From NCBI RefSeq assembly GCF_958304185.1, contig NZ_OY284433.1, positions 1,798,001 through 1,862,000 of the forward strand: a stretch of 64,000 bases of DNA, given 5' to 3'. The notes beneath the pieces were generated by a model. That model was not told the DNA's origin and searched no databases. It saw only the letters and a program-made list of their open reading frames with translations. The DNA is from an uncultured Erythrobacter sp. (GTDB taxonomy: Bacteria > Pseudomonadota > Alphaproteobacteria > Sphingomonadales > Sphingomonadaceae). Both the position numbers and the translations under genes were made by a program. Shown here piece after piece: positions 1 through 64,000 of this stretch (within the stretch, counting starts at the first letter, position 1; the number at the start of each line of letters is the position of its first letter).

Positions 1-536
1 TTGCCATTGGCGTGGATGCGCCAGCCTTGCGGAAGACGCGGCTTCAGCGCTTCGGCCACGGCGGTGAGCGCGGGGACATCGCCGTGGTTGCTCTTGATGA
101 CGCAATAGAGATCGAGCCCGTCTTCGCTGACGATCCAGTGCCGGAACGCCTCGCCATCCAGCCCGGCGATCAGTTCAGGATGGAGCGCGCCGGGCGTGAC
201 GGTGGTCTGCGCCTGCACTTCAAGGTGGCGGTGCCAGACCGGATCGGGCGTGCCGTCGGCCATCAGGATGCAGCCGCCATTGGCGCAGATCGCCGGGGCC
301 TGCGCGATATCGACCCGCGACAGCACCTCGCGGCTGCGGGCGGTGACCGGCACCACCTCGCCATGCGCCAGCCACGCCATCAGCCCTTGCTGGGGCGGGG
401 TAGCATAGCCGCTGGGGCTGCCATCGACGAGGCGGCTCATCAGCCGCAGCGTATCATCCGGCCAATCGCCGCACTTGGGCCGCGTCTGGAACAGGCTGTC
501 GTCAAGGTCGGCCAAGATAAGCGGGCGGATGGTCAT
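1..536 (-). CDS. HAD-family hydrolase of the Ter cluster (C-terminus off window)
   Basis: The frame opens with ATG at 536, overlapping the TGA of the upstream phosphoribosyltransferase gene (ATGA), and stays open to the window edge, giving 178 residues. HAD motif I is seen near the N-terminus as DLDDSLFQT (nucleophile Asp10, Asp12), followed by a motif II-like stretch VVPVTARS. HAD phosphatases are known members of the nucleotide-like metabolite module that accompanies TerD/TerC genes, so dephosphorylation of a small phosphorylated metabolite is the inferred role. The substrate is unknown. The gene is last of the visible operon and continues beyond position 1. Confidence 0.8.
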   Translation of the reverse strand, partial: MTIRPLILADLDDSLFQTRPKCGDWPDDTLRLMSRLVDGSPSGYATPPQQGLMAWLAHGEVVPVTARSREVLSRVDIAQAPAICANGGCILMADGTPDPVWHRHLEVQAQTTVTPGALHPELIAGLDGEAFRHWIVSEDGLDLYCVIKSNHGDVPALTAVAEALKPRLPQGWRIHANG

Positions 537-1675
537 GCCTGCGCCCCGTAGCGGCATAGCGCCAGTTCCACCATGGCGCTGCTGCCCGCTTCGGCGACCC
601 AGCGCGCCAACTCGTCGGCTTGCGCCCCCGCAATCTCGGCGGCGATGACGATCCGGTCGGGCCGGTGCGCGAGGAGATTATAGACATGGCACACCGCGCC
701 CGAGCCATAGGCATCCGTCAGCGTGGTGACGCTCTGCATGGCGTGGCCGATCAGCGCGGGGGTGCGGGTGATCGACTGGATGGCGGTGATCGCGCCCTGC
801 GCGGCGAGGTCTTCAGCGATGCGCAGCGCTTCGTAGGCGTGCTCGCCATCGCCCAGCACCAGCACCCGTTTGCCCAGCGTGGCGGTGAGGGCCTCCCGTT
901 GCGCCGCCTCAGGCGCGAGCAGGCCGGTGCGGCTGCGCATTCCGGTGGCAGGCGCCGAGCCGTGGCGGTTGGCGGCGGGCGCGAGTGTGGCGGCGGCTTG
1001 CCCCGCCCCCGGCGTCCATTCGAGCGTGCCTGCGATCAAGGAATGGGCCGCAGCGGCACGCGGCATCCGCAACAGGAACCCACCCGCGCTCCAATCGGTG
1101 AGGCTGGCGCAATGCACCACCGCGATCTGCGGCAAGGCGCCGACCAGCGCCTCAGCCGCCTCGACGAAGGTGCTGCCGGTGCTGCATTCGTCATCGACGA
1201 TCACGAGGCTGCGCGCGGCGGCAAGTGTCGGTTCGATGTCCGCGCTTACCTGCACCATGTGCGAGGCGGCGTGGCTGTGGCCTTCCTCGAACCGGGTGAG
1301 GATGCGCGCGCCCGCCGCGATCTGGCGGCTGCTCTGGATATAGGCGCTGGCGACATCCGGGTGCCGCGCGCGCCATGCTGCCCACACGCTTTGCGCAAGG
1401 CCCGTCGCCGTCTCCGCCATGCCGCAGAATAGCACCGGCCCCGGCAGGTCGCCGGGGATTTGCGCGGCGAGCGCATCGGCAGCGGCGCGCAGGGCTTGCG
1501 GGGGCGTGGGGAGGTGACGCCCCAGCACCCGCGAGACGATCAGGAACCCGCGCTTGGGGTTGGCCCGTGCGGCGAAGTGGCACAGCTCGGCCACGCATTC
1601 AGGCGCAACCCCGCGCAGCACCAGCCGTCCGGTCGGCAGGTCGACCGTCACGCAGTCCTGCACCGGATCAGGCAT
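533..1675 (-). CDS. Phosphoribosyltransferase with TRSP C-terminal region, Ter cluster
   Basis: A 380-residue cytoplasmic protein. The start ATG at 1675 overlaps the stop of the TerD-protease gene (ATGCCTGA); an upstream extension in the same frame lies inside that gene and is low-quality sequence. A PRTase_2-type fold is suggested by FCGMAETATGLAQ near residue 83 and by the PRPP-binding loop VIVDDECSTGST at about 158-169. A TRSP-like segment (SRTGLLAPEA) follows around residue 250. Such proteins occur in the Ter-linked biosynthetic module, where they are predicted to make a nucleoside-like compound. The biochemical product is not established, so the function is family inference. Confidence 0.85.
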   Translation of the reverse strand: MPDPVQDCVTVDLPTGRLVLRGVAPECVAELCHFAARANPKRGFLIVSRVLGRHLPTPPQALRAAADALAAQIPGDLPGPVLFCGMAETATGLAQSVWAAWRARHPDVASAYIQSSRQIAAGARILTRFEEGHSHAASHMVQVSADIEPTLAAARSLVIVDDECSTGSTFVEAAEALVGALPQIAVVHCASLTDWSAGGFLLRMPRAAAAHSLIAGTLEWTPGAGQAAATLAPAANRHGSAPATGMRSRTGLLAPEAAQREALTATLGKRVLVLGDGEHAYEALRIAEDLAAQGAITAIQSITRTPALIGHAMQSVTTLTDAYGSGAVCHVYNLLAHRPDRIVIAAEIAGAQADELARWVAEAGSSAMVELALCRYGAQA

Positions 1676-2819
1676 GGATGATGATGCTGACCACCGCACT
1701 GCGCGCCCGCCCCACGACATTGCGGCGCACGTTATCGGTCGAGATCGCGATCGGCGGCAGGTCTGCGCCGGCCGCCGCTGCCATCTCGAACACCATCGCC
1801 GCGCGGATGCCGAAATTGACGTTCTCCGAAATCGACCCACGGTTGCGCATATTGTCATGCGCCAAGCTTGCCGAGGTGATGCCGACCAGATTACCGAATT
1901 CGTCGATGATCGCCCCGCCGGACGAGCCTGAGCCAATCGGCGCGCTGAACTGGAAGCGCGAAATGTCTCCGCCTCCGCCCGTGAGGCCGGAGACATTGCC
2001 GGTGGTGACCTTGAGATCGGCCCCCAGCACGTCGATCAGCGGGAAGCCCGCGGCCATGATATCCTCACCCAGAAACAGCGGCGATCCGATCCTGAGCGGC
2101 AGCGGCGCGCCTGCGGTCTGGCAGCGCAGCAGCGCCAGATCGTGCTGGGCATCGACTGCGAGCACCACGCCGGAATCGCGCGCGGGGCCGACCTCGAAAC
2201 GCTGGCCATCCTCAACCACATGGGCATTGGTGACGATCAGATCGGGCGCGATCAGCACCCCGCTGCCCGAACCGATCAACTGGCCCGGCACCGGCTTGGG
2301 GCGGTTATGTCCGCGCCCGTCGGGATGCGGTATAGGGCCGTTCCCCGGTGGCGGCACATCGGGCACATTGCGAAACGGCACCGTCACCGATCCGAGATTG
2401 CGCGCCCGGACATAGGCGTCGATCCCGAAGGTGAAGCCCTCGTTCGACAGCTTCATCCGCCGCTCGCCATTGCGGGTATAAACCTCGGCAAGGATCACGG
2501 CGGCGAGTTGTTCGGTCGGCGGGGGCATCACATGGGTGGTGCCGTCCACCTCCATGTGGATCGGGTAGGCGGCATTGGCAAAGCCGCCGTGGCGATCATC
2601 CATGACATAGGCGACGATCTCGAAATCGCCTTCCAGCTCGGCCATGCCGTCCATGAACCAATGCTGCGGATCAATCCGTTCAAAGGCGAGCACCCGCCCG
2701 CCGCCGCTCGGACTGATCGCCGCGACCGCGATGCGCTGGCCTTCCGGCCCTTGCAGACGGATGCGGCAGTCAGCCTTGGCGCTGACAGGCACGCGCTGTC
2801 CGGGCTGGGCAGGTTGCAT
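1668..2819 (-). CDS. TerD-like domain fused to trypsin-like serine protease
   Basis: A 383-residue protein. ATG at 2819 is chosen because it follows a purine-rich GGGACGGGA and the longer frame would run into the upstream terD gene. Residues 1-150 resemble the TerD/stress-protein fold: the stretch ILAEVYTRNGERRMKLSNEG matches the conserved TerD segment that reads [17 protein letters not shown] in the neighbouring paralogue. A Pro/Gly-rich linker (about 151-180) leads to a chymotrypsin-fold domain with a complete triad: His200 in TNAHVV, Asp227 in HDLALL and Ser300 in GSSGG. No signal peptide is visible, so the protease should be cytoplasmic. It probably couples Ter signalling to proteolysis; the substrate is unknown. 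Confidence 0.85.
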   Translation of the reverse strand: MQPAQPGQRVPVSAKADCRIRLQGPEGQRIAVAAISPSGGGRVLAFERIDPQHWFMDGMAELEGDFEIVAYVMDDRHGGFANAAYPIHMEVDGTTHVMPPPTEQLAAVILAEVYTRNGERRMKLSNEGFTFGIDAYVRARNLGSVTVPFRNVPDVPPPGNGPIPHPDGRGHNRPKPVPGQLIGSGSGVLIAPDLIVTNAHVVEDGQRFEVGPARDSGVVLAVDAQHDLALLRCQTAGAPLPLRIGSPLFLGEDIMAAGFPLIDVLGADLKVTTGNVSGLTGGGGDISRFQFSAPIGSGSSGGAIIDEFGNLVGITSASLAHDNMRNRGSISENVNFGIRAAMVFEMAAAAGADLPPIAISTDNVRRNVVGRARSAVVSIIIHA

Positions 2820-2838
2820 GGCCGCGTCCCGTCCCGGA

Positions 2839-3420
2839 TCAGGCGATGTTGACACCCATCGCGCCTGCCAGACCCGCAAGCCCGCTGCGCCAGCCTTCGC
2901 CGATCGCCTTGACCTTGATGTCGCCTTCATTGCCGCGATAGAGTTCGACGAAGATCATCGCGACATTCATCGAGGCGTCTTCGGACAGGTCGTAGCGGGC
3001 GAGTTCCTTGCCATCGGCCACGTTGGTCACGCGCGCAAAGGCGTTCTGCACCGAGCCGAAGTTCTGCCCGTTGATTTCGCCATCATGGATGGTGACCGCG
3101 ATCACGACCTTCTTGGCATCGGGCGAAAGCCTGCTGAAGTCGATGCGGATCGTCTCGTCATCGCCCTCGCCATCACCCGTGCGGTTGTCGCCGCTATAGA
3201 CCACTGCGCCATCAGGCGAGGTCTTGTTGTTGTAGAAGATGAAATGCGCGTCCGAGAGCACCTTGTCATTGGCGCCGATCACGAAGGCCGAGGCATCGAG
3301 ATCGAACGCCGCGCCATCGGTGCGCCGCACGTCCCAGCCGAGGCCAACCATGACCGCGTTGAGACCCGGGGCTTCCTTCGACAGCGAGACATTGCCGCCC
3401 TTGCTGAGCGAAACCGCCAT
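2839..3420 (-). CDS. terD: TerD-family calcium-binding stress protein
   Basis: A 193-residue protein covering the whole TerD family length. It has the family start [20 protein letters not shown], the segment [15 protein letters not shown], the calcium-site signature [15 protein letters not shown] and the late [10 protein letters not shown] segment. It is a close paralogue of the next gene upstream (3502-4080), so a tandem duplication is likely. TerD proteins bind Ca2+ and act in the cytoplasm in resistance to tellurite, phage and other stress. The assignment to TerD rather than TerE cannot be made from sequence alone. Confidence 0.93.
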
Positions 3421-3501
3421 ATTCTGTGCTTCCCTGTGTAAAATGGCCTGTGTTAACTGGCGCGCGGCCCGGGCACCTGCCCTGACCGCGCCCCCAAGCC
3501 T

Positions 3502-4080
3502 TTAGCCGACATTGACGCCGAAATGCGCCGCGAGCGGGCCGAGCCCGCCCTTGAAGCCCTGACCAACCGCGCGGAACTTCCATTCCGCCCCGTGGCGATA
3601 GACTTCGCCGAGGATCATCGCGGTTTCGACCGAAGCGTCTTCCGACAGGTCATAGCGTACGACTTCATTGTTGTTGTTGGCGTCGACCAGACGGATGAAG
3701 GCGTTGGAGACTTGGCCGAAGGTCTGGCCGTTCTCGTCGCCATTGTAGATCGTCACCACGACAGCAACCTTGTCGACATCGGCGGGCATCTTCGAGAGGG
3801 TGATCTCGATCTGCTCGTCATCGCCGTCACCTTCGCCGGTGCGGTTGTCGCCCTGATGGATGACCGCGCCGCCGGCGACGTTCTTGTTGTTGTAGAAGCA
3901 GAAATCGGTGTCGTTGCGGACCTTGCCGTCGCCCTTGCAGAGGAACGCCGACGCATCGAGGTCGAAATCCTTACCGTCGGTCGCACGCACGTCCCAGCCG
4001 AGGCCGACCATGATGCGGTCAAGCCCGGGGGCTTCCTTTGACAGGCTGACATTGCCACCCTTCGACAGTGAGATAGCCAT
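3502..4080 (-). CDS. terD: TerD-family calcium-binding stress protein, second copy
   Basis: A 192-residue canonical TerD/TerE protein ([75 protein letters not shown]). It lies 81 bases upstream of its paralogue and shares most conserved blocks with it. The acidic DGDDEQ segment forms the Ca2+ site known from TerD structures. ATG at 4080 follows GGAAAGGAAGACGG on the minus strand, a good ribosome binding site. It is co-oriented with TerC at 4159-5226, which matches the common TerC-TerD functional pairing. Confidence 0.93.
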
Positions 4081-4158
4081 AATCCGTCTTCCTTTCCCAA
4101 GTCTGGCGGCGACCGGGACTGCCCCGGCCGCAACCCAAGATGAATGTTGCGCCGCCGA

Positions 4159-5226
4159 TCAGGCCAGCGCGTCTTCAGGCTCCCCGTCCGGGTTGGCCCC
4201 CTCTGGATTTGCACGGTTCCAGCGCACCGACGACCAGAACGCGAGGCCGATCAACACCGCGCCGATCAGGCCGGTGACGACTTCGGGAATGTGCGCAAAG
4301 GTGTTGATGTACATGATCACCGCCAGCGCCATGATCGCATAGAAGGCGCCGTGTTCGAGATAGCGATATTCCGACATGGTGCCCTTGCGCACGAGGAAGA
4401 TCGTCATCGACCGCACGAACATCGCGCCGATCCCCAGACCGATGGCGATGATGATGAGGTTATTGGTCAGCGCAAACGCCCCGATCACTCCGTCGAACGA
4501 GAAGCTGGCATCCAGCACTTCGAGATAGAGGAACGCGCCGAAGCCCGCCTTGGCGACATCGCCGGTGGTCGGCGTGGGCGGTTCGAGCAGGTGGTTGATG
4601 ATCTCCACGCCGAGATAGGTCAGCAGACCGGCAATCGCGGCGATGATGAAGGTCAGCGCGTCGGCATCGGCCAGCATGGTCGACGTCGCCCAGGTGCCAG
4701 CCAGCACCAGCCCGATGGCAATCGCCTCGATATCGGCGACCTTGGCCAGCGGACGTTCAATCGCTTCGATCCAGTTCACTTCCTTGTCGGAATCGAAGAA
4801 GTATTTGAGACCCACCATCCCGAGGAACGCGCCGCCAAAGCCCATCAGCCCGATATGCGCTTCGCTGACGATGCGCTGATATTCGGTCGGTTCATTCAGC
4901 GCGAGCTTCATCGCCTCAATTGGGCCGAGCGAGGCTGCGACCATCACGATCACCAGCGGGAACACGATCCGCATCCCGAAGACCGCAATCGCGATCCCCC
5001 AGGTCAGGAACCGCTGCTGCCAGAGCGGGCTCATGTCCTTGAGCACCGAGGCGTTAACCGCAGCGTTATCGAAGGACAGCGACACTTCCAGCACCGCCAG
5101 CACCGCGCAAATCCACACGATCCCCAGCATACCATCAATGGTGCCGGTCAGCTCCCAGCCGTACCAGCCGCCCAGGACAAGGCCGAAGGCCGTAAACAGC
5201 AGCGAACCGCCGAAGTGTTTGAACAT
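4159..5226 (-). CDS. TerC/DUF475-family integral membrane protein
   Basis: A 355-residue polytopic membrane protein with about eight or nine hydrophobic segments. It matches the DUF475 branch of the TerC superfamily: an acidic intramembrane motif in the second segment (LEVSLSFDNAAVNA) is echoed later in LEVLDASFSFDGVIG, as expected for the two-repeat TerC architecture. TerC proteins are implicated in metal-ion handling and in anchoring TerD proteins at the inner membrane. The gene sits between the terA-like and terD genes of the same operon. The tail after the last helix is short, polar and acidic. Confidence 0.92.
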   Translation of the reverse strand: MFKHFGGSLLFTAFGLVLGGWYGWELTGTIDGMLGIVWICAVLAVLEVSLSFDNAAVNASVLKDMSPLWQQRFLTWGIAIAVFGMRIVFPLVIVMVAASLGPIEAMKLALNEPTEYQRIVSEAHIGLMGFGGAFLGMVGLKYFFDSDKEVNWIEAIERPLAKVADIEAIAIGLVLAGTWATSTMLADADALTFIIAAIAGLLTYLGVEIINHLLEPPTPTTGDVAKAGFGAFLYLEVLDASFSFDGVIGAFALTNNLIIIAIGLGIGAMFVRSMTIFLVRKGTMSEYRYLEHGAFYAIMALAVIMYINTFAHIPEVVTGLIGAVLIGLAFWSSVRWNRANPEGANPDGEPEDALA

Positions 5227-5270
5227 CGAAAAATCTTCCTTCTGGCCGTGTGATACGGCAGTCTTGTTGC

Positions 5271-6467
5271 TCAGTCCTTACTGCCGCGCGTCCATTGTAG
5301 ATAGACGCCGATATCCTCGGCAAAGGGTTTCTGGCTGGAATAGAAGCGCATCAACCGGCTCATCTTGAGCTCCCCGCCGACATTGTCGATTGTGGCGATC
5401 CCACACAACCGCTCACGGCTACCGGTTTCGTCCATCCGCACCTCGATTTCAGGCTGGCCCGGAATGTTGAGCCGGACGACCCCATCGGTCTCAGCCCAGT
5501 TGGGCGCACCCTCATAGATCAGCGCGAACACGCCGATGCGGCGGATATGGTCGAAATACTGGCCGTTGACGCGGATCGTCTCGCCCGCGGCAACCGCGCC
5601 GGTCCGGTCATCGCCTGACAGCTCGATAAAGGGCGGCTGGTTGTAAGCGCCGAAGCTGCGGCCCAGCGCCTGGATGCAGCCTGCGCCCATGCCGTCGGCC
5701 AGTTCGAAGATCACGCCCAGATCAAGGTCAAGCTGCTGCGATCCGCCGAAGAAGCCCTTCTTCTGGGTGCGCGCGGTCCAATTGAGGTTGAGCACGATCT
5801 CCCCGAACGTGTTGCCCTGCTTCTTCAGGCTGACCGAGGAATTGCCCTTGTCGAGGCTGATCTTCTTCAGGCTGACCGGCGCTGCGGGCGGCGGAGGCGG
5901 AGGAGGAGGGGGCGGTGGCGGCGGCGGCGGTGCCGGAGGAGGCGGGGGAGGGGCTGGCGCAGGTGCAGGCTCGTCCACCTCACCGCCGAAATGTCCGATC
6001 AGCGCGCCCAGCCCGCCAGCAAACCCGGCCGCAATCGTGCCCAGCTTCAAGCCGGAGGAATGGCGGTAAATCTCTGCCAGCATCACCGCCTTTTCGTTGG
6101 TCAGCGCGGCGGCGGCATCGAAAGTCGCCTTGCCGCCATCGATGCTCACCATCAGCGGGCGGGATTCGCCCACCGCGCGGCTATCATGGGTCGCGGTGAA
6201 CACGATCCGGTCGATGCTCGCGGGCAGCCGGTCGAGATCGAGTGCAAAGCTGGCAGCGTTGCCGCTGCTGGTCATCCGCACTTCGCCGCCGGGGGTGGCG
6301 GGGTTGGAGAACAGCACGACATAGCGGTCGTCGCCGATCTTCTGGCCGGGTTCGAGCCCGAAAGCGGCAATGTCGATCCCGTCCATCCCGAACTCGACCT
6401 TGACCTCGCATTGCGAGCCAACTCCAAGATCGGCGAGGGAGCGCTTTTCCCCACGTTGCAGCTGCAT
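5271..6467 (-). CDS. terA: TerA-like protein: two TerD-type domains joined by a polyproline linker
   Basis: A 398-residue protein starting at ATG 6467 (MQLQRGEKRSLADL); an upstream extension has no family similarity. Residues 1-160 form a degenerate TerD-like domain ending in the typical LAEIYRHSSGLKL. A linker at about 165-199 is almost entirely Pro and Ala. The C-terminal domain (SLKKISLDKGNSSVSLKKQG onward) resembles the TerA C-terminal region, with ELSGDDRTGAVAAGETI in place of the full acidic Ca2+ loop, so calcium binding there is doubtful. TerA-like proteins act with TerD and TerC. The linker is encoded by a GGC/GGA-rich tract on the plus strand that could be prone to slippage. Confidence 0.85.
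   Translation of the reverse strand: MQLQRGEKRSLADLGVGSQCEVKVEFGMDGIDIAAFGLEPGQKIGDDRYVVLFSNPATPGGEVRMTSSGNAASFALDLDRLPASIDRIVFTATHDSRAVGESRPLMVSIDGGKATFDAAAALTNEKAVMLAEIYRHSSGLKLGTIAAGFAGGLGALIGHFGGEVDEPAPAPAPPPPPPAPPPPPPPPPPPPPPPAAPVSLKKISLDKGNSSVSLKKQGNTFGEIVLNLNWTARTQKKGFFGGSQQLDLDLGVIFELADGMGAGCIQALGRSFGAYNQPPFIELSGDDRTGAVAAGETIRVNGQYFDHIRRIGVFALIYEGAPNWAETDGVVRLNIPGQPEIEVRMDETGSRERLCGIATIDNVGGELKMSRLMRFYSSQKPFAEDIGVYLQWTRGSKD
5872..5975. repeat. Low-complexity proline-codon tract inside the terA-like gene
   Basis: On the plus strand this stretch is almost only G with scattered C and A (repeated GGC/GGA/GGG triplets). Read on the minus strand it encodes a run of about thirty Pro and Ala residues linking the two TerD-type domains. 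The simple triplet repeat makes length variation between strains plausible; that is inference. Confidence 0.8.
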
Positions 6468-6527
6468 ACGACTGGCTCCGGCTAAAGATGAAAGGAAGGG
6501 TGCGGCGCAATCGAGCGCTGCGGCCAA

Positions 6528-7109
6528 TCAGAGGATCGCGCGGGCCGGTGCCGTCAGGTCATGGACCGTGCGCCCGCCGGTGCGTTCGCCAATCGCCTTG
6601 AAATCCCACTGCCCGCCATTGCGCGACAGGCTCGCGAGGATCAGCCCGGTGTGCGAGCCGGAGTCCGAAATGTCGAACCGCGCCAGTTCCTTGCCGCTGC
6701 GCTTGTCGACCACCCGGCCGAACGCATTGGCGACCTTGTCGAAGGTCTGCCCGCGAAAGCTGTTCACGGTGAGGACGAGATATTCGACCTTGGTGTCGAG
6801 CCGGTCGAGCTCGATGGCGATGCTTTCGTCATCCCCGTCGCCCTCACCCGTCAGATTGTCGCCGCTGTGGCGGATCGTGCCCGAGGCGTTGGTGAGCTTG
6901 CCGAACCACACGGATTCCAGCACGGTCTTGTCGCCATCGAAGGTGATGCACGAGGCATCAAGGTCGATATCGCCCCCGCCGCCGAGCAGGCCGCCGAAGA
7001 AGCCCTTCTTGGCCACATCCCAGCCCACGCCGAGGCTGATCTGCGTCAACCCGTTGGGGGCCTCTTTCGCGAGGCTGACCGACTGGCTCTTCTGAAGCGA
7101 AATACCCAC
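6528..7109 (-). CDS. TerD-family protein (TerZ/TerX-like), first gene of the Ter operon
   Basis: I choose the GTG at 7109, which sits six bases after GCGGGGGATCA on the minus strand and gives 193 residues, the length of the other TerD copies; an ATG further upstream at 7142 would overlap the predicted transcription start. Family blocks are present: [53 protein letters not shown] and GLILASLSRNGGQWDFKAIG. The GFFGG insertion recurs in the adjacent TerA-like protein, as is common in TerZ/TerA types. It is promoter-proximal in the operon. Confidence 0.88.
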   Translation of the reverse strand: MGISLQKSQSVSLAKEAPNGLTQISLGVGWDVAKKGFFGGLLGGGGDIDLDASCITFDGDKTVLESVWFGKLTNASGTIRHSGDNLTGEGDGDDESIAIELDRLDTKVEYLVLTVNSFRGQTFDKVANAFGRVVDKRSGKELARFDISDSGSHTGLILASLSRNGGQWDFKAIGERTGGRTVHDLTAPARAIL

Positions 7110-7147
7110 TGATCCCCCGCGTAACTGCGCTGTTTGTCCCAAATCGG

Positions 7148-7176
7148 GATATCCCCGAAGGCCATAGGGGTGTCAA
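7148..7176 (-). promoter_or_regulatory. Predicted sigma70-type promoter of the Ter operon
   Basis: On the minus strand a perfect -35 box TTGACA (7176-7171) is followed after 17 bases by GATATC (7153-7148), which matches three of six -10 positions. The predicted start near 7141 leaves a leader of about 30 bases before the GTG of the first terD-like gene. No other gene intervenes. Confidence 0.6.
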
Positions 7177-7330
7177 CCCTACGCCAGAGGGGGTTGCAAG
7201 GGGCTTACGGCTGTTATCATTACGCTTTCATTAAAGGATTGCGCGGGGGCGACAGCATCAACCAATGCGCTTGATCTTGTGCCCCGAATGGCGCTGGATG
7301 AAGGCGAGTGCCGTCCCCTTCGCCCTGCGT

Positions 7331-7960
7331 CTACAATCCGAAGCTGCCTTTCAGCCCGTCGATCACATATTGCGCCGCGAGTGCGGCCAGCAACACGCCG
7401 AGCAGGCGGGTGATGACCGCTTCGACCTTGTCGCCCAGCAGCCGGATCAGCGGGCCTGCCGCCACCAACGCGGCCGCCGTGATCGCCAAGACGGCGGCCA
7501 GCGCGGCGAGCACTTCGAACATCTCGGGCCAGGTCTCAGCCTCGTTCATCAGCAGCATGATCGCCGCAATCGCGCCCGGCCCGGCCAGCATCGGCATCGC
7601 CATCGGGAAGACCGACACGTCCTCGATCTCGGGCGTGGCGGCGATTTTCTCGGCGCGTTCTTCGCGGCGCTGGGTGCGCTTTTCGAACACCATGTCGAAA
7701 GCGATGAAGAACAGCATCAGCCCGCCCGCGATGCGGAACGAGTTCAGTTCAATATGCAGCGCGCCCAACAATTCCTGCCCGAACAGCGCAAAGATCAACA
7801 GGATGATCGAGGCGATCCACGTCGCCCGCAGCGCCATGCTGCGCGCCTGTTGCGGCGTCGCGCCCTTGGTCAGCCCGGCGTAGATCGGCGCGCACCCCGG
7901 CGGGTCGATCACCACGAACAGGGTGATGAAGGCGGAAAAGAAGAGTTCGGTCAGGACCAT
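7331..7960 (-). CDS. marC: MarC-family integral membrane protein
   Basis: A 209-residue protein with six hydrophobic segments and MarC/UPF0056 features: the N-terminal FFSAFITLFVVIDPPG, the mid-protein FRIAGGLMLFFIAFDM and PMAMPMLAGPGAIAAIMLL. The family is named for the multiple-antibiotic-resistance locus, but its transport role was not confirmed, so the function is unknown. A charged cytoplasmic loop (KRTQRREERAEK) lies around residue 95. It follows the lipoprotein gene by 18 bases and may share its transcript. Confidence 0.93.
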   Translation of the reverse strand: MVLTELFFSAFITLFVVIDPPGCAPIYAGLTKGATPQQARSMALRATWIASIILLIFALFGQELLGALHIELNSFRIAGGLMLFFIAFDMVFEKRTQRREERAEKIAATPEIEDVSVFPMAMPMLAGPGAIAAIMLLMNEAETWPEMFEVLAALAAVLAITAAALVAAGPLIRLLGDKVEAVITRLLGVLLAALAAQYVIDGLKGSFGL

Positions 7961-7978
7961 TACGCGCGGCCCCTCACA

Positions 7979-8758
7979 TCATTTGGTGGCAGGAGCAAGG
8001 CTTTGTTCGATCGCGGTGACCCAGCGGCCCTGATAGAAGTAATCCGCCGCGACATAGCGCGTGCCGTCCGCCCGGTGCTCCCAGCGCCAGCGCAGCGTGC
8101 CGTCGCGCGACAGCTTGGCGTCGGCCTTGCCGTCTTCGCCGATGGGGATGGCGGGCGGCGGGGGCGTGCCATTGGAGCCGCGCGGACAGGTCGCGACGAG
8201 GCCGGTCACAGCGTCGATTTCGGTGACGACGATATCGCCCTCTTGCACCGGCTTCCTTGGCGGAGGCTGCGGCACATCATCGCCGCCGACATCGTAGGTG
8301 TAGCGATAGGAGTTATCCGCCTGCCGCTCCCACACGGTGACGAAACTGCCGACCTTGCCCTCGGGATCGCGGTAACGACCCTTGCTCACCGCCAGCGCCC
8401 CGTCACAGCTCATCGCGACAACGCGCGCGTCCCACTGCACCGCGGAAGGCGGATCGGTCTGCGTGGCGAGCCAGGGTTCGATCGGGAACGGCCCGTTCTC
8501 GCCGTGGAGCAAGGCGCCGGGCGCGGCGAACATCCGGAACGCGGTCCACTGCCCCCGCTCGCGGGCAGCGCGCGAGAAAGCGGCTTCGGTGGCAACGATG
8601 GTGCTCGGCTGCGCAGCCCCTGGCGCTACGGTCAGAACCCGGTTGATCTGCTCCACCGCGCGGCGACTGGGCTTGGGCGGCCCCCCGCCGCCAGCGCAAG
8701 CCGACAGGGCGAGGGAAAGGGCGGCGAATCCAAGGAGTGCAGGCGCGGATCTGATCAT
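7979..8758 (-). CDS. Putative lipoprotein of unknown function
   Basis: A 259-residue protein with a lipoprotein signal: MIRSAPALLGFAALSLALSAC ends in a lipobox, followed by a Gly-rich tether. The mature part has Trp- and Tyr-containing motifs (WTAFRMFAAPGALLHG, WRWEHRADGTRYVAADYFYQGRW) suggesting a secreted NTF2-like or beta-rich fold, but I do not recognise a named family. It lies between marC and folD on the same strand. The predicted site is the periplasmic or outer-membrane face. Confidence 0.75.
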   Translation of the reverse strand: MIRSAPALLGFAALSLALSACAGGGGPPKPSRRAVEQINRVLTVAPGAAQPSTIVATEAAFSRAARERGQWTAFRMFAAPGALLHGENGPFPIEPWLATQTDPPSAVQWDARVVAMSCDGALAVSKGRYRDPEGKVGSFVTVWERQADNSYRYTYDVGGDDVPQPPPRKPVQEGDIVVTEIDAVTGLVATCPRGSNGTPPPPAIPIGEDGKADAKLSRDGTLRWRWEHRADGTRYVAADYFYQGRWVTAIEQSLAPATK

Positions 8759-8808
8759 GGAGGCAGTCTATCCGCTTGGCCCGCGCTTGTCGAAGGGCGA
8801 GCGCGTTA

Positions 8809-9705
8809 CTAGCCCGCGGGCGGCTCCAGCCCGGCGTGGCCATGCGCGGCGACCAGCGTGTTGCGCAGCAGCACCGCAATCGTCATCGGCCCGACCCCGC
8901 CCGGCACCGGCGTAATCGCGCCTGCAACCGCGCTGACCTCGGCAAAGGCGACATCGCCCACCAACCGCCCCTTGGTCTTGCCCTCTTCAGGCGGAAGGCG
9001 GTTGATGCCGACATCGATTACGCTCGCCCCCGGCTTGATCCAGTCGGCACGCACCATCTCCGGACGGCCCACGGCGGCGACCACGATATCGGCGCGGCGG
9101 ACGACCTCGGCGAGGTTCTTCGTGCGGCTATGTGCGACGGTGACGGTCGCATTCGCATCCACCAACAACTGCGCCATCGGCTTGCCGACGATGTTTGAGC
9201 GGCCGATCACCACCGCCTCCAGTCCCGACAGATCGCCCAGCCGGTCTTTCAGCAGCATGATACAGCCCAGCGGCGTGCAGGGGACAAAGCCCGGCTGGCC
9301 GACGCTCAGCCGCCCGGCGTTGATGACATGGAACCCGTCGACATCCTTGTCCGGGCTGATCGCGGCGATCACGGCCTGCTCGTCCAGCCCGTTCGGCAGC
9401 GGCATCTGCACCAGAATGCCGTCAACTGCATCATCGCGGTTCAACCGTTCGACCAGCGCGAGCAGTTCCGCCTCGCTGGTTTCAGCGGGCAGGCGGTGTT
9501 CAAAGCTGGCGATCCCGGCTTCCTCGCAGGCGCGCGCTTTGGCGCCGACATAGACCTGGCTTGCCGGATCTTCGCCCACCAGCACCACCGCAAGCCCCGG
9601 ACGCCGCCCGGTCGCTTGCGCAAAGTCCGCCGCCAGCGTGCCGATCCGGGCACGCAAGTTTGCCGCAAAAGCCTTGCCGTCGATCAGCGCCGCTTCCCCC
9701 ATCAT
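8809..9705 (-). CDS. folD: Bifunctional methylenetetrahydrofolate dehydrogenase/cyclohydrolase FolD
   Basis: A 298-residue enzyme interconverting 5,10-methylene-, methenyl- and 10-formyl-tetrahydrofolate with NADP+. Family motifs are present: the catalytic-lysine region [40 protein letters not shown], the nucleotide-binding [11 protein letters not shown] and [16 protein letters not shown]. The first ATG overlaps the stop codon of the upstream yggT gene (ATGATG), implying translational coupling. The length is normal for the family. Confidence 0.97.
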
Positions 9706-9983
9706 CGCACGGCGCCTTGCAGGATGTAGCCGAGTGCGTTGAGGATCATCAGGAACACCATCGGCGAAAAGTCTATGGCGCCGGTATCGGGCATGACCTT
9801 GCGGATCGGGCGCAGGACGGGCTCGAACAGGCGGCTCAGCGCGTCATGCACTGCATAGGCGAACTGGTTGCTCGGGCTCACCACGTTGAACGCGAACAGC
9901 AGCCCGATGATGAACCAGATGATCAGCAGCATGTTGGCGGTGCTGATGATCATGGAGAGTATCTGGAAAAGTGCGTCAGTCAT
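9702..9983 (-). CDS. YggT-family membrane protein
   Basis: A 93-residue protein with two hydrophobic segments ([21 protein letters not shown] and [13 protein letters not shown]) flanking the family stretch [24 protein letters not shown]. YggT proteins are small inner-membrane proteins of uncertain role, linked to cell-envelope or septation functions in several bacteria. It precedes folD with a four-base overlap. Confidence 0.92.
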
Positions 9984-10098
9984 TGCGATCCATTTCCGTT
10001 GCGAAGGCGCAGGCCTGTGTGGCCCTCGCGCCCGGTGATGTCCCTTGGCAGGCGTATTAGCTCCTTAATACGCCTCGCGCTACAACTCAGTTCCCGGC

Positions 10099-11022
10099 TC
10101 AGGCGCGCACCAGTGTCCCGGCCCCGCGCGCGGTGAAGAATTCGAGCAGCATCGCATGGCCCACGCGCCCGTCGAGCACCACCGCCGCCTCGCAGCCGGA
10201 TTGCACTGCGGTGACGCAGGTTTCGAGCTTGGGCACCATGCCGCCGCGGATCACGCCGTCTTCGCGCAGCTTGGCGATGTCGGCAGGCGTGAGGTCGGTC
10301 AGCAGTTCGCCCTCTGCACCCAGCACGCCCGGCACGTCGGTGAGCAGGAACAAGCGCGCCGCACCCAGCGCCGCCGCAATCGCGCCTGCCATCGTGTCAG
10401 CATTGATGTTGTAGGTCGCCCCGTCCGCACCCGGCGCAATCGGTGCGATCACCGGGATCATCCCGGCGGCCACCATCGTGTCGATCACGCTGGTATCGAC
10501 CGCCGCAGGCTCGCCCACGAAGCCCAGGTCGACCACCTGTTCGATATTGCTGTCAGGATCGCGCGTGGTGCGGCTGACCTTGCGCGCTGTCACCATGCCG
10601 CCATCCTTGCCCGAGATCCCGATCGCCTTGCCGCCAGCGGCCGCGATCCAGCCGACCAACTCCTTGTTGATCGCGCCCGACAGGACCATTTCAGCGACCT
10701 TGGCCGTGGCTTCATCGGTGACGCGCAGGCCATCGACGAAGGTGCTCTCCACCCCCAGCCGCTTCAGCATCTGGCCGATCTGCGGGCCGCCGCCATGCAC
10801 CACCACCGGGTTGATGCCGACCGCCTTCAGCAGCACGATATCTTCGGCAAAGTCGCGTGCGGCTTCGGGATCGCCCATCGCATGGCCGCCGTACTTCACC
10901 ACGAAGGTCCGCCCGGCATAGCGCTGGAAATAGGGCAGCGCCTCGATCAGCACTTCGGCCTTCGAGAGATCAGGCTTGTCCGCCCCGGAACGAGGCGGCG
11001 TATGGTTCAGCTTGTCGGTCAC
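10099..11022 (-). CDS. argB: Acetylglutamate kinase
   Basis: A 307-residue amino-acid kinase catalysing ATP-dependent phosphorylation of N-acetylglutamate, the second step of arginine synthesis. Seen motifs: [12 protein letters not shown] near residue 40, [11 protein letters not shown] (substrate-binding glycine loop), [15 protein letters not shown] and [14 protein letters not shown]. The length fits the alphaproteobacterial enzyme, which is usually arginine-inhibited. It is probably the first gene of a unit with yggT and folD, though 115 bases separate it from yggT. Confidence 0.97.
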
Positions 11023-11176
11023 CGGTGTTCAAACCCCTGCGCGCGCGCTTTGCGTTGTCGCGCGGCGCCCTAGCGGCTCGCGGCCCCGGGGCCAAGCCGA
11101 TTGGTGGAACTGTCAGTAAGGGTTAGGAAATTGTGCACCATAGTGCTATTCTGATCTCAGGGGGAGAGAGGTGGCG

Positions 11177-11353
11177 ATGAGCGAGAGTGACAGCGACAAA
11201 CCAGCGGCGGACCCTTCCGGCGGGGGGCGGCGGCAGACGGACCGGCGCAAGGCGCAGGTGCCCTTTGACGGGCCCGACCGCCGCAAAAGTGATCGCCGCA
11301 CCGGCACGGACCGGCGCACCACTCCGCGCGAAGATGGCGGGATCGCGGAGTAG
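11177..11353 (+). CDS. Small Arg/Asp-rich protein with DRR repeats
   Basis: A 58-residue hydrophilic protein beginning at ATG 11177, eight bases after a strong GGGGAGAGAGG ribosome binding site (a GTG six bases earlier is also possible). It contains several DRR or near-DRR triplets (QTDRRK, GPDRRKSDRRT, GTDRRT) spaced by a few residues. No membrane segment, cysteine or known domain is visible. It stands alone and divergent from argB. A GCAC-CATA-GTGC inverted repeat just upstream (11137-11148) could be an operator. It is probably a real conserved small protein of unknown function. Confidence 0.6.
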   Translation: MSESDSDKPAADPSGGGRRQTDRRKAQVPFDGPDRRKSDRRTGTDRRTTPREDGGIAE

Positions 11354-11418
11354 CATCGGCCTGCGCGGAGTTGCGAGCGGAGCATCGCCTGTTGCCCCGC
11401 CCGCATACGCCGTGGGTG

Positions 11419-11670
11419 CTAGACCGCGTCCGGCGCGGCTTCCAGCATTGCGGCGATTTCGTCGAGCAGATGCAGCCGTTCCTTCTTGAGCGCTTCGAGC
11501 CGGTCGTCGCTCGCGGCGTCGATCTCGGCTTCGATCCGGTGGATTTCGCGGTTCACTTCGTGATGCTGCTCGGCCAGCCGGGCGAAATGCGCATCGTTCA
11601 GCTTGAGCTCGCGGAGCGCCTCGGCATTGTCCGGAAAGACATCGGCGAGTTCGTTGGGGGTGTGCGACAT
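11419..11670 (-). CDS. YdcH-family (DUF465) small coiled-coil protein
   Basis: An 83-residue acidic helical protein starting at ATG 11670 behind GGGAGAACACC. The sequence shows the DUF465 pattern: LAEQHHEVNREIHRIEAEI then an ALKKERLHLLDEIAAML segment, predicted to be a two-helix coiled coil. YdcH proteins are common single-gene cytoplasmic proteins of unknown function. The longer open frame upstream of this ATG has no family similarity. Confidence 0.85.
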   Translation of the reverse strand: MSHTPNELADVFPDNAEALRELKLNDAHFARLAEQHHEVNREIHRIEAEIDAASDDRLEALKKERLHLLDEIAAMLEAAPDAV

Positions 11671-11763
11671 GGTGTTCTCCCTAGGTGATGACGTCTGTCC
11701 TAGGCGCTCGCGCCGCCGGCGTACTTGATCGAGGTCAAGTTCCAACGCGCAGTGCGGCGGGGA

Positions 11764-12060
11764 TCACCACAGGAACACCATCAGAAACACCGCGATGCAC
11801 AATTGCAGCCCCGCGATGAAATGCAGCCGCCCGCAGAACGGCTGCTTCCGCGTCTTGTGCCGAAACACCGCCCGCCCCGCATAGGCGCCGAGCGTCCCGC
11901 CGAAGAACGCCAGCTGGAGCAAGGTGTCTTCCTTGATCCGCCAAGCCCCCTGCTCGGCCCGCGCCTTGTCGATGCCGAAAGCGGCAAAGGCGAGGAAATT
12001 CATCACGGCGAGCGCTGTGATGATGTTGGCGGGGGAGAGCAGGGTTTGCAGCGGAGCCAT
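11764..12060 (-). CDS. DUF1294-family small membrane protein
   Basis: A 98-residue protein with hydrophobic segments at about 12-28, 46-60 and 80-97. The family signature is seen as FAAFGIDKARAEQGAWRIKEDTLL and FFGGTLGAYAGRAVFRHKTRKQPF. DUF1294 proteins are often fused to cold-shock domains elsewhere but stand alone here. The function is unknown. It ends next to a palindromic repeat and an AT-rich island. Confidence 0.88.
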   Translation of the reverse strand: MAPLQTLLSPANIITALAVMNFLAFAAFGIDKARAEQGAWRIKEDTLLQLAFFGGTLGAYAGRAVFRHKTRKQPFCGRLHFIAGLQLCIAVFLMVFLW

Positions 12061-12131
12061 GCGCGCGGCGTAGCGCGGGATGGGTTGCCGAAGGGTTGAT
12101 GTAGAGCTCGGCCATCATCCGCCCCGCGTCC

Positions 12132-12218
12132 GTCATCCCGGCGCAGGCCGGGGATCCGGGGTCCCGCTGCCTTCGGTTCTTTGGAATGAAGAAGCGGGGT
12201 CCCGGGTCAAGCCCGGGA
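12132..12218. repeat. Small palindromic intergenic repeat (REP/MITE-like)
   Basis: An imperfect inverted repeat of about 85 bases: it begins GTCATCCCGGCGCAGGCCGG, has complementary inner arms (GGGGTCCCGCT and AGCGGGGTCCC) and ends with CCCGGGTCAAGCCCGGG. It has no coding content. It resembles the short non-autonomous palindromes scattered in sphingomonad genomes. It lies at the edge of the accessory patch at 12278-13343. Confidence 0.7.
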
Positions 12219-12277
12219 AGGGGGCGGAGGCAGCGATCCCGCTTCACATGCGCCGCAGTCCATGTGGCGCTAGTGCG

Positions 12278-13162
12278 TTAGCTACCGAATCCGCCACCAG
12301 AATTGTATTCGTTGAAGTCAGTAGACCCCATATCCCTGCTAAACGCTGACTTTGAGTACTTTGAACGTAGCTTCCAGAACCTTATTTCATGTTCTGACAG
12401 ATTATGAAGCAAGGCGTATTTCTCTACTAACACTTTGAATTTCTGGCGTCCCTCACCATAGTCACAGCTCAACGCCAGCAATGCGATTTCACCTTCACTA
12501 AGAGATGCTCTCAATATTTGAATGTAAAGATATTTATCCTCGATTTCAGAATTATCGATATACTTTACTATATGATACATCATTCTGAAATAATGATTTA
12601 TATCGTACCGGAAATGTTCGGAAAAACTTTCCCAGACCCTGGCTACGTTTTTTACTGTCCGGTCACCGTTTAGGATTTCCTTGAATTTCTCAATCATCAA
12701 CCTGAAGACATCATGGCCTTGATGTTGCCGCCCAGTCTCTCTCTCAGTCAAATCTAGGCCATTGACTAAATCTCTATGGCTTTTCAATAGTTGAAAAAAT
12801 GTATTTTCAAATATTTGCTTCTGTGTTTGCCGATCGAGAAGTTCTTGTCTTGATATCGCACGAGCGCGATCGCTTTGGGCGATCTTATCAAATTCCTCTT
12901 CTCTAGCCCGGATCCTTGCAATTTCACTCGATTGTATTTTATAGGCGCCGACCGCCCCAAGTGCGGCGATGAGAGCCATCAATGCACTTATTGGAGCAAA
13001 AGAATCACCGAATGCTCCGCTATTTGTGAAACTCCAATTTACAGGAAATGGGTTCCACCCAAGCCCAGAGGCTACAATTGTCGCAATCCAGCCTAATGCG
13101 CCTAATGCAATAAGCCACCACTGCTTCTTTGTTAAGCCAATTTGCTTGATTAGCTCAATCAA
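12278..13162 (-). CDS. Putative phage abortive-infection protein (putAbiC type)
   Basis: A 294-residue protein with two N-terminal membrane helices (about 15-33 and 55-76), a charged coiled-coil (EIARIRAREEEFDKIAQ) and a helical domain with IFENTFFQLLKSHRDLVNGL and FRMMYHIVKYIDNSE followed by LRASLSEGEIALLAL. This order matches the putAbiC family of predicted abortive-infection membrane proteins. The DNA is clearly AT-rich against GC-rich neighbours, with frequent A/T third codon positions, which indicates recent horizontal transfer. It overlaps the upstream YodC-like gene by eight bases. The defence role is family inference. Confidence 0.8.
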   Translation of the reverse strand: MIELIKQIGLTKKQWWLIALGALGWIATIVASGLGWNPFPVNWSFTNSGAFGDSFAPISALMALIAALGAVGAYKIQSSEIARIRAREEEFDKIAQSDRARAISRQELLDRQTQKQIFENTFFQLLKSHRDLVNGLDLTERETGRQHQGHDVFRLMIEKFKEILNGDRTVKNVARVWESFSEHFRYDINHYFRMMYHIVKYIDNSEIEDKYLYIQILRASLSEGEIALLALSCDYGEGRQKFKVLVEKYALLHNLSEHEIRFWKLRSKYSKSAFSRDMGSTDFNEYNSGGGFGS

Positions 13163-13343
13163 GATCTGCTTGCCTCACCTTCTTTAAAGATTCGGCAGGA
13201 AACCTTGCTTGAGCTGGAATTCCAGAGCGGTCAAACCACTCACATAGAATTCCTGAGAAGTGCTGAGACGGTAGTGCTGTGACGGTCATTCTTGGACCGC
13301 CGCTTCGCAGAAGCACTACATCACCAACTTTGAAATCTGCCAC
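13155..13343 (-). CDS. YodC/DUF2158-family small protein
   Basis: A 62-residue protein that matches the YodC family well: MADFKVGDVVLLRSGGPRMTV, a central CEWFD motif and a late RFPAESLKKV segment. The fold is expected to be a small beta-barrel; the molecular function is unknown. It overlaps the start of the putAbiC gene by eight bases, so the two are probably co-translated. It is also less GC-rich than the surrounding DNA, consistent with a shared origin. Confidence 0.82.
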   Translation of the reverse strand: MADFKVGDVVLLRSGGPRMTVTALPSQHFSGILCEWFDRSGIPAQARFPAESLKKVRQADLD

Positions 13344-13348
13344 ACTCT

Positions 13349-14395
13349 CTACTCCGCCGCCTGCACCCCAAACAGCCCAGCCTCAGCCACAACGCTGTCA
13401 TCCTCGTTCACAGCCTTAGCCTTCTGCCGCTTATCGAACGACGACCACACGGTGTTCCAATCACCGCGCGTGGCGCCCTTCGAATATTCGGTCGCGCGGG
13501 TTTCGAAGAAGTTGGCGTGCTCCACCCCGTTCAGCAGCGGCGCAAGCCACGGGAGGGGGTGTTCTTCGATCATGTAGATCTCTTGCAGGCCGAGCTGCTT
13601 CAGGCGCCAGTCGGCGATGTAGCGGATGTAGCGCTTGATTTCCTTGGCGCTCATGCCGTTGATCGGGCCCATTTCGAAGGCGAGGTCGATGAAGTTGTCT
13701 TCCAGACGCACGGTCTTCTGGCAGATGTCGATCAGGTCTTCCTTCACCGCCTTGGTGAGGCACTGGCGTTCCTCGCAGAAGGTGTGGAACAGCTTGATGA
13801 TGCCTTCGCAGTGGAGGCTTTCGTCACGCACCGACCAGCTGACGATCTGGCCCATGCCCTTCATCTTGTTGAAGCGCGGGAAGTTCATCAGCATGGCGAA
13901 GCTGGCGAACAGCTGCAGCCCTTCGGTGAAGCCGCCGAACGCGGCAAGCGTGCGGGCGATGTCTTCATCGGTGTCGACGCCGAACTGGCCGAGGAAATCG
14001 TGCTTGTCCTTCATTTCCTCATATTCGAGGAAGGCGCTGTACTCGCTCTCGGGCATCCCGATGGTGTCGAGCAGGTGCGAATAGGCGGCGATGTGCACCG
14101 TTTCCATGTTGGAGAAGGCGGCGAGCATCATCTTCACCTCGGTCGGCTTGAACACGCGGCCGTAGTTTTCGTGATAGCAGTTCTGCACCTCGACATCGGC
14201 CTGGGTGAAGAAGCGGAAGATCTGCGTGAGCAGGTTACGCTCGTTCTCGGTGATCTTCTGCGCCCAGTCGCGGCAATCTTCGCCCAAGGGCACTTCTTCG
14301 GGCATCCAGTGGATCTGCTGCTGGCGCTTCCAGAAGTCATAGGCCCAGGGGTACTGGAACGGCTTGTAGGTCGAGCGGGCTTCGAGAAGCGACAT
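13349..14395 (-). CDS. nrdB: Ribonucleoside-diphosphate reductase beta subunit (class I)
   Basis: A 348-residue radical-generating subunit. Metal-ligand helices are visible: ADVEVQNCYHENYG, METVHIAAYSHLL (ExxH) and VRDESLHCEG. The N-terminus begins directly with the core (TYKPFQYPWAYDFWKRQQQIHW), so it has no ATP-cone. It supplies the tyrosyl-type radical to NrdA for deoxyribonucleotide synthesis. It is co-oriented with nrdA, separated from it by one small membrane protein gene. Confidence 0.96.
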   Translation of the reverse strand: MSLLEARSTYKPFQYPWAYDFWKRQQQIHWMPEEVPLGEDCRDWAQKITENERNLLTQIFRFFTQADVEVQNCYHENYGRVFKPTEVKMMLAAFSNMETVHIAAYSHLLDTIGMPESEYSAFLEYEEMKDKHDFLGQFGVDTDEDIARTLAAFGGFTEGLQLFASFAMLMNFPRFNKMKGMGQIVSWSVRDESLHCEGIIKLFHTFCEERQCLTKAVKEDLIDICQKTVRLEDNFIDLAFEMGPINGMSAKEIKRYIRYIADWRLKQLGLQEIYMIEEHPLPWLAPLLNGVEHANFFETRATEYSKGATRGDWNTVWSSFDKRQKAKAVNEDDSVVAEAGLFGVQAAE

Positions 14396-14463
14396 GGGCG
14401 GTCTCCTAGAACGAATGAGAATAGCAGATACGAAGCGCGCGCGCTTCCGGATTCACGGCGGCG

Positions 14464-14649
14464 TCAGGGCGCGTAGGCGATGACGACGTAGATGCAGAAG
14501 GGCACGAACATCGACACCATCGCCACGTGGATCATGGCGGCGTTGCGCGAATGGCCCTCGACGTTGCGCTTGAGTTCGCGCCACGCGTTGAAGGCGAAGA
14601 CGGCGCTGACGATCAGCCCGATAACGCCCATGACAAACGGCAGATTCAT
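14464..14649 (-). CDS. Small two-helix membrane protein between nrdA and nrdB
   Basis: A 61-residue protein with two membrane segments (LPFVMGVIGLIVSAVFAF and MIHVAMVSMFVPFCIYVVIAY) and a short basic loop (WRELKRNVEGHSRN). I do not recognise a family. It is on the same strand as nrdA and nrdB and lies between them, suggesting co-transcription, but a functional tie to ribonucleotide reduction is not shown by the sequence. Confidence 0.7.
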   Translation of the reverse strand: MNLPFVMGVIGLIVSAVFAFNAWRELKRNVEGHSRNAAMIHVAMVSMFVPFCIYVVIAYAP

Positions 14650-14689
14650 ATGTGTGTAGTCCCCTGTAAACGATGATGCGGCGGCCGCA

Positions 14690-14720
14690 GGCGCGGGGCG
14701 GGCCGATGCCCACCCGCGCC
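14690..14720 (-). other. GC-rich hairpin between nrdA and the small membrane protein gene
   Basis: GGCGCGGG (14690-14697) pairs with CCCGCGCC (14713-14720), and inner GGGC pairs with GCCC around a CGAT loop. No T-run follows on the minus strand, so it is more likely an attenuating or RNA-stabilising structure than a rho-independent terminator. Confidence 0.4.
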
Positions 14721-14734
14721 CCGGCCGTGAGCGC

Positions 14735-16765
14735 CTACTGGCAGCTCAGGCATTCCTCGTAATCGGTCTCGGCGCTGAGTTCGATCTTGGGCGCTTCCGA
14801 GGTGTTGTCCGCCTCCACCCCGCCGACGAACCCGGCGCGCTGCACGCTCTTGGAGCGCAGGTAATACAGCGACTTGATGCCGCGCTCCCACGCCTGATAG
14901 TGCAGCATCATCAGATCCCACTTGTCGACATCAGCCGGGATGAACAGGTTCAGCGACTGGGCCTGATCGATGTAGGGCGTGCGGTCGGCCGCGAATTCGA
15001 GCAGCCAGCGCTGGTCGATCTCGAAGCTGGTCTTGAAGGTCGCCTTTTCCTCGGTGGTGAGGAAGTCGAGGTGCTGGACTGAACCGCCGCGTTCAAGGAT
15101 CGAGTTCCAGACATTGGTCGAGTTCTTCGACTTCTTGTCGAGCACCTTTTCAAGGTACGGGTTCTTGACGATGAAGCTGCCCGACAAGGTCTTGTGGGTG
15201 TAGATATTGGCCGGGATCGGCTCGATGCAGGCCGACGTACCGCCGCAGATGATCGAGATCGACGCGGTCGGCGCGATCGCCATCTTGCAGCTGAAGCGTT
15301 CCATCGCGCCCATATCGGCCGCATCGGGGCACGGCCCGCGCTCCTGCGCAAGCAGCATCGAAGCCTCGCACGCCTTGGCATGGATGTGCTTGAACATCTG
15401 GAGGTTCAGCGCCTTGGCCATCGCGCTTTCGAAGGCGACGCTCTTCTGCTGGAGATAGGAGTGGAAGCCCATCACGCCGAGGCCGACCGAACGCTCGCGG
15501 TCAGCGGAATACTTGGCACGGGCCATCTCGTCCGGCGCGCGGTCGATATAGTCCTGCAGGACGTTGTCGAGGAAGCGCATGACGTCCTCGATGAACTGCT
15601 TGTCGCCCTTCCACTCTTCCCAGGTTTCCAGGTTGAGCGACGACAGGCAGCACACCGCCGTGCGGTCATTGCCCAAGTGGTCGATCCCGGTCGGCAGGGT
15701 GATTTCCGAGCACAGGTTCGAGGTCGAGACCTTGAGGCCGAGATCGCGGTGATGCTTGGGCATCATGCGGTTCACGGTGTCGTTGAAGACGATGTAGGGC
15801 TCACCGGTGGCAAGACGGGTTTCGACCAGCTTCTGGAACAGCGAACGCGCATCGACCGTCTGCCGCACCGAGCCATCGCGCGGCGAGCGGAGCTGGAACT
15901 CGGTGCCTTCGCGCACGGCGTTCATGAAATCGTCGGTGACCAGCACGCCGTGGTGCAGGTTCAGCGCCTTGCGGTTGAAGTCGCCCGAAGGCTTACGGAT
16001 TTCGAGGAACTCCTCGATCTCCGGGTGGCTGATGTCGAGATAGCACGCGGCCGAACCGCGCCGCAGCGAACCCTGCGAAATCGCCAGCGTCAGCGAGTCC
16101 ATCACGCGCACGAAGGGAATGATGCCCGAAGTCTTGCCGTTGAGGCCGACCGGTTCGCCGATGCCGCGGACATTGCCCCAATAGGTGCCGATCCCGCCGC
16201 CCTTGGACGCCAGCCACACGTTTTCATTCCAGGTGTTGACGATGCCTTCCAGGCTGTCCTCAACCGAGTTGAGGTAGCACGAAATCGGCAAGCCGCGGTG
16301 CGTGCCGCCGTTCGACAGCACCGGGGTGGCGGGCATGAACCACAGCTTCGAGATGTAGTCATAGAGCCGCTGGGCGTGAGCCTCGTCATCGGCATAGGCA
16401 TCGGCCACGCGGGCGAACAGGTCCTGATAATTCTCGCCGGGGAGCAGATAGCGATCGGTTAGCGTTTCCTTGCCGAAATCGGTGAGGCGCGCGTCGCGGG
16501 TGTTGTCGGTGACAACGGTGAAGCGGCGTGCGTTGACGGTCTTGCTGTCAGGCGCCTCGGACTTGGCGGCTTCGGCCATGGCACCGGCCAGCGCCTCACC
16601 GGCTTTGGCCGCGATCAGGGCATCTGTGCCCATATCGATCTTGTTCATGCTTACCGCCTTTTCATCCTTCACGGACGTCTCGGCAATCGCGCCCGCATCC
16701 AGTTCGTTCGTCACATCGCTTGTCACCGCATCACTGGGCACGTTGTCGCTCGCCTTGAAATCCAT
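14735..16765 (-). CDS. nrdA: Ribonucleoside-diphosphate reductase alpha subunit (class I)
   Basis: A 676-residue catalytic subunit that reduces ribonucleoside diphosphates. Visible features: LPISCYLNSVEDSLEGI (active-site cysteine region), GGIGTYWGNVRGIGE, the NLCSEI radical-cysteine loop, AIAPTASIS, and the C-terminal YEECLSCQ redox pair reloaded by thioredoxin or glutaredoxin. The first 80 residues are Ala/Asp/Glu-rich and show no ATP-cone, so the overall activity site appears absent. Upstream lies a 513-base non-coding region with many GANTC sites. Confidence 0.96.
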   Translation of the reverse strand: MDFKASDNVPSDAVTSDVTNELDAGAIAETSVKDEKAVSMNKIDMGTDALIAAKAGEALAGAMAEAAKSEAPDSKTVNARRFTVVTDNTRDARLTDFGKETLTDRYLLPGENYQDLFARVADAYADDEAHAQRLYDYISKLWFMPATPVLSNGGTHRGLPISCYLNSVEDSLEGIVNTWNENVWLASKGGGIGTYWGNVRGIGEPVGLNGKTSGIIPFVRVMDSLTLAISQGSLRRGSAACYLDISHPEIEEFLEIRKPSGDFNRKALNLHHGVLVTDDFMNAVREGTEFQLRSPRDGSVRQTVDARSLFQKLVETRLATGEPYIVFNDTVNRMMPKHHRDLGLKVSTSNLCSEITLPTGIDHLGNDRTAVCCLSSLNLETWEEWKGDKQFIEDVMRFLDNVLQDYIDRAPDEMARAKYSADRERSVGLGVMGFHSYLQQKSVAFESAMAKALNLQMFKHIHAKACEASMLLAQERGPCPDAADMGAMERFSCKMAIAPTASISIICGGTSACIEPIPANIYTHKTLSGSFIVKNPYLEKVLDKKSKNSTNVWNSILERGGSVQHLDFLTTEEKATFKTSFEIDQRWLLEFAADRTPYIDQAQSLNLFIPADVDKWDLMMLHYQAWERGIKSLYYLRSKSVQRAGFVGGVEADNTSEAPKIELSAETDYEECLSCQ

Positions 16766-17278
16766 CTGAAGCCCCTGTTGTCCCCCGAATCAGACCATGG
16801 ACGCAAGGGGCCATGTTCCAATTCTGTTCTATACCGTTTGGTCCACAGACTTGCCAACAGGTTGCCCGGTTGCCGGGCCTGTTGACGCATCGGTTGGTCC
16901 CATTTGCGGCGTGATACGAACCTGTGGGCCGGGGCGAATCGTTCTTCGTCTGCCCTCTCACGGGGCGGGGACGTTTCACCAAGGCTTGGGGGTCCGATCA
17001 GCGCCGAACCACTAGATGATGAATCACTGCGGGACTCCCGTCAACGGGCGTTTAAGCACTTGGTTACCATGCCGGGTCGATTCCGGCCCGTGTCGGACCT
17101 GCGCCCAACCCGCGACGCGTGGACCAAGCTTGAGTCGCGCAACCCGCAAGCCCCAAATTGAATCTGTGAAGAAAAATATGGTGATTGAATCATTCGAATC
17201 CACCCGTGATTCTTTTGCATGGTCCACGGCATGATTGTTGCGCGGCGGACGGGTGCGGCGCCGCGCGGGGCGGGAGAA
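16766..17278. promoter_or_regulatory. nrdA upstream region with a cluster of ten GANTC (CcrM) sites
   Basis: No convincing gene is seen here. GANTC occurs at 16787, 16936, 17021, 17033, 17079, 17132, 17160, 17187, 17196 and 17208, ten sites in about 430 bases; the last four fall within 55 bases. With GC near 65 percent only one or two would be expected by chance. GANTC is the target of the cell-cycle methyltransferase CcrM, and its methylation state controls GcrA-dependent promoters in alphaproteobacteria. I could not identify NrdR boxes or an unambiguous -35/-10 pair. Confidence 0.5.
16855..16884 (-). other. Hairpin upstream of nrdA
   Basis: CAACAGG (16855-16861) pairs with CCTGTTG (16878-16884), and inner CCCGG pairs with CCGGG around a TTG loop; an unpaired TTG bulge separates the two helices. 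It lies about 90 bases before the nrdA start and could sit in the nrdA leader or be a protein-binding palindrome. No known riboswitch family is recognised. Confidence 0.4.
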
Positions 17279-19144
17279 TCAGACCTGCCCGATGGCCTCG
17301 AGCACGGTTCCGGCGGCCAGCCAGCTCTGTTCCGCTTCGGCCAGAGCATCGGCCGCCCGCGCCCGCTTCGTCAGCAGGGCCTGCATCGCACTGCCGGATT
17401 GTCCGCCCGCCTTCGCACTGAGGGCAAGGATCTCGCTATCGAGCTGTCCCACCTCGGCCGACAGGCGAGCAATCGCGGCTTCGGCTTTGCTCAGGTCGCT
17501 CTGAGCGGCCCGCAAATCCGTGCCCGCCAATGTTCCGCCCTTCGCACCCTTGGCCTTGCCGTCGCGCGCGCCCTTGGGCTGGTTCCGGCCCAGGATGAAG
17601 TCGATGTAGTCCTCCATGCTGCCGGCATATTCGCGCGCCGTCCCATTATCGACGAGGATCAGGCGGTCCGCTGTCAACTCGACCATATGGCGATCGTGGC
17701 TGATGAGAATCACCGCACCCGAATAATTGTTGAGCGCCTGGATCAGCGCCTCACGCGCATCGACATCCAAGTGGTTGGTCGGCTCGTCGAGGATCAGCAG
17801 ATGCGGCGCATCGCGGGTGATCAGCGCCAGCGCGAGCCGCGCGCGCTCCCCGCCCGACAGCTTGTCGACCCGCTGGTTTGCGCGCGGGCCGGAGAAGCCG
17901 AACCGCCCCAATTGCGCGCGAATCGCGCCTTGGGCCGCACCTTCCATCGCGCGGTTCATCAGATCGAGCGGGGTGTCTTCGCCCGCCAACTCCTCCACCT
18001 GATACTGGGTGAAGTATCCGACCTTGAGCTTGCCGGGTGCGTTGACCTCACCCTCCGCAGGGACAAGCTGCGAGGCGAGCAGCCGCGCCAGCGTGGTCTT
18101 GCCATTGCCGTTGCGGCCCAAGAGCGCGATCCGGTCGTCGGCGTCGATGCGGAAATTGAGCCGCTTCAGGATCGGCGGCGCTTCACCGTAACCGACCGCC
18201 GCGTGATCCAATGTGATCATCGGCGATTTGAGTTCGGAGGGATCGGGAAAATCGAAGGTGAGCGAGGGGTCTTCCATCAGCGCCGCAATCGGCTGCATCT
18301 TGGCAAGCATCTTGGCGCGCGATTGCGCCTGCTTCGCGGTCGAGGCGCGGGCGGAGTTGCGCGCCACGTAATCCTGAAGCCGCGCGCGCTGCGCATCCTG
18401 CGAGGCCTTGGCCGCGGCGAGCTGCGCGGCGCGTTCGGCCCGCTGTTTCTCGAACGCATCATACCCGCCCGGATAGAGCGTCAGCTGCCCGCCTTGCAGG
18501 TGCAGGATGTGATCGACCACCTTGTTGAGCAGGTCGCGTTCATGGCTGATCACCACCAGCGTGGCGGGATAGGACTTGAGGAAGTTCTCCAGCCACAGCG
18601 TCGCTTCGAGATCGAGGTGGTTGCTGGGCTCGTCGAGCAGCAGGATGTCGGGTTCGGAAAACAGCAGGGCGCCCAGAGCGATCCGCATCTTCCAGCCGCC
18701 CGAGAAGCTGTCGACCGGGCGTTGCTGCATGTCCTCGTCGAAGCCCAACCCGTTGAGGATCTTGGCCGCGCGGGCGGGCGCGGAATAGGCGTCGATGGCG
18801 AGCAGACGTTCGTGAACGTCGCCCATCCGGTCCATGTCGGTGCAGGTTTCCAGCTCGGCCAGCAATTCCGCACGTTCGGTGGCGGAGGCGAGCACGACCT
18901 CTTCGGGCGTCATGCTGCCGCTGGGGGCTTCCTGTGCGATATAGCCGATCTTGGCGCGGGCGGGCTTGCTGATTTCGCCGTCATCCGGCTCGATCTCGCC
19001 GATCAGCGCCTTCATCAGCGTGGACTTGCCCGCGCCATTGCGGCCGATCAGCCCGACGCGCGCGCCCACCGGCACGGTTGCGCTGGCGCGTTCAAGAATG
19101 GCCCGGCCGCCAAGCCGCACTGTGACACCGTCGATTGTAAGCAT
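17279..19144 (-). CDS. ABC-F family ATPase (ribosome-associated, Uup/YheS-like)
   Basis: A 621-residue soluble protein with two ABC modules and no membrane segments. Walker A motifs are GRNGAGKST and GRNGNGKTT, signatures SGGWKMR and SGGERARL, and Walker B LLLDEPSNHLD and LILDEPTNHLD. A basic linker near residues 235-275 (KQRAERAAQLAAAKASQDAQ) is the P-site tRNA interaction motif region of ABC-F proteins. The C-terminal 80 residues form a coiled-coil like that of Uup/YheS. The expected role is translation-factor activity or resolution of stalled ribosomes. The gene is monocistronic. Confidence 0.93.
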   Translation of the reverse strand: MLTIDGVTVRLGGRAILERASATVPVGARVGLIGRNGAGKSTLMKALIGEIEPDDGEISKPARAKIGYIAQEAPSGSMTPEEVVLASATERAELLAELETCTDMDRMGDVHERLLAIDAYSAPARAAKILNGLGFDEDMQQRPVDSFSGGWKMRIALGALLFSEPDILLLDEPSNHLDLEATLWLENFLKSYPATLVVISHERDLLNKVVDHILHLQGGQLTLYPGGYDAFEKQRAERAAQLAAAKASQDAQRARLQDYVARNSARASTAKQAQSRAKMLAKMQPIAALMEDPSLTFDFPDPSELKSPMITLDHAAVGYGEAPPILKRLNFRIDADDRIALLGRNGNGKTTLARLLASQLVPAEGEVNAPGKLKVGYFTQYQVEELAGEDTPLDLMNRAMEGAAQGAIRAQLGRFGFSGPRANQRVDKLSGGERARLALALITRDAPHLLILDEPTNHLDVDAREALIQALNNYSGAVILISHDRHMVELTADRLILVDNGTAREYAGSMEDYIDFILGRNQPKGARDGKAKGAKGGTLAGTDLRAAQSDLSKAEAAIARLSAEVGQLDSEILALSAKAGGQSGSAMQALLTKRARAADALAEAEQSWLAAGTVLEAIGQV

Positions 19145-19211
19145 GGGCGCGCCCTTAACAGCCTATCGGGCGCGCCCCAAAGGAAATCCCTTCGCAAGTG
19201 CGAAAGCGGCC

Positions 19212-20102
19212 CTATTGCCCGCGTGCGTGACCCGCAATTTCGCTGGCGATGCGCGGGATCAGGGCGATGGGCAGATCGTGGCCCCAGCCCGGGATCGTCA
19301 CCAGCCGGGCGCCCGAGATATGCTTGGCGGTATCCTCGCCAGCCTCCAGCTTGACCAGCGGATCAGCCTCGCCGTGCATCACCAATGTCGGCACGGTGAC
19401 ATTCGCAAGGCGCGAACGGCGGCACCCATCGTCAATGATCGCGGCGAGCTGGCGCGGCAGGCCCGCCGGATAGACCGAGCGGCGCATATTGAGCAGCACC
19501 CGCTCGCGCTGCTGGTCGGGATCGAAGGGATAGCCGGGGCTGCCGATATTCTTGGCGATGTTGAGCCCGTGGGCGACCAGCGATTCTTCTTCCATGCTCT
19601 GGATCGGAGCCACCAGCGCATCAATCGCGTGCTTTTCCGCCTGGGGCAGCTTGCCATTGCCGGTGGTCGACATGATCGAGGTGAGGCTCGCCACCCGCTC
19701 GCCATGATGCACCGCCATCAGCTGCGCGATCATCCCGCCCATCGACGCGCCGACGATATGCGCACGCGCAATGCCGAGCGCGTCGAGCAGCCCGATCCCA
19801 TCATCGGCCATGTCCTTGAGCGTGTAGGGCACCTTGGCTGGGAAGCCGATCTTCTTGCGCAGCACCTGCACCGGCAGGCTGGGCGCACGCTTGCCTTCGA
19901 ACTTCTGGCTGAGGCCGATGTCGCGGTTGTCGTAGCGGATCACCCGGAACCCATCGCCGACCAACGCCGCGACCAACTCGTCCGGCCATAGCGTCATCTG
20001 CGCGCCGAGGCCCATCACCAGCAGGATCACTTCTGCGTCGGGGCTTCCGCGATCCTCGTAGAAAATCTCGATGCCGGTGTTGGGCGTGGTGACGGTGGGC
20101 AT
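19212..20102 (-). CDS. Alpha/beta-fold hydrolase
   Basis: A 296-residue protein starting at ATG 20102 (MPTVTTPNTGIEIFYED), preceded by AGAGGATCA; a longer frame reaches into the upstream gene. The nucleophile elbow is GASMGGM, the oxyanion region LLVMGLGAQMTLW, a putative acid lies in HGEADPLV and the catalytic His is in PGWGHDLP. These fit the esterase/epoxide-hydrolase-like alpha/beta hydrolases. The substrate cannot be told. No signal peptide is present, so it is cytoplasmic. Confidence 0.88.
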   Translation of the reverse strand: MPTVTTPNTGIEIFYEDRGSPDAEVILLVMGLGAQMTLWPDELVAALVGDGFRVIRYDNRDIGLSQKFEGKRAPSLPVQVLRKKIGFPAKVPYTLKDMADDGIGLLDALGIARAHIVGASMGGMIAQLMAVHHGERVASLTSIMSTTGNGKLPQAEKHAIDALVAPIQSMEEESLVAHGLNIAKNIGSPGYPFDPDQQRERVLLNMRRSVYPAGLPRQLAAIIDDGCRRSRLANVTVPTLVMHGEADPLVKLEAGEDTAKHISGARLVTIPGWGHDLPIALIPRIASEIAGHARGQ

Positions 20103-20148
20103 GATGCAGGCTGATCCTCTCAGGGTCTTCGTTCTTTGGCCCGCATGG

Positions 20149-21087
20149 TCACTTCCATTCGGGTCCGGCGATATCGAAGCCGCGCGCGTCCAATTGGTCA
20201 AGCACTCCGCCACTTTCCGCCAACACCCTTAGCGGCACGACGGCAAGGGTGGTGCCCTTGGCGGTGCTGACCTCGGCGATTGTGTCGACCCAGATCGTCC
20301 TCAATTCGCTGCCCAAAGTCTCGTCCGCCCAGGGCCAGCACTGGCCGAGCGCGCTTTCCAGCGGGTTCGCCATGACCGAGGGAATATCGTAGCGCCGCCA
20401 GTCCGCCGCGCGCTTTTCGACGATATCGGGGCCCGCCTCGACCGCGTCCATTGCGGCATTGAGGCAGGGGATATGCGCGGCGGGCTGCGCATCGGCGAGG
20501 TTGTCGATGATATCCTCACCGCGCAAGGTCGCGGCGCGGGTGGTCGGGACATTGGCCTTGTCCGCCGCCTTGCTGACCACGTCGGAGGGTTCATCGGCCG
20601 TGTCACGGTTGAAGCGCAGTTCCTTCCTCAGCATCTGGAACGAGGTCATTAGGAAGGATTGGCGGGCGTAATCCTCCTCATGCGCAGTGCCGAGCGATTC
20701 CAGCCGCGCCCATTGCTCCGGCGTCAGAAATTCGCGCGCCACGGTCTTGTCGGGCAGCTTGGTGAACTTCGAGCCGGAGAAGATCAGCCGCAGTACATCG
20801 CCCGGCGAAATCTTGGGCCGCGCGCCGAGGATCACGCGGTCGGCCTGCTTGGTGGCTTCCTCCAGCCGCGCAGGCTCCCACGGCGTGGTCTTGGGGATCG
20901 CCCGAATCTCGCCGACGAGGATGATGGTGCCGGTGGGCGTATCAATCGTCCACATCGGCGCACCGGAGCGCTGCGCGGTGACGACGATCGAATTCTCTGA
21001 GGCGTTTTCGGATGGGGCGGGGTCTTGGGCGGCGAGGGGGGCGGCGTTCAGCGCGGCAAGGCAAAGAAAACCCAGAACTCTTGTCAT
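20149..21087 (-). CDS. TraB/GumN-like secreted protein with both family histidines replaced
   Basis: A 312-residue protein with signal peptide MTRVLGFLCLAALNAAPLAAQ. The layout matches TraB/GumN proteins: an N-terminal PMWTIDTPTGTIILVGEI block, helical middle and C-terminal block with ARGFDI. In the family the first block usually reads like LGTIHVLP and the last like GAGHLAGPDGLL. Here they read VGEIRAIP and VPLRVLAESGGVL, so both metal-binding-type histidines are Arg. If the alignment holds, this is an inactive relative. It is probably periplasmic. Partners are unknown. Confidence 0.7.
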   Translation of the reverse strand: MTRVLGFLCLAALNAAPLAAQDPAPSENASENSIVVTAQRSGAPMWTIDTPTGTIILVGEIRAIPKTTPWEPARLEEATKQADRVILGARPKISPGDVLRLIFSGSKFTKLPDKTVAREFLTPEQWARLESLGTAHEEDYARQSFLMTSFQMLRKELRFNRDTADEPSDVVSKAADKANVPTTRAATLRGEDIIDNLADAQPAAHIPCLNAAMDAVEAGPDIVEKRAADWRRYDIPSVMANPLESALGQCWPWADETLGSELRTIWVDTIAEVSTAKGTTLAVVPLRVLAESGGVLDQLDARGFDIAGPEWK

Positions 21088-21173
21088 CGGTGCGCCCTTT
21101 TGGAGTGTGTCAGCGCGTGGCTATGTCGCGTAAGATGAACCGCGACCGAACTACTGGAAAAGCCCTAACTTCC

Positions 21174-21264
21174 GTCCGTGCTGAGCTTGTCAAAGCACTG
21201 CACTTTCTTCCAGGCCAAGGTCCGAAGTGAAAAGCAGCCCTTCGACAAGCTCAGGGCAAACGGG
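21174..21264. repeat. Small palindromic intergenic repeat with CTGAGCTTGTC arms
   Basis: Between the TraB-like and nadB genes, CTGAGCTTGTCAAAG (21181-21195) is matched on the opposite strand by the complement of CTTCGACAAGCTCAG (21240-21254). The outer flanks (CCGTG and AAACGG) are roughly complementary too. The roughly 90-base element has no coding content. The CTGAGCTTGTCGAAG palindrome arm is a common sphingomonad intergenic repeat. Confidence 0.7.
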
Positions 21265-21283
21265 TCTGGGTTAATCCAGCGCC

Positions 21284-22885
21284 CTAAGGCACCAGCACCG
21301 TATCCTTGGGCTCGTCCGCCAGCTCAGGATAATCCAGCGTATAATGCAGCCCCCGGCTTTCCTTGCGGCGCAGCGCGGACATGACGATCAGCTCGGCCGA
21401 TTGCAGCAGGTTTCTGAGTTCAATCAGATCGGTCGTCACCCGGAACGCGCCGTAGTAATCCTCGACCTCGCGTTTCAGCAGGTCGATGCGGCTGGCGGCG
21501 CGCTCCAGGCGTTTGGTGGTGCGCACGATGCCGACGTAGTTCCACATGAAGCGGCGGATTTCGGTCCAGTTCTGTTTGATCACCACCTCTTCGTCGGAGT
21601 CGGTCACGCGGCTTTCGTCCCACGGCAGGATCGCGGGCACGTCCTCAAGGCTGTCCCAGCGTTCGAGAATATCCTGCGCCGCCGCCTCGCCGAAGACGAA
21701 GCATTCGAGCAGGGAGTTGGACGCCAGCCGGTTCGCGCCGTGCAGGCCGCTTTCGGTGCATTCGCCCGCCGCCCACAGCCCCGGCACATCGGTGCGCGCG
21801 TCGAGGCCCACAACCACCCCGCCGCAGGTGTAGTGCTGCGCTGGCACGACCGGGATCGGCTGGGTGGTCATGTCGATGCCCAGTCCCATCAGCTTGTCGT
21901 AGATCGTCGGGAAGTGGCCCTTCACGAAATCGGCGGGCTGGTGGCTGATGTCGAGATGCACGCAATCGAGGCCGAACCGCTTGATCTGATCGTCGATCGC
22001 GCGGGCGACCACATCGCGGGGGGCGAGTTCCATGCGCTCAGGATCGTAATCGACCATGAAACGCCGCCCGGTTTCGGGGTGGAGCAGATGCCCGCCCTCG
22101 CCCCGCACGGCCTCAGTTATGAGGAAGTTTTTGACGTCGAGATTGTAGAGGCAGGTCGGGTGGAACTGCATCATCTCCATGTTGGAGACGCGCGCGCCCG
22201 CCCGCCAGGCCATTGCGATCCCGTCCCCCGTCGCGCCGCGCGGGGCGGTGGAGAACTGATAGACGCGCCCGGCACCGCCCGTGGCGAGGATCGTGGCGCG
22301 GGCGACATGGCGTTCGACGCGCCCGGTGGCCTCGTCCAGCGCATAGACGCCCCACACGCGCCCGGCGGCGGAGAAGTGCTCGCGGTGGCGGTCGGTGATG
22401 AAGTCGATGCAGGTGCGGCCCGGCAGGAGCGTAATGTTCGGGTTCGCCTCCGCCGCCTTGACCAGCGCCGATTGCACCGCCCAGCCGGTCGCATCGTCGA
22501 CATGGACGATCCGGCGATGCGAATGGCCGCCTTCGCGGGTCAGGTGGAGGCTGTCGGCATCGCGGTTGAACGGCACGCCCAACTCGCACAATCGGTCGAT
22601 GGATTGCGGCGCGCGTTCGATCACGAATTCGACCGTGGCGAGGTCATTGAGGCCAGCACCCGCCACCATCGTATCGCGCACGTGGTTTTCAAAGGTGTCG
22701 CCGGTGTCGAGCACAGCGGCGATCCCGCCCTGTGCCCAAGCGGTCGATCCGCCAGTGAGCGAGCCCTTGGCCAGCACCAGCACGCGGCGCGTTTCGGCCA
22801 GCGCCAGCGCCGCGGTCAGCCCCGCCGCGCCCGAGCCGATCACGACAACATCATGCGCCTGTTGCAAGCCATCTTCCATCGCCAT
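21284..22885 (-). CDS. nadB: L-aspartate oxidase
   Basis: A 533-residue FAD enzyme oxidising L-aspartate to iminoaspartate, the first step of de novo NAD synthesis. The FAD-binding fold is VVVIGSGAAGLTAALALAE at residues 13-31. Further marks are GGSTAWAQGGIAAVLD, VRGEGGHLLHPETGRRFM, YTCGGVVVGLDARTDVPGLWAAGECTESGLHGANRLASNSLLE (read as consecutive blocks) and a C-terminal helical domain. The length is normal. nadA and nadC are not in the window. Confidence 0.96.
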   Translation of the reverse strand: MAMEDGLQQAHDVVVIGSGAAGLTAALALAETRRVLVLAKGSLTGGSTAWAQGGIAAVLDTGDTFENHVRDTMVAGAGLNDLATVEFVIERAPQSIDRLCELGVPFNRDADSLHLTREGGHSHRRIVHVDDATGWAVQSALVKAAEANPNITLLPGRTCIDFITDRHREHFSAAGRVWGVYALDEATGRVERHVARATILATGGAGRVYQFSTAPRGATGDGIAMAWRAGARVSNMEMMQFHPTCLYNLDVKNFLITEAVRGEGGHLLHPETGRRFMVDYDPERMELAPRDVVARAIDDQIKRFGLDCVHLDISHQPADFVKGHFPTIYDKLMGLGIDMTTQPIPVVPAQHYTCGGVVVGLDARTDVPGLWAAGECTESGLHGANRLASNSLLECFVFGEAAAQDILERWDSLEDVPAILPWDESRVTDSDEEVVIKQNWTEIRRFMWNYVGIVRTTKRLERAASRIDLLKREVEDYYGAFRVTTDLIELRNLLQSAELIVMSALRRKESRGLHYTLDYPELADEPKDTVLVP

Positions 22886-22938
22886 CCGCTTGCCATGACG
22901 TGCAATTGCGCGGTCGGCAAGCGGGTTGCGCGGCGTGT

Positions 22939-23892
22939 TCAGCCGTCGCTGGCGGTCAGCTGGACGAACACATCCTCAAGATCGGCTTCGCGGGTGGTGA
23001 CGTCTTCCACAGTCAGGCCCTGCGCCTGAAGGATCCCCAGCACCTGACCTGCACTGAGCCGGTCCTTGTCATAGGTCACCTCGACCCCGCGCGCGCCGTC
23101 CCACTGCACTTTGACGAAAGCCTCATGCGCAGGGGCCGAGGCGAGGTCTTGCGCGGTGGTGACGGTCACGATCTTCTCGCGCGCCATGTCGACCAGCTCG
23201 CGCGTCGGCTTGTTGGCGATCAGCTGGCCGTTGTTGATGATCGCGATCCGGTCGCACAGCTCCTCGGCCTCTTCGAGGTAGTGGGTGGTGAGCACGACGG
23301 TCACACCGTCACGGTTCAATTCGCTGACCAGTTCCCACAGCTGGCGGCGAAGATCGACATCGACCCCGGCGGTGGGTTCATCCAGCACCAGAATGGGTGG
23401 GCTGTGCACCATCGCCTTGGCCACCAGCAGCCGTCGCTTCATCCCGCCTGATAGCGTGCGGGCATAGGCATTGCGCTTGTCGGCGAGGCGCACGGCCTCC
23501 AGCAGCGCTTCGGAGCGGCGCAGGGCGGCGGCGATGCCGTAGAACCCGGCCTGATTCTCCAGCACTTCAAACGGCGTGAAGAACGGATCGAACACGATTT
23601 CCTGCGGGACAATCCCGATCGAGCGGCTGGCGTTGCGGCGGTTGCGATCAATGTCGAAACCCCAGATGTCGATGCTGCCGGAAGTCTTGTTGACCAACCC
23701 GGCCAGGATATTGATCAGCGTCGATTTGCCCGCGCCGTTGGGGCCAAGCAGACCGAAGATCGAGCCTTCGGGCACATCGAAGCTCACCCCGCCCAGCGCC
23801 AGCTTGCCTGCGGTGACGGTGCCGTTCGCGCCCTTGGCCGGGGCGTAGCGTTTCACGAGATTGTCGATGCGGATGGCGGGTTCGGCTGACAT
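22939..23892 (-). CDS. ABC transporter ATP-binding protein (ABC-2 type)
   Basis: A 317-residue ATPase with Walker A GPNGAGKST, Q-loop PQEIVFDPFFTPFE, signature LSGGMKRRL, Walker B ILVLDEPTAGVDVDL and the switch His in VLTTHYLEEAEEL. The layout (long C-terminal extension after the ATPase core, NodI/CcmA-like) fits drug- or polysaccharide-export ABC-2 systems. No permease gene is adjacent on either side, so its membrane partner must be encoded elsewhere. Confidence 0.92.
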   Translation of the reverse strand: MSAEPAIRIDNLVKRYAPAKGANGTVTAGKLALGGVSFDVPEGSIFGLLGPNGAGKSTLINILAGLVNKTSGSIDIWGFDIDRNRRNASRSIGIVPQEIVFDPFFTPFEVLENQAGFYGIAAALRRSEALLEAVRLADKRNAYARTLSGGMKRRLLVAKAMVHSPPILVLDEPTAGVDVDLRRQLWELVSELNRDGVTVVLTTHYLEEAEELCDRIAIINNGQLIANKPTRELVDMAREKIVTVTTAQDLASAPAHEAFVKVQWDGARGVEVTYDKDRLSAGQVLGILQAQGLTVEDVTTREADLEDVFVQLTASDG

Positions 23893-23964
23893 GGCTTCCG
23901 CCTAGGCAAAGGCGCCTGCAAAGGCAATTGAACTCCGGCGCGGCGCCCTGTATCGGCAAGCGCC

Positions 23965-24213
23965 ATGAGCATTCCTCCTCCCGAAGTCCTGCTGGTCGAT
24001 ACGCGGCGCGTTTCCTGCGACGGGGCCAGCGGCATCCGCGCCCGCGCCGGCTATCGCCCCTCCGCGCTCGGCCATCCGCGCGTGTTCCTTGAGATCGACG
24101 AACATGGCTATGTCGATTGCGGCTATTGCGACCGCCGCTTCGTGCTGCGCGGTGGCCCGGCGGATGGTGCGGATCAGGCGGGCCTGCCCGATATCGCTGC
24201 GGGCGCCAGCTGA
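23965..24213 (+). CDS. Zinc-finger (zf-CHCC) protein, NDUFS6-like
   Basis: An 82-residue protein with the CHCC zinc-ligand pattern: a Cys in RRVSCDG, a His in LGHPRVFLEI and the pair in VDCGYCDRRFVL. The family is related to the mitochondrial complex I subunit NDUFS6; in bacteria it is a small cytoplasmic protein of unclear role. It is divergent from the ABC ATPase gene, with 72 bases between starts. Confidence 0.88.
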   Translation: MSIPPPEVLLVDTRRVSCDGASGIRARAGYRPSALGHPRVFLEIDEHGYVDCGYCDRRFVLRGGPADGADQAGLPDIAAGAS

Positions 24214-24287
24214 TCCGGCACGCTCAGCGGCGGTTAAGGCAGGCTGTGCTGTACGAACGTTGTATCCCTGACTGCGAGGATCGATCC

Positions 24288-24749
24288 ATGAACCGTTTTC
24301 GTCCTGCCCTTATCGCCGCTGTGCCGCTTGCTCTGGCAGGCCTGTGCCTCAGTCCGCTTGCAGCTCAAGATGTCGAGACCGAAACCACCGCCGAAGCCGC
24401 GCCGCCGAGTAAGGGCGAAGCGCGCCTCGCCAAACTGATCGAGGGCCGCGTGGCGGGAGAGCCAGTGCGGTGCATCCGCAGCCTGCCGAGTCAGCGCATG
24501 ACGACCATTGATCGCACCGCCTATGTCTATGGCTCGGGCAACACGATCTATGTCCAGCGCACCCGCGATCCCGACCAGATCGACGATAATGACGCGCTGG
24601 TCACACAACGCTTCAACGCGAGCGAATTGTGTCGGCTCGACCAGATGACCACGGTCGATCGGGTGCTGGGCTTTTTCACCGGCGCGGTGTTCTTTGAGGA
24701 TTTCGTGCCTTACACCCGCTTGAAATCGAACGCGGGCGGCGAAGGCTGA
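24288..24749 (+). CDS. Secreted protein of unknown function
   Basis: A 153-residue protein from ATG 24288, preceded by GCGAGGATCG. It has a signal peptide (MNRFRPALIAAVPLALAGLCLSPLAAQ) and a mature domain with two cysteines (EPVRCIRSLP and SELCRLDQM) that may form a disulfide. Tyr-rich strands (TAYVYGSGNTIYVQR) suggest a small beta fold. The pattern resembles uncharacterised sphingomonad periplasmic proteins, but no named family is assigned. Confidence 0.75.
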   Translation: MNRFRPALIAAVPLALAGLCLSPLAAQDVETETTAEAAPPSKGEARLAKLIEGRVAGEPVRCIRSLPSQRMTTIDRTAYVYGSGNTIYVQRTRDPDQIDDNDALVTQRFNASELCRLDQMTTVDRVLGFFTGAVFFEDFVPYTRLKSNAGGEG

Positions 24750-24750
24750 A

Positions 24751-24765
24751 CCGCCTTTTAGGCGG
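24751..24765. terminator. Weak bidirectional hairpin between convergent genes
   Basis: CCGCCT and AGGCGG form a six-base stem with a TTT loop just after the stop of the 24288-24749 gene. No clear T-run follows, so termination is only possible, not demonstrated. Confidence 0.3.
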
Positions 24766-24815
24766 GTAGATCACCGACGCGAGCGCCTCCCAACCGTCAC
24801 GCCGGTGCAGTCGGC

Positions 24816-25790
24816 TCAGCCGCGCGCCATCGCATTCATCCGGGCGATGATTTCTTCAGCCTGAAGCATGATCCGGTCGATCAATTCCTGACAGGTCGGG
24901 ATGTCGTGGATCAGCCCGGCGACCATGCCGCAGCTCCACGCGCCCGCATCCATCGTGCCTTCCATCATGATCTTCGGGTAGACCCCGGCGACTTCGGGCA
25001 GGATGTCCTGAATGGTGATGGAATCGCCCAGCTCCTTCTCCTTGATGATCAGGCGCTCGACCGCGGCATTGTTGAGCACGCGCTCGGTGTTACGCAGCGG
25101 GCGCATCACAAGGCGGGTGTCGAGTTCGGATGCCGCAAGGATCGCCTGCTTCACGTTCTCGTGCACCGGCGCTTCCTTGGTGGCGATGAAGCGCGTGCCC
25201 ATGTTGATCCCCTGCGCGCCCATCGCGAGGCTGGCGACCAGGCTGCGCCCGTCGGCCATGCCGCCGCTGGAGACGAAGGGGATTTCCAACTCGTCCGCCG
25301 CGCGCGGCAACAGGATGAAGTTCGGCACATCGTCCTCGCCAGGATGGCCGCCGCATTCGAACCCGTCGACACTCACCGCATCGCAGCCGATCGCCTGCGC
25401 CTTCAGCGAGTGGCGCACAGACGTGCACTTGTGGATGACCTTGATCCCGGCATCCTTCAGCGCGGGCAGCAAATCGACCGGGTTGCGCCCTGCGGTCTCC
25501 ACCACCTTAACGCCGCCGTCGATCACGGCCTTGACCAGCCCGGGATAGTCGGGCGGGGTCAGGGTCGGCAGGATGGTGAGGTTCACGCCGAACGGCTTGT
25601 CGGTCATGTCCTTGCAGCGCGCGATTTCATTGGCGAGCTTCTCCGGGGTGCCCTGCGTCAGCCCGGTGATGATCCCGAGCCCCCCGGCGTTGGAGACCGC
25701 CGCCGCCATCTCGGCAAAGCCGACATAGTGCATCCCGCCCTGAATGATGGGGTGCTGGATGCCGAACATTTCAGTGATGGCGGTCTTCAT
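24816..25790 (-). CDS. FMN-dependent nitronate monooxygenase / 2-nitropropane dioxygenase-like oxidoreductase
   Basis: A 324-residue TIM-barrel flavoprotein: PIIQGGMHYVGFAEMAAAVSNAGGLG at the N-terminus, GVNLTILPT, the central substrate loop DGFECGGHPGED and the FMN-binding SGGMADGRSLVASLAMGAQGINMGTRF. The family includes nitronate monooxygenases and FabK-like enoyl reductases; the GGHPGED loop fits the NMO group best. It stands alone, so the physiological substrate is unknown. Confidence 0.9.
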   Translation of the reverse strand: MKTAITEMFGIQHPIIQGGMHYVGFAEMAAAVSNAGGLGIITGLTQGTPEKLANEIARCKDMTDKPFGVNLTILPTLTPPDYPGLVKAVIDGGVKVVETAGRNPVDLLPALKDAGIKVIHKCTSVRHSLKAQAIGCDAVSVDGFECGGHPGEDDVPNFILLPRAADELEIPFVSSGGMADGRSLVASLAMGAQGINMGTRFIATKEAPVHENVKQAILAASELDTRLVMRPLRNTERVLNNAAVERLIIKEKELGDSITIQDILPEVAGVYPKIMMEGTMDAGAWSCGMVAGLIHDIPTCQELIDRIMLQAEEIIARMNAMARG

Positions 25791-25929
25791 GACGTGGTCT
25801 CTCCCGTTGGAATGCGTGTTTGCACGGGAGACAAGCCGAGTTGCGCAATGCTTTCAAGCCTGCTTTTGAGAGGGCCGCAGCCCAACCCACTGTGTCGTAG
25901 CGTCACGCCGCCCAAGGAATTTTGCTTCC

Positions 25930-26538
25930 ATGCGCATCGCCGCCCTGCTTGCCGCCATCGTTGCCTTCATCGGTGGGGCGAGCGCACTGTTGCAGGGGCC
26001 TTTGCCGGGCGATGTGACGTTGACGCTGGCCTTGCAGGAGACGTTAGGCGCTCGCCCGTTCTGGGCCGGTTGGCTGACCGATACGGCGAAGGCGCCGCTG
26101 CTCTGGGGAACGCTCGTGGTCGCAGGAGCGCTGGCCTATCAGGTCGCGCGGCTGCGAGGCGCATTGGCATTGCCGCTCGCCTATGCCTTCGCCTTCGCCG
26201 CCGACAAGGGCCTGCGCGCCGTGTTGTTCGTGCCGCGCCCCGATCCTGCCCTTGTGGCGGTCGCCGATCCCGCCGCGTCTAGCGGACTGCCGTCGACCTT
26301 CGGCCTTGTCTATGGGGCGATGTTCGGTGTGGCTTTGCTGGCAAGCGGGCCTGCGCACCGTGCGCGCGCCGCGCGGCTTCTCGCAGGCGGGCTGCTGATC
26401 GCCGGGGTATCGGCGCGGATCACCTTGGGGGGCCACTGGAGCAGCCAGATGATCGCATCGACCGCGCTCGGGATGCTGGCTGCGCAGGCGGCACTGGCCA
26501 TCACGGCCCGCCTGCCACTGCCGCGCCGCGCGAGATAA
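25930..26538 (+). CDS. PAP2-family phosphatase, membrane-bound
   Basis: A 202-residue protein with several membrane segments. The acid-phosphatase (PAP2) signature is divided as usual: KGLRAVLFVPRP (first lysine/arginine motif), SGLPSTFGLVYG (second; Ser replaces the usual SGH histidine position) and a late RITLGGHWSSQMIA (third, with its His). The missing middle His, read here as Thr-Phe, may reduce activity. The likely role is lipid-phosphate dephosphorylation. Confidence 0.78.
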   Translation: MRIAALLAAIVAFIGGASALLQGPLPGDVTLTLALQETLGARPFWAGWLTDTAKAPLLWGTLVVAGALAYQVARLRGALALPLAYAFAFAADKGLRAVLFVPRPDPALVAVADPAASSGLPSTFGLVYGAMFGVALLASGPAHRARAARLLAGGLLIAGVSARITLGGHWSSQMIASTALGMLAAQAALAITARLPLPRRAR

Positions 26539-26561
26539 GCGGCAGCCGGAGCCGGGCTACC

Positions 26562-27203
26562 TCAGCCGCGCTTGAACGACAGAGTGAAGGTCACCGGCAC
26601 GGCAGGCGTGATCGAGGGCAGTTGCGCCAGCGCGCGCAATTCGCCGAGTTCATCGGTCAGGCCGAACATATCGGTCGAGATGATCACCGGCGCGGTTGGC
26701 ACCACCGTCACCCGGTCAGCCGAAGCGCGGGTGACCAGCACTTCGGTCTCGACATCGCTGGTCGCACCCTTGATCGCCACGCTGGCTTTCAATGGCCGGG
26801 TGAGCGACTGGCCGACCGCCAGCCCGGCGAACGCCGCCGGGTCGAGCTTGGCCGTCACCGTGGCCTTGGGGTTTTCGGCCACGCCAAAGAAGATCTCACG
26901 CATCCGCTCATTGCGGATGTCGACGCCGGTGTTGACCGAGGCGAGGTCGATATCGAGCGTCGCCGTGCCGTCCGCCGCAACGCTGCCCGACAGCTTGTCG
27001 AAGCGGTTGGCCTCAGCCACCTCGCCCGCCTTGATGCTGACATAGGACAGGCGCGAGCCCGCCGGATCGAGTGCCCAGTCGCCCTCGGTCAGCGGTGCTG
27101 CGTCGGTGGCCTTATCTTGCGAAGCATCGACGGCAGGCTCTGCGCAGGCTGAAAGACCCAGCGCGAAGGCGGCAGCAAGGGTAAGAGAGCGAAGGTTTGT
27201 CAC
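26562..27203 (-). CDS. YceI-family lipoprotein
   Basis: A 213-residue protein. I choose GTG 27203 (MTNLRSLTLAAAFALGLSAC), which directly precedes a signal peptide with lipobox LSAC; the longer frame has no signal. The mature part has YceI-like features: WALDPAGSRLSYVSIKAGEVAE, an IDLASVNTGVDIRNERMRE block and FGVAENPKATVTAKL. YceI proteins form isoprenoid-binding lipocalin-like barrels in the periplasm. The gene precedes guaA's end with a short gap but on the same strand, so co-transcription is uncertain. Confidence 0.88.
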   Translation of the reverse strand: MTNLRSLTLAAAFALGLSACAEPAVDASQDKATDAAPLTEGDWALDPAGSRLSYVSIKAGEVAEANRFDKLSGSVAADGTATLDIDLASVNTGVDIRNERMREIFFGVAENPKATVTAKLDPAAFAGLAVGQSLTRPLKASVAIKGATSDVETEVLVTRASADRVTVVPTAPVIISTDMFGLTDELGELRALAQLPSITPAVPVTFTLSFKRG

Positions 27204-27279
27204 AGGCAATACCCTTGATGTAGAAAAGACTGGGCGACAGATATGCGATTTGCCGCGCGGCCGGAAGGGGGCGCTTGCC

Positions 27280-28881
27280 CTACTCCCACTCGATCGTTCC
27301 CGGCGGCTTCGACGTGTAGTCATAGACCACCCGGTTGATGCCCTGCACCTCATTGACGATGCGGGTGGCCACGCGGGTCAGGAACCCGGCGTCATAGGGG
27401 AAGACATCCGCGGTCATCCCGTCGGTCGAGGTGACGGCCCGCAACGCGCAGACCGAATCGTATGTGCGCGCGTCGCCCATCACGCCGACAGTCTTGACCG
27501 GCAGCAGCACCGCAAAGGCCTGCCAGATCGCATCATAGAGGCCCGCATTGCGGATTTCCTCAAGGTAGATCGCGTCAGCCTTGCGCAGGATGTCGCAGCG
27601 TTCCTTGGTCACTTCGCCGGGGATGCGGATGGCGAGGCCGGGGCCGGGGAAGGGGTGGCGGCCGACGAAGGCAGGGGGCAGGCCCAGCTCGCGGCCGAGA
27701 TCGCGCACCTCGTCCTTGAATAGCTCGCGCAAGGGTTCGACCAGCTGCATGTTCATGCGTTCGGGCAAGCCGCCGACATTGTGGTGGCTCTTGATCGTGA
27801 CGCTCGGCCCGCCGGTGAAGCTGACCGATTCGATCACATCGGGGTAAAGCGTGCCCTGGGCGAGGAAGTCTGCGCCGCCGATCTTGTTCGCCTCGGTCTC
27901 GAACACATCGATGAAGGTCTTGCCGATGAACTTGCGCTTGGCTTCGGGGTCGGTGAGACCCGCGAGGCCGCCGAGGAACAGCTCTTCGGCCTCCACGTGG
28001 ACGAGCGGGATATTGTAGTGGTCGCGGAACAGGGTCACGACCTGCTCGGCCTCGTTCATGCGCATCAACCCGTGGTCGACGAAGACGCAAGTCAGCTGGT
28101 CGCCGATCGCTTCGTGGATCAGCACGGCGGCCACCGCCGAATCGACCCCGCCCGAAAGCCCGCAGATCACGCGCTTGTCGCCCACCTGCGCGCGGATTTC
28201 CGCGATCTTGGTCTTGCGGAACTCGGCCATCGTCCAGTCGCCCTTGAGGCCGCAGACATGGCGCACGAAATTGGCGATCAGCCGGCCGCCATCGGGGGTG
28301 TGGACCACCTCGGGGTGGAACTGGGTGCCGTAGAACTTGCGGCTCTCGTCCGCGATGACCGCGAAAGGTGCGCCGTCGGACGTGGCGACGATTTCGAAGC
28401 CGGGCGCGAATTGGGTGACCTTGTCGCCGTGGCTCATCCAGACCTGATGGCGCTCCCCCACCTCCCACAAGCCGTTGAACAGCGAACATTCGCCGGTGAC
28501 GGTTAGGAAAGCGCGGCCGAATTCGCCGCCCTCTCCGGTTTCATGGCCGGGCCGCACTTCGCCGCCCAGCTGGTGGCTCATCACCTGCTGGCCATAGCAG
28601 ATGCCAAGAATCGGCAGGCCCGCATCGAACAGGGATTGCGGAGCGCGGGGGCTGCCGTCTTCGGGGACGCTGGCGGGCGAGCCTGAGAGGATAATGCCCT
28701 TGGGCTGCATCCGCCGGAACGCGGCTTCGGCCTGGGTAAAGGGGGCAATCTCGGAATAGACCCCCGCCTCGCGGACGCGGCGCGCGATCAACTGCGTCAC
28801 CTGGGAACCGAAATCGACGATCAGGATCGATTCGGGGACGGCAGAATCGCCCGCTGCGGGGCTTGAAGGGTGCGCGCTCAT
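27280..28881 (-). CDS. guaA: GMP synthase (glutamine-hydrolysing)
   Basis: A 533-residue two-domain enzyme converting XMP to GMP. The class I glutamine amidotransferase half has the catalytic Cys in GICYGQQ and His/Glu in [11 protein letters not shown]. The ATP-pyrophosphatase half shows the SGGVDSAV P-loop, and the C-terminal dimerisation domain ends in [11 protein letters not shown]. The length is normal. It is monocistronic. Confidence 0.98.
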
Positions 28882-29045
28882 GGCGGCGGATTACGAAGCA
28901 GGCCCCTTGCTGTCCAGCATCGCCGCACCACGGCCCAACAATTTTGCAGCGCAACATAAAAGTGAGGGCGTTATTTCAACGGGTTCCCGAAAAATTCACC
29001 CGGATTCGTTGCAATCTTTGGAACCAATTCTGCGCCTTTCGCATT

Positions 29046-29064
29046 TGCACATTATTCTTGTGCA
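29046..29064. promoter_or_regulatory. Inverted repeat in the UrcA upstream region
   Basis: TGCACA (29046-29051) and TGTGCA (29059-29064) form a six-base inverted repeat with seven bases between them, about 85 bases before the UrcA start. It may be an operator; no -35/-10 pair is convincing in this 266-base gap. Confidence 0.25.
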
Positions 29065-29147
29065 CTGCACCAGAGTTTCAAACAGCAACCGAATGCCGGT
29101 CAGCGGCATCGTTCTACCGACACCCTCTCTCAAAATCGGAGTTCCCC

Positions 29148-29471
29148 ATGCGTTTCATTCTCCCCTTGATCGCCCTCGCCGCCGTCGCAGCTCCCGTTGC
29201 CGCAGAGCCGGCAGCTGAGCAGATCGTGACCGTTCGCATTGCCTATGGCGATGTCGACGTGACCACGTCGGAAGGCCGCGCCGCGCTCGAAGCGCGGATT
29301 GATGCCAAGCTGCGTCAGGCCTGCACCGTCGAAGCCGCTGGCCGCTACAGCGCCGGCCGCACCTCGGTCGACAGCAAGTGCGTGGCCGAAGCCCGCACCG
29401 TCGCGCTCGCCGAAGTCGAACGGGTTGCCGCGATGCAGGCCCGCAGCGGTCGCACCGTCGCCGCCAACTGA
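29148..29471 (+). CDS. UrcA-family secreted protein
   Basis: A 107-residue protein from ATG 29148 with signal peptide MRFILPLIALAAVAAPVAA. The mature part has the UrcA-family pattern: VTVRIAYGDVDVTTSEGRAALEARI, a cysteine in LRQACTVE and a second Cys in SKCVAEARTVALAEV. UrcA proteins are small secreted proteins typical of Sphingomonadales and related groups, of unknown function; the two cysteines probably form a disulfide. A strong terminator follows. Confidence 0.85.
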   Translation: MRFILPLIALAAVAAPVAAEPAAEQIVTVRIAYGDVDVTTSEGRAALEARIDAKLRQACTVEAAGRYSAGRTSVDSKCVAEARTVALAEVERVAAMQARSGRTVAAN

Positions 29472-29493
29472 GCCGCGCCAAGCCTCTGAAATG

Positions 29494-29526
29494 AAACGGC
29501 CGCCGGAGCGATCCGGCGGCCGTTTT
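29494..29526 (+). terminator. Rho-independent terminator after the UrcA gene
   Basis: ACGGCCGCCGGA (29496-29507) pairs perfectly with TCCGGCGGCCGT (29512-29523) around a four-base loop, followed by a short T-run (TTTT including the last paired T). It lies 22 bases after the UrcA stop. Confidence 0.85.
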
Positions 29527-29632
29527 GATTCAATTTGAGGCGCACATTGTTGCAAGTCTTGCAACTAACCTTGGTGTTTTCTCATTTGAATTCGAGGCCG
29601 CGCAACACCACTTCGCCGATTGAGCGATGCGT

Positions 29633-29852
29633 TGCCGGGCCCCTCTCTCCAAACCGGCATTCTTCCATGTGGAGCCATCGCCCGGGCGCGGCATCCGAAC
29701 ACGGATCCGTTGCCTGCCTGCCTGACCGGCAGGAGCGGCCAGCGCCCCCCCTGCTTGGCCCTCCCGCCCTGTCTCCGTCCGGCCCAACGCCGGACATGCA
29801 GCGAACGAGACGCGGCCACCGGCCTCCCCCCCTTAATAGGTGGCCGCGTCTC
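29633..29852 (+). ncRNA. Candidate structured RNA region: consecutive hairpins with C/U-rich loops
   Basis: No convincing gene is present. On the plus strand there are four hairpins: 29633-29659 (TGCCGG/CCGGCA, loop GCCCCTCTCTCCAAA), 29737-29760 (GGCCAGC/GCTTGGCC with one bulge, loop GCCCCCCCT), 29777-29795 (GTCCGGC/GCCGGAC) and 29807-29852 (a perfect 14-base stem GAGACGCGGCCACC with loop GGCCTCCCCCCCTTAATA). C/U-rich loops that can pair with Shine-Dalgarno sequences are a known signature of alphaproteobacterial regulatory RNAs. I found no clear promoter for this part, and the strand is inferred from the loop composition. Confidence 0.4.
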
Positions 29853-29964
29853 AAGCCGCTCATCCCCCCAGATCGCCACACATTCAGCCGCCTCGCCGCG
29901 TGCCACCCCCCGGTGATTGCCTTTTTCGATTGCGGTGATGAATTATTTTCAGTCTTGTGAGTGA

Positions 29965-29994
29965 TTGAATATTGCGCGCGACTTTGTATATGAT
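29965..29994 (+). promoter_or_regulatory. Predicted sigma70-type promoter of the 27-residue peptide transcript
   Basis: TTGAAT (29965-29970) is followed after 18 bases by TATGAT (29989-29994); TATATG with a 16-base spacer is an alternative reading. The predicted start, seven bases on, is near 30001, exactly the first base of the hairpin at 30001-30041. The local DNA is AT-rich compared with its surroundings. Confidence 0.6.
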
Positions 29995-30000
29995 GTTCCG

Positions 30001-30041
30001 GTCCGGGCAGTCCTCTCCCCCCTCCCCCCGATTGCCTGGAC
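30001..30041 (+). ncRNA. 5' leader hairpin with an all-pyrimidine loop
   Basis: GTCCGGGCAGTC (30001-30012) pairs along its whole length with GATTGCCTGGAC (30030-30041), using ten Watson-Crick and two G-U pairs. The 17-base loop contains only C and T (CTCTCCCCCCTCCCCCC). It would form the very 5' end of the transcript from the promoter at 29965-29994 and could sequester Shine-Dalgarno sequences in trans. Confidence 0.5.
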
Positions 30042-30075
30042 TCCCAAACAACAACAAAACAGGGAAACCCGAACC

Positions 30076-30159
30076 ATGAACATGATCAGCGAAAAGGTTA
30101 TCGCCTTGCTGCTCGCCGTTGCTATCAGCGGCACCGCGTTCAACACGTTTATCGTCTAG
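30076..30159 (+). CDS. 27-residue hydrophobic membrane peptide
   Basis: ATG 30076 is preceded by AGGGAAACCCGAACC and encodes a 27-residue peptide: a short polar start (MNMISEK), then one continuous hydrophobic helix (VIALLLAVAISGTAFNTFIV) ending at the stop. A single transmembrane span is expected. It has its own promoter, a structured leader and a strong terminator, which supports a real transcript. I do not recognise a family; a type I toxin-like or regulatory membrane peptide is possible, but no antitoxin RNA was identified. Confidence 0.6.
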   Translation: MNMISEKVIALLLAVAISGTAFNTFIV

Positions 30160-30211
30160 GGCCTCAAGCCTCAGATATCGTGGAACGCTAGCACAAAAGC
30201 GAAACCAACAG

Positions 30212-30252
30212 CGGCCCGGCTCCTCTCTCGAGGAGCCGGGCCGAGCCGTTTT
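30212..30252 (+). terminator. Strong rho-independent terminator after the small peptide gene
   Basis: CGGCCCGGCTCCTC (30212-30225) pairs perfectly with GAGGAGCCGGGCCG (30230-30243) around a TCTC loop, and CCGTTTTA follows. It also separates this unit from the convergent acyl-CoA ligase gene ending at 30262. Confidence 0.8.
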
Positions 30253-30261
30253 AGGGCCCCG

Positions 30262-31824
30262 CTATTCCACCCCGCCTAACCATGCCGCTTCTTCGCGCAG
30301 GTCGGTCTTGAGCAGCTTGCCGATATGGCTGCGCGGCATTTCCGCAATCGGGTGCAGCGCAGCGAGCCGCTGGGTCTTGCCGAGCCGCGCGTTGACCGAC
30401 GCCATGATTGCCTCAGGGTCTGCCGCGCCGTCCTTCAGCACCACGAAGCCGACCGGACTCTCTCCCCATTTGCGCGACGGCATCCCGACCACCGCTGCCT
30501 CGGCGACGCCGGGTTCCCTGCACAATTCGGCTTCGAGGTCGGAGGGGTAGATGTTGAACCCGCCCGAGATGATCATGTCCTTGGCGCGGCCGACCAGTTC
30601 GACGAAGCCTTCCGCGTCCACACGGCCGATATCGCCCATCCGCATCCATGCCTCACCGGTCACAGGGTCGATCCACTGCGCTTCCGCCGTCTTGTCCGGG
30701 CGGTTCTTGTAGCCGCTCATCATGGTGAGGCTGCGGCCGATCATGTTGCCCGGGGTGCCGGGCGGCACTTCGCGGTCTTCATCGTCGAGCACTTTCAATT
30801 CGCTCCCCGGCGCAGGGCGGCCGACGGTGTGGAGCTTGTCGGGGAATTCGTGGCACGCCAGCAGGCACACCACGCCGCCTTCGGTCATCGAATAGATCTC
30901 GATCAGCCCGCCCGGCATCCGCGCCAGCACCTCGCGCTTGAGTTCCGCCGAGAACGGCGCGGAGGTGCAGTATTTGAGCTTCAGGGACGAGAGATCAAAG
31001 TCGTCGAAGCGCTCGAAATCCATCAGCCGCTGGTATTGCACCGGCACCAGCATAGTGATGGTTGTGCGATCACCTTGGGCAAAGGCAAGCCACTTGGCGC
31101 AATCGAACTTGCCCATCACCCGGACGCAGCCGCCCGCGAGTAGCACGGGCAGGAACGCGACCATGGTGGTGTTCGAATAGAGCGGGGTAGAGGCGAGCGA
31201 GCGCACGTCGATCCCGGCGCTGAGGTAGCTGAGCCCGGTCGAAGCGAATTGCCGCCAGCGCATCTGGTGCGAATGGACGATGCCCTTGGGAATGCCGGTC
31301 GTGCCGCTGGAATAGATGATATTGAACGGGTCTTTCGGCTCCAGTGCGAAGGCGGGCGCGCGGGTGCCCGGAGGGGCCATCCACTGATCGATGCTCTCCA
31401 GCGGCACACGGATCAGGTCGGCCATGAAGTCGGTGCCGAGTTCCGCCGCCTTGGCCGCATCAATGAACAGGTGCACCGCGCCCGAATCCTTGGCCATCCC
31501 CGCAAGTTGTTCGGGCGAGGCGCTGGTCGTCAGCGGAGCAGCCACGCCGCCTGCGCGCATCGCTGCCAAGAACACCAGCGCATATTCGACCGTGGAGGTG
31601 CCGAGGATCGCGACCGATTGCCCGCGCTGCAATCCCGTCTCCACCAGCCGCGCCGCCAGCCGCTCGACCAGCCCGACAAGTTCCGCCCAGTAAACCTCCC
31701 GCTTTTCGTCGATCAGCGCGAGGTCATCGCCCTTGATGCGCGACCATTCCATCAGGATGTCGGGGAAGCTACCGAAGGGTTCGGCGAGGCGGCTCATCAT
31801 CATGTCGTGGCTCATGGGGGCCAT
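30262..31824 (-). CDS. Acyl-CoA synthetase (AMP-forming, ANL superfamily)
   Basis: A 520-residue enzyme; ATG 31824 (MAPMSHDMMMSRLAEPF) is chosen, and ATG 31815 is an alternative. ANL motifs: the P-loop IIYSSGTTGIPKGIVHSHQM, the A5-type YSMTEGG, MRMGDIGRVDAEGFVELVGRAKDMI and the catalytic Lys near the C-terminus in LLKTDLREEA. It activates a carboxylic acid to its CoA thioester; the chain length or class of acid is not predictable. It is divergent from the PIG-L gene, with about 80 bases between starts. Confidence 0.92.
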   Translation of the reverse strand: MAPMSHDMMMSRLAEPFGSFPDILMEWSRIKGDDLALIDEKREVYWAELVGLVERLAARLVETGLQRGQSVAILGTSTVEYALVFLAAMRAGGVAAPLTTSASPEQLAGMAKDSGAVHLFIDAAKAAELGTDFMADLIRVPLESIDQWMAPPGTRAPAFALEPKDPFNIIYSSGTTGIPKGIVHSHQMRWRQFASTGLSYLSAGIDVRSLASTPLYSNTTMVAFLPVLLAGGCVRVMGKFDCAKWLAFAQGDRTTITMLVPVQYQRLMDFERFDDFDLSSLKLKYCTSAPFSAELKREVLARMPGGLIEIYSMTEGGVVCLLACHEFPDKLHTVGRPAPGSELKVLDDEDREVPPGTPGNMIGRSLTMMSGYKNRPDKTAEAQWIDPVTGEAWMRMGDIGRVDAEGFVELVGRAKDMIISGGFNIYPSDLEAELCREPGVAEAAVVGMPSRKWGESPVGFVVLKDGAADPEAIMASVNARLGKTQRLAALHPIAEMPRSHIGKLLKTDLREEAAWLGGVE

Positions 31825-31907
31825 GCATAACCAGCAGAGGCGCCTGCGCAAAGGATTTGCGCGAAGGCTCGCACAAGTGGCAATGCGGGGCCAAAGGAGA
31901 GGCACCG

Positions 31908-32651
31908 ATGATCCGCACTGCCGCAGCAATCGCAGTCGCCGCACTGGCGATGGCCCCTGCCACTGCGCAGGAAACGCCCGCGCCGCGGAAGGTGGTCGTC
32001 ATGCTGGCCCATCCGGACGACGAATTGCCGATGGCTCCTGCGATTGCTGCATTGGCGCGGCAGGGGACCGAGGTCACCATCGTCCACGCAACGGCGGGTG
32101 ATGCGGGGCCGGGCGTGTCGGGTATGGCCAAGGGAGATGCACTGGCCGATACCCGCCGCGCCGAGGCGCAATGCGCCGGACGCGCACTGGGCGTGGCCGA
32201 GGTGGACAATCTCGGCTTCGGCGACGGGCGGCTGGCCGACCGTGTCCGAGACGTTGTCCTGGCAGCCGCATTGGCCCATCATCTGCCTTCCGCCGACACA
32301 GTGCTGACCTGGGGTCCCGACGGCGGATACGGCCACGCCGATCACCGATTGGTCAGCGCACTGACAACACAGATCGTGCAATCCATGCCCGCCGCCGAGC
32401 GCCCGAAACTGCTCTATGTCGGCATCTCCGCAGGCAGCCTGCCGCCGGTGCCGGAGATGGCGCAGTGGGCCACAACCGATCCAGCGCTGCTCACCGAAGC
32501 CATCGCCTACACCCCCGCCGATCTCGACGCCGCCAAGGCCGCCGCCGCGTGCCATGTAACCCAGTTCGACGAGGTCACCCGCGCCGGGATGATGCCGTTG
32601 TTCGATGCGACGATGTGGCGCGGCAAGGTTCATTTCCGCCCTGCGTTCTGA
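31908..32651 (+). CDS. PIG-L family deacetylase, exported
   Basis: A 247-residue protein from ATG 31908, which follows the strong AAAGGAGAGG site. It has a signal peptide (MIRTAAAIAVAALAMAPATA) and the PIG-L zinc motif AHPDDE at residues 34-39, with the further ligand region GPDGGYGHADHR. PIG-L enzymes remove N-acetyl groups from GlcNAc-containing molecules; here the substrate would be periplasmic. It lies just upstream of gyrB, but a 96-base gap makes co-transcription uncertain. Confidence 0.9.
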   Translation: MIRTAAAIAVAALAMAPATAQETPAPRKVVVMLAHPDDELPMAPAIAALARQGTEVTIVHATAGDAGPGVSGMAKGDALADTRRAEAQCAGRALGVAEVDNLGFGDGRLADRVRDVVLAAALAHHLPSADTVLTWGPDGGYGHADHRLVSALTTQIVQSMPAAERPKLLYVGISAGSLPPVPEMAQWATTDPALLTEAIAYTPADLDAAKAAAACHVTQFDEVTRAGMMPLFDATMWRGKVHFRPAF

Positions 32652-32741
32652 ACTGCTCGACCAAGCGCTCTGAACATTCGTGGAAAAGCGGCGCTTGCGG
32701 GCCTCCCGCAGTTGGGTTTCCGCCGCGCAAGCCCTATATGA

Positions 32742-35348
<2,607 letters not shown>

Positions 35349-35361
35349 ATCCGGAGCATCA

Positions 35362-36501
35362 ATGGCGACCCAGCCCCACCGTACCGAGGAACTGCAACAG
35401 ACCAGCTTTCTGATCATCCTCGCGGTGGTCACTTTGCTGATGGCCGTAGTGATCTATCCCTTCGCCCAGCCCCTGTTGTGGGCGGGGCTGGCGGCGATCA
35501 TGTTCCAGCCGCTCTATCGCAATGTGCTGCGGCTTCTGCGCGGGCGGCGCAATCCGGCCGCCGGACTGTCGCTGCTGATCATCTTCATCCTGGTGCTCGT
35601 GCCCGCGGCATGGGTCGCCTCGATGGTGATCCAGCAGGCTTTTGTGCTGGTCACCACGCTGCAACAGCAGCCCATCGACCTCGCGGCGCTGTTCGATACG
35701 GTTTACACGCGGCTGCCGCAGTTCGCTCGCGAAGCGGTGGATCGCAGCGGCTGGGCCGATATCGCGATGGTGCAGACGCGTTTGCAGGAACTGCTCACCG
35801 AAAGCGCCGGGATGATTGCATCGCAGGCCGTCTCGATCGGCAGCGGGGCGCTCAGCTTCTTCCTCTCCTTCGGCGTGGCGCTGTATGTGATGTTCTTCCT
35901 GCTGCGCGATGGCGAGCGGATCGGACGCACTGTGCTGTGCGCTGTCCCGGTCGAACGCAGCATCGCCGACCGGCTGGCCGAGCGGTTCCTCGGTATCGTC
36001 CGCGCCACGATCAAGGGCACCGGTGTCGTCGCGCTGGTGCAGGGCGCGCTCGGCACGATCACGCTGATGATTGCGGGCGTGCCATCTGCGCTGCTGTTCG
36101 GCGTCATCATGGCGATCTTTGCGCTGGTGCCGGTGATCGGATCGGGCGCGGTGTGGGTGCCGGCGGGGCTGTATCTGCTGATTACCGGCGACACCTGGCA
36201 GGGGCTGTTCGTGCTGCTGACCGGCTTCTTCGTCATCTCCTCGGCCGACAACGTGCTGCGCCCGATTCTGGTCGGCCGCGATACCGGGATCCCTGACTGG
36301 ATCATCCTCATCACCACGCTGGGCGGCATCAGCTTCGTCGGCTTTTCGGGCATTGTGCTCGGCCCCTTGGTGGCGGGGCTGTTCCTCGCGAGCTGGTCGA
36401 TCCTGCGCGAACAGCGCGAACAGGACGAGGAAACGGTGCGCCAGCACGGCATCTCGGTCGACGCTTCGGGCCACAGCCCTGATCCCGTTGCAGCGGACTG
36501 A
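35362..36501 (+). CDS. AI-2E-type family transporter (YdiK/PerM-like)
   Basis: A 379-residue polytopic protein from ATG 35362, 14 bases after gyrB, with CCGGAGC as the ribosome binding site. About eight membrane segments are seen; family marks include LIIFILVLVPAAWVASMVIQQA, FFLLRDGERIGRTV, VQGALGTITLMIAGVPSALLFGV and the late GISFVGFSGIVLGPLVAGLFL. The family includes AI-2 exporters and Na+/H+ antiporters; the substrate here is unknown. It is likely co-transcribed with gyrB and the next M50-like gene. Confidence 0.9.
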   Translation: MATQPHRTEELQQTSFLIILAVVTLLMAVVIYPFAQPLLWAGLAAIMFQPLYRNVLRLLRGRRNPAAGLSLLIIFILVLVPAAWVASMVIQQAFVLVTTLQQQPIDLAALFDTVYTRLPQFAREAVDRSGWADIAMVQTRLQELLTESAGMIASQAVSIGSGALSFFLSFGVALYVMFFLLRDGERIGRTVLCAVPVERSIADRLAERFLGIVRATIKGTGVVALVQGALGTITLMIAGVPSALLFGVIMAIFALVPVIGSGAVWVPAGLYLLITGDTWQGLFVLLTGFFVISSADNVLRPILVGRDTGIPDWIILITTLGGISFVGFSGIVLGPLVAGLFLASWSILREQREQDEETVRQHGISVDASGHSPDPVAAD

Positions 36502-36506
36502 CCAGG

Positions 36507-37292
36507 GTGCAGCCGCTTGTCACTCCCGGCTCGCAGGGTGAAGCGATCGGACGGCTGGTCGTCGCCGGTCTGGTGGTGACGATGCTGCCCGCGCTGCCCT
36601 TCGGCGCCTACCTCATCTACCCCTTCGCGATCCTGACGACGTGGTTCCACGAGATGGGCCACGGCCTCACTGCGATGCTGCTCGGCCAGCATTTCGAGCA
36701 GCTGATGATCTTCCCCAATGGTTCGGGTGTGGCTGAGAGCCAGGTTTCGGGCGAGGCATCGCGCTTCACCCATGCCGCCATCGCAGCAGGCGGCCCGATT
36801 GCGCCGAGCGCGGTGGGCGCACTGCTGATCGTGGCCAGCGCCCACCCCAAAGCGTGGCGACCGGTGCTGTGGCTGTCGGCGGCGGTGATCCTGGGTAGCG
36901 TGCTGATCTGGGTGCGCTCGCTGACCGGGTTGTGGGTGCTGCCGCTGGTCGCCGCAATCCTCGGCCTGATCGCGTGGCGCGCCTCCCCCGGCTTTGCGCG
37001 CTTCAGCTTGCAATTCCTGGGCGTGCTCGGCGCCATGTCGATGCTGCGCGATTTCAACTACCTGTTCACCGAGCAGGGGATGGTGGACGGACAGGCGATG
37101 ATGTCGGACACCGGACAGATCGAGGCCGCACTAGGCCTGCCGCACTGGTTCTGGGCCGGGCTGATCCTCCTGATCTCGGGCGTCATGGTGGGCGCGGCGC
37201 TCAAGTATGCGCTCGCCGAACACCGTCTCCGCCCCCCGCCCCGCAAGCTCCCGGCCAACGTGCTGCAATTCAAGCGCGACTCGCGCAGGTAG
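36507..37292 (+). CDS. M50-like membrane metallopeptidase (peptidase M50B-like)
   Basis: A 261-residue membrane protein, probably starting at GTG 36507, five bases after the preceding stop. The zinc motif HEMGH lies at about residues 49-53 in a TM segment (LTTWFHEMGHGLTAMLLG). Further hydrophobic segments occur throughout. The M50B-like family has a shortened site-2-protease fold, and its targets are mostly unknown. Spacing implies it shares the gyrB-permease transcript. Confidence 0.85.
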   Translation: MQPLVTPGSQGEAIGRLVVAGLVVTMLPALPFGAYLIYPFAILTTWFHEMGHGLTAMLLGQHFEQLMIFPNGSGVAESQVSGEASRFTHAAIAAGGPIAPSAVGALLIVASAHPKAWRPVLWLSAAVILGSVLIWVRSLTGLWVLPLVAAILGLIAWRASPGFARFSLQFLGVLGAMSMLRDFNYLFTEQGMVDGQAMMSDTGQIEAALGLPHWFWAGLILLISGVMVGAALKYALAEHRLRPPPRKLPANVLQFKRDSRR

Positions 37293-37354
37293 GCCGCGAG
37301 GCGCTGACGCTTTCGGCAGTCCCGCTGGCCGCGCAGGCGCGGTAATGCAGCGCG

Positions 37355-37873
37355 ATGGACATGATCGAACTCGCCGACCGGCTCGCCATTGGCGAAACCC
37401 TTGCGCTCTATTGCCGCGGGATCGACCGCTGCGATCCCGAACAGCTCGCCGCAGTGTTCACGCCTGACGCTCTGATCGACTATGGCGACGGCGCGAAGCC
37501 CATCGCCGAGGTGATCCCTGGGCTGATGGCGGGCCTCGGCACAATGCGGCTGACCCAGCACAACATCAGCAACACCGTGATCCGGATCGCGGGCCTGACC
37601 GCGCGGGCCGAGACCAACTGCGTCGCGCTTCACATCATCCCCACGCCCGATGGCGAGATCGAGCTGGTGGTCGGCGGGCGCTATCTCGACACGCTGGCGA
37701 AGCGCGACGGACGCTGGCAGATCGCCGAGCGGCTCTATGTGATGGACTGGAACCGCACTGCGCCTGCGACCATGCAGCTGGAAGGCGGGCTGTTCGATGG
37801 CTTGCAGCGCCGCGGCGCGCGGGGGAGCGACGATCCCTCTGCCGCGTGGTGGGCGGCTGTTGGAGACACATGA
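37355..37873 (+). CDS. SnoaL-like/NTF2-fold protein
   Basis: A 172-residue soluble protein (MDMIELADRLAIGETLALYCRGIDRCDPEQLAAVFTPDALIDYGDG in blocks) with the characteristic N-terminal helix and Asp-containing pocket of SnoaL_4-type domains: TQHNISNTVIRI and ALHIIPTPDGEIELVVGGRYLDTLAKRDGRWQIAER follow. Members include dehydratases and isomerases acting on aromatic or steroid-like substrates; the specific reaction is unknown. Confidence 0.85.
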   Translation: MDMIELADRLAIGETLALYCRGIDRCDPEQLAAVFTPDALIDYGDGAKPIAEVIPGLMAGLGTMRLTQHNISNTVIRIAGLTARAETNCVALHIIPTPDGEIELVVGGRYLDTLAKRDGRWQIAERLYVMDWNRTAPATMQLEGGLFDGLQRRGARGSDDPSAAWWAAVGDT

Positions 37874-38010
37874 GACACTGTCCAGAACCGAAAAACCTGC
37901 CCCCGGCAACCTGTGCGAATAGGGCAAGGCTGCGCGGGTCTGGCGGCGGGTCATGCGCGCGATAGTGTCAGGTCAGCCGCGCGTAGGAAAGCCGCCGCGA
38001 CGGCAAAGGC

Positions 38011-38649
38011 TCAGGACGCGACCTTCAGCGTATTCACGCCCGAGGCATCGGCCCCGGCCTCACCCGACAAGCCGATAAACATCGTGTCGACAATCCGCGC
38101 CAGCTTCTTTTCGGACAGCTTGTCGCCGAGATAGATCAGCGCATCGGGCATGGTGTAGACCGTGACCATCTGATTGATCATCGACAAGGCCTCATCAATC
38201 TCCAGCCCGGCGAAATAGCCATCAGCCTGCGCTTCGGCGATCAGTTCGCACAGGTAGTGATCGGCCAGATCGACATAGGAGCGCACCCGTTCAAAATTGG
38301 CCGCGCCCATTTCGCACAGGATGCTGAAAAACTGCGGATCGGCGCGGAACCGCTCCTGCGAGATCACGAAGCGGCGTCGGAAGAATTCGTACATCTTGCG
38401 CGGCGGCGGCAGGTTGGTGGCGAGCACCTCTTCCATCACCTGCAACTGCGGGGCGAGCCAGGTCTGCGCCACCGCATCGAACATATCGTCGTAATCGGCA
38501 AACAACGCTTCGAACCGCGCACGGGTCAGCCCGCTTTCGGCCATCGCGACAGTCCACGGGATTTCCGAGCCGCGCTCCTTGACCAGATCGAGCACATGGC
38601 GCGCGATCCGCTCGCGCTCGGCTTCCCGGGCCGTCTGGTTCAATGGCAT
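38011..38649 (-). CDS. TetR/AcrR-family transcriptional regulator
   Basis: A 212-residue protein; ATG 38649 follows GAGGAGG at a 10-base spacing, while the longer frame lacks similarity. The N-terminal HTH covers ERERIARHVLDLVKERGSEIPWTVAMAESGLTRARFEALF in blocks, a TetR DNA-binding three-helix pattern. The C-terminal helical domain presumably binds a ligand. The target genes are not evident; the neighbouring SnoaL-like gene is convergent. Confidence 0.88.
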   Translation of the reverse strand: MPLNQTAREAERERIARHVLDLVKERGSEIPWTVAMAESGLTRARFEALFADYDDMFDAVAQTWLAPQLQVMEEVLATNLPPPRKMYEFFRRRFVISQERFRADPQFFSILCEMGAANFERVRSYVDLADHYLCELIAEAQADGYFAGLEIDEALSMINQMVTVYTMPDALIYLGDKLSEKKLARIVDTMFIGLSGEAGADASGVNTLKVAS

Positions 38650-38787
38650 CTCGCTCGCGCCTCCTCGCGCAGGCACGAACATAGGCCAGCTTTGCGCGGG
38701 CATAAAGTGCCGCTTGTCGATTTTTGTGCGGCGCAGCACGGGAGCCATGAGCGGGAAGGCCATGAAAGCGCGGGATTCGCCGCGGTT

Positions 38788-39597
38788 TCAGCTGCGGGGC
38801 GGCATCGGGAAAAACGCTGAGGTGCGCCGCTTGTAATCAGCGTATTTGTCGCCCTTGGTCTTGTCCAAACCCTTCTCCAGCAGCGTCACGCCCGACCATT
38901 TGGTAAGCGTGAAGCTGAGGAACAGCGGGCCGATGATCGTCGCAAGCGCGTACCACCAACCGGCCGCAGCGCAGGCGAGCCAGATGCCCCACCACGCGGC
39001 AAAATCGCCGAAATAATTGGGGTGGCGGGTGTAGCGCCACAGCCCGGTGTCGAGCACGTTTTTGCTCTCTGGGCCGTGATTGGCGGGATCAGCCTTGAAG
39101 CGGGTCAGCTGCCAATCGCCGACCCATTCGAAAAACACGCCGACGCTCCACAGGGCGAAACCTGCCCATGCCAGCGGCGGGATCGGGGCAGGCGCACCGC
39201 TTGCGAGAATGCCGACCTGCGCCGGGGACGACACCGCAAACAGCAGCACCGCCTGCATCAGCCACACGCGAGTGAGCGCAGCGCGGGCGAAGTTGCCCGC
39301 CTCACGATCCTTCTTGAGGATCATTGTGTAGCGCTTGTCCTCCCCTTCCTTGCGCCAGCGCAGGAACAGGTAGCCACCGAGCCGGAAGCCCCAGGCGGCG
39401 GTCATCAGCATGATCAGCGTCGCCAAAGCGCCGGGACCGCCCGGCACGTGCAGCCAGCTCGCCACCGCAAGGATCGCCATTCCCGCGCCCCAGAAGGCGT
39501 CGATGAAGCTGACATCGTCGATCTTTACGCTGATGGCCCACTGGATCAGCACCAGCGCCAGCAGGATCGCGGCGTTCAGGGCAAGCAGTTCAAACAT
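38788..39597 (-). CDS. DUF1295-family membrane protein (steroid reductase-like fold)
   Basis: A 269-residue protein with about six membrane helices. I use the ATG at 39597, which overlaps the upstream stop (ATGTTTGA) and follows GGAAAGAACG. Family marks: DDVSFIDAFWGAGM, RKEGEDKRYTM, and the C-terminal VLDTGLWRYTRHPNYFGDFAAWWGIWL and LEKGLDKTKGDKYADYKRRTSAFFP. DUF1295 resembles 3-oxo-5-alpha-steroid reductases and ICMT-like enzymes. The substrate is unknown. It is translationally coupled to the acyltransferase gene. Confidence 0.9.
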   Translation of the reverse strand: MFELLALNAAILLALVLIQWAISVKIDDVSFIDAFWGAGMAILAVASWLHVPGGPGALATLIMLMTAAWGFRLGGYLFLRWRKEGEDKRYTMILKKDREAGNFARAALTRVWLMQAVLLFAVSSPAQVGILASGAPAPIPPLAWAGFALWSVGVFFEWVGDWQLTRFKADPANHGPESKNVLDTGLWRYTRHPNYFGDFAAWWGIWLACAAAGWWYALATIIGPLFLSFTLTKWSGVTLLEKGLDKTKGDKYADYKRRTSAFFPMPPRS

Positions 39598-40249
39598 CGT
39601 TCTTTCCGGCAATAATGTCGCGCGCCTGTTGTTCGAGCACCTTGAAGCGCTCGTAATCGGGCAGTTTGGCGCGGAACCATTCAGCGATTTTCAGCAAGTC
39701 TTCGCCGTAGTTCCCGGTCGGCAGCATCGGTGGGCCGAAGCTGACAATCTTGGCGGCGTTATCGGCAAAGGCGGGGACGATCGGGACATTCGCCGCGCGG
39801 GCGATGTGGTAGAAACCGGAGCGCCACTTGCCGTCCGACTTGCGCGTGCCCTCACAGGCGATCACCAGCGCCAGTTCATCGCGCGCGGCGAATTCGGCGG
39901 CGACCTGTTCGGTGGCGTTGGCTTTCGCGGTGCGGTCAACCGGGATGCCGCCCATGTCGAGCATGAAGTTCTTCATGATCCCCTGGAACAGCGTGTGCTT
40001 GCCCATGAAGTTGGGCTTCACGCCTTCTTCGTGCGTCGCGCCGGTGAAGAACACGAAATCCCAGTTCGAGGTATGCGGCGCGCCCGCCAGCACATACTTC
40101 TTCAGATGCTTGGGCAGGGGGGAATCGATCCTCCACCCCCGCGCATACCAGATGGCCAAAATGATCCGCCGCACGATGCGCGACAGCAACGTGGGCTTGC
40201 GCAACGGCGCAGGGTTCAGTGGTTTGTGCAAGCGGTGCGCCCCTCCCAA
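39590..40249 (-). CDS. PlsC-like 1-acylglycerol-3-phosphate acyltransferase
   Basis: A 219-residue protein with an N-terminal hydrophobic helix and acyltransferase motifs: APHTSNWDF (the HX4D box, with His and Asp four residues apart), GGIPVDRTAKAN and ACEGTRKSDG (EGTR box). It is related to the glycerol-phosphate acyltransferase superfamily and may act on phospholipid or other acceptors. It overlaps the DUF1295 gene by eight bases, suggesting a lipid-linked pair. Confidence 0.88.
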   Translation of the reverse strand: MGGAHRLHKPLNPAPLRKPTLLSRIVRRIILAIWYARGWRIDSPLPKHLKKYVLAGAPHTSNWDFVFFTGATHEEGVKPNFMGKHTLFQGIMKNFMLDMGGIPVDRTAKANATEQVAAEFAARDELALVIACEGTRKSDGKWRSGFYHIARAANVPIVPAFADNAAKIVSFGPPMLPTGNYGEDLLKIAEWFRAKLPDYERFKVLEQQARDIIAGKNDV

Positions 40250-40324
40250 AGGCCTGACCCTTGTGGCTTAACTTGGGTTAGATACGCAAGGGGGGGCTTG
40301 GGGGTTTCAATCCTTCCCGGGCTC

Positions 40325-40409
40325 GTCATGCTGAACTTGTTTCAGCATCCATGCCCCCTCACCCGCTGTGGCGACGGTGAAATGGACCCTGAAACGAGTT
40401 CAGGGTGAC
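40325..40409. repeat. Small palindromic intergenic repeat with CTGAAC-GTTTCAG arms
   Basis: The left arm GTCATGCTGAACTTGTTTCA (40325-40344, continuing to CATCCAT) is matched on the other strand by the right arm ending in CAGGGTGAC (40382-40409), with only a few mismatches. Each arm is itself a small hairpin. The roughly 85-base element has no coding content and lies between the acyltransferase and MCC beta genes. Confidence 0.75.
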
Positions 40410-40417
40410 GGGGATGG

Positions 40418-42061
40418 TCACATCCGGAACACGCCAAACGCGGGGCGTTCAGCAATCGGAGCCTCCAGACACGCCGCCAGCGCCAGCCCCAGCACATCGC
40501 GGGTCTGGACCGGATCGACCACGCCGTCGTCCCACAGCCGTGCGGTGGCGTAGTAGGGGTTGCCTTCGTCCTCATATTTCTGGCGGATCGGGGCCTTGAA
40601 GGCCTCGGCTTGGTCCGGCGTCCAGCTGTCGGCGTCGCGGTGGACGGTGGCGAGGACGGAGGCCGCCTGCTCCCCGCCCATTACCGAGATGCGCGCATTG
40701 GGCCAGGTGAACAGGAAGCGGGGCGAGTAGGCGCGCCCGCACATCCCGTAATTCCCTGCACCAAAGCTGCCGCCGATCACCACGGTGACCTTCGGCACGG
40801 TCGCGGTGGCGACGGCGGTGACGAGTTTCGCGCCATGCTTGGCGATGCCCTCCGCCTCGTATTTCCCGCCGACCATGAAGCCGCTGATATTCTGGAGGAA
40901 CAGCAGCGGAATGCGGCGCTGGCAGGCGAGCTCGATGAAATGCGCGCCTTTCTGCGCGCTCTCGGAGAACAGCACGCCGTTATTGGCGAGGATCGCGACC
41001 GGCATCCCCCAGATATGCGCGAAACCGCAGACCAGCGTAGAACCGTAGTGCGCCTTGAACTCGTGGAATTCGCTGCCGTCGACCAGCCGCGCGATCACTT
41101 CCTTCACGTCATAGGGCGCACGCACATCCTCGGGGATGAGGGCGTAGAGGTCTTCGGCATCGAATTTCGGCGGGCGCGGGTCTTTGATCCCTGGGTGAAT
41201 CCCGGCGGAGGCGGGGATCTCGTGCAGCCCGCGGGAGGCCCCCGCCTGCGCGGGGGCGCAGTGGGAGATGATGTCCCGCACGATGGTGAGCGCGTGCTCG
41301 TCGTTCTCGGCCAGATGATCGACCACGCCCGATTTCTTGGCGTGCAAATCCCCGCCGCCCAAGTCCTCAGCGGTGATCTCCTCACCCGTCGCGGCCTTCA
41401 CCAGCGGCGGGCCGGCGAGGAAGATCGTGCCTTGGTTGCGGACGATCACGCTCTCGTCGGACATAGCGGGGACGTAAGCGCCGCCTGCGGTGCAGCTCCC
41501 CATCACGCAGGCAATCTGCGGAATGCCGAGCGCGCTCATGTTCGCCTGATTGAAGAAGATGCGGCCAAAGTGGTCGCGGTCGGGGAAGACCTCCGCCTGA
41601 TGCGGCAGGTTCGCCCCGCCGGAGTCCACCAGATAGATGCACGGCAGGCGGTTCTCCTGCGCAATCTCCTGCGCGCGCAGGTGCTTCTTGACCGTCATCG
41701 GGTAGTAGGTGCCGCCCTTCACGGTCGCATCATTGCACACGATCATGCACTGCCGCCCGGAGACGCGCCCGACCCCGCAGATGATCGAGGCGCCGTTGAC
41801 GTCGCCCTCATACATCCCGTTCGCTGCGAGTTGCCCGATCTCAAGGAAGGGCGAACCCGGATCGAGCAACCGCTCCACCCGCTCGCGAGGGAGGAGCTTG
41901 CCACGCGACACATGGCGCTCGCGCGATTTTTCGGTGCCGCCCAGCGAAGCTTCGGCCACGGCGGCACGAAGCTGCTGTGCCAGCGCATGATTATGCGCAA
42001 ACCGCGCCTTCGCCTCGGGGCTTTCGCGGTCGAGTTTGGTGGTGAGGGTGGGGGCGGTCAT
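40418..42061 (-). CDS. Methylcrotonyl-CoA carboxylase beta subunit with a repeat-derived insertion
   Basis: A 547-residue carboxyltransferase from ATG 42061, following AAGGACGACACG. Family marks: [78 protein letters not shown] and [20 protein letters not shown] (in blocks). It carboxylates 3-methylcrotonyl-CoA in leucine breakdown with a biotinylated alpha subunit not in view. Residues about 267-291 ([20 protein letters not shown] and following) correspond to a palindromic DNA repeat inserted in frame. Confidence 0.93.
41189..41263. repeat. Palindromic repeat element inside the MCC beta gene
   Basis: Within the open frame, GCCCCCGC (41238-41245) and GCGGGGGC (41250-41257) form an 8-base stem around CTGC, and an imperfect companion arm with GGCGGAGGCGGGGATC lies at 41201-41220. 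This arrangement matches the intergenic palindromes of the same window rather than conserved carboxylase sequence. It adds roughly 20-25 residues without breaking the frame. Confidence 0.65.
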
Positions 42062-42071
42062 CGTGTCGTCC

Positions 42072-42377
42072 TTAGCGCTTGCGCACAAACTCAGCCCGCA
42101 GCACCAGGCCCTTGATGCCGGGGTATTTGCAGTCGATCTCCTGCGCGTCGCCGGTCAGGCGGATCGACTTGATCAACGTGCCTTGCTTCAGCGTCTGGCC
42201 CGCGCCCTTGACCTCAAGGTCCTTGATCAGCGTCACCGCGTCGCCATCGGCGAGCAGGTTGCCGACCGCGTCGCGCACTTCCACGACATCATCCGTCGCC
42301 TGCTTGGCCGCCTGTTCGGACGCGGGGAGCCACTCGCCGCTCGCCTCGTCATAGACGTAGTCTTCGTCGGTGCTCAC
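42072..42377 (-). CDS. PhnA/YjdM-domain protein
   Basis: A 101-residue protein. The GTG at 42377 overlaps the stop of the upstream dehydrogenase (GTGA). The PhnA-type C-terminal domain is clear: [42 protein letters not shown] and [21 protein letters not shown]. The family name refers to phosphonate loci, but the PhnA/YjdM function is not tied to C-P cleavage. It is nested between two leucine-degradation genes, which suggests co-transcription only. Confidence 0.88.
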
Positions 42378-43540
42378 CCGGCCGCCCCTATCAATTCCCG
42401 CCCGATCAGCATCCGGCGGATCTCGTTCGTGCCCGCGCCAATATCGAGCAGCTTCGCGTCCCGCATATACCGCTCCACCGGCCAATCGGTGGTGTAGCCA
42501 GCCCCGCCCAGCGCCTGCACGCTCTCCGCCGCGACCTTGAAGGCGTTCTCTGACGCCAGCAAAATCACCCCCGCCGCATCGAAGCGCGTCGTCTGCCCCG
42601 CGTCACACGCCTTGGCGACCGCATAGGTGTAGGCGCGGGCCGATTGCAGGGCGACATACATGTCCGCGACCTTGGCCTGCATCAGCTGGAACGAGCCAAT
42701 CGGCTTTCCGAACTGCTTGCGCTCCCGCAGATAGGGGATCACCGTGTCGAGGCACGCCTGCATGATGCCGAGCTGCAATCCGGCGAGCACCACGCGCTCG
42801 TAATCCAGCCCGCTCATCAGCACCCCGACGCCGCCGTTCAATGGCCCCATGATGCGGTCTTCCGGCACGAAGCAATCGGTGAACACCAGCTCGGCGGTGG
42901 GGGAGCCCTTCATGCCGACCTTGGAAATCTTCTGGCCGATGGCGAAGCCCTCGTCGCCCTTCTCGATCAGGAAGGCGGTGATGCCGCGCGATCCGGCGTG
43001 GCCATCGGTCTTGGCATAGACCACCAGCGTGTCAGCCTCGGGCGCGTTGGTGATCCAGAACTTGGTGCCGTTGAGGACATAGCCGCCCTGAACCGCCTCG
43101 GCCTTCAGCTTCATCGAGACCACATCCGACCCCGCGCCCGCTTCGGACATCGCCAGCGACCCGACGTGTTCGCCGCTGATCAGCTTGGGGAGATACTTGG
43201 CTTTCTGCTCGTCATTCCCCCAGCGGCGGATCTGGTTGAGGCAGAGGTTGGAGTGCGCGCCATAGGAAAGGCCGACGCTGGCACTCGCGCGGCTGACTTC
43301 CTCGACTGCGATCACGTGCTCCAGATAGCCGAGCCCCAGCCCGCCCCATTCTTCCTCAACCGTGATGCCATGCAGGCCCAGCGCCCCCATCGGCTCCCAC
43401 AATTCGCGCGGGAAGCGGTCTTCGCGGTCGGTGCGTTCGGCCAGCGGCGCGATCTGCTCGTCTGCAAAGCGCGCGGTGGTATCGCGGATCATCTCCGCAG
43501 CCTCGCCAAGGTGGAAGTCGAAATCAGGGGTCGCGCGCAT
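42374..43540 (-). CDS. Isovaleryl-CoA dehydrogenase
   Basis: A 388-residue acyl-CoA dehydrogenase from ATG 43540 ([18 protein letters not shown]). Seen: [21 protein letters not shown], the FAD loop [30 protein letters not shown], and the catalytic Glu248 in [12 protein letters not shown], at the position characteristic of isovaleryl-CoA dehydrogenases. The C-terminus has [30 protein letters not shown] (in blocks). It precedes MCC beta in the leucine pathway, and the operon order supports this assignment. Confidence 0.95.
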
Positions 43541-43654
43541 TTTATGTCCTGCGGGTGTAATGATTGTTCTGTGATGTCGCATAGCAAGCCATCGGCGAAA
43601 GGCCAATCGCTGGCGCTGGCGCGGGGCGCCTAACCTCGCTAATCATGGCGGCCC

Positions 43655-44437
43655 ATGACGACGCCTTCACCCCTGCTCCGGTTCGACGGGGTGATCTGCC
43701 GCTTCGGCGAGGTCACGGCGGTGGGAGCATTGGGCGCGGGCGTGTCCTGCGACATTGCCTCGGGCGGGTTCGTCGCGCTGGTCGGGGCATCAGGCTCGGG
43801 CAAGTCGACGCTGCTGAAAACGGTCAACACTTTGGTCGCGCCCAGCGAGGGCCGGGTGCTGTTCGGCGGGGACGACGTGGCGGGCCTCAAGCCTGCGCAG
43901 CTGCGCCGCCGGGTCGGTTATGTGTTTCAGGGCATCGGGCTGTTCCCGCATTTCTCGGTGGCCGAAAACATCGCCATCGGCCCGCGCCTCGCCGGGGAGA
44001 AACTCGCACCGCAGCGTATCGCGGAATTGCTCGCGCTGGTCGAGCTTGACCCGGCCTATGCCACCCGGATGCCCGACGAACTCAGCGGCGGTCAGCGCCA
44101 GCGGGTCGGTGTGGCCCGCGCGTTGGCGGGGGGGCCAGAGCTGCTGCTGATGGACGAACCCTTCGGCGCGCTCGACCCTGTCACCCGCGACGCGCTGGGC
44201 CGCAAAGTGCGCGAACTGCACGATGCGCTTGGGCTGACCACGGTGATGGTGACGCATGACATGGCCGAGGCGCTGCTGCTGGCAGACCGGGTGCTGGTGA
44301 TGGACAAGGGGCAGCTGGTCGCCGACGAAACCCCGCGCGCGCTGCTGGCAGGCGCGGGCGGAGCGGTGGCGCAGCGCCTCGTCGCCGTGCCGCGGCATCA
44401 GGCCGAACGACTCGCCGCGATGGAAGCACAAGGCTGA
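43655..44437 (+). CDS. Osmoprotectant ABC transporter, ATP-binding subunit
   Basis: A 260-residue ATPase with Walker A GASGSGKST, Q-loop FQGIGLFPHFSVAENIA, signature LSGGQRQRVGVARALA, Walker B LLLMDEPFGALDPVTRD and switch His in VTHDMAEAL. The GIGLFPH Q-loop is typical of the glycine betaine/carnitine/choline (OpuC/YehX) type. It overlaps the permease gene at TGATG (44435-44439). It lacks the C-terminal CBS domains of many OpuCA proteins. Confidence 0.92.
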   Translation: MTTPSPLLRFDGVICRFGEVTAVGALGAGVSCDIASGGFVALVGASGSGKSTLLKTVNTLVAPSEGRVLFGGDDVAGLKPAQLRRRVGYVFQGIGLFPHFSVAENIAIGPRLAGEKLAPQRIAELLALVELDPAYATRMPDELSGGQRQRVGVARALAGGPELLLMDEPFGALDPVTRDALGRKVRELHDALGLTTVMVTHDMAEALLLADRVLVMDKGQLVADETPRALLAGAGGAVAQRLVAVPRHQAERLAAMEAQG

Positions 44438-45993
44438 TGCAGGACATCTGGGACATCCTCCCCGGCCTGGGTGACAAGCTCGCCGCCCACGTTGTGCTGT
44501 CGGCCAGCGCCATCGGCCTTGCGATGCTGATCGCCCTGCCGATGGCGGTATGGGCGAGCCGCTCTGCCATCGTCTCGCGTCTTGCCCTGAGCCTTGCGAG
44601 CCTCGTCCAGACCATCCCTGCGCTCGCCTTGCTGGCGCTGTTCTTCCCGCTGTTGCTGTCCTTGCGCGCCGTGTTCGGTGAGGGGCTGCCGACGCTCGGG
44701 TTCCTGCCCGCGCTGATGGCGCTGACGCTCTATGCGCTGCTGCCGATCCTGCGGAATGCGGTGACGGCGCAGGCCAATCTCGACGAAGGCGTGTTGGAGG
44801 CCGCGGACGGGGTCGGCATGACCAAGTGGCAGAAGCTGGTGCTGGTCGAAGCGCCGCTCTCGGCCCCCTTCATCATGGCGGGTATTCGCACTGCGAGCGT
44901 GTGGACCATCGGCGCGGCAACGCTGGCCACCACCATCGGCCAGCCGAGCCTCGGCGATCCGATCTTTGCGGGGCTGCAGACCCAGAACTGGGCGCTGGTG
45001 CTGGCGGGGTGCCTTGCGAGCGCAGGGCTGGCGTTGGCGGCGGACAACTTGTTGTGGGTGATTGAAGTCGGGCTCGCCAAGCGCTCGCGCGCCATGACCT
45101 TCGGCGGGATGGCGGTGGTCGCCCTCGGCATCCTCACCGCGCTCTGGGCGCAGAGCACGGGGAGCGACGAGCGCCGCATCGTCATAGCCTCCAAGCAATT
45201 CTCCGAGCAATATATCCTTGCCCAGCTGATCGGCGCGCGGCTGGAGGCGGCGGGTTACGCGGTCGAATATCGCGACGGGCTGGGAAGCGCCGTCGTGCAT
45301 TCCGCCGTCGCCTCCTCCAGCATCGACATCTCGGTCGATTACACCGGGACGATCTGGACGAATTATCTCAAGCGCGCCGACAACCCGGGCCGCGAGGCGA
45401 TGTACGAGACGATCCGCGACTGGGAGTGGCGGCAGAACGGGGTGAAGGTGCTGGGCCGCCTCGGGTTCGAGAACGCCTATGCCTTCGCGATGCGGGGCGA
45501 CCGGGCGAAGGAGCTGGGCGTCACCTCGCTCACCGATCTGGTTGGCAAGGCGCCGCAGCTCACCGTGGGCGGAGACCCCGAATTCTTCGAGCGGCCCGAA
45601 TGGCTGGCGGTGCGCGATGCCTATGGTCTGCGCTTCGGCCAATCGCGCAATTTCGCGCCGACCTTCATGTATAATGCGCTGGCTTCGGGTGAGGCCGATG
45701 TGATCAGCGCCTATACCTCGGACGGGCGCATCGCGGCGGACAGGCTGGTGGTGCTGGCCGACCCCAAGGGCGCGCTGCCGAGCTATGATGCGCTGCTGAT
45801 GCTCTCCCCCCGCATCGCCGAAGACAAGGGCGTGATCGCCGCGCTCGAACCGCTGCTGGGCGCAATCAGCGTCGAAGCGATGCGCGAGGCGAACCTTGCG
45901 GTGGACCGCGAGGATGCCAAGAAGCTGACGCCCAAGGCAGCGGCGGCGGAATTGGGCAAATCCCTCCGTCGTCCCGGACTTGATCCGGGATGA
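44437..45993 (+). CDS. Osmoprotectant ABC transporter permease fused to substrate-binding protein
   Basis: A 518-residue fusion. Residues 1-235 are a permease with about six helices and the coupling loop EAADGVGMTKWQKLVLVEAPLS. Residues about 250-500 form an OpuAC/OpuCC-type binding domain (IVIASKQFSEQYILAQLIGARLE; DISVDYTGTIWTNYL; DVISAYTSDGRIA), facing the periplasm. Fusion makes a compact two-gene transporter for glycine betaine-like compounds. The last ten residues, SLRRPGLDPG, are encoded by a palindromic repeat (45973-45989), so the original C-terminus may have been altered. Confidence 0.92.
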   Translation: MQDIWDILPGLGDKLAAHVVLSASAIGLAMLIALPMAVWASRSAIVSRLALSLASLVQTIPALALLALFFPLLLSLRAVFGEGLPTLGFLPALMALTLYALLPILRNAVTAQANLDEGVLEAADGVGMTKWQKLVLVEAPLSAPFIMAGIRTASVWTIGAATLATTIGQPSLGDPIFAGLQTQNWALVLAGCLASAGLALAADNLLWVIEVGLAKRSRAMTFGGMAVVALGILTALWAQSTGSDERRIVIASKQFSEQYILAQLIGARLEAAGYAVEYRDGLGSAVVHSAVASSSIDISVDYTGTIWTNYLKRADNPGREAMYETIRDWEWRQNGVKVLGRLGFENAYAFAMRGDRAKELGVTSLTDLVGKAPQLTVGGDPEFFERPEWLAVRDAYGLRFGQSRNFAPTFMYNALASGEADVISAYTSDGRIAADRLVVLADPKGALPSYDALLMLSPRIAEDKGVIAALEPLLGAISVEAMREANLAVDREDAKKLTPKAAAAELGKSLRRPGLDPG

Positions 45994-45995
45994 CG
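45971..45995. repeat. Half palindromic repeat at the 3' end of the osmoprotectant transporter gene
   Basis: CCCGGA (45973-45978) and TCCGGG (45984-45989) flank CTTGA, and the stop TGA is within the flanking GGATGAC. The sequence GTCCCGGACTTGATCCGGGA resembles the outer end of the 12132-12218 element, in its GGGTCAAGCCCGGG form. Confidence 0.55.
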
Positions 45996-46003
45996 GGTTC
46001 GGC

Positions 46004-46423
46004 TCAACCCGCCTTGCGCCAAACCTGCGTCTGACAGAACGGCCCGATGCAGCCCTTCACCTCCAGCACGCCTGTCCCCTTGCGCCGGATCACCGAGCGG
46101 TAGCTTTTGCCGCTCTTGGGATCGTAGATCTGCCCGCGCCACACATCACCATCCGCCGTAAAGGCCGTGAGGATAGCGCTGCCCAGCAGGCGGCGTTTGC
46201 GCTTGGCCGGATCGGGGTTGTTGACATCGCGCTGATCATTGCCTTGCGGTTGGGGGGTGAGGAACTTCTCGATCGTGCCGCACAGCGTCTTGCCGCAAGG
46301 GGCGATCAGGATGACCGCGTCTTTCTCGGCCGTCAGCCAGCGTCCCGCAACCGGTTCGGCCGCGCTGGCAGGGGCCGCCAGCGCCAGCCCGGCCACGAGG
46401 ATCATCCGCCGCAGTCGCATCAT
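46004..46423 (-). CDS. DUF2147-family exported protein
   Basis: A 139-residue protein from ATG 46423, sharing a base with the upstream stop (TGATG). It has a signal peptide (MMRLRRMILVAGLALAAPASAA) and the DUF2147 pattern: VAGRWLTAEKDAVILIAPCGKTLCGTI (in blocks), LTPQPQGNDQRDVNNPDPAKR, GQIYDPKSGKSYRSV, and LEVKGCIGPFCQTQVWRK. Four cysteines suggest two disulfides. It is likely periplasmic; its function is unknown. Confidence 0.9.
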   Translation of the reverse strand: MMRLRRMILVAGLALAAPASAAEPVAGRWLTAEKDAVILIAPCGKTLCGTIEKFLTPQPQGNDQRDVNNPDPAKRKRRLLGSAILTAFTADGDVWRGQIYDPKSGKSYRSVIRRKGTGVLEVKGCIGPFCQTQVWRKAG

Positions 46424-48426
46424 CAATCGAACCCCACCCCGAACGGCCAGCGCCGGCCACACATCCCGAGCACCTTGAACAAGGTGCCCATCTGCGAATC
46501 CTCGACCAGCCGGTCACGCTGCCGCTTGATCTTGTCTTTCTCGTAGGGGTTGCGGCGCTGGAGCGCTTCCATCCGCGTGTCGATCCCCATCTGGCGCAGC
46601 CATTCGCCCTGATAGGTCAGACCCATCACATCCGCGCCGTTATCGGCGGCGACCTGCTGGAGCAGTTCGAAATCGACGTGCGCGGTGAGATCGGCGTCGC
46701 CGGGATGCGCGAAGATATCGACCTTCTTATGCGACTTCAGCGCCTGCATCGTCGAGCCTGAGCGCAGTTCCATGTGGCCGTAATCAATCACCAGAGCCGC
46801 GCCGCCCTGTTCCTTCAACCGCCGCGCGATCTCGGCCATCAGTGCGACCGCGGCCGGGCTGGTCTCGATCATCGCGCCCTGCGCCGCCGTCACCCAGCTG
46901 GCGGGCACCAGATGATCCATCCGCTCCTTACCCGCCGTGAAGATAAAGTCCTCGCCGTCGAGCCCGACCAACCGGTCAAACCAGCCATCGGCGGATCGCA
47001 TCAGTTGATGCACCGGCAGCGCGTCGAAGAATTCATTGGCGACGATCAGCAGCGGCGCATCATCGGGCAGGGTCGAAATATCGTGGTGATGGTGGCAATC
47101 GGGGAAGGCCTCGCGCTGGATCTTCCGCAGGCTTGCCGAGGTTTCGACAAAGTGGATCTCCGGCGCGAAATCATAGCGCCGCGCCGCTGCCAGCGCGTCC
47201 TTCGCCAGCGTCCCCCGGCCGGGGCCAAGCTCGACATAATGGATACGCTTGCGGCTGCCCATGCGGACCCACAGGTCGACCAGCCACAGCCCGATCAGCT
47301 CACCGAACATCTGGCTGACTTCGGGCGCAGTGATGAAATCGCCCTGCTCGCCCAAGGGATCGCGGCTGGCGTAATAGCGCGCGTTGCATTCGCCCATGTA
47401 CTGCGCGAGGCTGATCGGGCCGGTTTCGCGGATCAGGCGCTTGAGCGTGGCGGGCACATCGACATTCGCACGGGCGATGACTTCGGCTTCGAGCCGCGCC
47501 TGTTCGGCAGCCTTGGCCTCGGCCTCGGCGCGGGCGGCGGCTTCGGCAGCGGCGGCTTCGGCGGCGAGGCGCGCAGCTTCCGCAGCGGCGGCGGCTTCGG
47601 CTTCGCGGCGGGCCTGTTCCTCGGCAGCTAGGCGCGCGGCTTCGATGGCGGCGAGACGGGCGGCTTCCTCGGCTTCGGCCTTGGCTTTCGCTTCTGCTTC
47701 GGCGCGGGCCTTGGCTTCGGCGGCGAGCCGGGCCTTTTCTTCTGCTTCGGCCTTGGCCTTGGCTTCCGCCTCCGCTTTGGCCCGGGCCTTGGCCTCAGCC
47801 TTGGCGCGGGCTTCGGCTTCTTTCTTGAGACGGGCGTCTTCTTCGGCCTTGGCGCGAGCCTCCGCTTCGGCGCGGGCGCGGGCTTCGGCTTCGCGGCGAG
47901 CGGCTTCATCAGCAGCGGCCTTGGCGGCAGCGGCGGCGGCTTCAGCCTCTCGGCGGGCCTGTTCTTCGGCTTCGGCACGCGCCTTGGCCTCGGCGATTTC
48001 GCGGGCCTTGGCCTCCTTGCGCAGCCGCGCTTCCTCGGCGGCCTTGGCGCGCGCTTCTGCCTCAGCGCGCGCGCGGGCTTCGGCTTCCGCCTGCTTGCGA
48101 GCACGCGCTTCGGCGGCGGCTTTCTCGCGCGCGTCGCGTTCGGCAGCGGCGCGGGCCTCAGCCTCTTCCTTTTCGCGGGCGCGGGCTTCCTTCAGCGCGC
48201 GGGCGCGTTCTTCCGCTTCCGCCTTGGCGCGGGCGAGTTCTTCGGCTTTGGCGCGGGCCGCGGCTTCGGTCCGGGCGCGGGCTTCAGCCTTGGCCAGTTC
48301 GCGCGCCTGTGCCTCGGCCGCAGCGCGCGCGGCAGTATCCGGCGCGGGGCGCGCAGCACTTTCGGGTTCGGGCTTCGGATCGATCAGCCTGAGCGCACTG
48401 CGCCAGACTGCGGCGCCGCCATTCAA
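46423..48426 (-). CDS. MidA/NDUFAF7-type SAM-dependent methyltransferase with long charged helical N-terminus
   Basis: The open frame runs from well inside lgt; the best start is TTG 48426, overlapping the lgt stop TGA, giving 667 residues. Residues about 20-320 are almost only Ala, Glu, Arg and Lys in short repeats such as AEAEARAKAEEEARLKKE, predicted to be one long straight helix similar to TolA domain II. Residues 322-667 form a DUF185 methyltransferase: KRLIRETGPISLAQYM, GDFITAPEVSQMFGELIGLW, YVELGPGRGTLAKD and ANEFFDALPVHQL. The human homologue methylates complex I subunit NDUFS2. The helix is coded with GC-rich third positions, as expected of real coding DNA. Confidence 0.8.
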   Translation of the reverse strand: MNGGAAVWRSALRLIDPKPEPESAARPAPDTAARAAAEAQARELAKAEARARTEAAARAKAEELARAKAEAEERARALKEARAREKEEAEARAAAERDAREKAAAEARARKQAEAEARARAEAEARAKAAEEARLRKEAKAREIAEAKARAEAEEQARREAEAAAAAAKAAADEAARREAEARARAEAEARAKAEEDARLKKEAEARAKAEAKARAKAEAEAKAKAEAEEKARLAAEAKARAEAEAKAKAEAEEAARLAAIEAARLAAEEQARREAEAAAAAEAARLAAEAAAAEAAARAEAEAKAAEQARLEAEVIARANVDVPATLKRLIRETGPISLAQYMGECNARYYASRDPLGEQGDFITAPEVSQMFGELIGLWLVDLWVRMGSRKRIHYVELGPGRGTLAKDALAAARRYDFAPEIHFVETSASLRKIQREAFPDCHHHHDISTLPDDAPLLIVANEFFDALPVHQLMRSADGWFDRLVGLDGEDFIFTAGKERMDHLVPASWVTAAQGAMIETSPAAVALMAEIARRLKEQGGAALVIDYGHMELRSGSTMQALKSHKKVDIFAHPGDADLTAHVDFELLQQVAADNGADVMGLTYQGEWLRQMGIDTRMEALQRRNPYEKDKIKRQRDRLVEDSQMGTLFKVLGMCGRRWPFGVGFD

Positions 48427-49301
48427 GCCGGCGCGCTGATCCCCGCCGCCAGCGGCTTCTTCCGCAGCGCGTAGAGCACGACAATCAACCCAGTCAGGAT
48501 TAGCGGTATAGTCAGCCATTGTCCCATCGATAGCCCGGTTCGGGCCGCAAAGTCAGCCAGTTGTTGATCCGGCTCGCGGAAAAATTCGTTCACGAAGCGC
48601 GACAGCCCCATGCCGGTGGTGAAGACCCCCGCCAACAGACCGGGCCGATACCGCGCACGGGTGAACCAGAATAGTGCCAACATGATGACCAGCATCGCCA
48701 GCCCTTCAAGCCCCGCCTGATACAGCTGGCTGGGATGGCGCGGCAAATCACCTGCGCGCGGAAAGACCATCGCCCACGGCACATCGCTGACCCGGCCCCA
48801 CAGCTCGCCATTGACGAAGTTCGCCAACCGGCCGAGCAGCATTCCCATCGGCACCCCGACACTGACGTAATCGACCACGCGGATGAAGTTGAGCTTATCG
48901 CGCCACGCCACGTAAGCCATCGCCAGCGTCACCCCGGCAAGGCCGCCGTGGAAGCTCATCCCGCCGTCCCACAGCCGCAGCAACTTCCACGTCACGAAGC
49001 CATCGCCCGAAAAACCGGTCCATAGGCTCTGATCGTAGAACATCGCATAGCCCAGCCGCCCGCCGAGAATCACCCCGAGCGTGCAGTAGAAAAACAGGTC
49101 GTCAGCATGGCGCTGCGCCATCGGCGCGCCGGGCTGCTTCAGCATCTTGGAGGTGTGCCAATAGGCAAAGATCACCCCGATCAGGTAAGCCAGCGAATAG
49201 AACCGCAGGGTGAAGAACCCGAGTTCGATCCCCGGTTTGAGTCCGAGGGACGTCCATTGGAACGGATCGGCAGGGATGCTTGCGGCAAGTAGTGACAGCA
49301 C
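48423..49301 (-). CDS. lgt: Prolipoprotein diacylglyceryl transferase
   Basis: A 292-residue polytopic enzyme that adds diacylglycerol to the lipobox cysteine of prolipoproteins. It has the family motif MSFHGGLAGV, a VPMGMLLGRLANFVNGELWGR segment (Lgt signature GRxxNFxNxE), and HPSQLYQAGLEG. The stop overlaps the proposed TTG of the methyltransferase gene. It serves lipoproteins such as those at 7979 and 26562. Confidence 0.96.
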   Translation of the reverse strand: MLSLLAASIPADPFQWTSLGLKPGIELGFFTLRFYSLAYLIGVIFAYWHTSKMLKQPGAPMAQRHADDLFFYCTLGVILGGRLGYAMFYDQSLWTGFSGDGFVTWKLLRLWDGGMSFHGGLAGVTLAMAYVAWRDKLNFIRVVDYVSVGVPMGMLLGRLANFVNGELWGRVSDVPWAMVFPRAGDLPRHPSQLYQAGLEGLAMLVIMLALFWFTRARYRPGLLAGVFTTGMGLSRFVNEFFREPDQQLADFAARTGLSMGQWLTIPLILTGLIVVLYALRKKPLAAGISAPA

Positions 49302-49509
49302 GGAGCGAACCTCTTATTGACAATGAGATGCCGTATCGGCGGGCCCGAAGCGAACAAGTTTGGGCCCCGGTCGCGCTGGCGCTTCTGGCACAGCAACCGG
49401 GGTAGGGGAAGGGGCGCGGGATCGCCGGGCGGAATGGGATTGGCAATTCGGACGTGGGTCGCACCCCGGCTGGACGGCCGCAACAACAATGAGAGAGGAA
49501 CATCACCGC

Positions 49510-51225
<1,716 letters not shown>

Positions 51226-51232
51226 GCCACTC

Positions 51233-53995
51233 GTGAGTCCCAGAAGAGTCCCCGGCCAGCGCGCGATCATTGATCGGCGCGCGCTGGCCGAGGAAATCGC
51301 TGCCTTGCACGAGGCAGACGGGGAACGTGCGCGCCCTGCGATCGTCAAGGCGCTGCGCGATGCGCTGGACGCGGGGCGGGCGGAACTGGCCCGGCGGCTG
51401 GCCGAGACGCCGTCTGCCGGGCACGATGTCACCGGCGGCTTCAGCTTCCTGATGGATCAGCTGCTCAGGGTGATCCACGATCACGTCACCACGCATATCT
51501 ACCCCGCTCCCAATGCCACCCAGGGCGAACGGCTCGCGATCCTCGCGGTTGGCGGCTACGGGCGGGCCGAGATGGCGCCCCATTCGGACGTCGACGTCGC
51601 CTTCATCACCCCCGGCAAGCGCGCGCCGTGGTGTGAGCAGGTGATCGAGACGATGCTCTATCTCTTGTGGGATCTCGGCCTCAAGGTCGGCCATTCAAGC
51701 CGCACGGTCGCCGATACGGTGCGCATGGCGAAGGAGGATCTCACCATCCGCACCGCTCTGCTGGAAAGCCGGTTGGTGTGGGGCGAGCAGGCGCTGTACG
51801 AAGAATTGCGCGCCCGGTTCTGGAATGATGTGGTCAAGGGCAGCGAACGCCAGTTCCTCACCCAGAAGCTCGCCGAACGCGATGCGCGGCACAAGCGCAT
51901 GGGCGACAGCCGCTATGTGGTTGAACCCAACATCAAGGAAGGCAAGGGCGCCTTGCGCGATCTCCAGACGCTGTACTGGATCGGCAAGTATATCCACCGC
52001 GTCGATAATGGCGCGCAGCTGGTCGATGTCGGCCTGCTGACGGCCAACGAATATCGCAGCTTCCGCCGCGCCGAAGGGTTCCTGCTGGCGGTGCGCTGCC
52101 ATATGCACCTCATCACCGATCGCGCCGAAGACCGCCTGACCTTCGATTTGCAGCGCGCCGTGGCCGAGCGGATGCAATTCGCCGACCGTCCGGGCAAGAG
52201 CGCGGTCGAGCGGTTCATGCAGTACTATTTCCTGCAAGTGAAACGCGTCGGCAGCCTGACTGGGGTGTTCCTCGCGCACCTCGATGAGGAATTCGCCAAG
52301 AAGCGCCCGCGCACCGGGTTCTTCGCTGGCTGGACCCAGCGGCCACGGATGTTCAAGGGCTATACCGTCGAAGGCGGACGGCTGCGGGCGCCGGGGGATG
52401 ACTGGTTCCGCGCCGATCCCGTCCGACTGATCGAAGTATTCCAGCTGGCCGAGGCCGAGGGGCTGGAAGTCCACCCCGAAACGATGCGTCAGGTCGGACG
52501 CGACGCCAAGCTGATCGACGGCAAGTTGCGCCGCGACAAGCGCGCCAATGCGCTGTTCCTTGATCTGCTGTCAGGCCGCAAAGACCCCGAAACCGCGCTG
52601 CGCTGGATGAACGAAGCCGGGGTGTTCGGCCGCTTCGTGCCCGATTTTGGTCGGGTCGTCGCGCAGATGCAGTTCGATATGTATCACCACTACACGGTCG
52701 ATGAACACACGATCCGCGCTATCGGGCTGCTGAGCCAGATCGAGCGCGGGATGCTGGAGGCGGATCACCCGCGTGGCACCCGTGAGTTCCCCAAGCTCGC
52801 CTCGCGCCGCGCGCTCTATGTCGCGGTGCTGCTGCACGATATCGCCAAGGGGCGCGGGGGCGATCACTCAGTGCTGGGCGCGGATGTGGCGCACCATCTG
52901 TGCCCGCGCTTCGGGCTCGACGAGAAGGAGACCGATCTGGTCGCCTGGCTGGTGCTGCAACATCTGCTGATGAGTCGCACCGCGCAGAAGCGCGACCTCA
53001 CCGATCCCAAGACGATCGAGGATTTCGTGGGCGAGGTCCAAAGCCTCGAACGCCTGCGCAACCTCGCGATCCTCACTGCGGTGGACATCCGCGCGGTTGG
53101 CCCCGGCACCTGGAACAGCTGGAAGGGCCAGCTGCTCGGCGAGCTTTACGACGCCGCGCAGGAACGGCTGCGGCTGGGGCACAAGGGCAACGGCCGCAAG
53201 GCGCGGGTCACGGCCAAGAAGGACGCAGTGCAGCGCCTGCTGGGCGGGGACGCAGATCACTTGGTCAATAGCATCGGCGCGCTGTTGGGCGATGCCTATT
53301 GGATTGCCGAGCCCGAAGACATCATCGCCGGAAACCTCACCCAATACGATGCCGCCAGTGCCGCAGGCGAGCCGCTGTCGATCCGGTGTGAGGTCGACGA
53401 GACGCGCGGTGCGACCCGCGTCAGCGTGATCGCGGCTGACCACCCCGGCCTGTTCTACCGCATGGCGGGCGGCATCCACTTGGCCGGCGCGAACATCATC
53501 GACGCGCGCATCCACACCGCGCGCAGCGGCTATGCGGTCGACAACTTTCTGGTGCAGGACCAAAATGGCCAGCCCTTCCGTGAAGCCGCGCAGATGGCCC
53601 GTATCGAGAAAGGCATCCGCGACGCGCTGCTCGCCAAGGTCGAACTGGTGCCCAAGCTCGCTGCCCGCCCGCTCGCCCATTCGCGCGCGAAGGCCTTCGA
53701 TGTCGCCCCGCGGGTGGGCTTCGACAATGACGCCTCGAACCACTTCACCGTGATCGAAGTGACCGCGCGCGACCGTCCGGCACTGCTCAACCGGCTGGCG
53801 CACGCGCTCTACAAGGCCAACCTGATCGTCCATTCGGCGCATATCACCGCCTATGGCGAGGCCGCGGCGGACACATTCTACGTCACCGATCTGACCGCCG
53901 CCAAGATCAAGACGCCCGAACGCCTCGCCGAAATCGAGGCCGCCCTGCTCGCCGCCGCAAGCGATCAGCGCCAGCAACAGCTCGAAAAAGCATAG
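51233..53995 (+). CDS. glnD: [Protein-PII] uridylyltransferase / uridylyl-removing enzyme
   Basis: A 920-residue nitrogen sensor that uridylylates PII at low glutamine. GTG 51233 is the only good start at the family N-terminus and lies eight bases after the ligase stop; no strong ribosome binding site is seen. The nucleotidyltransferase motif VGGYGRAEMAPHSDVD falls at residues 106-121, the HD hydrolase motif is VLLHDIAKGRGGDHSVLGADVAHH, and two C-terminal ACT domains begin with VIAADHPGLFYRMAGG and VTARDRPALLNRLAH. The length is normal for alphaproteobacteria. Confidence 0.95.
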   Translation: MSPRRVPGQRAIIDRRALAEEIAALHEADGERARPAIVKALRDALDAGRAELARRLAETPSAGHDVTGGFSFLMDQLLRVIHDHVTTHIYPAPNATQGERLAILAVGGYGRAEMAPHSDVDVAFITPGKRAPWCEQVIETMLYLLWDLGLKVGHSSRTVADTVRMAKEDLTIRTALLESRLVWGEQALYEELRARFWNDVVKGSERQFLTQKLAERDARHKRMGDSRYVVEPNIKEGKGALRDLQTLYWIGKYIHRVDNGAQLVDVGLLTANEYRSFRRAEGFLLAVRCHMHLITDRAEDRLTFDLQRAVAERMQFADRPGKSAVERFMQYYFLQVKRVGSLTGVFLAHLDEEFAKKRPRTGFFAGWTQRPRMFKGYTVEGGRLRAPGDDWFRADPVRLIEVFQLAEAEGLEVHPETMRQVGRDAKLIDGKLRRDKRANALFLDLLSGRKDPETALRWMNEAGVFGRFVPDFGRVVAQMQFDMYHHYTVDEHTIRAIGLLSQIERGMLEADHPRGTREFPKLASRRALYVAVLLHDIAKGRGGDHSVLGADVAHHLCPRFGLDEKETDLVAWLVLQHLLMSRTAQKRDLTDPKTIEDFVGEVQSLERLRNLAILTAVDIRAVGPGTWNSWKGQLLGELYDAAQERLRLGHKGNGRKARVTAKKDAVQRLLGGDADHLVNSIGALLGDAYWIAEPEDIIAGNLTQYDAASAAGEPLSIRCEVDETRGATRVSVIAADHPGLFYRMAGGIHLAGANIIDARIHTARSGYAVDNFLVQDQNGQPFREAAQMARIEKGIRDALLAKVELVPKLAARPLAHSRAKAFDVAPRVGFDNDASNHFTVIEVTARDRPALLNRLAHALYKANLIVHSAHITAYGEAAADTFYVTDLTAAKIKTPERLAEIEAALLAAASDQRQQQLEKA

Positions 53996-54054
53996 CTGCA
54001 AAAACTTGAAGATAGCGGCATTTGAGGGCTTTAGCGGGCGTTTCGCGCGATAGG

Positions 54055-54082
54055 TTGCAATCCCGAAACGTATTGCTATGGG
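54055..54082 (+). promoter_or_regulatory. Possible promoter of the first TonB receptor
   Basis: TTGCAA (54055-54060) is followed after 16 bases by TATGGG (54077-54082). The match is only moderate, but it lies 31 bases before the ATG with its AGGGAGAG ribosome binding site, in a gap with no other gene. Confidence 0.35.
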
Positions 54083-54112
54083 GGCGGCCCTCAACTCAGG
54101 GAGAGTTATAAC

Positions 54113-56476
54113 ATGAAGATCGCACAATCCCTGCCGCGCCACCTCCGGCTCGGCAAGCTGGCGCTGCTCGTCACCACCGCCGCACTTCTTCCCGTCGCGG
54201 CGCAGGCACAGGACGCTGAAGCGCCCGCGCAGGAAGAATCCACCAGCGCGCTCGACGCCATCAACGAAATCCTCGTCACCGGCACCAAGACCAAGGATGC
54301 CGAAAACGTGCAGGACGTGCCGCTGGCCGTGACCGCGTTCAACGCTGGCACGCTGGAAGCCTTCAAGATCCGTGACATCTCGGGTCTGTCGTTCCAGGCG
54401 CCCAGCGTCAGCCTTGACCAGGTCGGCACCAGCCGCGGCACCGCCAACTTCTCGGTTCGCGGGCTTGGTATCAACTCGTCGATCCCGTCGATCGATCCGA
54501 CTGTCGGCGTGTTCGTTGACGGCGTCTATCTCGGCATCAACGGCGGCGTCGTGTTCGACCTGTTCGACCTCGATTCTGTCGAAGTGCTGCGCGGCCCGCA
54601 GGGCGTGCTGTTCGGCCGCAACGTCACCGGCGGCGCGGTGGTGATCAACACCGGCAACCCGACCGAAGACTTCCGCGGCAAGTTCCGCGCGGCAGTTGAC
54701 GGCCCGGCGCTCGATAACGGCCGCGGCGGCCCCAACTACACCGTCAGCGGCGTGATCAGCGGCCCGATCGTTGAAGACGTGCTGCTGTTCAAGCTCGGCG
54801 CCTATTACAACAAGGACGAAGGCTACTTCCGCAACCTTGCAGCCGACACCATCCCGACCTTGTCGCGCAACCACGGCAAGGCCGAAACTAAGATCCTGCG
54901 CGGCGCGCTCGAAGCCCGGCTCGGCGCTCTGACCCTGCTTGGCAAGCTCGACTATTTCGAGAGCGATGGCGATGGCCCCTCGGCCCAAAACCGCGGCTTC
55001 TTCGATCGTAACACCTATGATCTGGCGATCGACAACCCCGGCGGCTACGCCAACGAGATCTGGACCGGCTCGCTCACCGCGACGATGGATATTGGCGCAG
55101 GCACGCTGACCAATGTGTTCGGCTGGCGCAAGTATGACGCCACCACCGATGGCGACATCGACGCGACCCCGCGCTTCCTGTTCCACTCGGAAACCGAAAC
55201 CGCGCAGGAGCAGTTCTCGAACGAGCTGCGCTACGCGATTTCGACCGAAAGCGGGCTCGACCTGACCTTCGGCGGTTTCTGGTTCGATCAGAATCTCGCC
55301 TACACCGAACAGCGCGCGCTGCCGCTTGCCAGCCCGCTCCAGTTCTTCGGCGGTGGCCGTCAGGATCACGAAGTGCTCGGCGTGTTCGCCAATGCGCAAT
55401 ACGAAGTGATCAACGGCCTGTCGGTGATCGCGGGTATCCGCTGGAACCAGGAAACCAAGGACGCCGCCGTCACCTACGTCCGTCCGCGTCCGGCCTGTTC
55501 GGTGGTTGATGGCACCTGCCCAACCTCGGGCCGCAACCCGGTCCTGCTCAACCCGGTGACCGGCGCGACGACCGAGAACAACGGCTTCACCGATCGCGTG
55601 CGGTTCCGTAATGTCTCGCCGAAGCTGGGCCTTCAGTATGAATTCGGCGACAGCCAGGTTTACGGCCACTGGAGCCGCGGCTTCCGTTCGGGCGGCTATA
55701 ACTTCCGCATCACCAACGCCAACGCCTTCGAACAGATCGCGCTGGCACCGGGTGGCACGGTCGCCTTCGACGAGGAAAAGGTCGACACCTACGAAGTGGG
55801 CGGCAAGTTCCAGACCGCCGACGGCGTGTTCACCTTCAACATCGCGGGCTACATCACCAAGATCGACAACATGCAGCGCGAGGTGAACCAGTCGTCGCCG
55901 ACCGCCGGTGTGGCCCAGTCGATCTTCAACACCGCCAACGCCTCGATCAACGGGATCGAAGCCGAAATGCGGCTGCGGGCGACCGATGCGCTGATCCTGA
56001 CCGCCAATATCGGCGTGATCGACGCCGAGTATACCGAGATCCTGTTCGACATCTCGGGCGATGGCCAGATCAATGGCCGTGACCTGGCGCTCAGCCTGCC
56101 GCGCGTTCCCCCCGTCACGGTGGGTGCGGGCCTGGTCCACGAACTGGATCTGGGCAGCAGCAACATCCTCACTCGCGTGAACTACCAGTACCGCGACACG
56201 GCGGCCTACACCGATGACAACTTCGGCTGGCTGAACGACATCCACCAGCTGGAAGCCAACGTCACCTGGAACACCCCGATCGAGGGCCTGTCGTTCTCGG
56301 TCTACGGGCGCAACCTGCTCGATCAGGTTCAGGAAGGCGGCGACACGCAGGTTCCCTTCGGCGGCCCGCTGTCGACCGGCCTGCGTCAGCCGTTTGCTGA
56401 CCGTCCGGCAGCCGGCACCTTCAGCCCGCTGCTGCGCGGCCGCAACGTCGGCGTGGAAGCGCTGTTCGAATTCTGA
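54113..56476 (+). CDS. TonB-dependent outer-membrane receptor
   Basis: A 787-residue protein with a signal peptide ending near AAQAQ and a short acidic stretch before the plug. The plug has LVTGTKTKDAENVQDVPLAVTAFN and the sequence VEVLRGPQGVLFGRNVTGGAVVI. The barrel has many alternating strands, and the last residues NVGVEALFEF end in Phe, as in beta-barrel assembly signals. The class imports siderophores, sugars or other ligands; the ligand is not predictable. It is preceded by a good Shine-Dalgarno and possible promoter. Confidence 0.94.
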   Translation: MKIAQSLPRHLRLGKLALLVTTAALLPVAAQAQDAEAPAQEESTSALDAINEILVTGTKTKDAENVQDVPLAVTAFNAGTLEAFKIRDISGLSFQAPSVSLDQVGTSRGTANFSVRGLGINSSIPSIDPTVGVFVDGVYLGINGGVVFDLFDLDSVEVLRGPQGVLFGRNVTGGAVVINTGNPTEDFRGKFRAAVDGPALDNGRGGPNYTVSGVISGPIVEDVLLFKLGAYYNKDEGYFRNLAADTIPTLSRNHGKAETKILRGALEARLGALTLLGKLDYFESDGDGPSAQNRGFFDRNTYDLAIDNPGGYANEIWTGSLTATMDIGAGTLTNVFGWRKYDATTDGDIDATPRFLFHSETETAQEQFSNELRYAISTESGLDLTFGGFWFDQNLAYTEQRALPLASPLQFFGGGRQDHEVLGVFANAQYEVINGLSVIAGIRWNQETKDAAVTYVRPRPACSVVDGTCPTSGRNPVLLNPVTGATTENNGFTDRVRFRNVSPKLGLQYEFGDSQVYGHWSRGFRSGGYNFRITNANAFEQIALAPGGTVAFDEEKVDTYEVGGKFQTADGVFTFNIAGYITKIDNMQREVNQSSPTAGVAQSIFNTANASINGIEAEMRLRATDALILTANIGVIDAEYTEILFDISGDGQINGRDLALSLPRVPPVTVGAGLVHELDLGSSNILTRVNYQYRDTAAYTDDNFGWLNDIHQLEANVTWNTPIEGLSFSVYGRNLLDQVQEGGDTQVPFGGPLSTGLRQPFADRPAAGTFSPLLRGRNVGVEALFEF

Positions 56477-56487
56477 TGTTTGTGTGG

Positions 56488-56509
56488 CGATCGCCCATCC
56501 GGGCGATCG
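56488..56509 (+). other. Hairpin after the first TonB receptor gene
   Basis: CGATCGCCC (56488-56496) pairs perfectly with GGGCGATCG (56501-56509) around an ATCC loop. No T-run follows. It may stabilise the receptor mRNA 3' end ahead of the terminator at 56644. Confidence 0.45.
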
Positions 56510-56643
56510 TCCTCGCTAGGCGCGCAGCAAAGCTGCGCCCGCTGCGGGCGGCCGTGCAGGTGTGCTGTGCACGCCTGCGTCTTCGACTTCGGCTCCGGCC
56601 TTGCGGTTGCTGCGCAACCGAAGCCTGCCAGAACCGAATACCG

Positions 56644-56677
56644 AAAGGGGCGCTCCGGCAACGGGGCGCCCTTTTTC
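56644..56677 (+). terminator. Terminator between TonB receptor and the convergent gene
   Basis: AAAGGGGCGC pairs with GCGCCCTTT across a 12-base loop with one bulged G, and the right arm runs into TTTTT (56672-56676). It lies directly before the stop of the convergent gene at 56679. Confidence 0.7.
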
Positions 56678-56678
56678 G

Positions 56679-57149
56679 TTAGTCCTCGGCGGTGGCGAGC
56701 AGCAGCGCGATGGCGGTGTCATCGAAGGCGACGAAGGCCCATTCTAAGCTTGCTGGGGTGATCGGGTTCCAGCCGAAATACATCCGGTTGGTCACGATCT
56801 GGCGGGTGCGGGTGTCGAAGCAGGCGAGGAAATCTTCGCCCATCGCCAGCGCATCGGCCTCACCCAGCCACGGCTCGTGCGAGAACACCATGTGGCGCGC
56901 AAACGCCTCGACCAGCGCCGCACGGGCCGAGCGTGCGCCGTCCAGCTCGGCCTCGGCATCGAGCAGTTCCCAATTCCCACCAATCGGCAGATACCCAAGG
57001 CTGGTCACCAAAGCGTCGGCACAGGCAGAGTGCAGGCCCGGCGAATGCTCTAGCGCACGCGCCTCAATACGAACTTCGGCAGACCCCGCGCACAGCCGTT
57101 CACGCCATGCGGCGATAAAGGCGTCGAGCCGGGCGAGCGTATCGCTCAC
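56679..57149 (-). CDS. Protein of unknown function, downstream of yggS
   Basis: A 156-residue protein from GTG 57149, which overlaps the yggS stop (GTGA). An antisense-like longer frame inside yggS is rejected. The sequence is acidic and helical at first (DTLARLDAFIAAWRERLCAGSAEV), then has EHSPGLHSACADALVTSLGYLPIGGNWEL and MYFGWNPITPASLEWAFVAFDDTAIALLLA (in blocks). No known family is recognised; translational coupling suggests a role tied to yggS only by position. Confidence 0.75.
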   Translation of the reverse strand: MSDTLARLDAFIAAWRERLCAGSAEVRIEARALEHSPGLHSACADALVTSLGYLPIGGNWELLDAEAELDGARSARAALVEAFARHMVFSHEPWLGEADALAMGEDFLACFDTRTRQIVTNRMYFGWNPITPASLEWAFVAFDDTAIALLLATAED

Positions 57150-57808
57150 CCCCGCGACCCGAACAGCGCGGTGCCGACCCTGATATGCGTCGCGCCCAGC
57201 ATCACCGCCGTCTCGTAATCGCCGCTCATTCCCATGCTGAGGCCGGTGAGGCCGTGATCCGCCGCCAGCTTGGCGAGCAGCGCAAAGAACGGCGCGGCTT
57301 CGGTGTCGGCGGGGGGAATGCACATCAGCCCGGCCAGCGGCACATCGGCGGCGCGGGCTGATGCCAGGAATGCGGGCAGGTCGGCAATCGGGCAGCCGCC
57401 CTTCTGCGCCTCGTCCCCGATATTGACCTGCACGAAACACGGCACCCGCCGCCCCACCTTGTCCATCGCCTTGGCAAGCGCGGTCAGCAGGCTCGGCCGG
57501 TCGAGCGAGTGGATCACGTCGAACAGCGCGACGGCTTCCTCGGCCTTGTTCGATTGCAGCTGGCCGATGAGGTGCAGTTCGATATCGGGATGGCCGTCGC
57601 GCAGGGCGGGCCACTTGCTCTGAGCCTCTTGCACGCGGTTCTCCCCGAACAACCGCTGGCCCGCGTCGATCAGCGGCTGGATTTCGGGCGCATCGTGGGT
57701 CTTGCTGACCGCAATCAGCGTCACATCAGCAGGATCGCGCCGGGCGGGTTTGCACACCTTGGCAATATTGGCGCGGACATCGGCGAGGCGGGACGCTGCA
57801 TTTTCCAT
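57146..57808 (-). CDS. yggS: YggS-family pyridoxal-phosphate homeostasis protein
   Basis: A 220-residue PLP-binding protein. The PLP lysine is in TLIAVSKTHDAPEIQPL, and other marks are GENRVQEAQSKWPAL, HLIGQLQSNKA, VQVNIGDEAQKGG and GLSMGMSGDYETAVMLGATHIRVGTALFG (in blocks). The family regulates PLP balance and amino-acid pools without a clear catalytic activity. Its start (57808) nearly abuts the divergent thiE start. Confidence 0.95.
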   Translation of the reverse strand: MENAASRLADVRANIAKVCKPARRDPADVTLIAVSKTHDAPEIQPLIDAGQRLFGENRVQEAQSKWPALRDGHPDIELHLIGQLQSNKAEEAVALFDVIHSLDRPSLLTALAKAMDKVGRRVPCFVQVNIGDEAQKGGCPIADLPAFLASARAADVPLAGLMCIPPADTEAAPFFALLAKLAADHGLTGLSMGMSGDYETAVMLGATHIRVGTALFGSRG

Positions 57809-57830
57809 GGGGGCGCTCTATAGCGGGTGC

Positions 57831-58367
57831 GTGACGCGCGCAAAGCCCCTCCCCGCCCTGTGGCTGATCAGCGATGCGCGCAATGACGCAGGGCTGGAGC
57901 GCGCCTTGGCGAAGCTGCCGCGCGGATCGGGGTGGATCTATCGCCATTACCATCTGGCCGGGCCCGAGCGTTACGCGCGGTTCCGGGCGCTACGGCGGAT
58001 CGCGCGGGCCAAGGGTCATGTGACGATCCTCGCCGATTCGGCCCTGACCGCGCGCGAGTGGGGGGCGGACGGGGTCTATGGCGCACCCCGCGCGCTCTAC
58101 CCGCGCCGCAGCGGCCTGATCCACCTCGCCACCGCGCATGACCTCACCGAACTGGGGCTGGCGGCGCGGCTGGGGGCGGATGCGGCGCTGCTTTCGCCGG
58201 TGTTCCCGACCCGCTCGCACCCCGGCGGCAGGGTGCTAGGGCCGGTGCGGTTCCGGCTGCTGGCACGGCAAGCCCCGCTGCCGGTGATAGCCTTGGGCGG
58301 GATGACCGCTGCTCAGGCACGCGCGCTCGGCTGGGCAAAGTGGGCGGCGATCGACGGGTTGAGCTGA
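57831..58367 (+). CDS. thiE: Thiamine-phosphate synthase-like protein (short ThiE)
   Basis: A 178-residue protein from GTG 57831 (VTRAKPLPALWLISDARN); ATG 57807 would overlap the yggS start. TIM-barrel features are visible: GSGWIYRHYHLAGPERY, VTILADSALTAREWGADGVYGAPRAL, GADAALLSPVFPTRSHPGGRVLGP (read in blocks) and IALGGMTAAQARALG with the usual phosphate-binding GGM. It is shorter than the roughly 210-residue E. coli ThiE, lacking some loop regions. The family role is joining HMP-PP and thiazole phosphate. Confidence 0.8.
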   Translation: MTRAKPLPALWLISDARNDAGLERALAKLPRGSGWIYRHYHLAGPERYARFRALRRIARAKGHVTILADSALTAREWGADGVYGAPRALYPRRSGLIHLATAHDLTELGLAARLGADAALLSPVFPTRSHPGGRVLGPVRFRLLARQAPLPVIALGGMTAAQARALGWAKWAAIDGLS

Positions 58368-58390
58368 CCTGCGGCGCAGCCGGTTCGATT

Positions 58391-58482
58391 CACACAAAGA
58401 CACAAAGACACAAAGATGCCACGCCCGGCGTCAGGCGCTGCTCTGCCACTTCTTGCTCTTTGTGTCTTTGTGTCTTTGTGTG
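58391..58482. repeat. Perfect 26-base inverted repeat built from three CACAAAGA units
   Basis: The left arm (58391-58416) is CA followed by three head-to-tail CACAAAGA units. The right arm (58457-58482) is its exact reverse complement. They are separated by 40 bases of GC-rich sequence (58417-58456). The arms can form a 26-base stem. No gene lies here. Confidence 0.9.
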
Positions 58483-58576
58483 CGGACGTCCTTCCCCTGC
58501 ACCATGTCGTTCATCGCTCTTTCCTTGACCCGAGTCCGCCTAGGATTCATGATGTGTTCTGCACAGGAGAACCCCC

Positions 58577-60991
58577 ATGGCCAGCCGCGCGGTCACACCC
58601 GTCAAACCCGGTCGCCAGACTGACGCCGAATGGCGCGCAGGCTTGCGCCGCAGCTTGCGCCGAATCGCGCAGATGACCGGCGCCGGGCTGCTGCTGGGCG
58701 CGGCGGTGTTTCTCGCGCTCGCGCTGGCGAGCTACACCCAGACCGATCCCAGCGGATCGACCGCAGCTGATCCGGGTGAGGTCGCCAACTGGATGGGCGC
58801 TATGGGCGCCTGGGCCGCGGACAAGGTGCTGCTGATCTTCGGCCTGCCCGGCGTGCTGCTCCTCCCCTTGCTCTATGTCTCCTCGCGCAAGCTGTGGCGC
58901 GATGTCGAGAATGGCGACGCGCCCGAGACCACTGCATGGTGGATGCCGACCGCGCTGCTGCTGATCGCCATGACCCTGATCGCGACCGTGCTGAGCCTCG
59001 CCTTCGAAGGGCAGGGCGGCACCCTGCCCGCGCAGGCGGGCGGCCTTTCGGGGTTGCTCGGCGCAGGTGCCATTCAGGCGGTGTCGGCCCGGTTCGGCGC
59101 GGATGCCGAAGGCTGGGTGATCCTCGGCGGTGCGCTCACCAGCCTTGCGGTCGGTGTGGGGCTGTTGACGCGGATTTTCGCGATCGATTGGCGCGTGCTC
59201 ATGAGCCTGCCCGAGTTTCTGGGCGGCGGCTCGCTGTCCGGGCTGATGCGCCGCCTGCCGCTGCCGGGCCGCGAATCTGTCCCGGCGCTCGGCTTTGCGG
59301 GTGATGACGCGGACGATGATGATGTGATTGCCCCGCGCCCGCGCCGCATCAGCAAGGGTGAGGCTGCGTCAGAGCCAACGCCGCAGCCCCCGCGCCGTCC
59401 GCCGGAAATCAGCGATCCCTCCGCCCCGCCCAAACGCGCGGCAGCGGGCAAGACCGCGCAGACCGATATGTTCGCGCCGTTCAACCTGCCGAGCCTCGAC
59501 CTGCTCGCCGAACCCCCGGTCGACAAGGGCCCCAAGCTCGACAAGCTGGCGTTGGAACGCAACGCCCGCCTGCTCGAAAACGTGCTCGACGATTTCAACG
59601 TGAAGGGTGAAATCACCGCCGTGCGCACCGGCCCGGTGGTGACGATGTACGAGCTGGAGCCTGCTCCCGGCATCAAAGCCAGCCGCGTGGTCGGCCTTGC
59701 CGAAGACATCGCCCGCAATATGAGCGCGATCTCCGCGCGCGTGTCGCCGATCCCCGGGCGCACCGTGATGGGCATCGAACTGCCCAATCAGGATCGCCAG
59801 GTTGTGATGCTGAAGGAACTGGCCGCCTGCGCCGATTTTGCCGATGCCAAGGGCAACCTGCCGATCATTCTGGGCAAGGATATCGCGGGCGAGCCGATCA
59901 TCGCCGATCTGGCCGCCATGCCGCACTTGCTGGTCGCGGGCACCACCGGATCGGGCAAGTCGGTCGGGCTGAACGTGATCCTGCTGAGCCTGCTCTACCG
60001 CTTCACGCCGACCGAACTGCGCCTGATCCTGATCGACCCCAAGGTGCTCGAACTCAAGACTTATGACGACATCCCGCACCTGCTTTCGCCGGTGGTGACC
60101 GAGCCTGCCAAGTCGGTGCGTGCGCTGAAATGGGCGGTCGAGGAAATGGAGCGGCGCTACCGGATGATGAGCGCGATTTCCTCGCGCAACATTACGTCCT
60201 TCAACGAAAAGGTCAGCGCCGCGATCGCCAAGGGCAAGCCGCTCGGCCGCCGGGTGCAGACCGGGTTCGACCCCGAGACCGGCGAGCAGTTGTTCGAGGA
60301 AGAACAGCTCGATTACCAGCCGCTGCCGCAGATCGTGCTGATCGTCGACGAACTGGCTGACTTGATGGTCACCATCGGCAAGGAAATCGAAGTCCTGATC
60401 CAGCGCCTCAGCCAGAAGAGCCGCGCCGCTGGCATCCACCTCATTATGGCGACCCAGCGCCCCTCGGTCGACGTGATCACCGGCGTCATCAAGGCCAACC
60501 TGCCGACCCGCATCAGCTTCAAGGTGACGAGCCGGATCGACAGCCGCACGATCCTTGGCGAACAGGGGGCCGAACAGCTGCTGGGCAAGGGCGATATGCT
60601 CTACAAGCCCAACACCGGCGCAATGGTGCGCGTTCACGGCCCGTTTGTGTCGGACGAGGAGGTCGAAGCCGTAGCCGATCACTGGCGCGCGCAAGGATCG
60701 CCGACCTATATTGATGCCGTCACCGAAGAGCCTGAGGATGGCGGCGGGTTCGGCTTCGACGATGAATTCACCGCGTCGGACAACCCGGAAGAACGCAAAT
60801 ACCGGCAGGCCTGCCAGATCGTGTTCGAAAACCAGAAGGCATCAGGATCGTGGCTCCAGCGCCAGATGGGCGTCGGCTACAACACGGCGGCCAAGTGGAT
60901 CGAGCGGATGGAGGAAGACGGCTTCGTCGGCCCAGCGAACCATGTCGGTCGCCGCGAAATCTACCGGGACAAGGACGGCAATCCGCTTTAG
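58577..60991 (+). CDS. ftsK: DNA translocase FtsK
   Basis: An 804-residue septal motor. The N-terminal third has about four to five membrane helices; a variable linker (about 230-330) is Pro/Asp-rich. The motor has Walker A GTTGSGKSVGLN, Walker B IVLIVDELADLM, and RISFKVTSRIDSRTILGEQGAEQLLGKGDMLY (in blocks). The winged-helix gamma domain is at the end (QACQIVFENQKASGSWLQRQMGVGYNTAA). It segregates chromosome dimers at division. A good GGAGAACCCCC precedes ATG 58577. Confidence 0.96.
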   Translation: MASRAVTPVKPGRQTDAEWRAGLRRSLRRIAQMTGAGLLLGAAVFLALALASYTQTDPSGSTAADPGEVANWMGAMGAWAADKVLLIFGLPGVLLLPLLYVSSRKLWRDVENGDAPETTAWWMPTALLLIAMTLIATVLSLAFEGQGGTLPAQAGGLSGLLGAGAIQAVSARFGADAEGWVILGGALTSLAVGVGLLTRIFAIDWRVLMSLPEFLGGGSLSGLMRRLPLPGRESVPALGFAGDDADDDDVIAPRPRRISKGEAASEPTPQPPRRPPEISDPSAPPKRAAAGKTAQTDMFAPFNLPSLDLLAEPPVDKGPKLDKLALERNARLLENVLDDFNVKGEITAVRTGPVVTMYELEPAPGIKASRVVGLAEDIARNMSAISARVSPIPGRTVMGIELPNQDRQVVMLKELAACADFADAKGNLPIILGKDIAGEPIIADLAAMPHLLVAGTTGSGKSVGLNVILLSLLYRFTPTELRLILIDPKVLELKTYDDIPHLLSPVVTEPAKSVRALKWAVEEMERRYRMMSAISSRNITSFNEKVSAAIAKGKPLGRRVQTGFDPETGEQLFEEEQLDYQPLPQIVLIVDELADLMVTIGKEIEVLIQRLSQKSRAAGIHLIMATQRPSVDVITGVIKANLPTRISFKVTSRIDSRTILGEQGAEQLLGKGDMLYKPNTGAMVRVHGPFVSDEEVEAVADHWRAQGSPTYIDAVTEEPEDGGGFGFDDEFTASDNPEERKYRQACQIVFENQKASGSWLQRQMGVGYNTAAKWIERMEEDGFVGPANHVGRREIYRDKDGNPL

Positions 60992-61020
60992 CGCCTCGCG
61001 CGGGACTACTATGCCCTAGC

Positions 61021-61142
61021 GCGATGGGGCACTCCGGTCCCTCCCCGTTCCAGAGGAATGAGGAGGTGGCAGACGCCGCGAGGCGGCTGACGGAGGGGTA
61101 AAGCGGTAAAAAGGGCCCCTCCGACACGCGCCTGACGGCGCG
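61021..61142. repeat. Palindromic repeat-like intergenic sequence downstream of ftsK
   Basis: This stretch has complementary arms: GTCCCTCCCC near 61038-61047 against GGAGGGG at 61092-61098, GCCGC and GCGGC around GAG at 61075-61087, and GGCGCG/CGCGCC-type GC runs near 61130. No open frame looks real. The composition resembles a short palindromic element common in sphingomonads, but its borders are uncertain. Confidence 0.4.
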
Positions 61143-61271
61143 CGCGATGCAAATCGGCAACGCCTTCAAATTGTAAATCAATTGTAACGCGCGCTTCATC
61201 CAGCCGTCGCCTCTGCGTCACGCATTGGTGCCACGGGCAAGGTCTCTCTCATGCAACAGGGAAGCCAAAAC

Positions 61272-63638
61272 ATGAACCGCACCACCCTCTCGCGCGTCTC
61301 GCTCGTCGCGGTCGCCGCCATCCTCGCCGCCGCCCCGCAGACCGCTTTCGCGCAGGACGCCGAAGCCCCGGCAGACAGCGACACCGCCTCTGGCAACGAG
61401 ATTATCGTCACCACCCAAAAGATCGAACAGCGCGCGGTTGACGTGCCGATCACCATCACCGCCACCACCGGCGAGCGGATTCGCGATCTCGGCATCACCG
61501 ATCTGGATGAGCTTTCCAGCTACGTCCCCGGCCTGCTGATCCAGGAGCAGAGCGCCAACAACCCCGGCATCGTGATCCGCGGCATCACCTCGGACAGCGG
61601 CTCGGCCCAGCAGGGCCCGCGCGTCACGCTCTATTACAACGGCGTCGACATCTCGCGCTCGCGCGGCTCCTATCAGGCGATCTACGATCTGGAACGCGTC
61701 GAAGTGATCAAGGGCCCGCAGGCGACGCTGTTCGGCACGGCCTCAGCGGTCGGCGCGATCAGCATCGTTTCGGCCCGCCCGCGGGAAGGCTTCTCGGCCG
61801 AAGTGCGCGGCGGTTACGGCAACTTCAACCAGACCCTGCTGGGCGGCTTCGTCAATGTCGGCAGTGACACGCTGGCCTTCCGCCTTGCCGGTGAGTGGCG
61901 CACGCGCGATGGCTATGTCGAAAACCTCTCCCCCAATCAGGAGGAGGAACTCTACGCGCAGGACCAGCTCGGCCTGCGCGGCTCGCTGCGCTGGCGCCCG
62001 ACCGAGGATCTGACGGTCGACCTCGTCGGCACCTATGACCAGCAGCGCAATGGCGGCACGCCGTTCATTTCGGGCCGCTTCCCGGCCTTCACCGGTGCGC
62101 CGGGCGGTTCGGCCAATGCCTTCCGCGACGCCAATTTGGGCGGCAACCCGGCGGGCGCAGCGGCGCTGGGCGATGATCAGCTTGGCCTCAACCGTGAGGT
62201 CTATGACATCAACCTTACCATCGACCACCAGTTCGATACCGACTGGAGCTTCACCACCGTCAACGGCTACCGCAAGTTCGACAGTGCCGAAGTGTTCGAC
62301 GCCGACGGCAGCGCCGCGCCCTTCCTCGAATTCGCCGAGATCGCCGATGGCTGGCAGGTCAGCCACGAAGGGCGCTTCACCTATACCGGCACCAAGCTGC
62401 GTTCGAGCTTCGGCTGGAACGCCTTCATCGAGGACGGCCGCCAGAACGTGCCCTTCGCCACCGAGGAAGGCACCTTCCTCCAGTGCCTCTCCTCGCTGTT
62501 CGGTGCGCCGCTGGTGGCGGGAATCGCCTGTGTCGCGCCCGACGGCTCGGTCCCTGCGAGCAGCGTGACCGCGATCCTCACCGGCGGAGCGGCGACTGCG
62601 ATCCCCTACACCTCGGTATTCGAAAACCGCGGCCGCAACGAGGCCTATTCGCTGTTTGCCGACGCAACCTGGATCCCGTTCGAAAGCCTTGAGCTGACCG
62701 CGGGCATCCGCTGGCTGACCGAATATCGCGGCTCGGAATTCTTCGCCCGCGTCCCCAACAGCCAGATCAGCCGTGCAGCGCTGATCCCCGGCCAGATCGA
62801 CACCGGCAGGCAGACCTTCTCCGCAGACAAGTGGTTCCAGGCCTGGCTGCCGCGCGTCAACGCGCTCTACCGCATCAGCGATGACGTGAACGTCTTCGCC
62901 ACCATCTCCAAGGGTCGCCGTTCGCCGGTGGTGCAGGTTGGCGCGGCGCGCAGCGGTGGGCGTCCGGTGCCCAACGTCCAGACCATCGCCGAAGAAACCG
63001 TCTGGAACTACGAAGGCGGGATCAAGCTGGCGACCGGCCGCGTCTCGGGATCGATCGGGGTCTATTATCAAGTCTACAACGACTTCCAGGTCTCGGTCGC
63101 GCAGCGCGATGCCAATGGCAACCCGACCGGCGCCTTCGTCACCCAAAGCGCGGGCAAGGCCTCGAACCTCGGGGTCGAAGCCGAGCTGGCGGTGGACGTG
63201 ACCGACTGGCTCAATGTGTTCGGCAATGTCGGCTATATCGACGGCGGGATTGACGAGGACGGCGCGTTTTCGCCCGCCTTCTCGGGCGCGCGGTTCCGGT
63301 TGCAGCCGGAAATTCAGGCCGCGGGCGGCTTCACGGTCGATTACGAATTCGGCAACGGGATGCGCTTCTTCGCCACGCCGAGCGTGACGCACCGCAGCCG
63401 GATCTTCTTCGAAGTGCCGAACAACCCGCTGATCGCGCAGGAAGCGGTGACGCTGGTGAACGCGCGCGCCGGGCTCAGCTTTGCCGATGAGCGGTACGAG
63501 ATCGCCGGCTTCATCCGCAACGCCTTCAATGAAGACTACCTGCTGGATGCGGGCAACACCGGCGGGGCGTTCGGCATTCCGACCTTCATCCCGGCCGAAC
63601 CGCAGTTCTACGGGGTGGAAGTGACCGCGAAGTTCTAA
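61272..63638 (+). CDS. TonB-dependent outer-membrane receptor, second copy
   Basis: A 788-residue protein from ATG 61272 after AGGGAAGCCAAAAC. The signal peptide runs through LAAAPQTAFAQ. The plug includes EIIVTTQKIEQRAVDVPITITAT, PGIVIRGITSDSGSAQQGPRV and LERVEVIKGPQATLFGTASAVGAISIVSARP (in blocks). The barrel ends with FYGVEVTAKF, a C-terminal Phe. It is not closely similar to the first receptor outside the plug. The ligand is not predictable. Confidence 0.94.
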   Translation: MNRTTLSRVSLVAVAAILAAAPQTAFAQDAEAPADSDTASGNEIIVTTQKIEQRAVDVPITITATTGERIRDLGITDLDELSSYVPGLLIQEQSANNPGIVIRGITSDSGSAQQGPRVTLYYNGVDISRSRGSYQAIYDLERVEVIKGPQATLFGTASAVGAISIVSARPREGFSAEVRGGYGNFNQTLLGGFVNVGSDTLAFRLAGEWRTRDGYVENLSPNQEEELYAQDQLGLRGSLRWRPTEDLTVDLVGTYDQQRNGGTPFISGRFPAFTGAPGGSANAFRDANLGGNPAGAAALGDDQLGLNREVYDINLTIDHQFDTDWSFTTVNGYRKFDSAEVFDADGSAAPFLEFAEIADGWQVSHEGRFTYTGTKLRSSFGWNAFIEDGRQNVPFATEEGTFLQCLSSLFGAPLVAGIACVAPDGSVPASSVTAILTGGAATAIPYTSVFENRGRNEAYSLFADATWIPFESLELTAGIRWLTEYRGSEFFARVPNSQISRAALIPGQIDTGRQTFSADKWFQAWLPRVNALYRISDDVNVFATISKGRRSPVVQVGAARSGGRPVPNVQTIAEETVWNYEGGIKLATGRVSGSIGVYYQVYNDFQVSVAQRDANGNPTGAFVTQSAGKASNLGVEAELAVDVTDWLNVFGNVGYIDGGIDEDGAFSPAFSGARFRLQPEIQAAGGFTVDYEFGNGMRFFATPSVTHRSRIFFEVPNNPLIAQEAVTLVNARAGLSFADERYEIAGFIRNAFNEDYLLDAGNTGGAFGIPTFIPAEPQFYGVEVTAKF

Positions 63639-63645
63639 AGCCGCT

Positions 63646-64000
63646 CTAGCGGGACATGATGGCGGGCGGGGGAAGCGATTCCTCCGCCCGCTGCGCATCA
63701 CGCTCGGCGATTTCGGCGGGGGTGAGCGGGCGGAAGCGGATGGCAATGGGCGTGAAGCTGCCGTCCTCGCGCTGGCGGATGGTCACGATCCCGCGCTGGT
63801 CGCCGTTGCGCAGTTGTTCTTCGAGCGCGGCAGCGCGGTCTTGTCCGAGATAGAGGCGGCCGGTCATCAGGGCATAGATGCCGTAGACCCCGTTACCATC
63901 GGTGGTGATCGGATGGGTGCACGCCGCCGCATCACCAGCCGCGACCACGGCATCAAGGCGCGGTGGCTGCCCGGCGAGACACAGTGCTTCGGGCTGCTGG
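63646..64000 (-). CDS. Partial gene of unknown function (start off window)
   Basis: The frame is open from the right window edge to a stop at 63646, giving at least 118 residues. A strand-like region (THPITTDGNGVYGIYALMTGRLYLGQ) is followed by VTIRQREDGSFTPIAIRFRPL and an acidic helix (TPAEIAERDAQRAEESLPP). One Cys is in ACTHP and one in ALCLAG. I do not recognise a family. The gene is convergent to the TonB receptor. Confidence 0.7.
   Translation of the reverse strand, partial: QQPEALCLAGQPPRLDAVVAAGDAAACTHPITTDGNGVYGIYALMTGRLYLGQDRAAALEEQLRNGDQRGIVTIRQREDGSFTPIAIRFRPLTPAEIAERDAQRAEESLPPPAIMSR

Follow-up and report, generated by a model that had tools for sequence, protein, structure and literature searches.

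At 29965-30252 on the + strand of the window, the whole 64 kb stretch of DNA analysed here from a genome of 3.29 Mb, lies what would be a short dual-function mRNA, in which a pyrimidine loop pairs in trans and a single-helix membrane peptide is encoded on the same molecule. We give this reading roughly even odds (about 0.5). The earlier note on this DNA had raised the idea of a dual-function RNA, and it has since gained a coding signal, compensatory changes in the hairpin stem and the same layout in other genera; that the loop acts in trans is the part we infer. Judged by shared layout, the candidate RNA-plus-peptide class is one that recurs across the window's bacterial family.

Locus layout and predicted transcript

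Along the + strand the order is UrcA-family gene, terminator-like hairpin, hairpin array, promoter-like site, hairpin, ORF and hairpin. A CoA-ligase-like gene on the opposite strand converges on the peptide locus from the right, and since it faces the opposite way, the 27-codon ORF is no obvious leader peptide of a downstream gene. Relatives of the CoA-ligase-like protein in named records come mostly from Erythrobacter and Porphyrobacter, the top one being from Porphyrobacter sp. SLTP (96% identity). The features are as follows.

29148-29471, + strand: UrcA-family gene, 5' of the array
29492-29527: terminator-like hairpin between the UrcA-family gene and the array (consensus scan)
29549-29565, no strand assigned: inverted repeat GTTGCAAGTCTTGCAAC upstream of the array (14 genus loci aligned, 13 with sequence there)
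29577-29588, + strand: TTTTCTCATTTG, putative promoter-region element of the array RNA (from comparison)
29634-29658, + strand: array hairpin 1, loop GCCCCUCUCUCCAAA (sequence, centroid fold, similar letters in aligned genus loci)
29737-29760, + strand: array hairpin 2, loop a run of C (sequence, centroid fold, genus alignment)
29807-29852, + strand: array terminal hairpin GAGACGCGGCCACC / GGTGGCCGCGTCTC, with a C-rich loop that is not purine-free (covariation, model R2)
29946-29971, no strand assigned: inverted repeat TTTTCAGTC-N8-GATTGAATA, overlapping the -35; a possible operator
29965-29994, + strand: promoter-like site of the peptide transcript, TTGAAT-18-TATGAT (sigma-70-like consensus scan), predicted +1 at 30001
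30001-30041, + strand: 5' hairpin of 12 pairs with a C/U-only loop at 30013-30029 (fold, covariation, model R1)
30042-30065, + strand: leader in which UCCC (30042-30045) can pair with GGGA (30062-30065) at the SD, with an A/C-rich stretch between (fold)
30076-30159, + strand: 27-codon ORF for the single-helix membrane peptide MNMISEKVIALLLAVAISGTAFNTFIV (homologues, coding signal)
30212-30252, no strand assigned: terminator-like hairpin (30212-30243) plus U4 (30249-30252), adjoining the end of the convergent CoA-ligase-like gene

Transcription start at the hairpin base, translation of the ORF and the transcript end are all predictions from the DNA letters. The promoter described in the earlier note was recovered as the sole sigma-70-like match on either strand of 29400-30400 (mean 0.2 in 50 shuffles). 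In 12/14 genus loci, own locus counted, a script places -10-like letters 4-5 nt from the hairpin base; its two exceptions (2 in L002, none in L005) read as 4 and 5 by eye. Such a near-constant distance supports, without proving, the start at 30001, which remains a predicted one. A repeat like TTTTCAGTC-N8-GATTGAATA was seen by eye in 10/14 aligned genus loci. At the other end, the hairpin that had been called a strong terminator is present with 14 pairs, but "strong" was generous: the + strand tail, AGCCGUUUU, is short, and the consensus scan scores the stem as a terminator on the minus strand alone, 3' of the convergent CoA-ligase-like gene. The description of a self-contained transcript likewise needs tempering. 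Promoter, hairpin, ORF and end hairpin are in place, but the consensus scan found no terminator between the last array hairpin and the peptide promoter, so a longer read-through RNA from the array is possible.

Conservation of the hairpin and the peptide

The hairpin at the predicted +1 is as first described, with 12 pairs and a 17-base loop made only of C and U (CUCUCCCCCCUCCCCCC, 30013-30029), and its stem covaries in relatives. Two of the 12 pairs are G-U, and an extra G-U (30000/30042) can be added. The 252-nt RNA folds with z = -6.66, and none of 200 shuffles is equally stable. In the stem alignment, which comprises 13 of 23 genus loci and leaves out L014 (weak hairpin) and the loci without a 5' hairpin, 92.6% of stem cells are paired, against 52.9% in the best slid register. 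The earlier note had named a lack of conservation as a refutation, but peptide and hairpin each proved conserved, the former in 23/37 same-genus genomes (own included) and the latter with both sides changed in 8/13 pairs of the 13 aligned leaders (0/500 shuffles).

Whether such a hairpin might arise by chance depends on how strictly it is defined. Over 64 kb and both strands, a pyrimidine run of at least 12 with at least 11 pairs occurs twice (shuffle mean 0.08; 1/200 shuffles reach 2), at 30001-30041 and at array hairpin 29807-29852. Runs of at least 10 with at least 11 pairs are also seen twice (mean 0.28; 4% of 200 shuffles reach 2), and runs of at least 9 with at least 10 pairs four times (mean 1.4; 6.5% of 200 shuffles reach 4). 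A lax scan (run of at least 9, at least 8 pairs) gave no excess, with 8 seen against a mean of 6.9 in 30 shuffles. The excess thus fades as thresholds loosen, and it is the comparative evidence that decides the question of chance. A pattern search of the own genome for similar C/U-type loops also gave no global excess (79 and 64 matches; reversed control 93 and 62).

Model R1, built on hairpin and leader, matches 25/61 genus genomes at E<1e-6 and 39/61 at E<=1. Among the 41 rows below the top 25, 11 were read as possible paralogues and all were other things: seven are hairpins 5' of an ORF that we take to be tsf-like, without a C/U loop, one is a terminator 3' of a BufA2 gene, and three look unrelated. 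In L199, which has the highest ligase identity among the named relatives, the loop contains AA. Several hairpins in the own genome and its relatives are recorded here in their own right. Just 3' of an ammonium-transporter gene, a hairpin at L123:1285-1325 (own genome C1, from 2210784) again has 12 pairs and a 17-base loop of C and U only, and a second hairpin with a T7 tail comes next; here the design recurs in a 3' UTR. L113 (own genome C1:381368-381410, minus strand) is a C-rich-loop hairpin with a T run directly 3' of a BufA2 bufferin gene. A conserved GC-rich hairpin, perhaps an rpsB-tsf intergenic control element, lies at G000:C1:723515-723589 and in six genus relatives (L112, L114-L119), directly 5' of the tsf-like ORF.

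The transmembrane peptide of the earlier note is likewise present, as a 27-codon ORF running from the ATG at 30076-30078 to the stop at 30157-30159, and it is conserved with an in-frame coding signal. At E<=1 it matches 25/61 relatives, namely the same-genus genomes counted above and two outside the genus (L023, L024), the latter chance matches inside long unrelated ORFs. Pooled pN/pS is 0.34 in frame (14 sequences; single pairs up to 1.57), while the two shifted frames give 0.89 and 2.27 (11 of the 14 sequences). Around relatives of the ligase in named records, mostly Erythrobacter and Porphyrobacter, the peptide is found in 38/48 loci, a set that overlaps the same-genus one, some records being the same genomes. 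Among these 38 loci, the script detects a 5' C/U loop in 25, and the pattern search finds the array's terminal hairpin in 26. The leaders of 12 of the 13 without a detected loop were read by eye: pyrimidine runs are still there in L210, L222, L224, L228 and L235, shorter in L209 and L225, and absent from L230, L233, L243 and L244, while the leader of L220 is cut by a contig end.

Across the 54 related peptides collected in the family, no D, E, K or R occurs after position 9. By reading, the length is 27 residues in 48/54, 26 in five and 28 in one (L174, start unsure); script starts for L168 and L171 were off and were re-read, and the search model forces no stop at 27. The window peptide matched no family at E<=1 in Pfam, NCBIfam or PHROGs, and five other related peptides had no matches in the libraries each was run against (types B and C left out of NCBIfam).

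The neighbouring array and its relatives in other genera

The earlier note had remarked that the neighbouring array shares the loop style, and the likeness goes further: the array (29634-29852) is the same kind of RNA, and elsewhere it encodes such a peptide. For its terminal hairpin, 97.6% of cells are paired in 21 sequences and 5/14 pairs changed on both sides, which 1/500 shuffles reaches (set A3, leaving out L011 inadvertently, L012 for want of sequence and L025 for want of a pattern match). In several other genera a TTTTCTCATTTG-type element is followed after ~17 nt by TATTAT-like letters, and the GTTGC..GCAAC-type repeat is also found upstream of peptide genes in other genera (both by eye).

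Model R2, of the terminal hairpin, matches 28/149 family genomes at E<=0.1 (20/96 genera), and 13/149 in nine genera at E<1e-5; some weak matches are not relatives, L139 and L142 looking like unrelated hairpins behind genes. A peptide of the same kind lies nearby in 13 of the 28 R2 loci read, and inside the array in eight. In these eight loci of other genera, the 27-residue ORF stands within the array ~130 nt 5' of the terminal hairpin, and a 5' C/U loop was detected in 7/8. The layout of hairpin and peptide, which the earlier note had suggested looking for in relatives, therefore recurs in other genera of the family. L134, also of another genus, has both peptides in tandem.

Model A5, of the peptide, matches 38/199 family genomes at E<=0.1 and 22/199 at E<1e-3. 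Among loci from the family and order-level searches, 29 were read, and weak partial ones (among them L182, L184, L186 and L187) were left out; order-level matches outside the family, weak and partial, are not counted. A C/U-loop hairpin lies within 95 nt 5' of the start codon in 27/54 peptide loci, which is not an unbiased rate since the 54 loci are related and A5 was built from peptides beside array hairpins plus L038, against 1/245 control ORFs (at least 150 residues, mechanical starts, sampled stretches of the own genome only). By group, these are 14/23 genus loci and 13/31 others, and 444/466 letters of the 27 loops are C or U. Type B leaders were poorly aligned in the right arm, and covariation was therefore left uncounted on that alignment.

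Two further patterns were seen among these loci. In L017 and L019 a C/U-loop hairpin lies directly 3' of the peptide stop, as if the hairpin module moves. L173, L176-L179, L181, L183, L188 and L196, from other genera, encode 27-residue VLPxxAAASxSG-type peptides with no detected C/U loop; among those read, several carry GTTGC..GCAAC-like repeats upstream, and terminator-like hairpins lie downstream (by eye).

The peptide ORF is missing from the window's array while the hairpins remain, which suggests that the hairpins act as RNA. No array ORF of 24-30 codons was found at E<0.05 in the other genus loci L001-L022, L025 and L199-L246 (L240 has one doubtful peptide match, outside the array). L258, of the same genus, has promoter element, short C/U hairpin, 26-residue ORF and terminal hairpin in its array (hairpins by eye). 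Seven of the ten named loci that lack the peptide were read, and five of these keep an array (by eye). Probably the two neighbouring RNAs descend from a single ancestral transcript of the form hairpin-peptide-hairpin: one RNA-plus-peptide unit would have been duplicated and the array's ORF then lost. Within the clade of the window, this would have left the array copy with its RNA part only and the 30001 copy with both. A peptide of 27 residues is too short to yield a reliable tree.

Modes of action and nearest known systems

In our favoured reading, transcription would start at the base of the 5' hairpin, whose exposed loop consists of pyrimidines only, and the RNA would then encode the 27-residue single-helix peptide and end at a hairpin. 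The C/U loop, like the array loops, would base-pair in trans with other mRNAs at their purine-rich ribosome-binding regions and lower their translation, composition mattering more than exact order, and the peptide would sit in the inner membrane with a second, separate activity. Against 87 SD-supported start regions, the loop pairs with a median of -8.8 kcal/mol, compared with -4.9 for gene interiors; three shuffled C/U loops pair with the start regions equally well, and the start set was chosen by SD motifs. Pairing energies do not depend on loop order, and no seed is conserved in the loop. That array hairpins persist in loci where no ORF was found is the best argument for RNA action in trans.

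The foremost competing account, to which we assign a clearly smaller but substantial share of belief, places everything in cis: the 5' hairpin would protect its mRNA against 5'-end-dependent decay, peptide translation would be set by CCC/GGG pairing or by a loop-SD pseudoknot, and there would be no action in trans. The hairpin begins at the predicted +1, and a hairpin at the transcript start is typical of known 5' stabilisers. CCC and GGG flank the A/C-rich spacer in 13/13 aligned leaders (U in 10/13 by eye), which points to some control in cis; being invariant, they leave no covariation to test. They are the best argument for a cis layer, and both layers may exist. The SD type also tracks the loop in the genus set, being CAGGGAA-like in L001-L014 (CTGGGAA in L006) and AGGAG-like in 5/9 genus loci without a detected C/U loop. 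This is largely one phylogenetic split, and L021 combines a loop with an AGGAG-type SD. Against a cis-only account, the loop of L006 retains UCCCU despite its different SD (by eye). Pairing of the loop with its own SD is ordinary (-6.4 kcal/mol; 62/87 SD-supported starts pair more strongly), hairpins of this kind persist in arrays for which no ORF was found, and a plain stabiliser gives no reason for the pyrimidine bias of the loops.

Conservation of loop composition rather than order would also fit a docking site for proteins, e.g. Rho, cold-shock protein or S1, with the RNAs as sponges or attenuators. The primary site of Rho prefers YC, but 17 bases are short for a Rho loading site, and we consider this account unlikely. 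An ordinary small-protein mRNA with an incidental hairpin and loop would agree with the half of the peptide loci that lack a detected 5' C/U loop, which implies that the peptide can do without it, and with shuffles at lax thresholds, in which such hairpins are no rarer; stem covariation already disfavours it, as do the comparison with control ORFs and the recurrence in other genera, leaving it very improbable. A type I toxin with an antisense RNA, suggested by a small hydrophobic peptide on a structured short mRNA, is hardly credible given a single match per matching genome, conserved synteny and no antisense promoter-like site in 29400-30400 (consensus scan only).

The cuckoo RNA family reportedly unites alpha-r14 (NfeR1, SmelA075/099) and CcsR1-4. 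Published descriptions give alpha-r14 and SmelA075/099 three or four adjacent hairpins, whose stems vary and whose pyrimidine loops are anti-SD-like, and CcsR RNAs are co-transcribed with a small-protein gene. The likeness to cuckoo/alpha-r14 lies in several adjacent hairpins with similar loops and variable stems, here three in the array and one at 30001 (four in the L019 array). These are the nearest known kind of RNA, but two defining features, loop motif and DUF1127, are lacking here. The loop is a variable C/U run rather than the ultraconserved CCUCCUCCC, which has no match at the locus and one in the window (23974-23982; at least one in 47/100 shuffles), and unlike in CIN1/CcsR the partner is a 27-residue membrane peptide and not DUF1127, for which the own genome yielded two weak matches below the cut-off and none above it. 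With 6C RNA (RF01066) the array shares C-rich-loop hairpins and a weak alignment (21.1 bits against a gathering score of 47, E 2.7), and it is not a member. Neither in the window nor in five related loci did any Rfam family score at or above its gathering threshold.

As in dual-function RNAs, we find a conserved coding sequence and an RNA part with its own conserved structure. VcdRP similarly joins a C-containing base-pairing part and a small protein on one short RNA, with a 29-residue VcdP and four consecutive cytosines required for regulation by VcdR (PMC8672173); it differs in bacterial class, layout and peptide, and dual function here is a prediction from sequence. The single-helix membrane protein YohP of E. 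coli, of 27 residues (PMC7549839), resembles our peptide in size and membrane nature only, and no homology is claimed. Among the matches listed from open-licence PMC articles, no such RNA was recognised in sphingomonads, a result that concerns those articles rather than print at large.

A bolder extension, which we hold as tentative and rather doubtful, is a new dual-function RNA class whose loop is coded by composition (pyrimidines, in any order) and coupled to a membrane peptide of near-invariant length. Such a loop would be a generic sensor of purine-rich ribosome-binding sites, and the nascent peptide could tether its own RNA at the inner membrane, where the loops would then act locally on mRNAs translated there.

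Collectively, sphingomonads gain a candidate dual-function RNA family with many natural variants, including loci with both parts, with hairpins only and with a peptide but no detected 5' C/U loop. These variants make it possible to ask how a single transcript comes to carry both an RNA regulator and a tiny protein, and their comparison, together with simple mutants, could show whether loop composition alone regulates.
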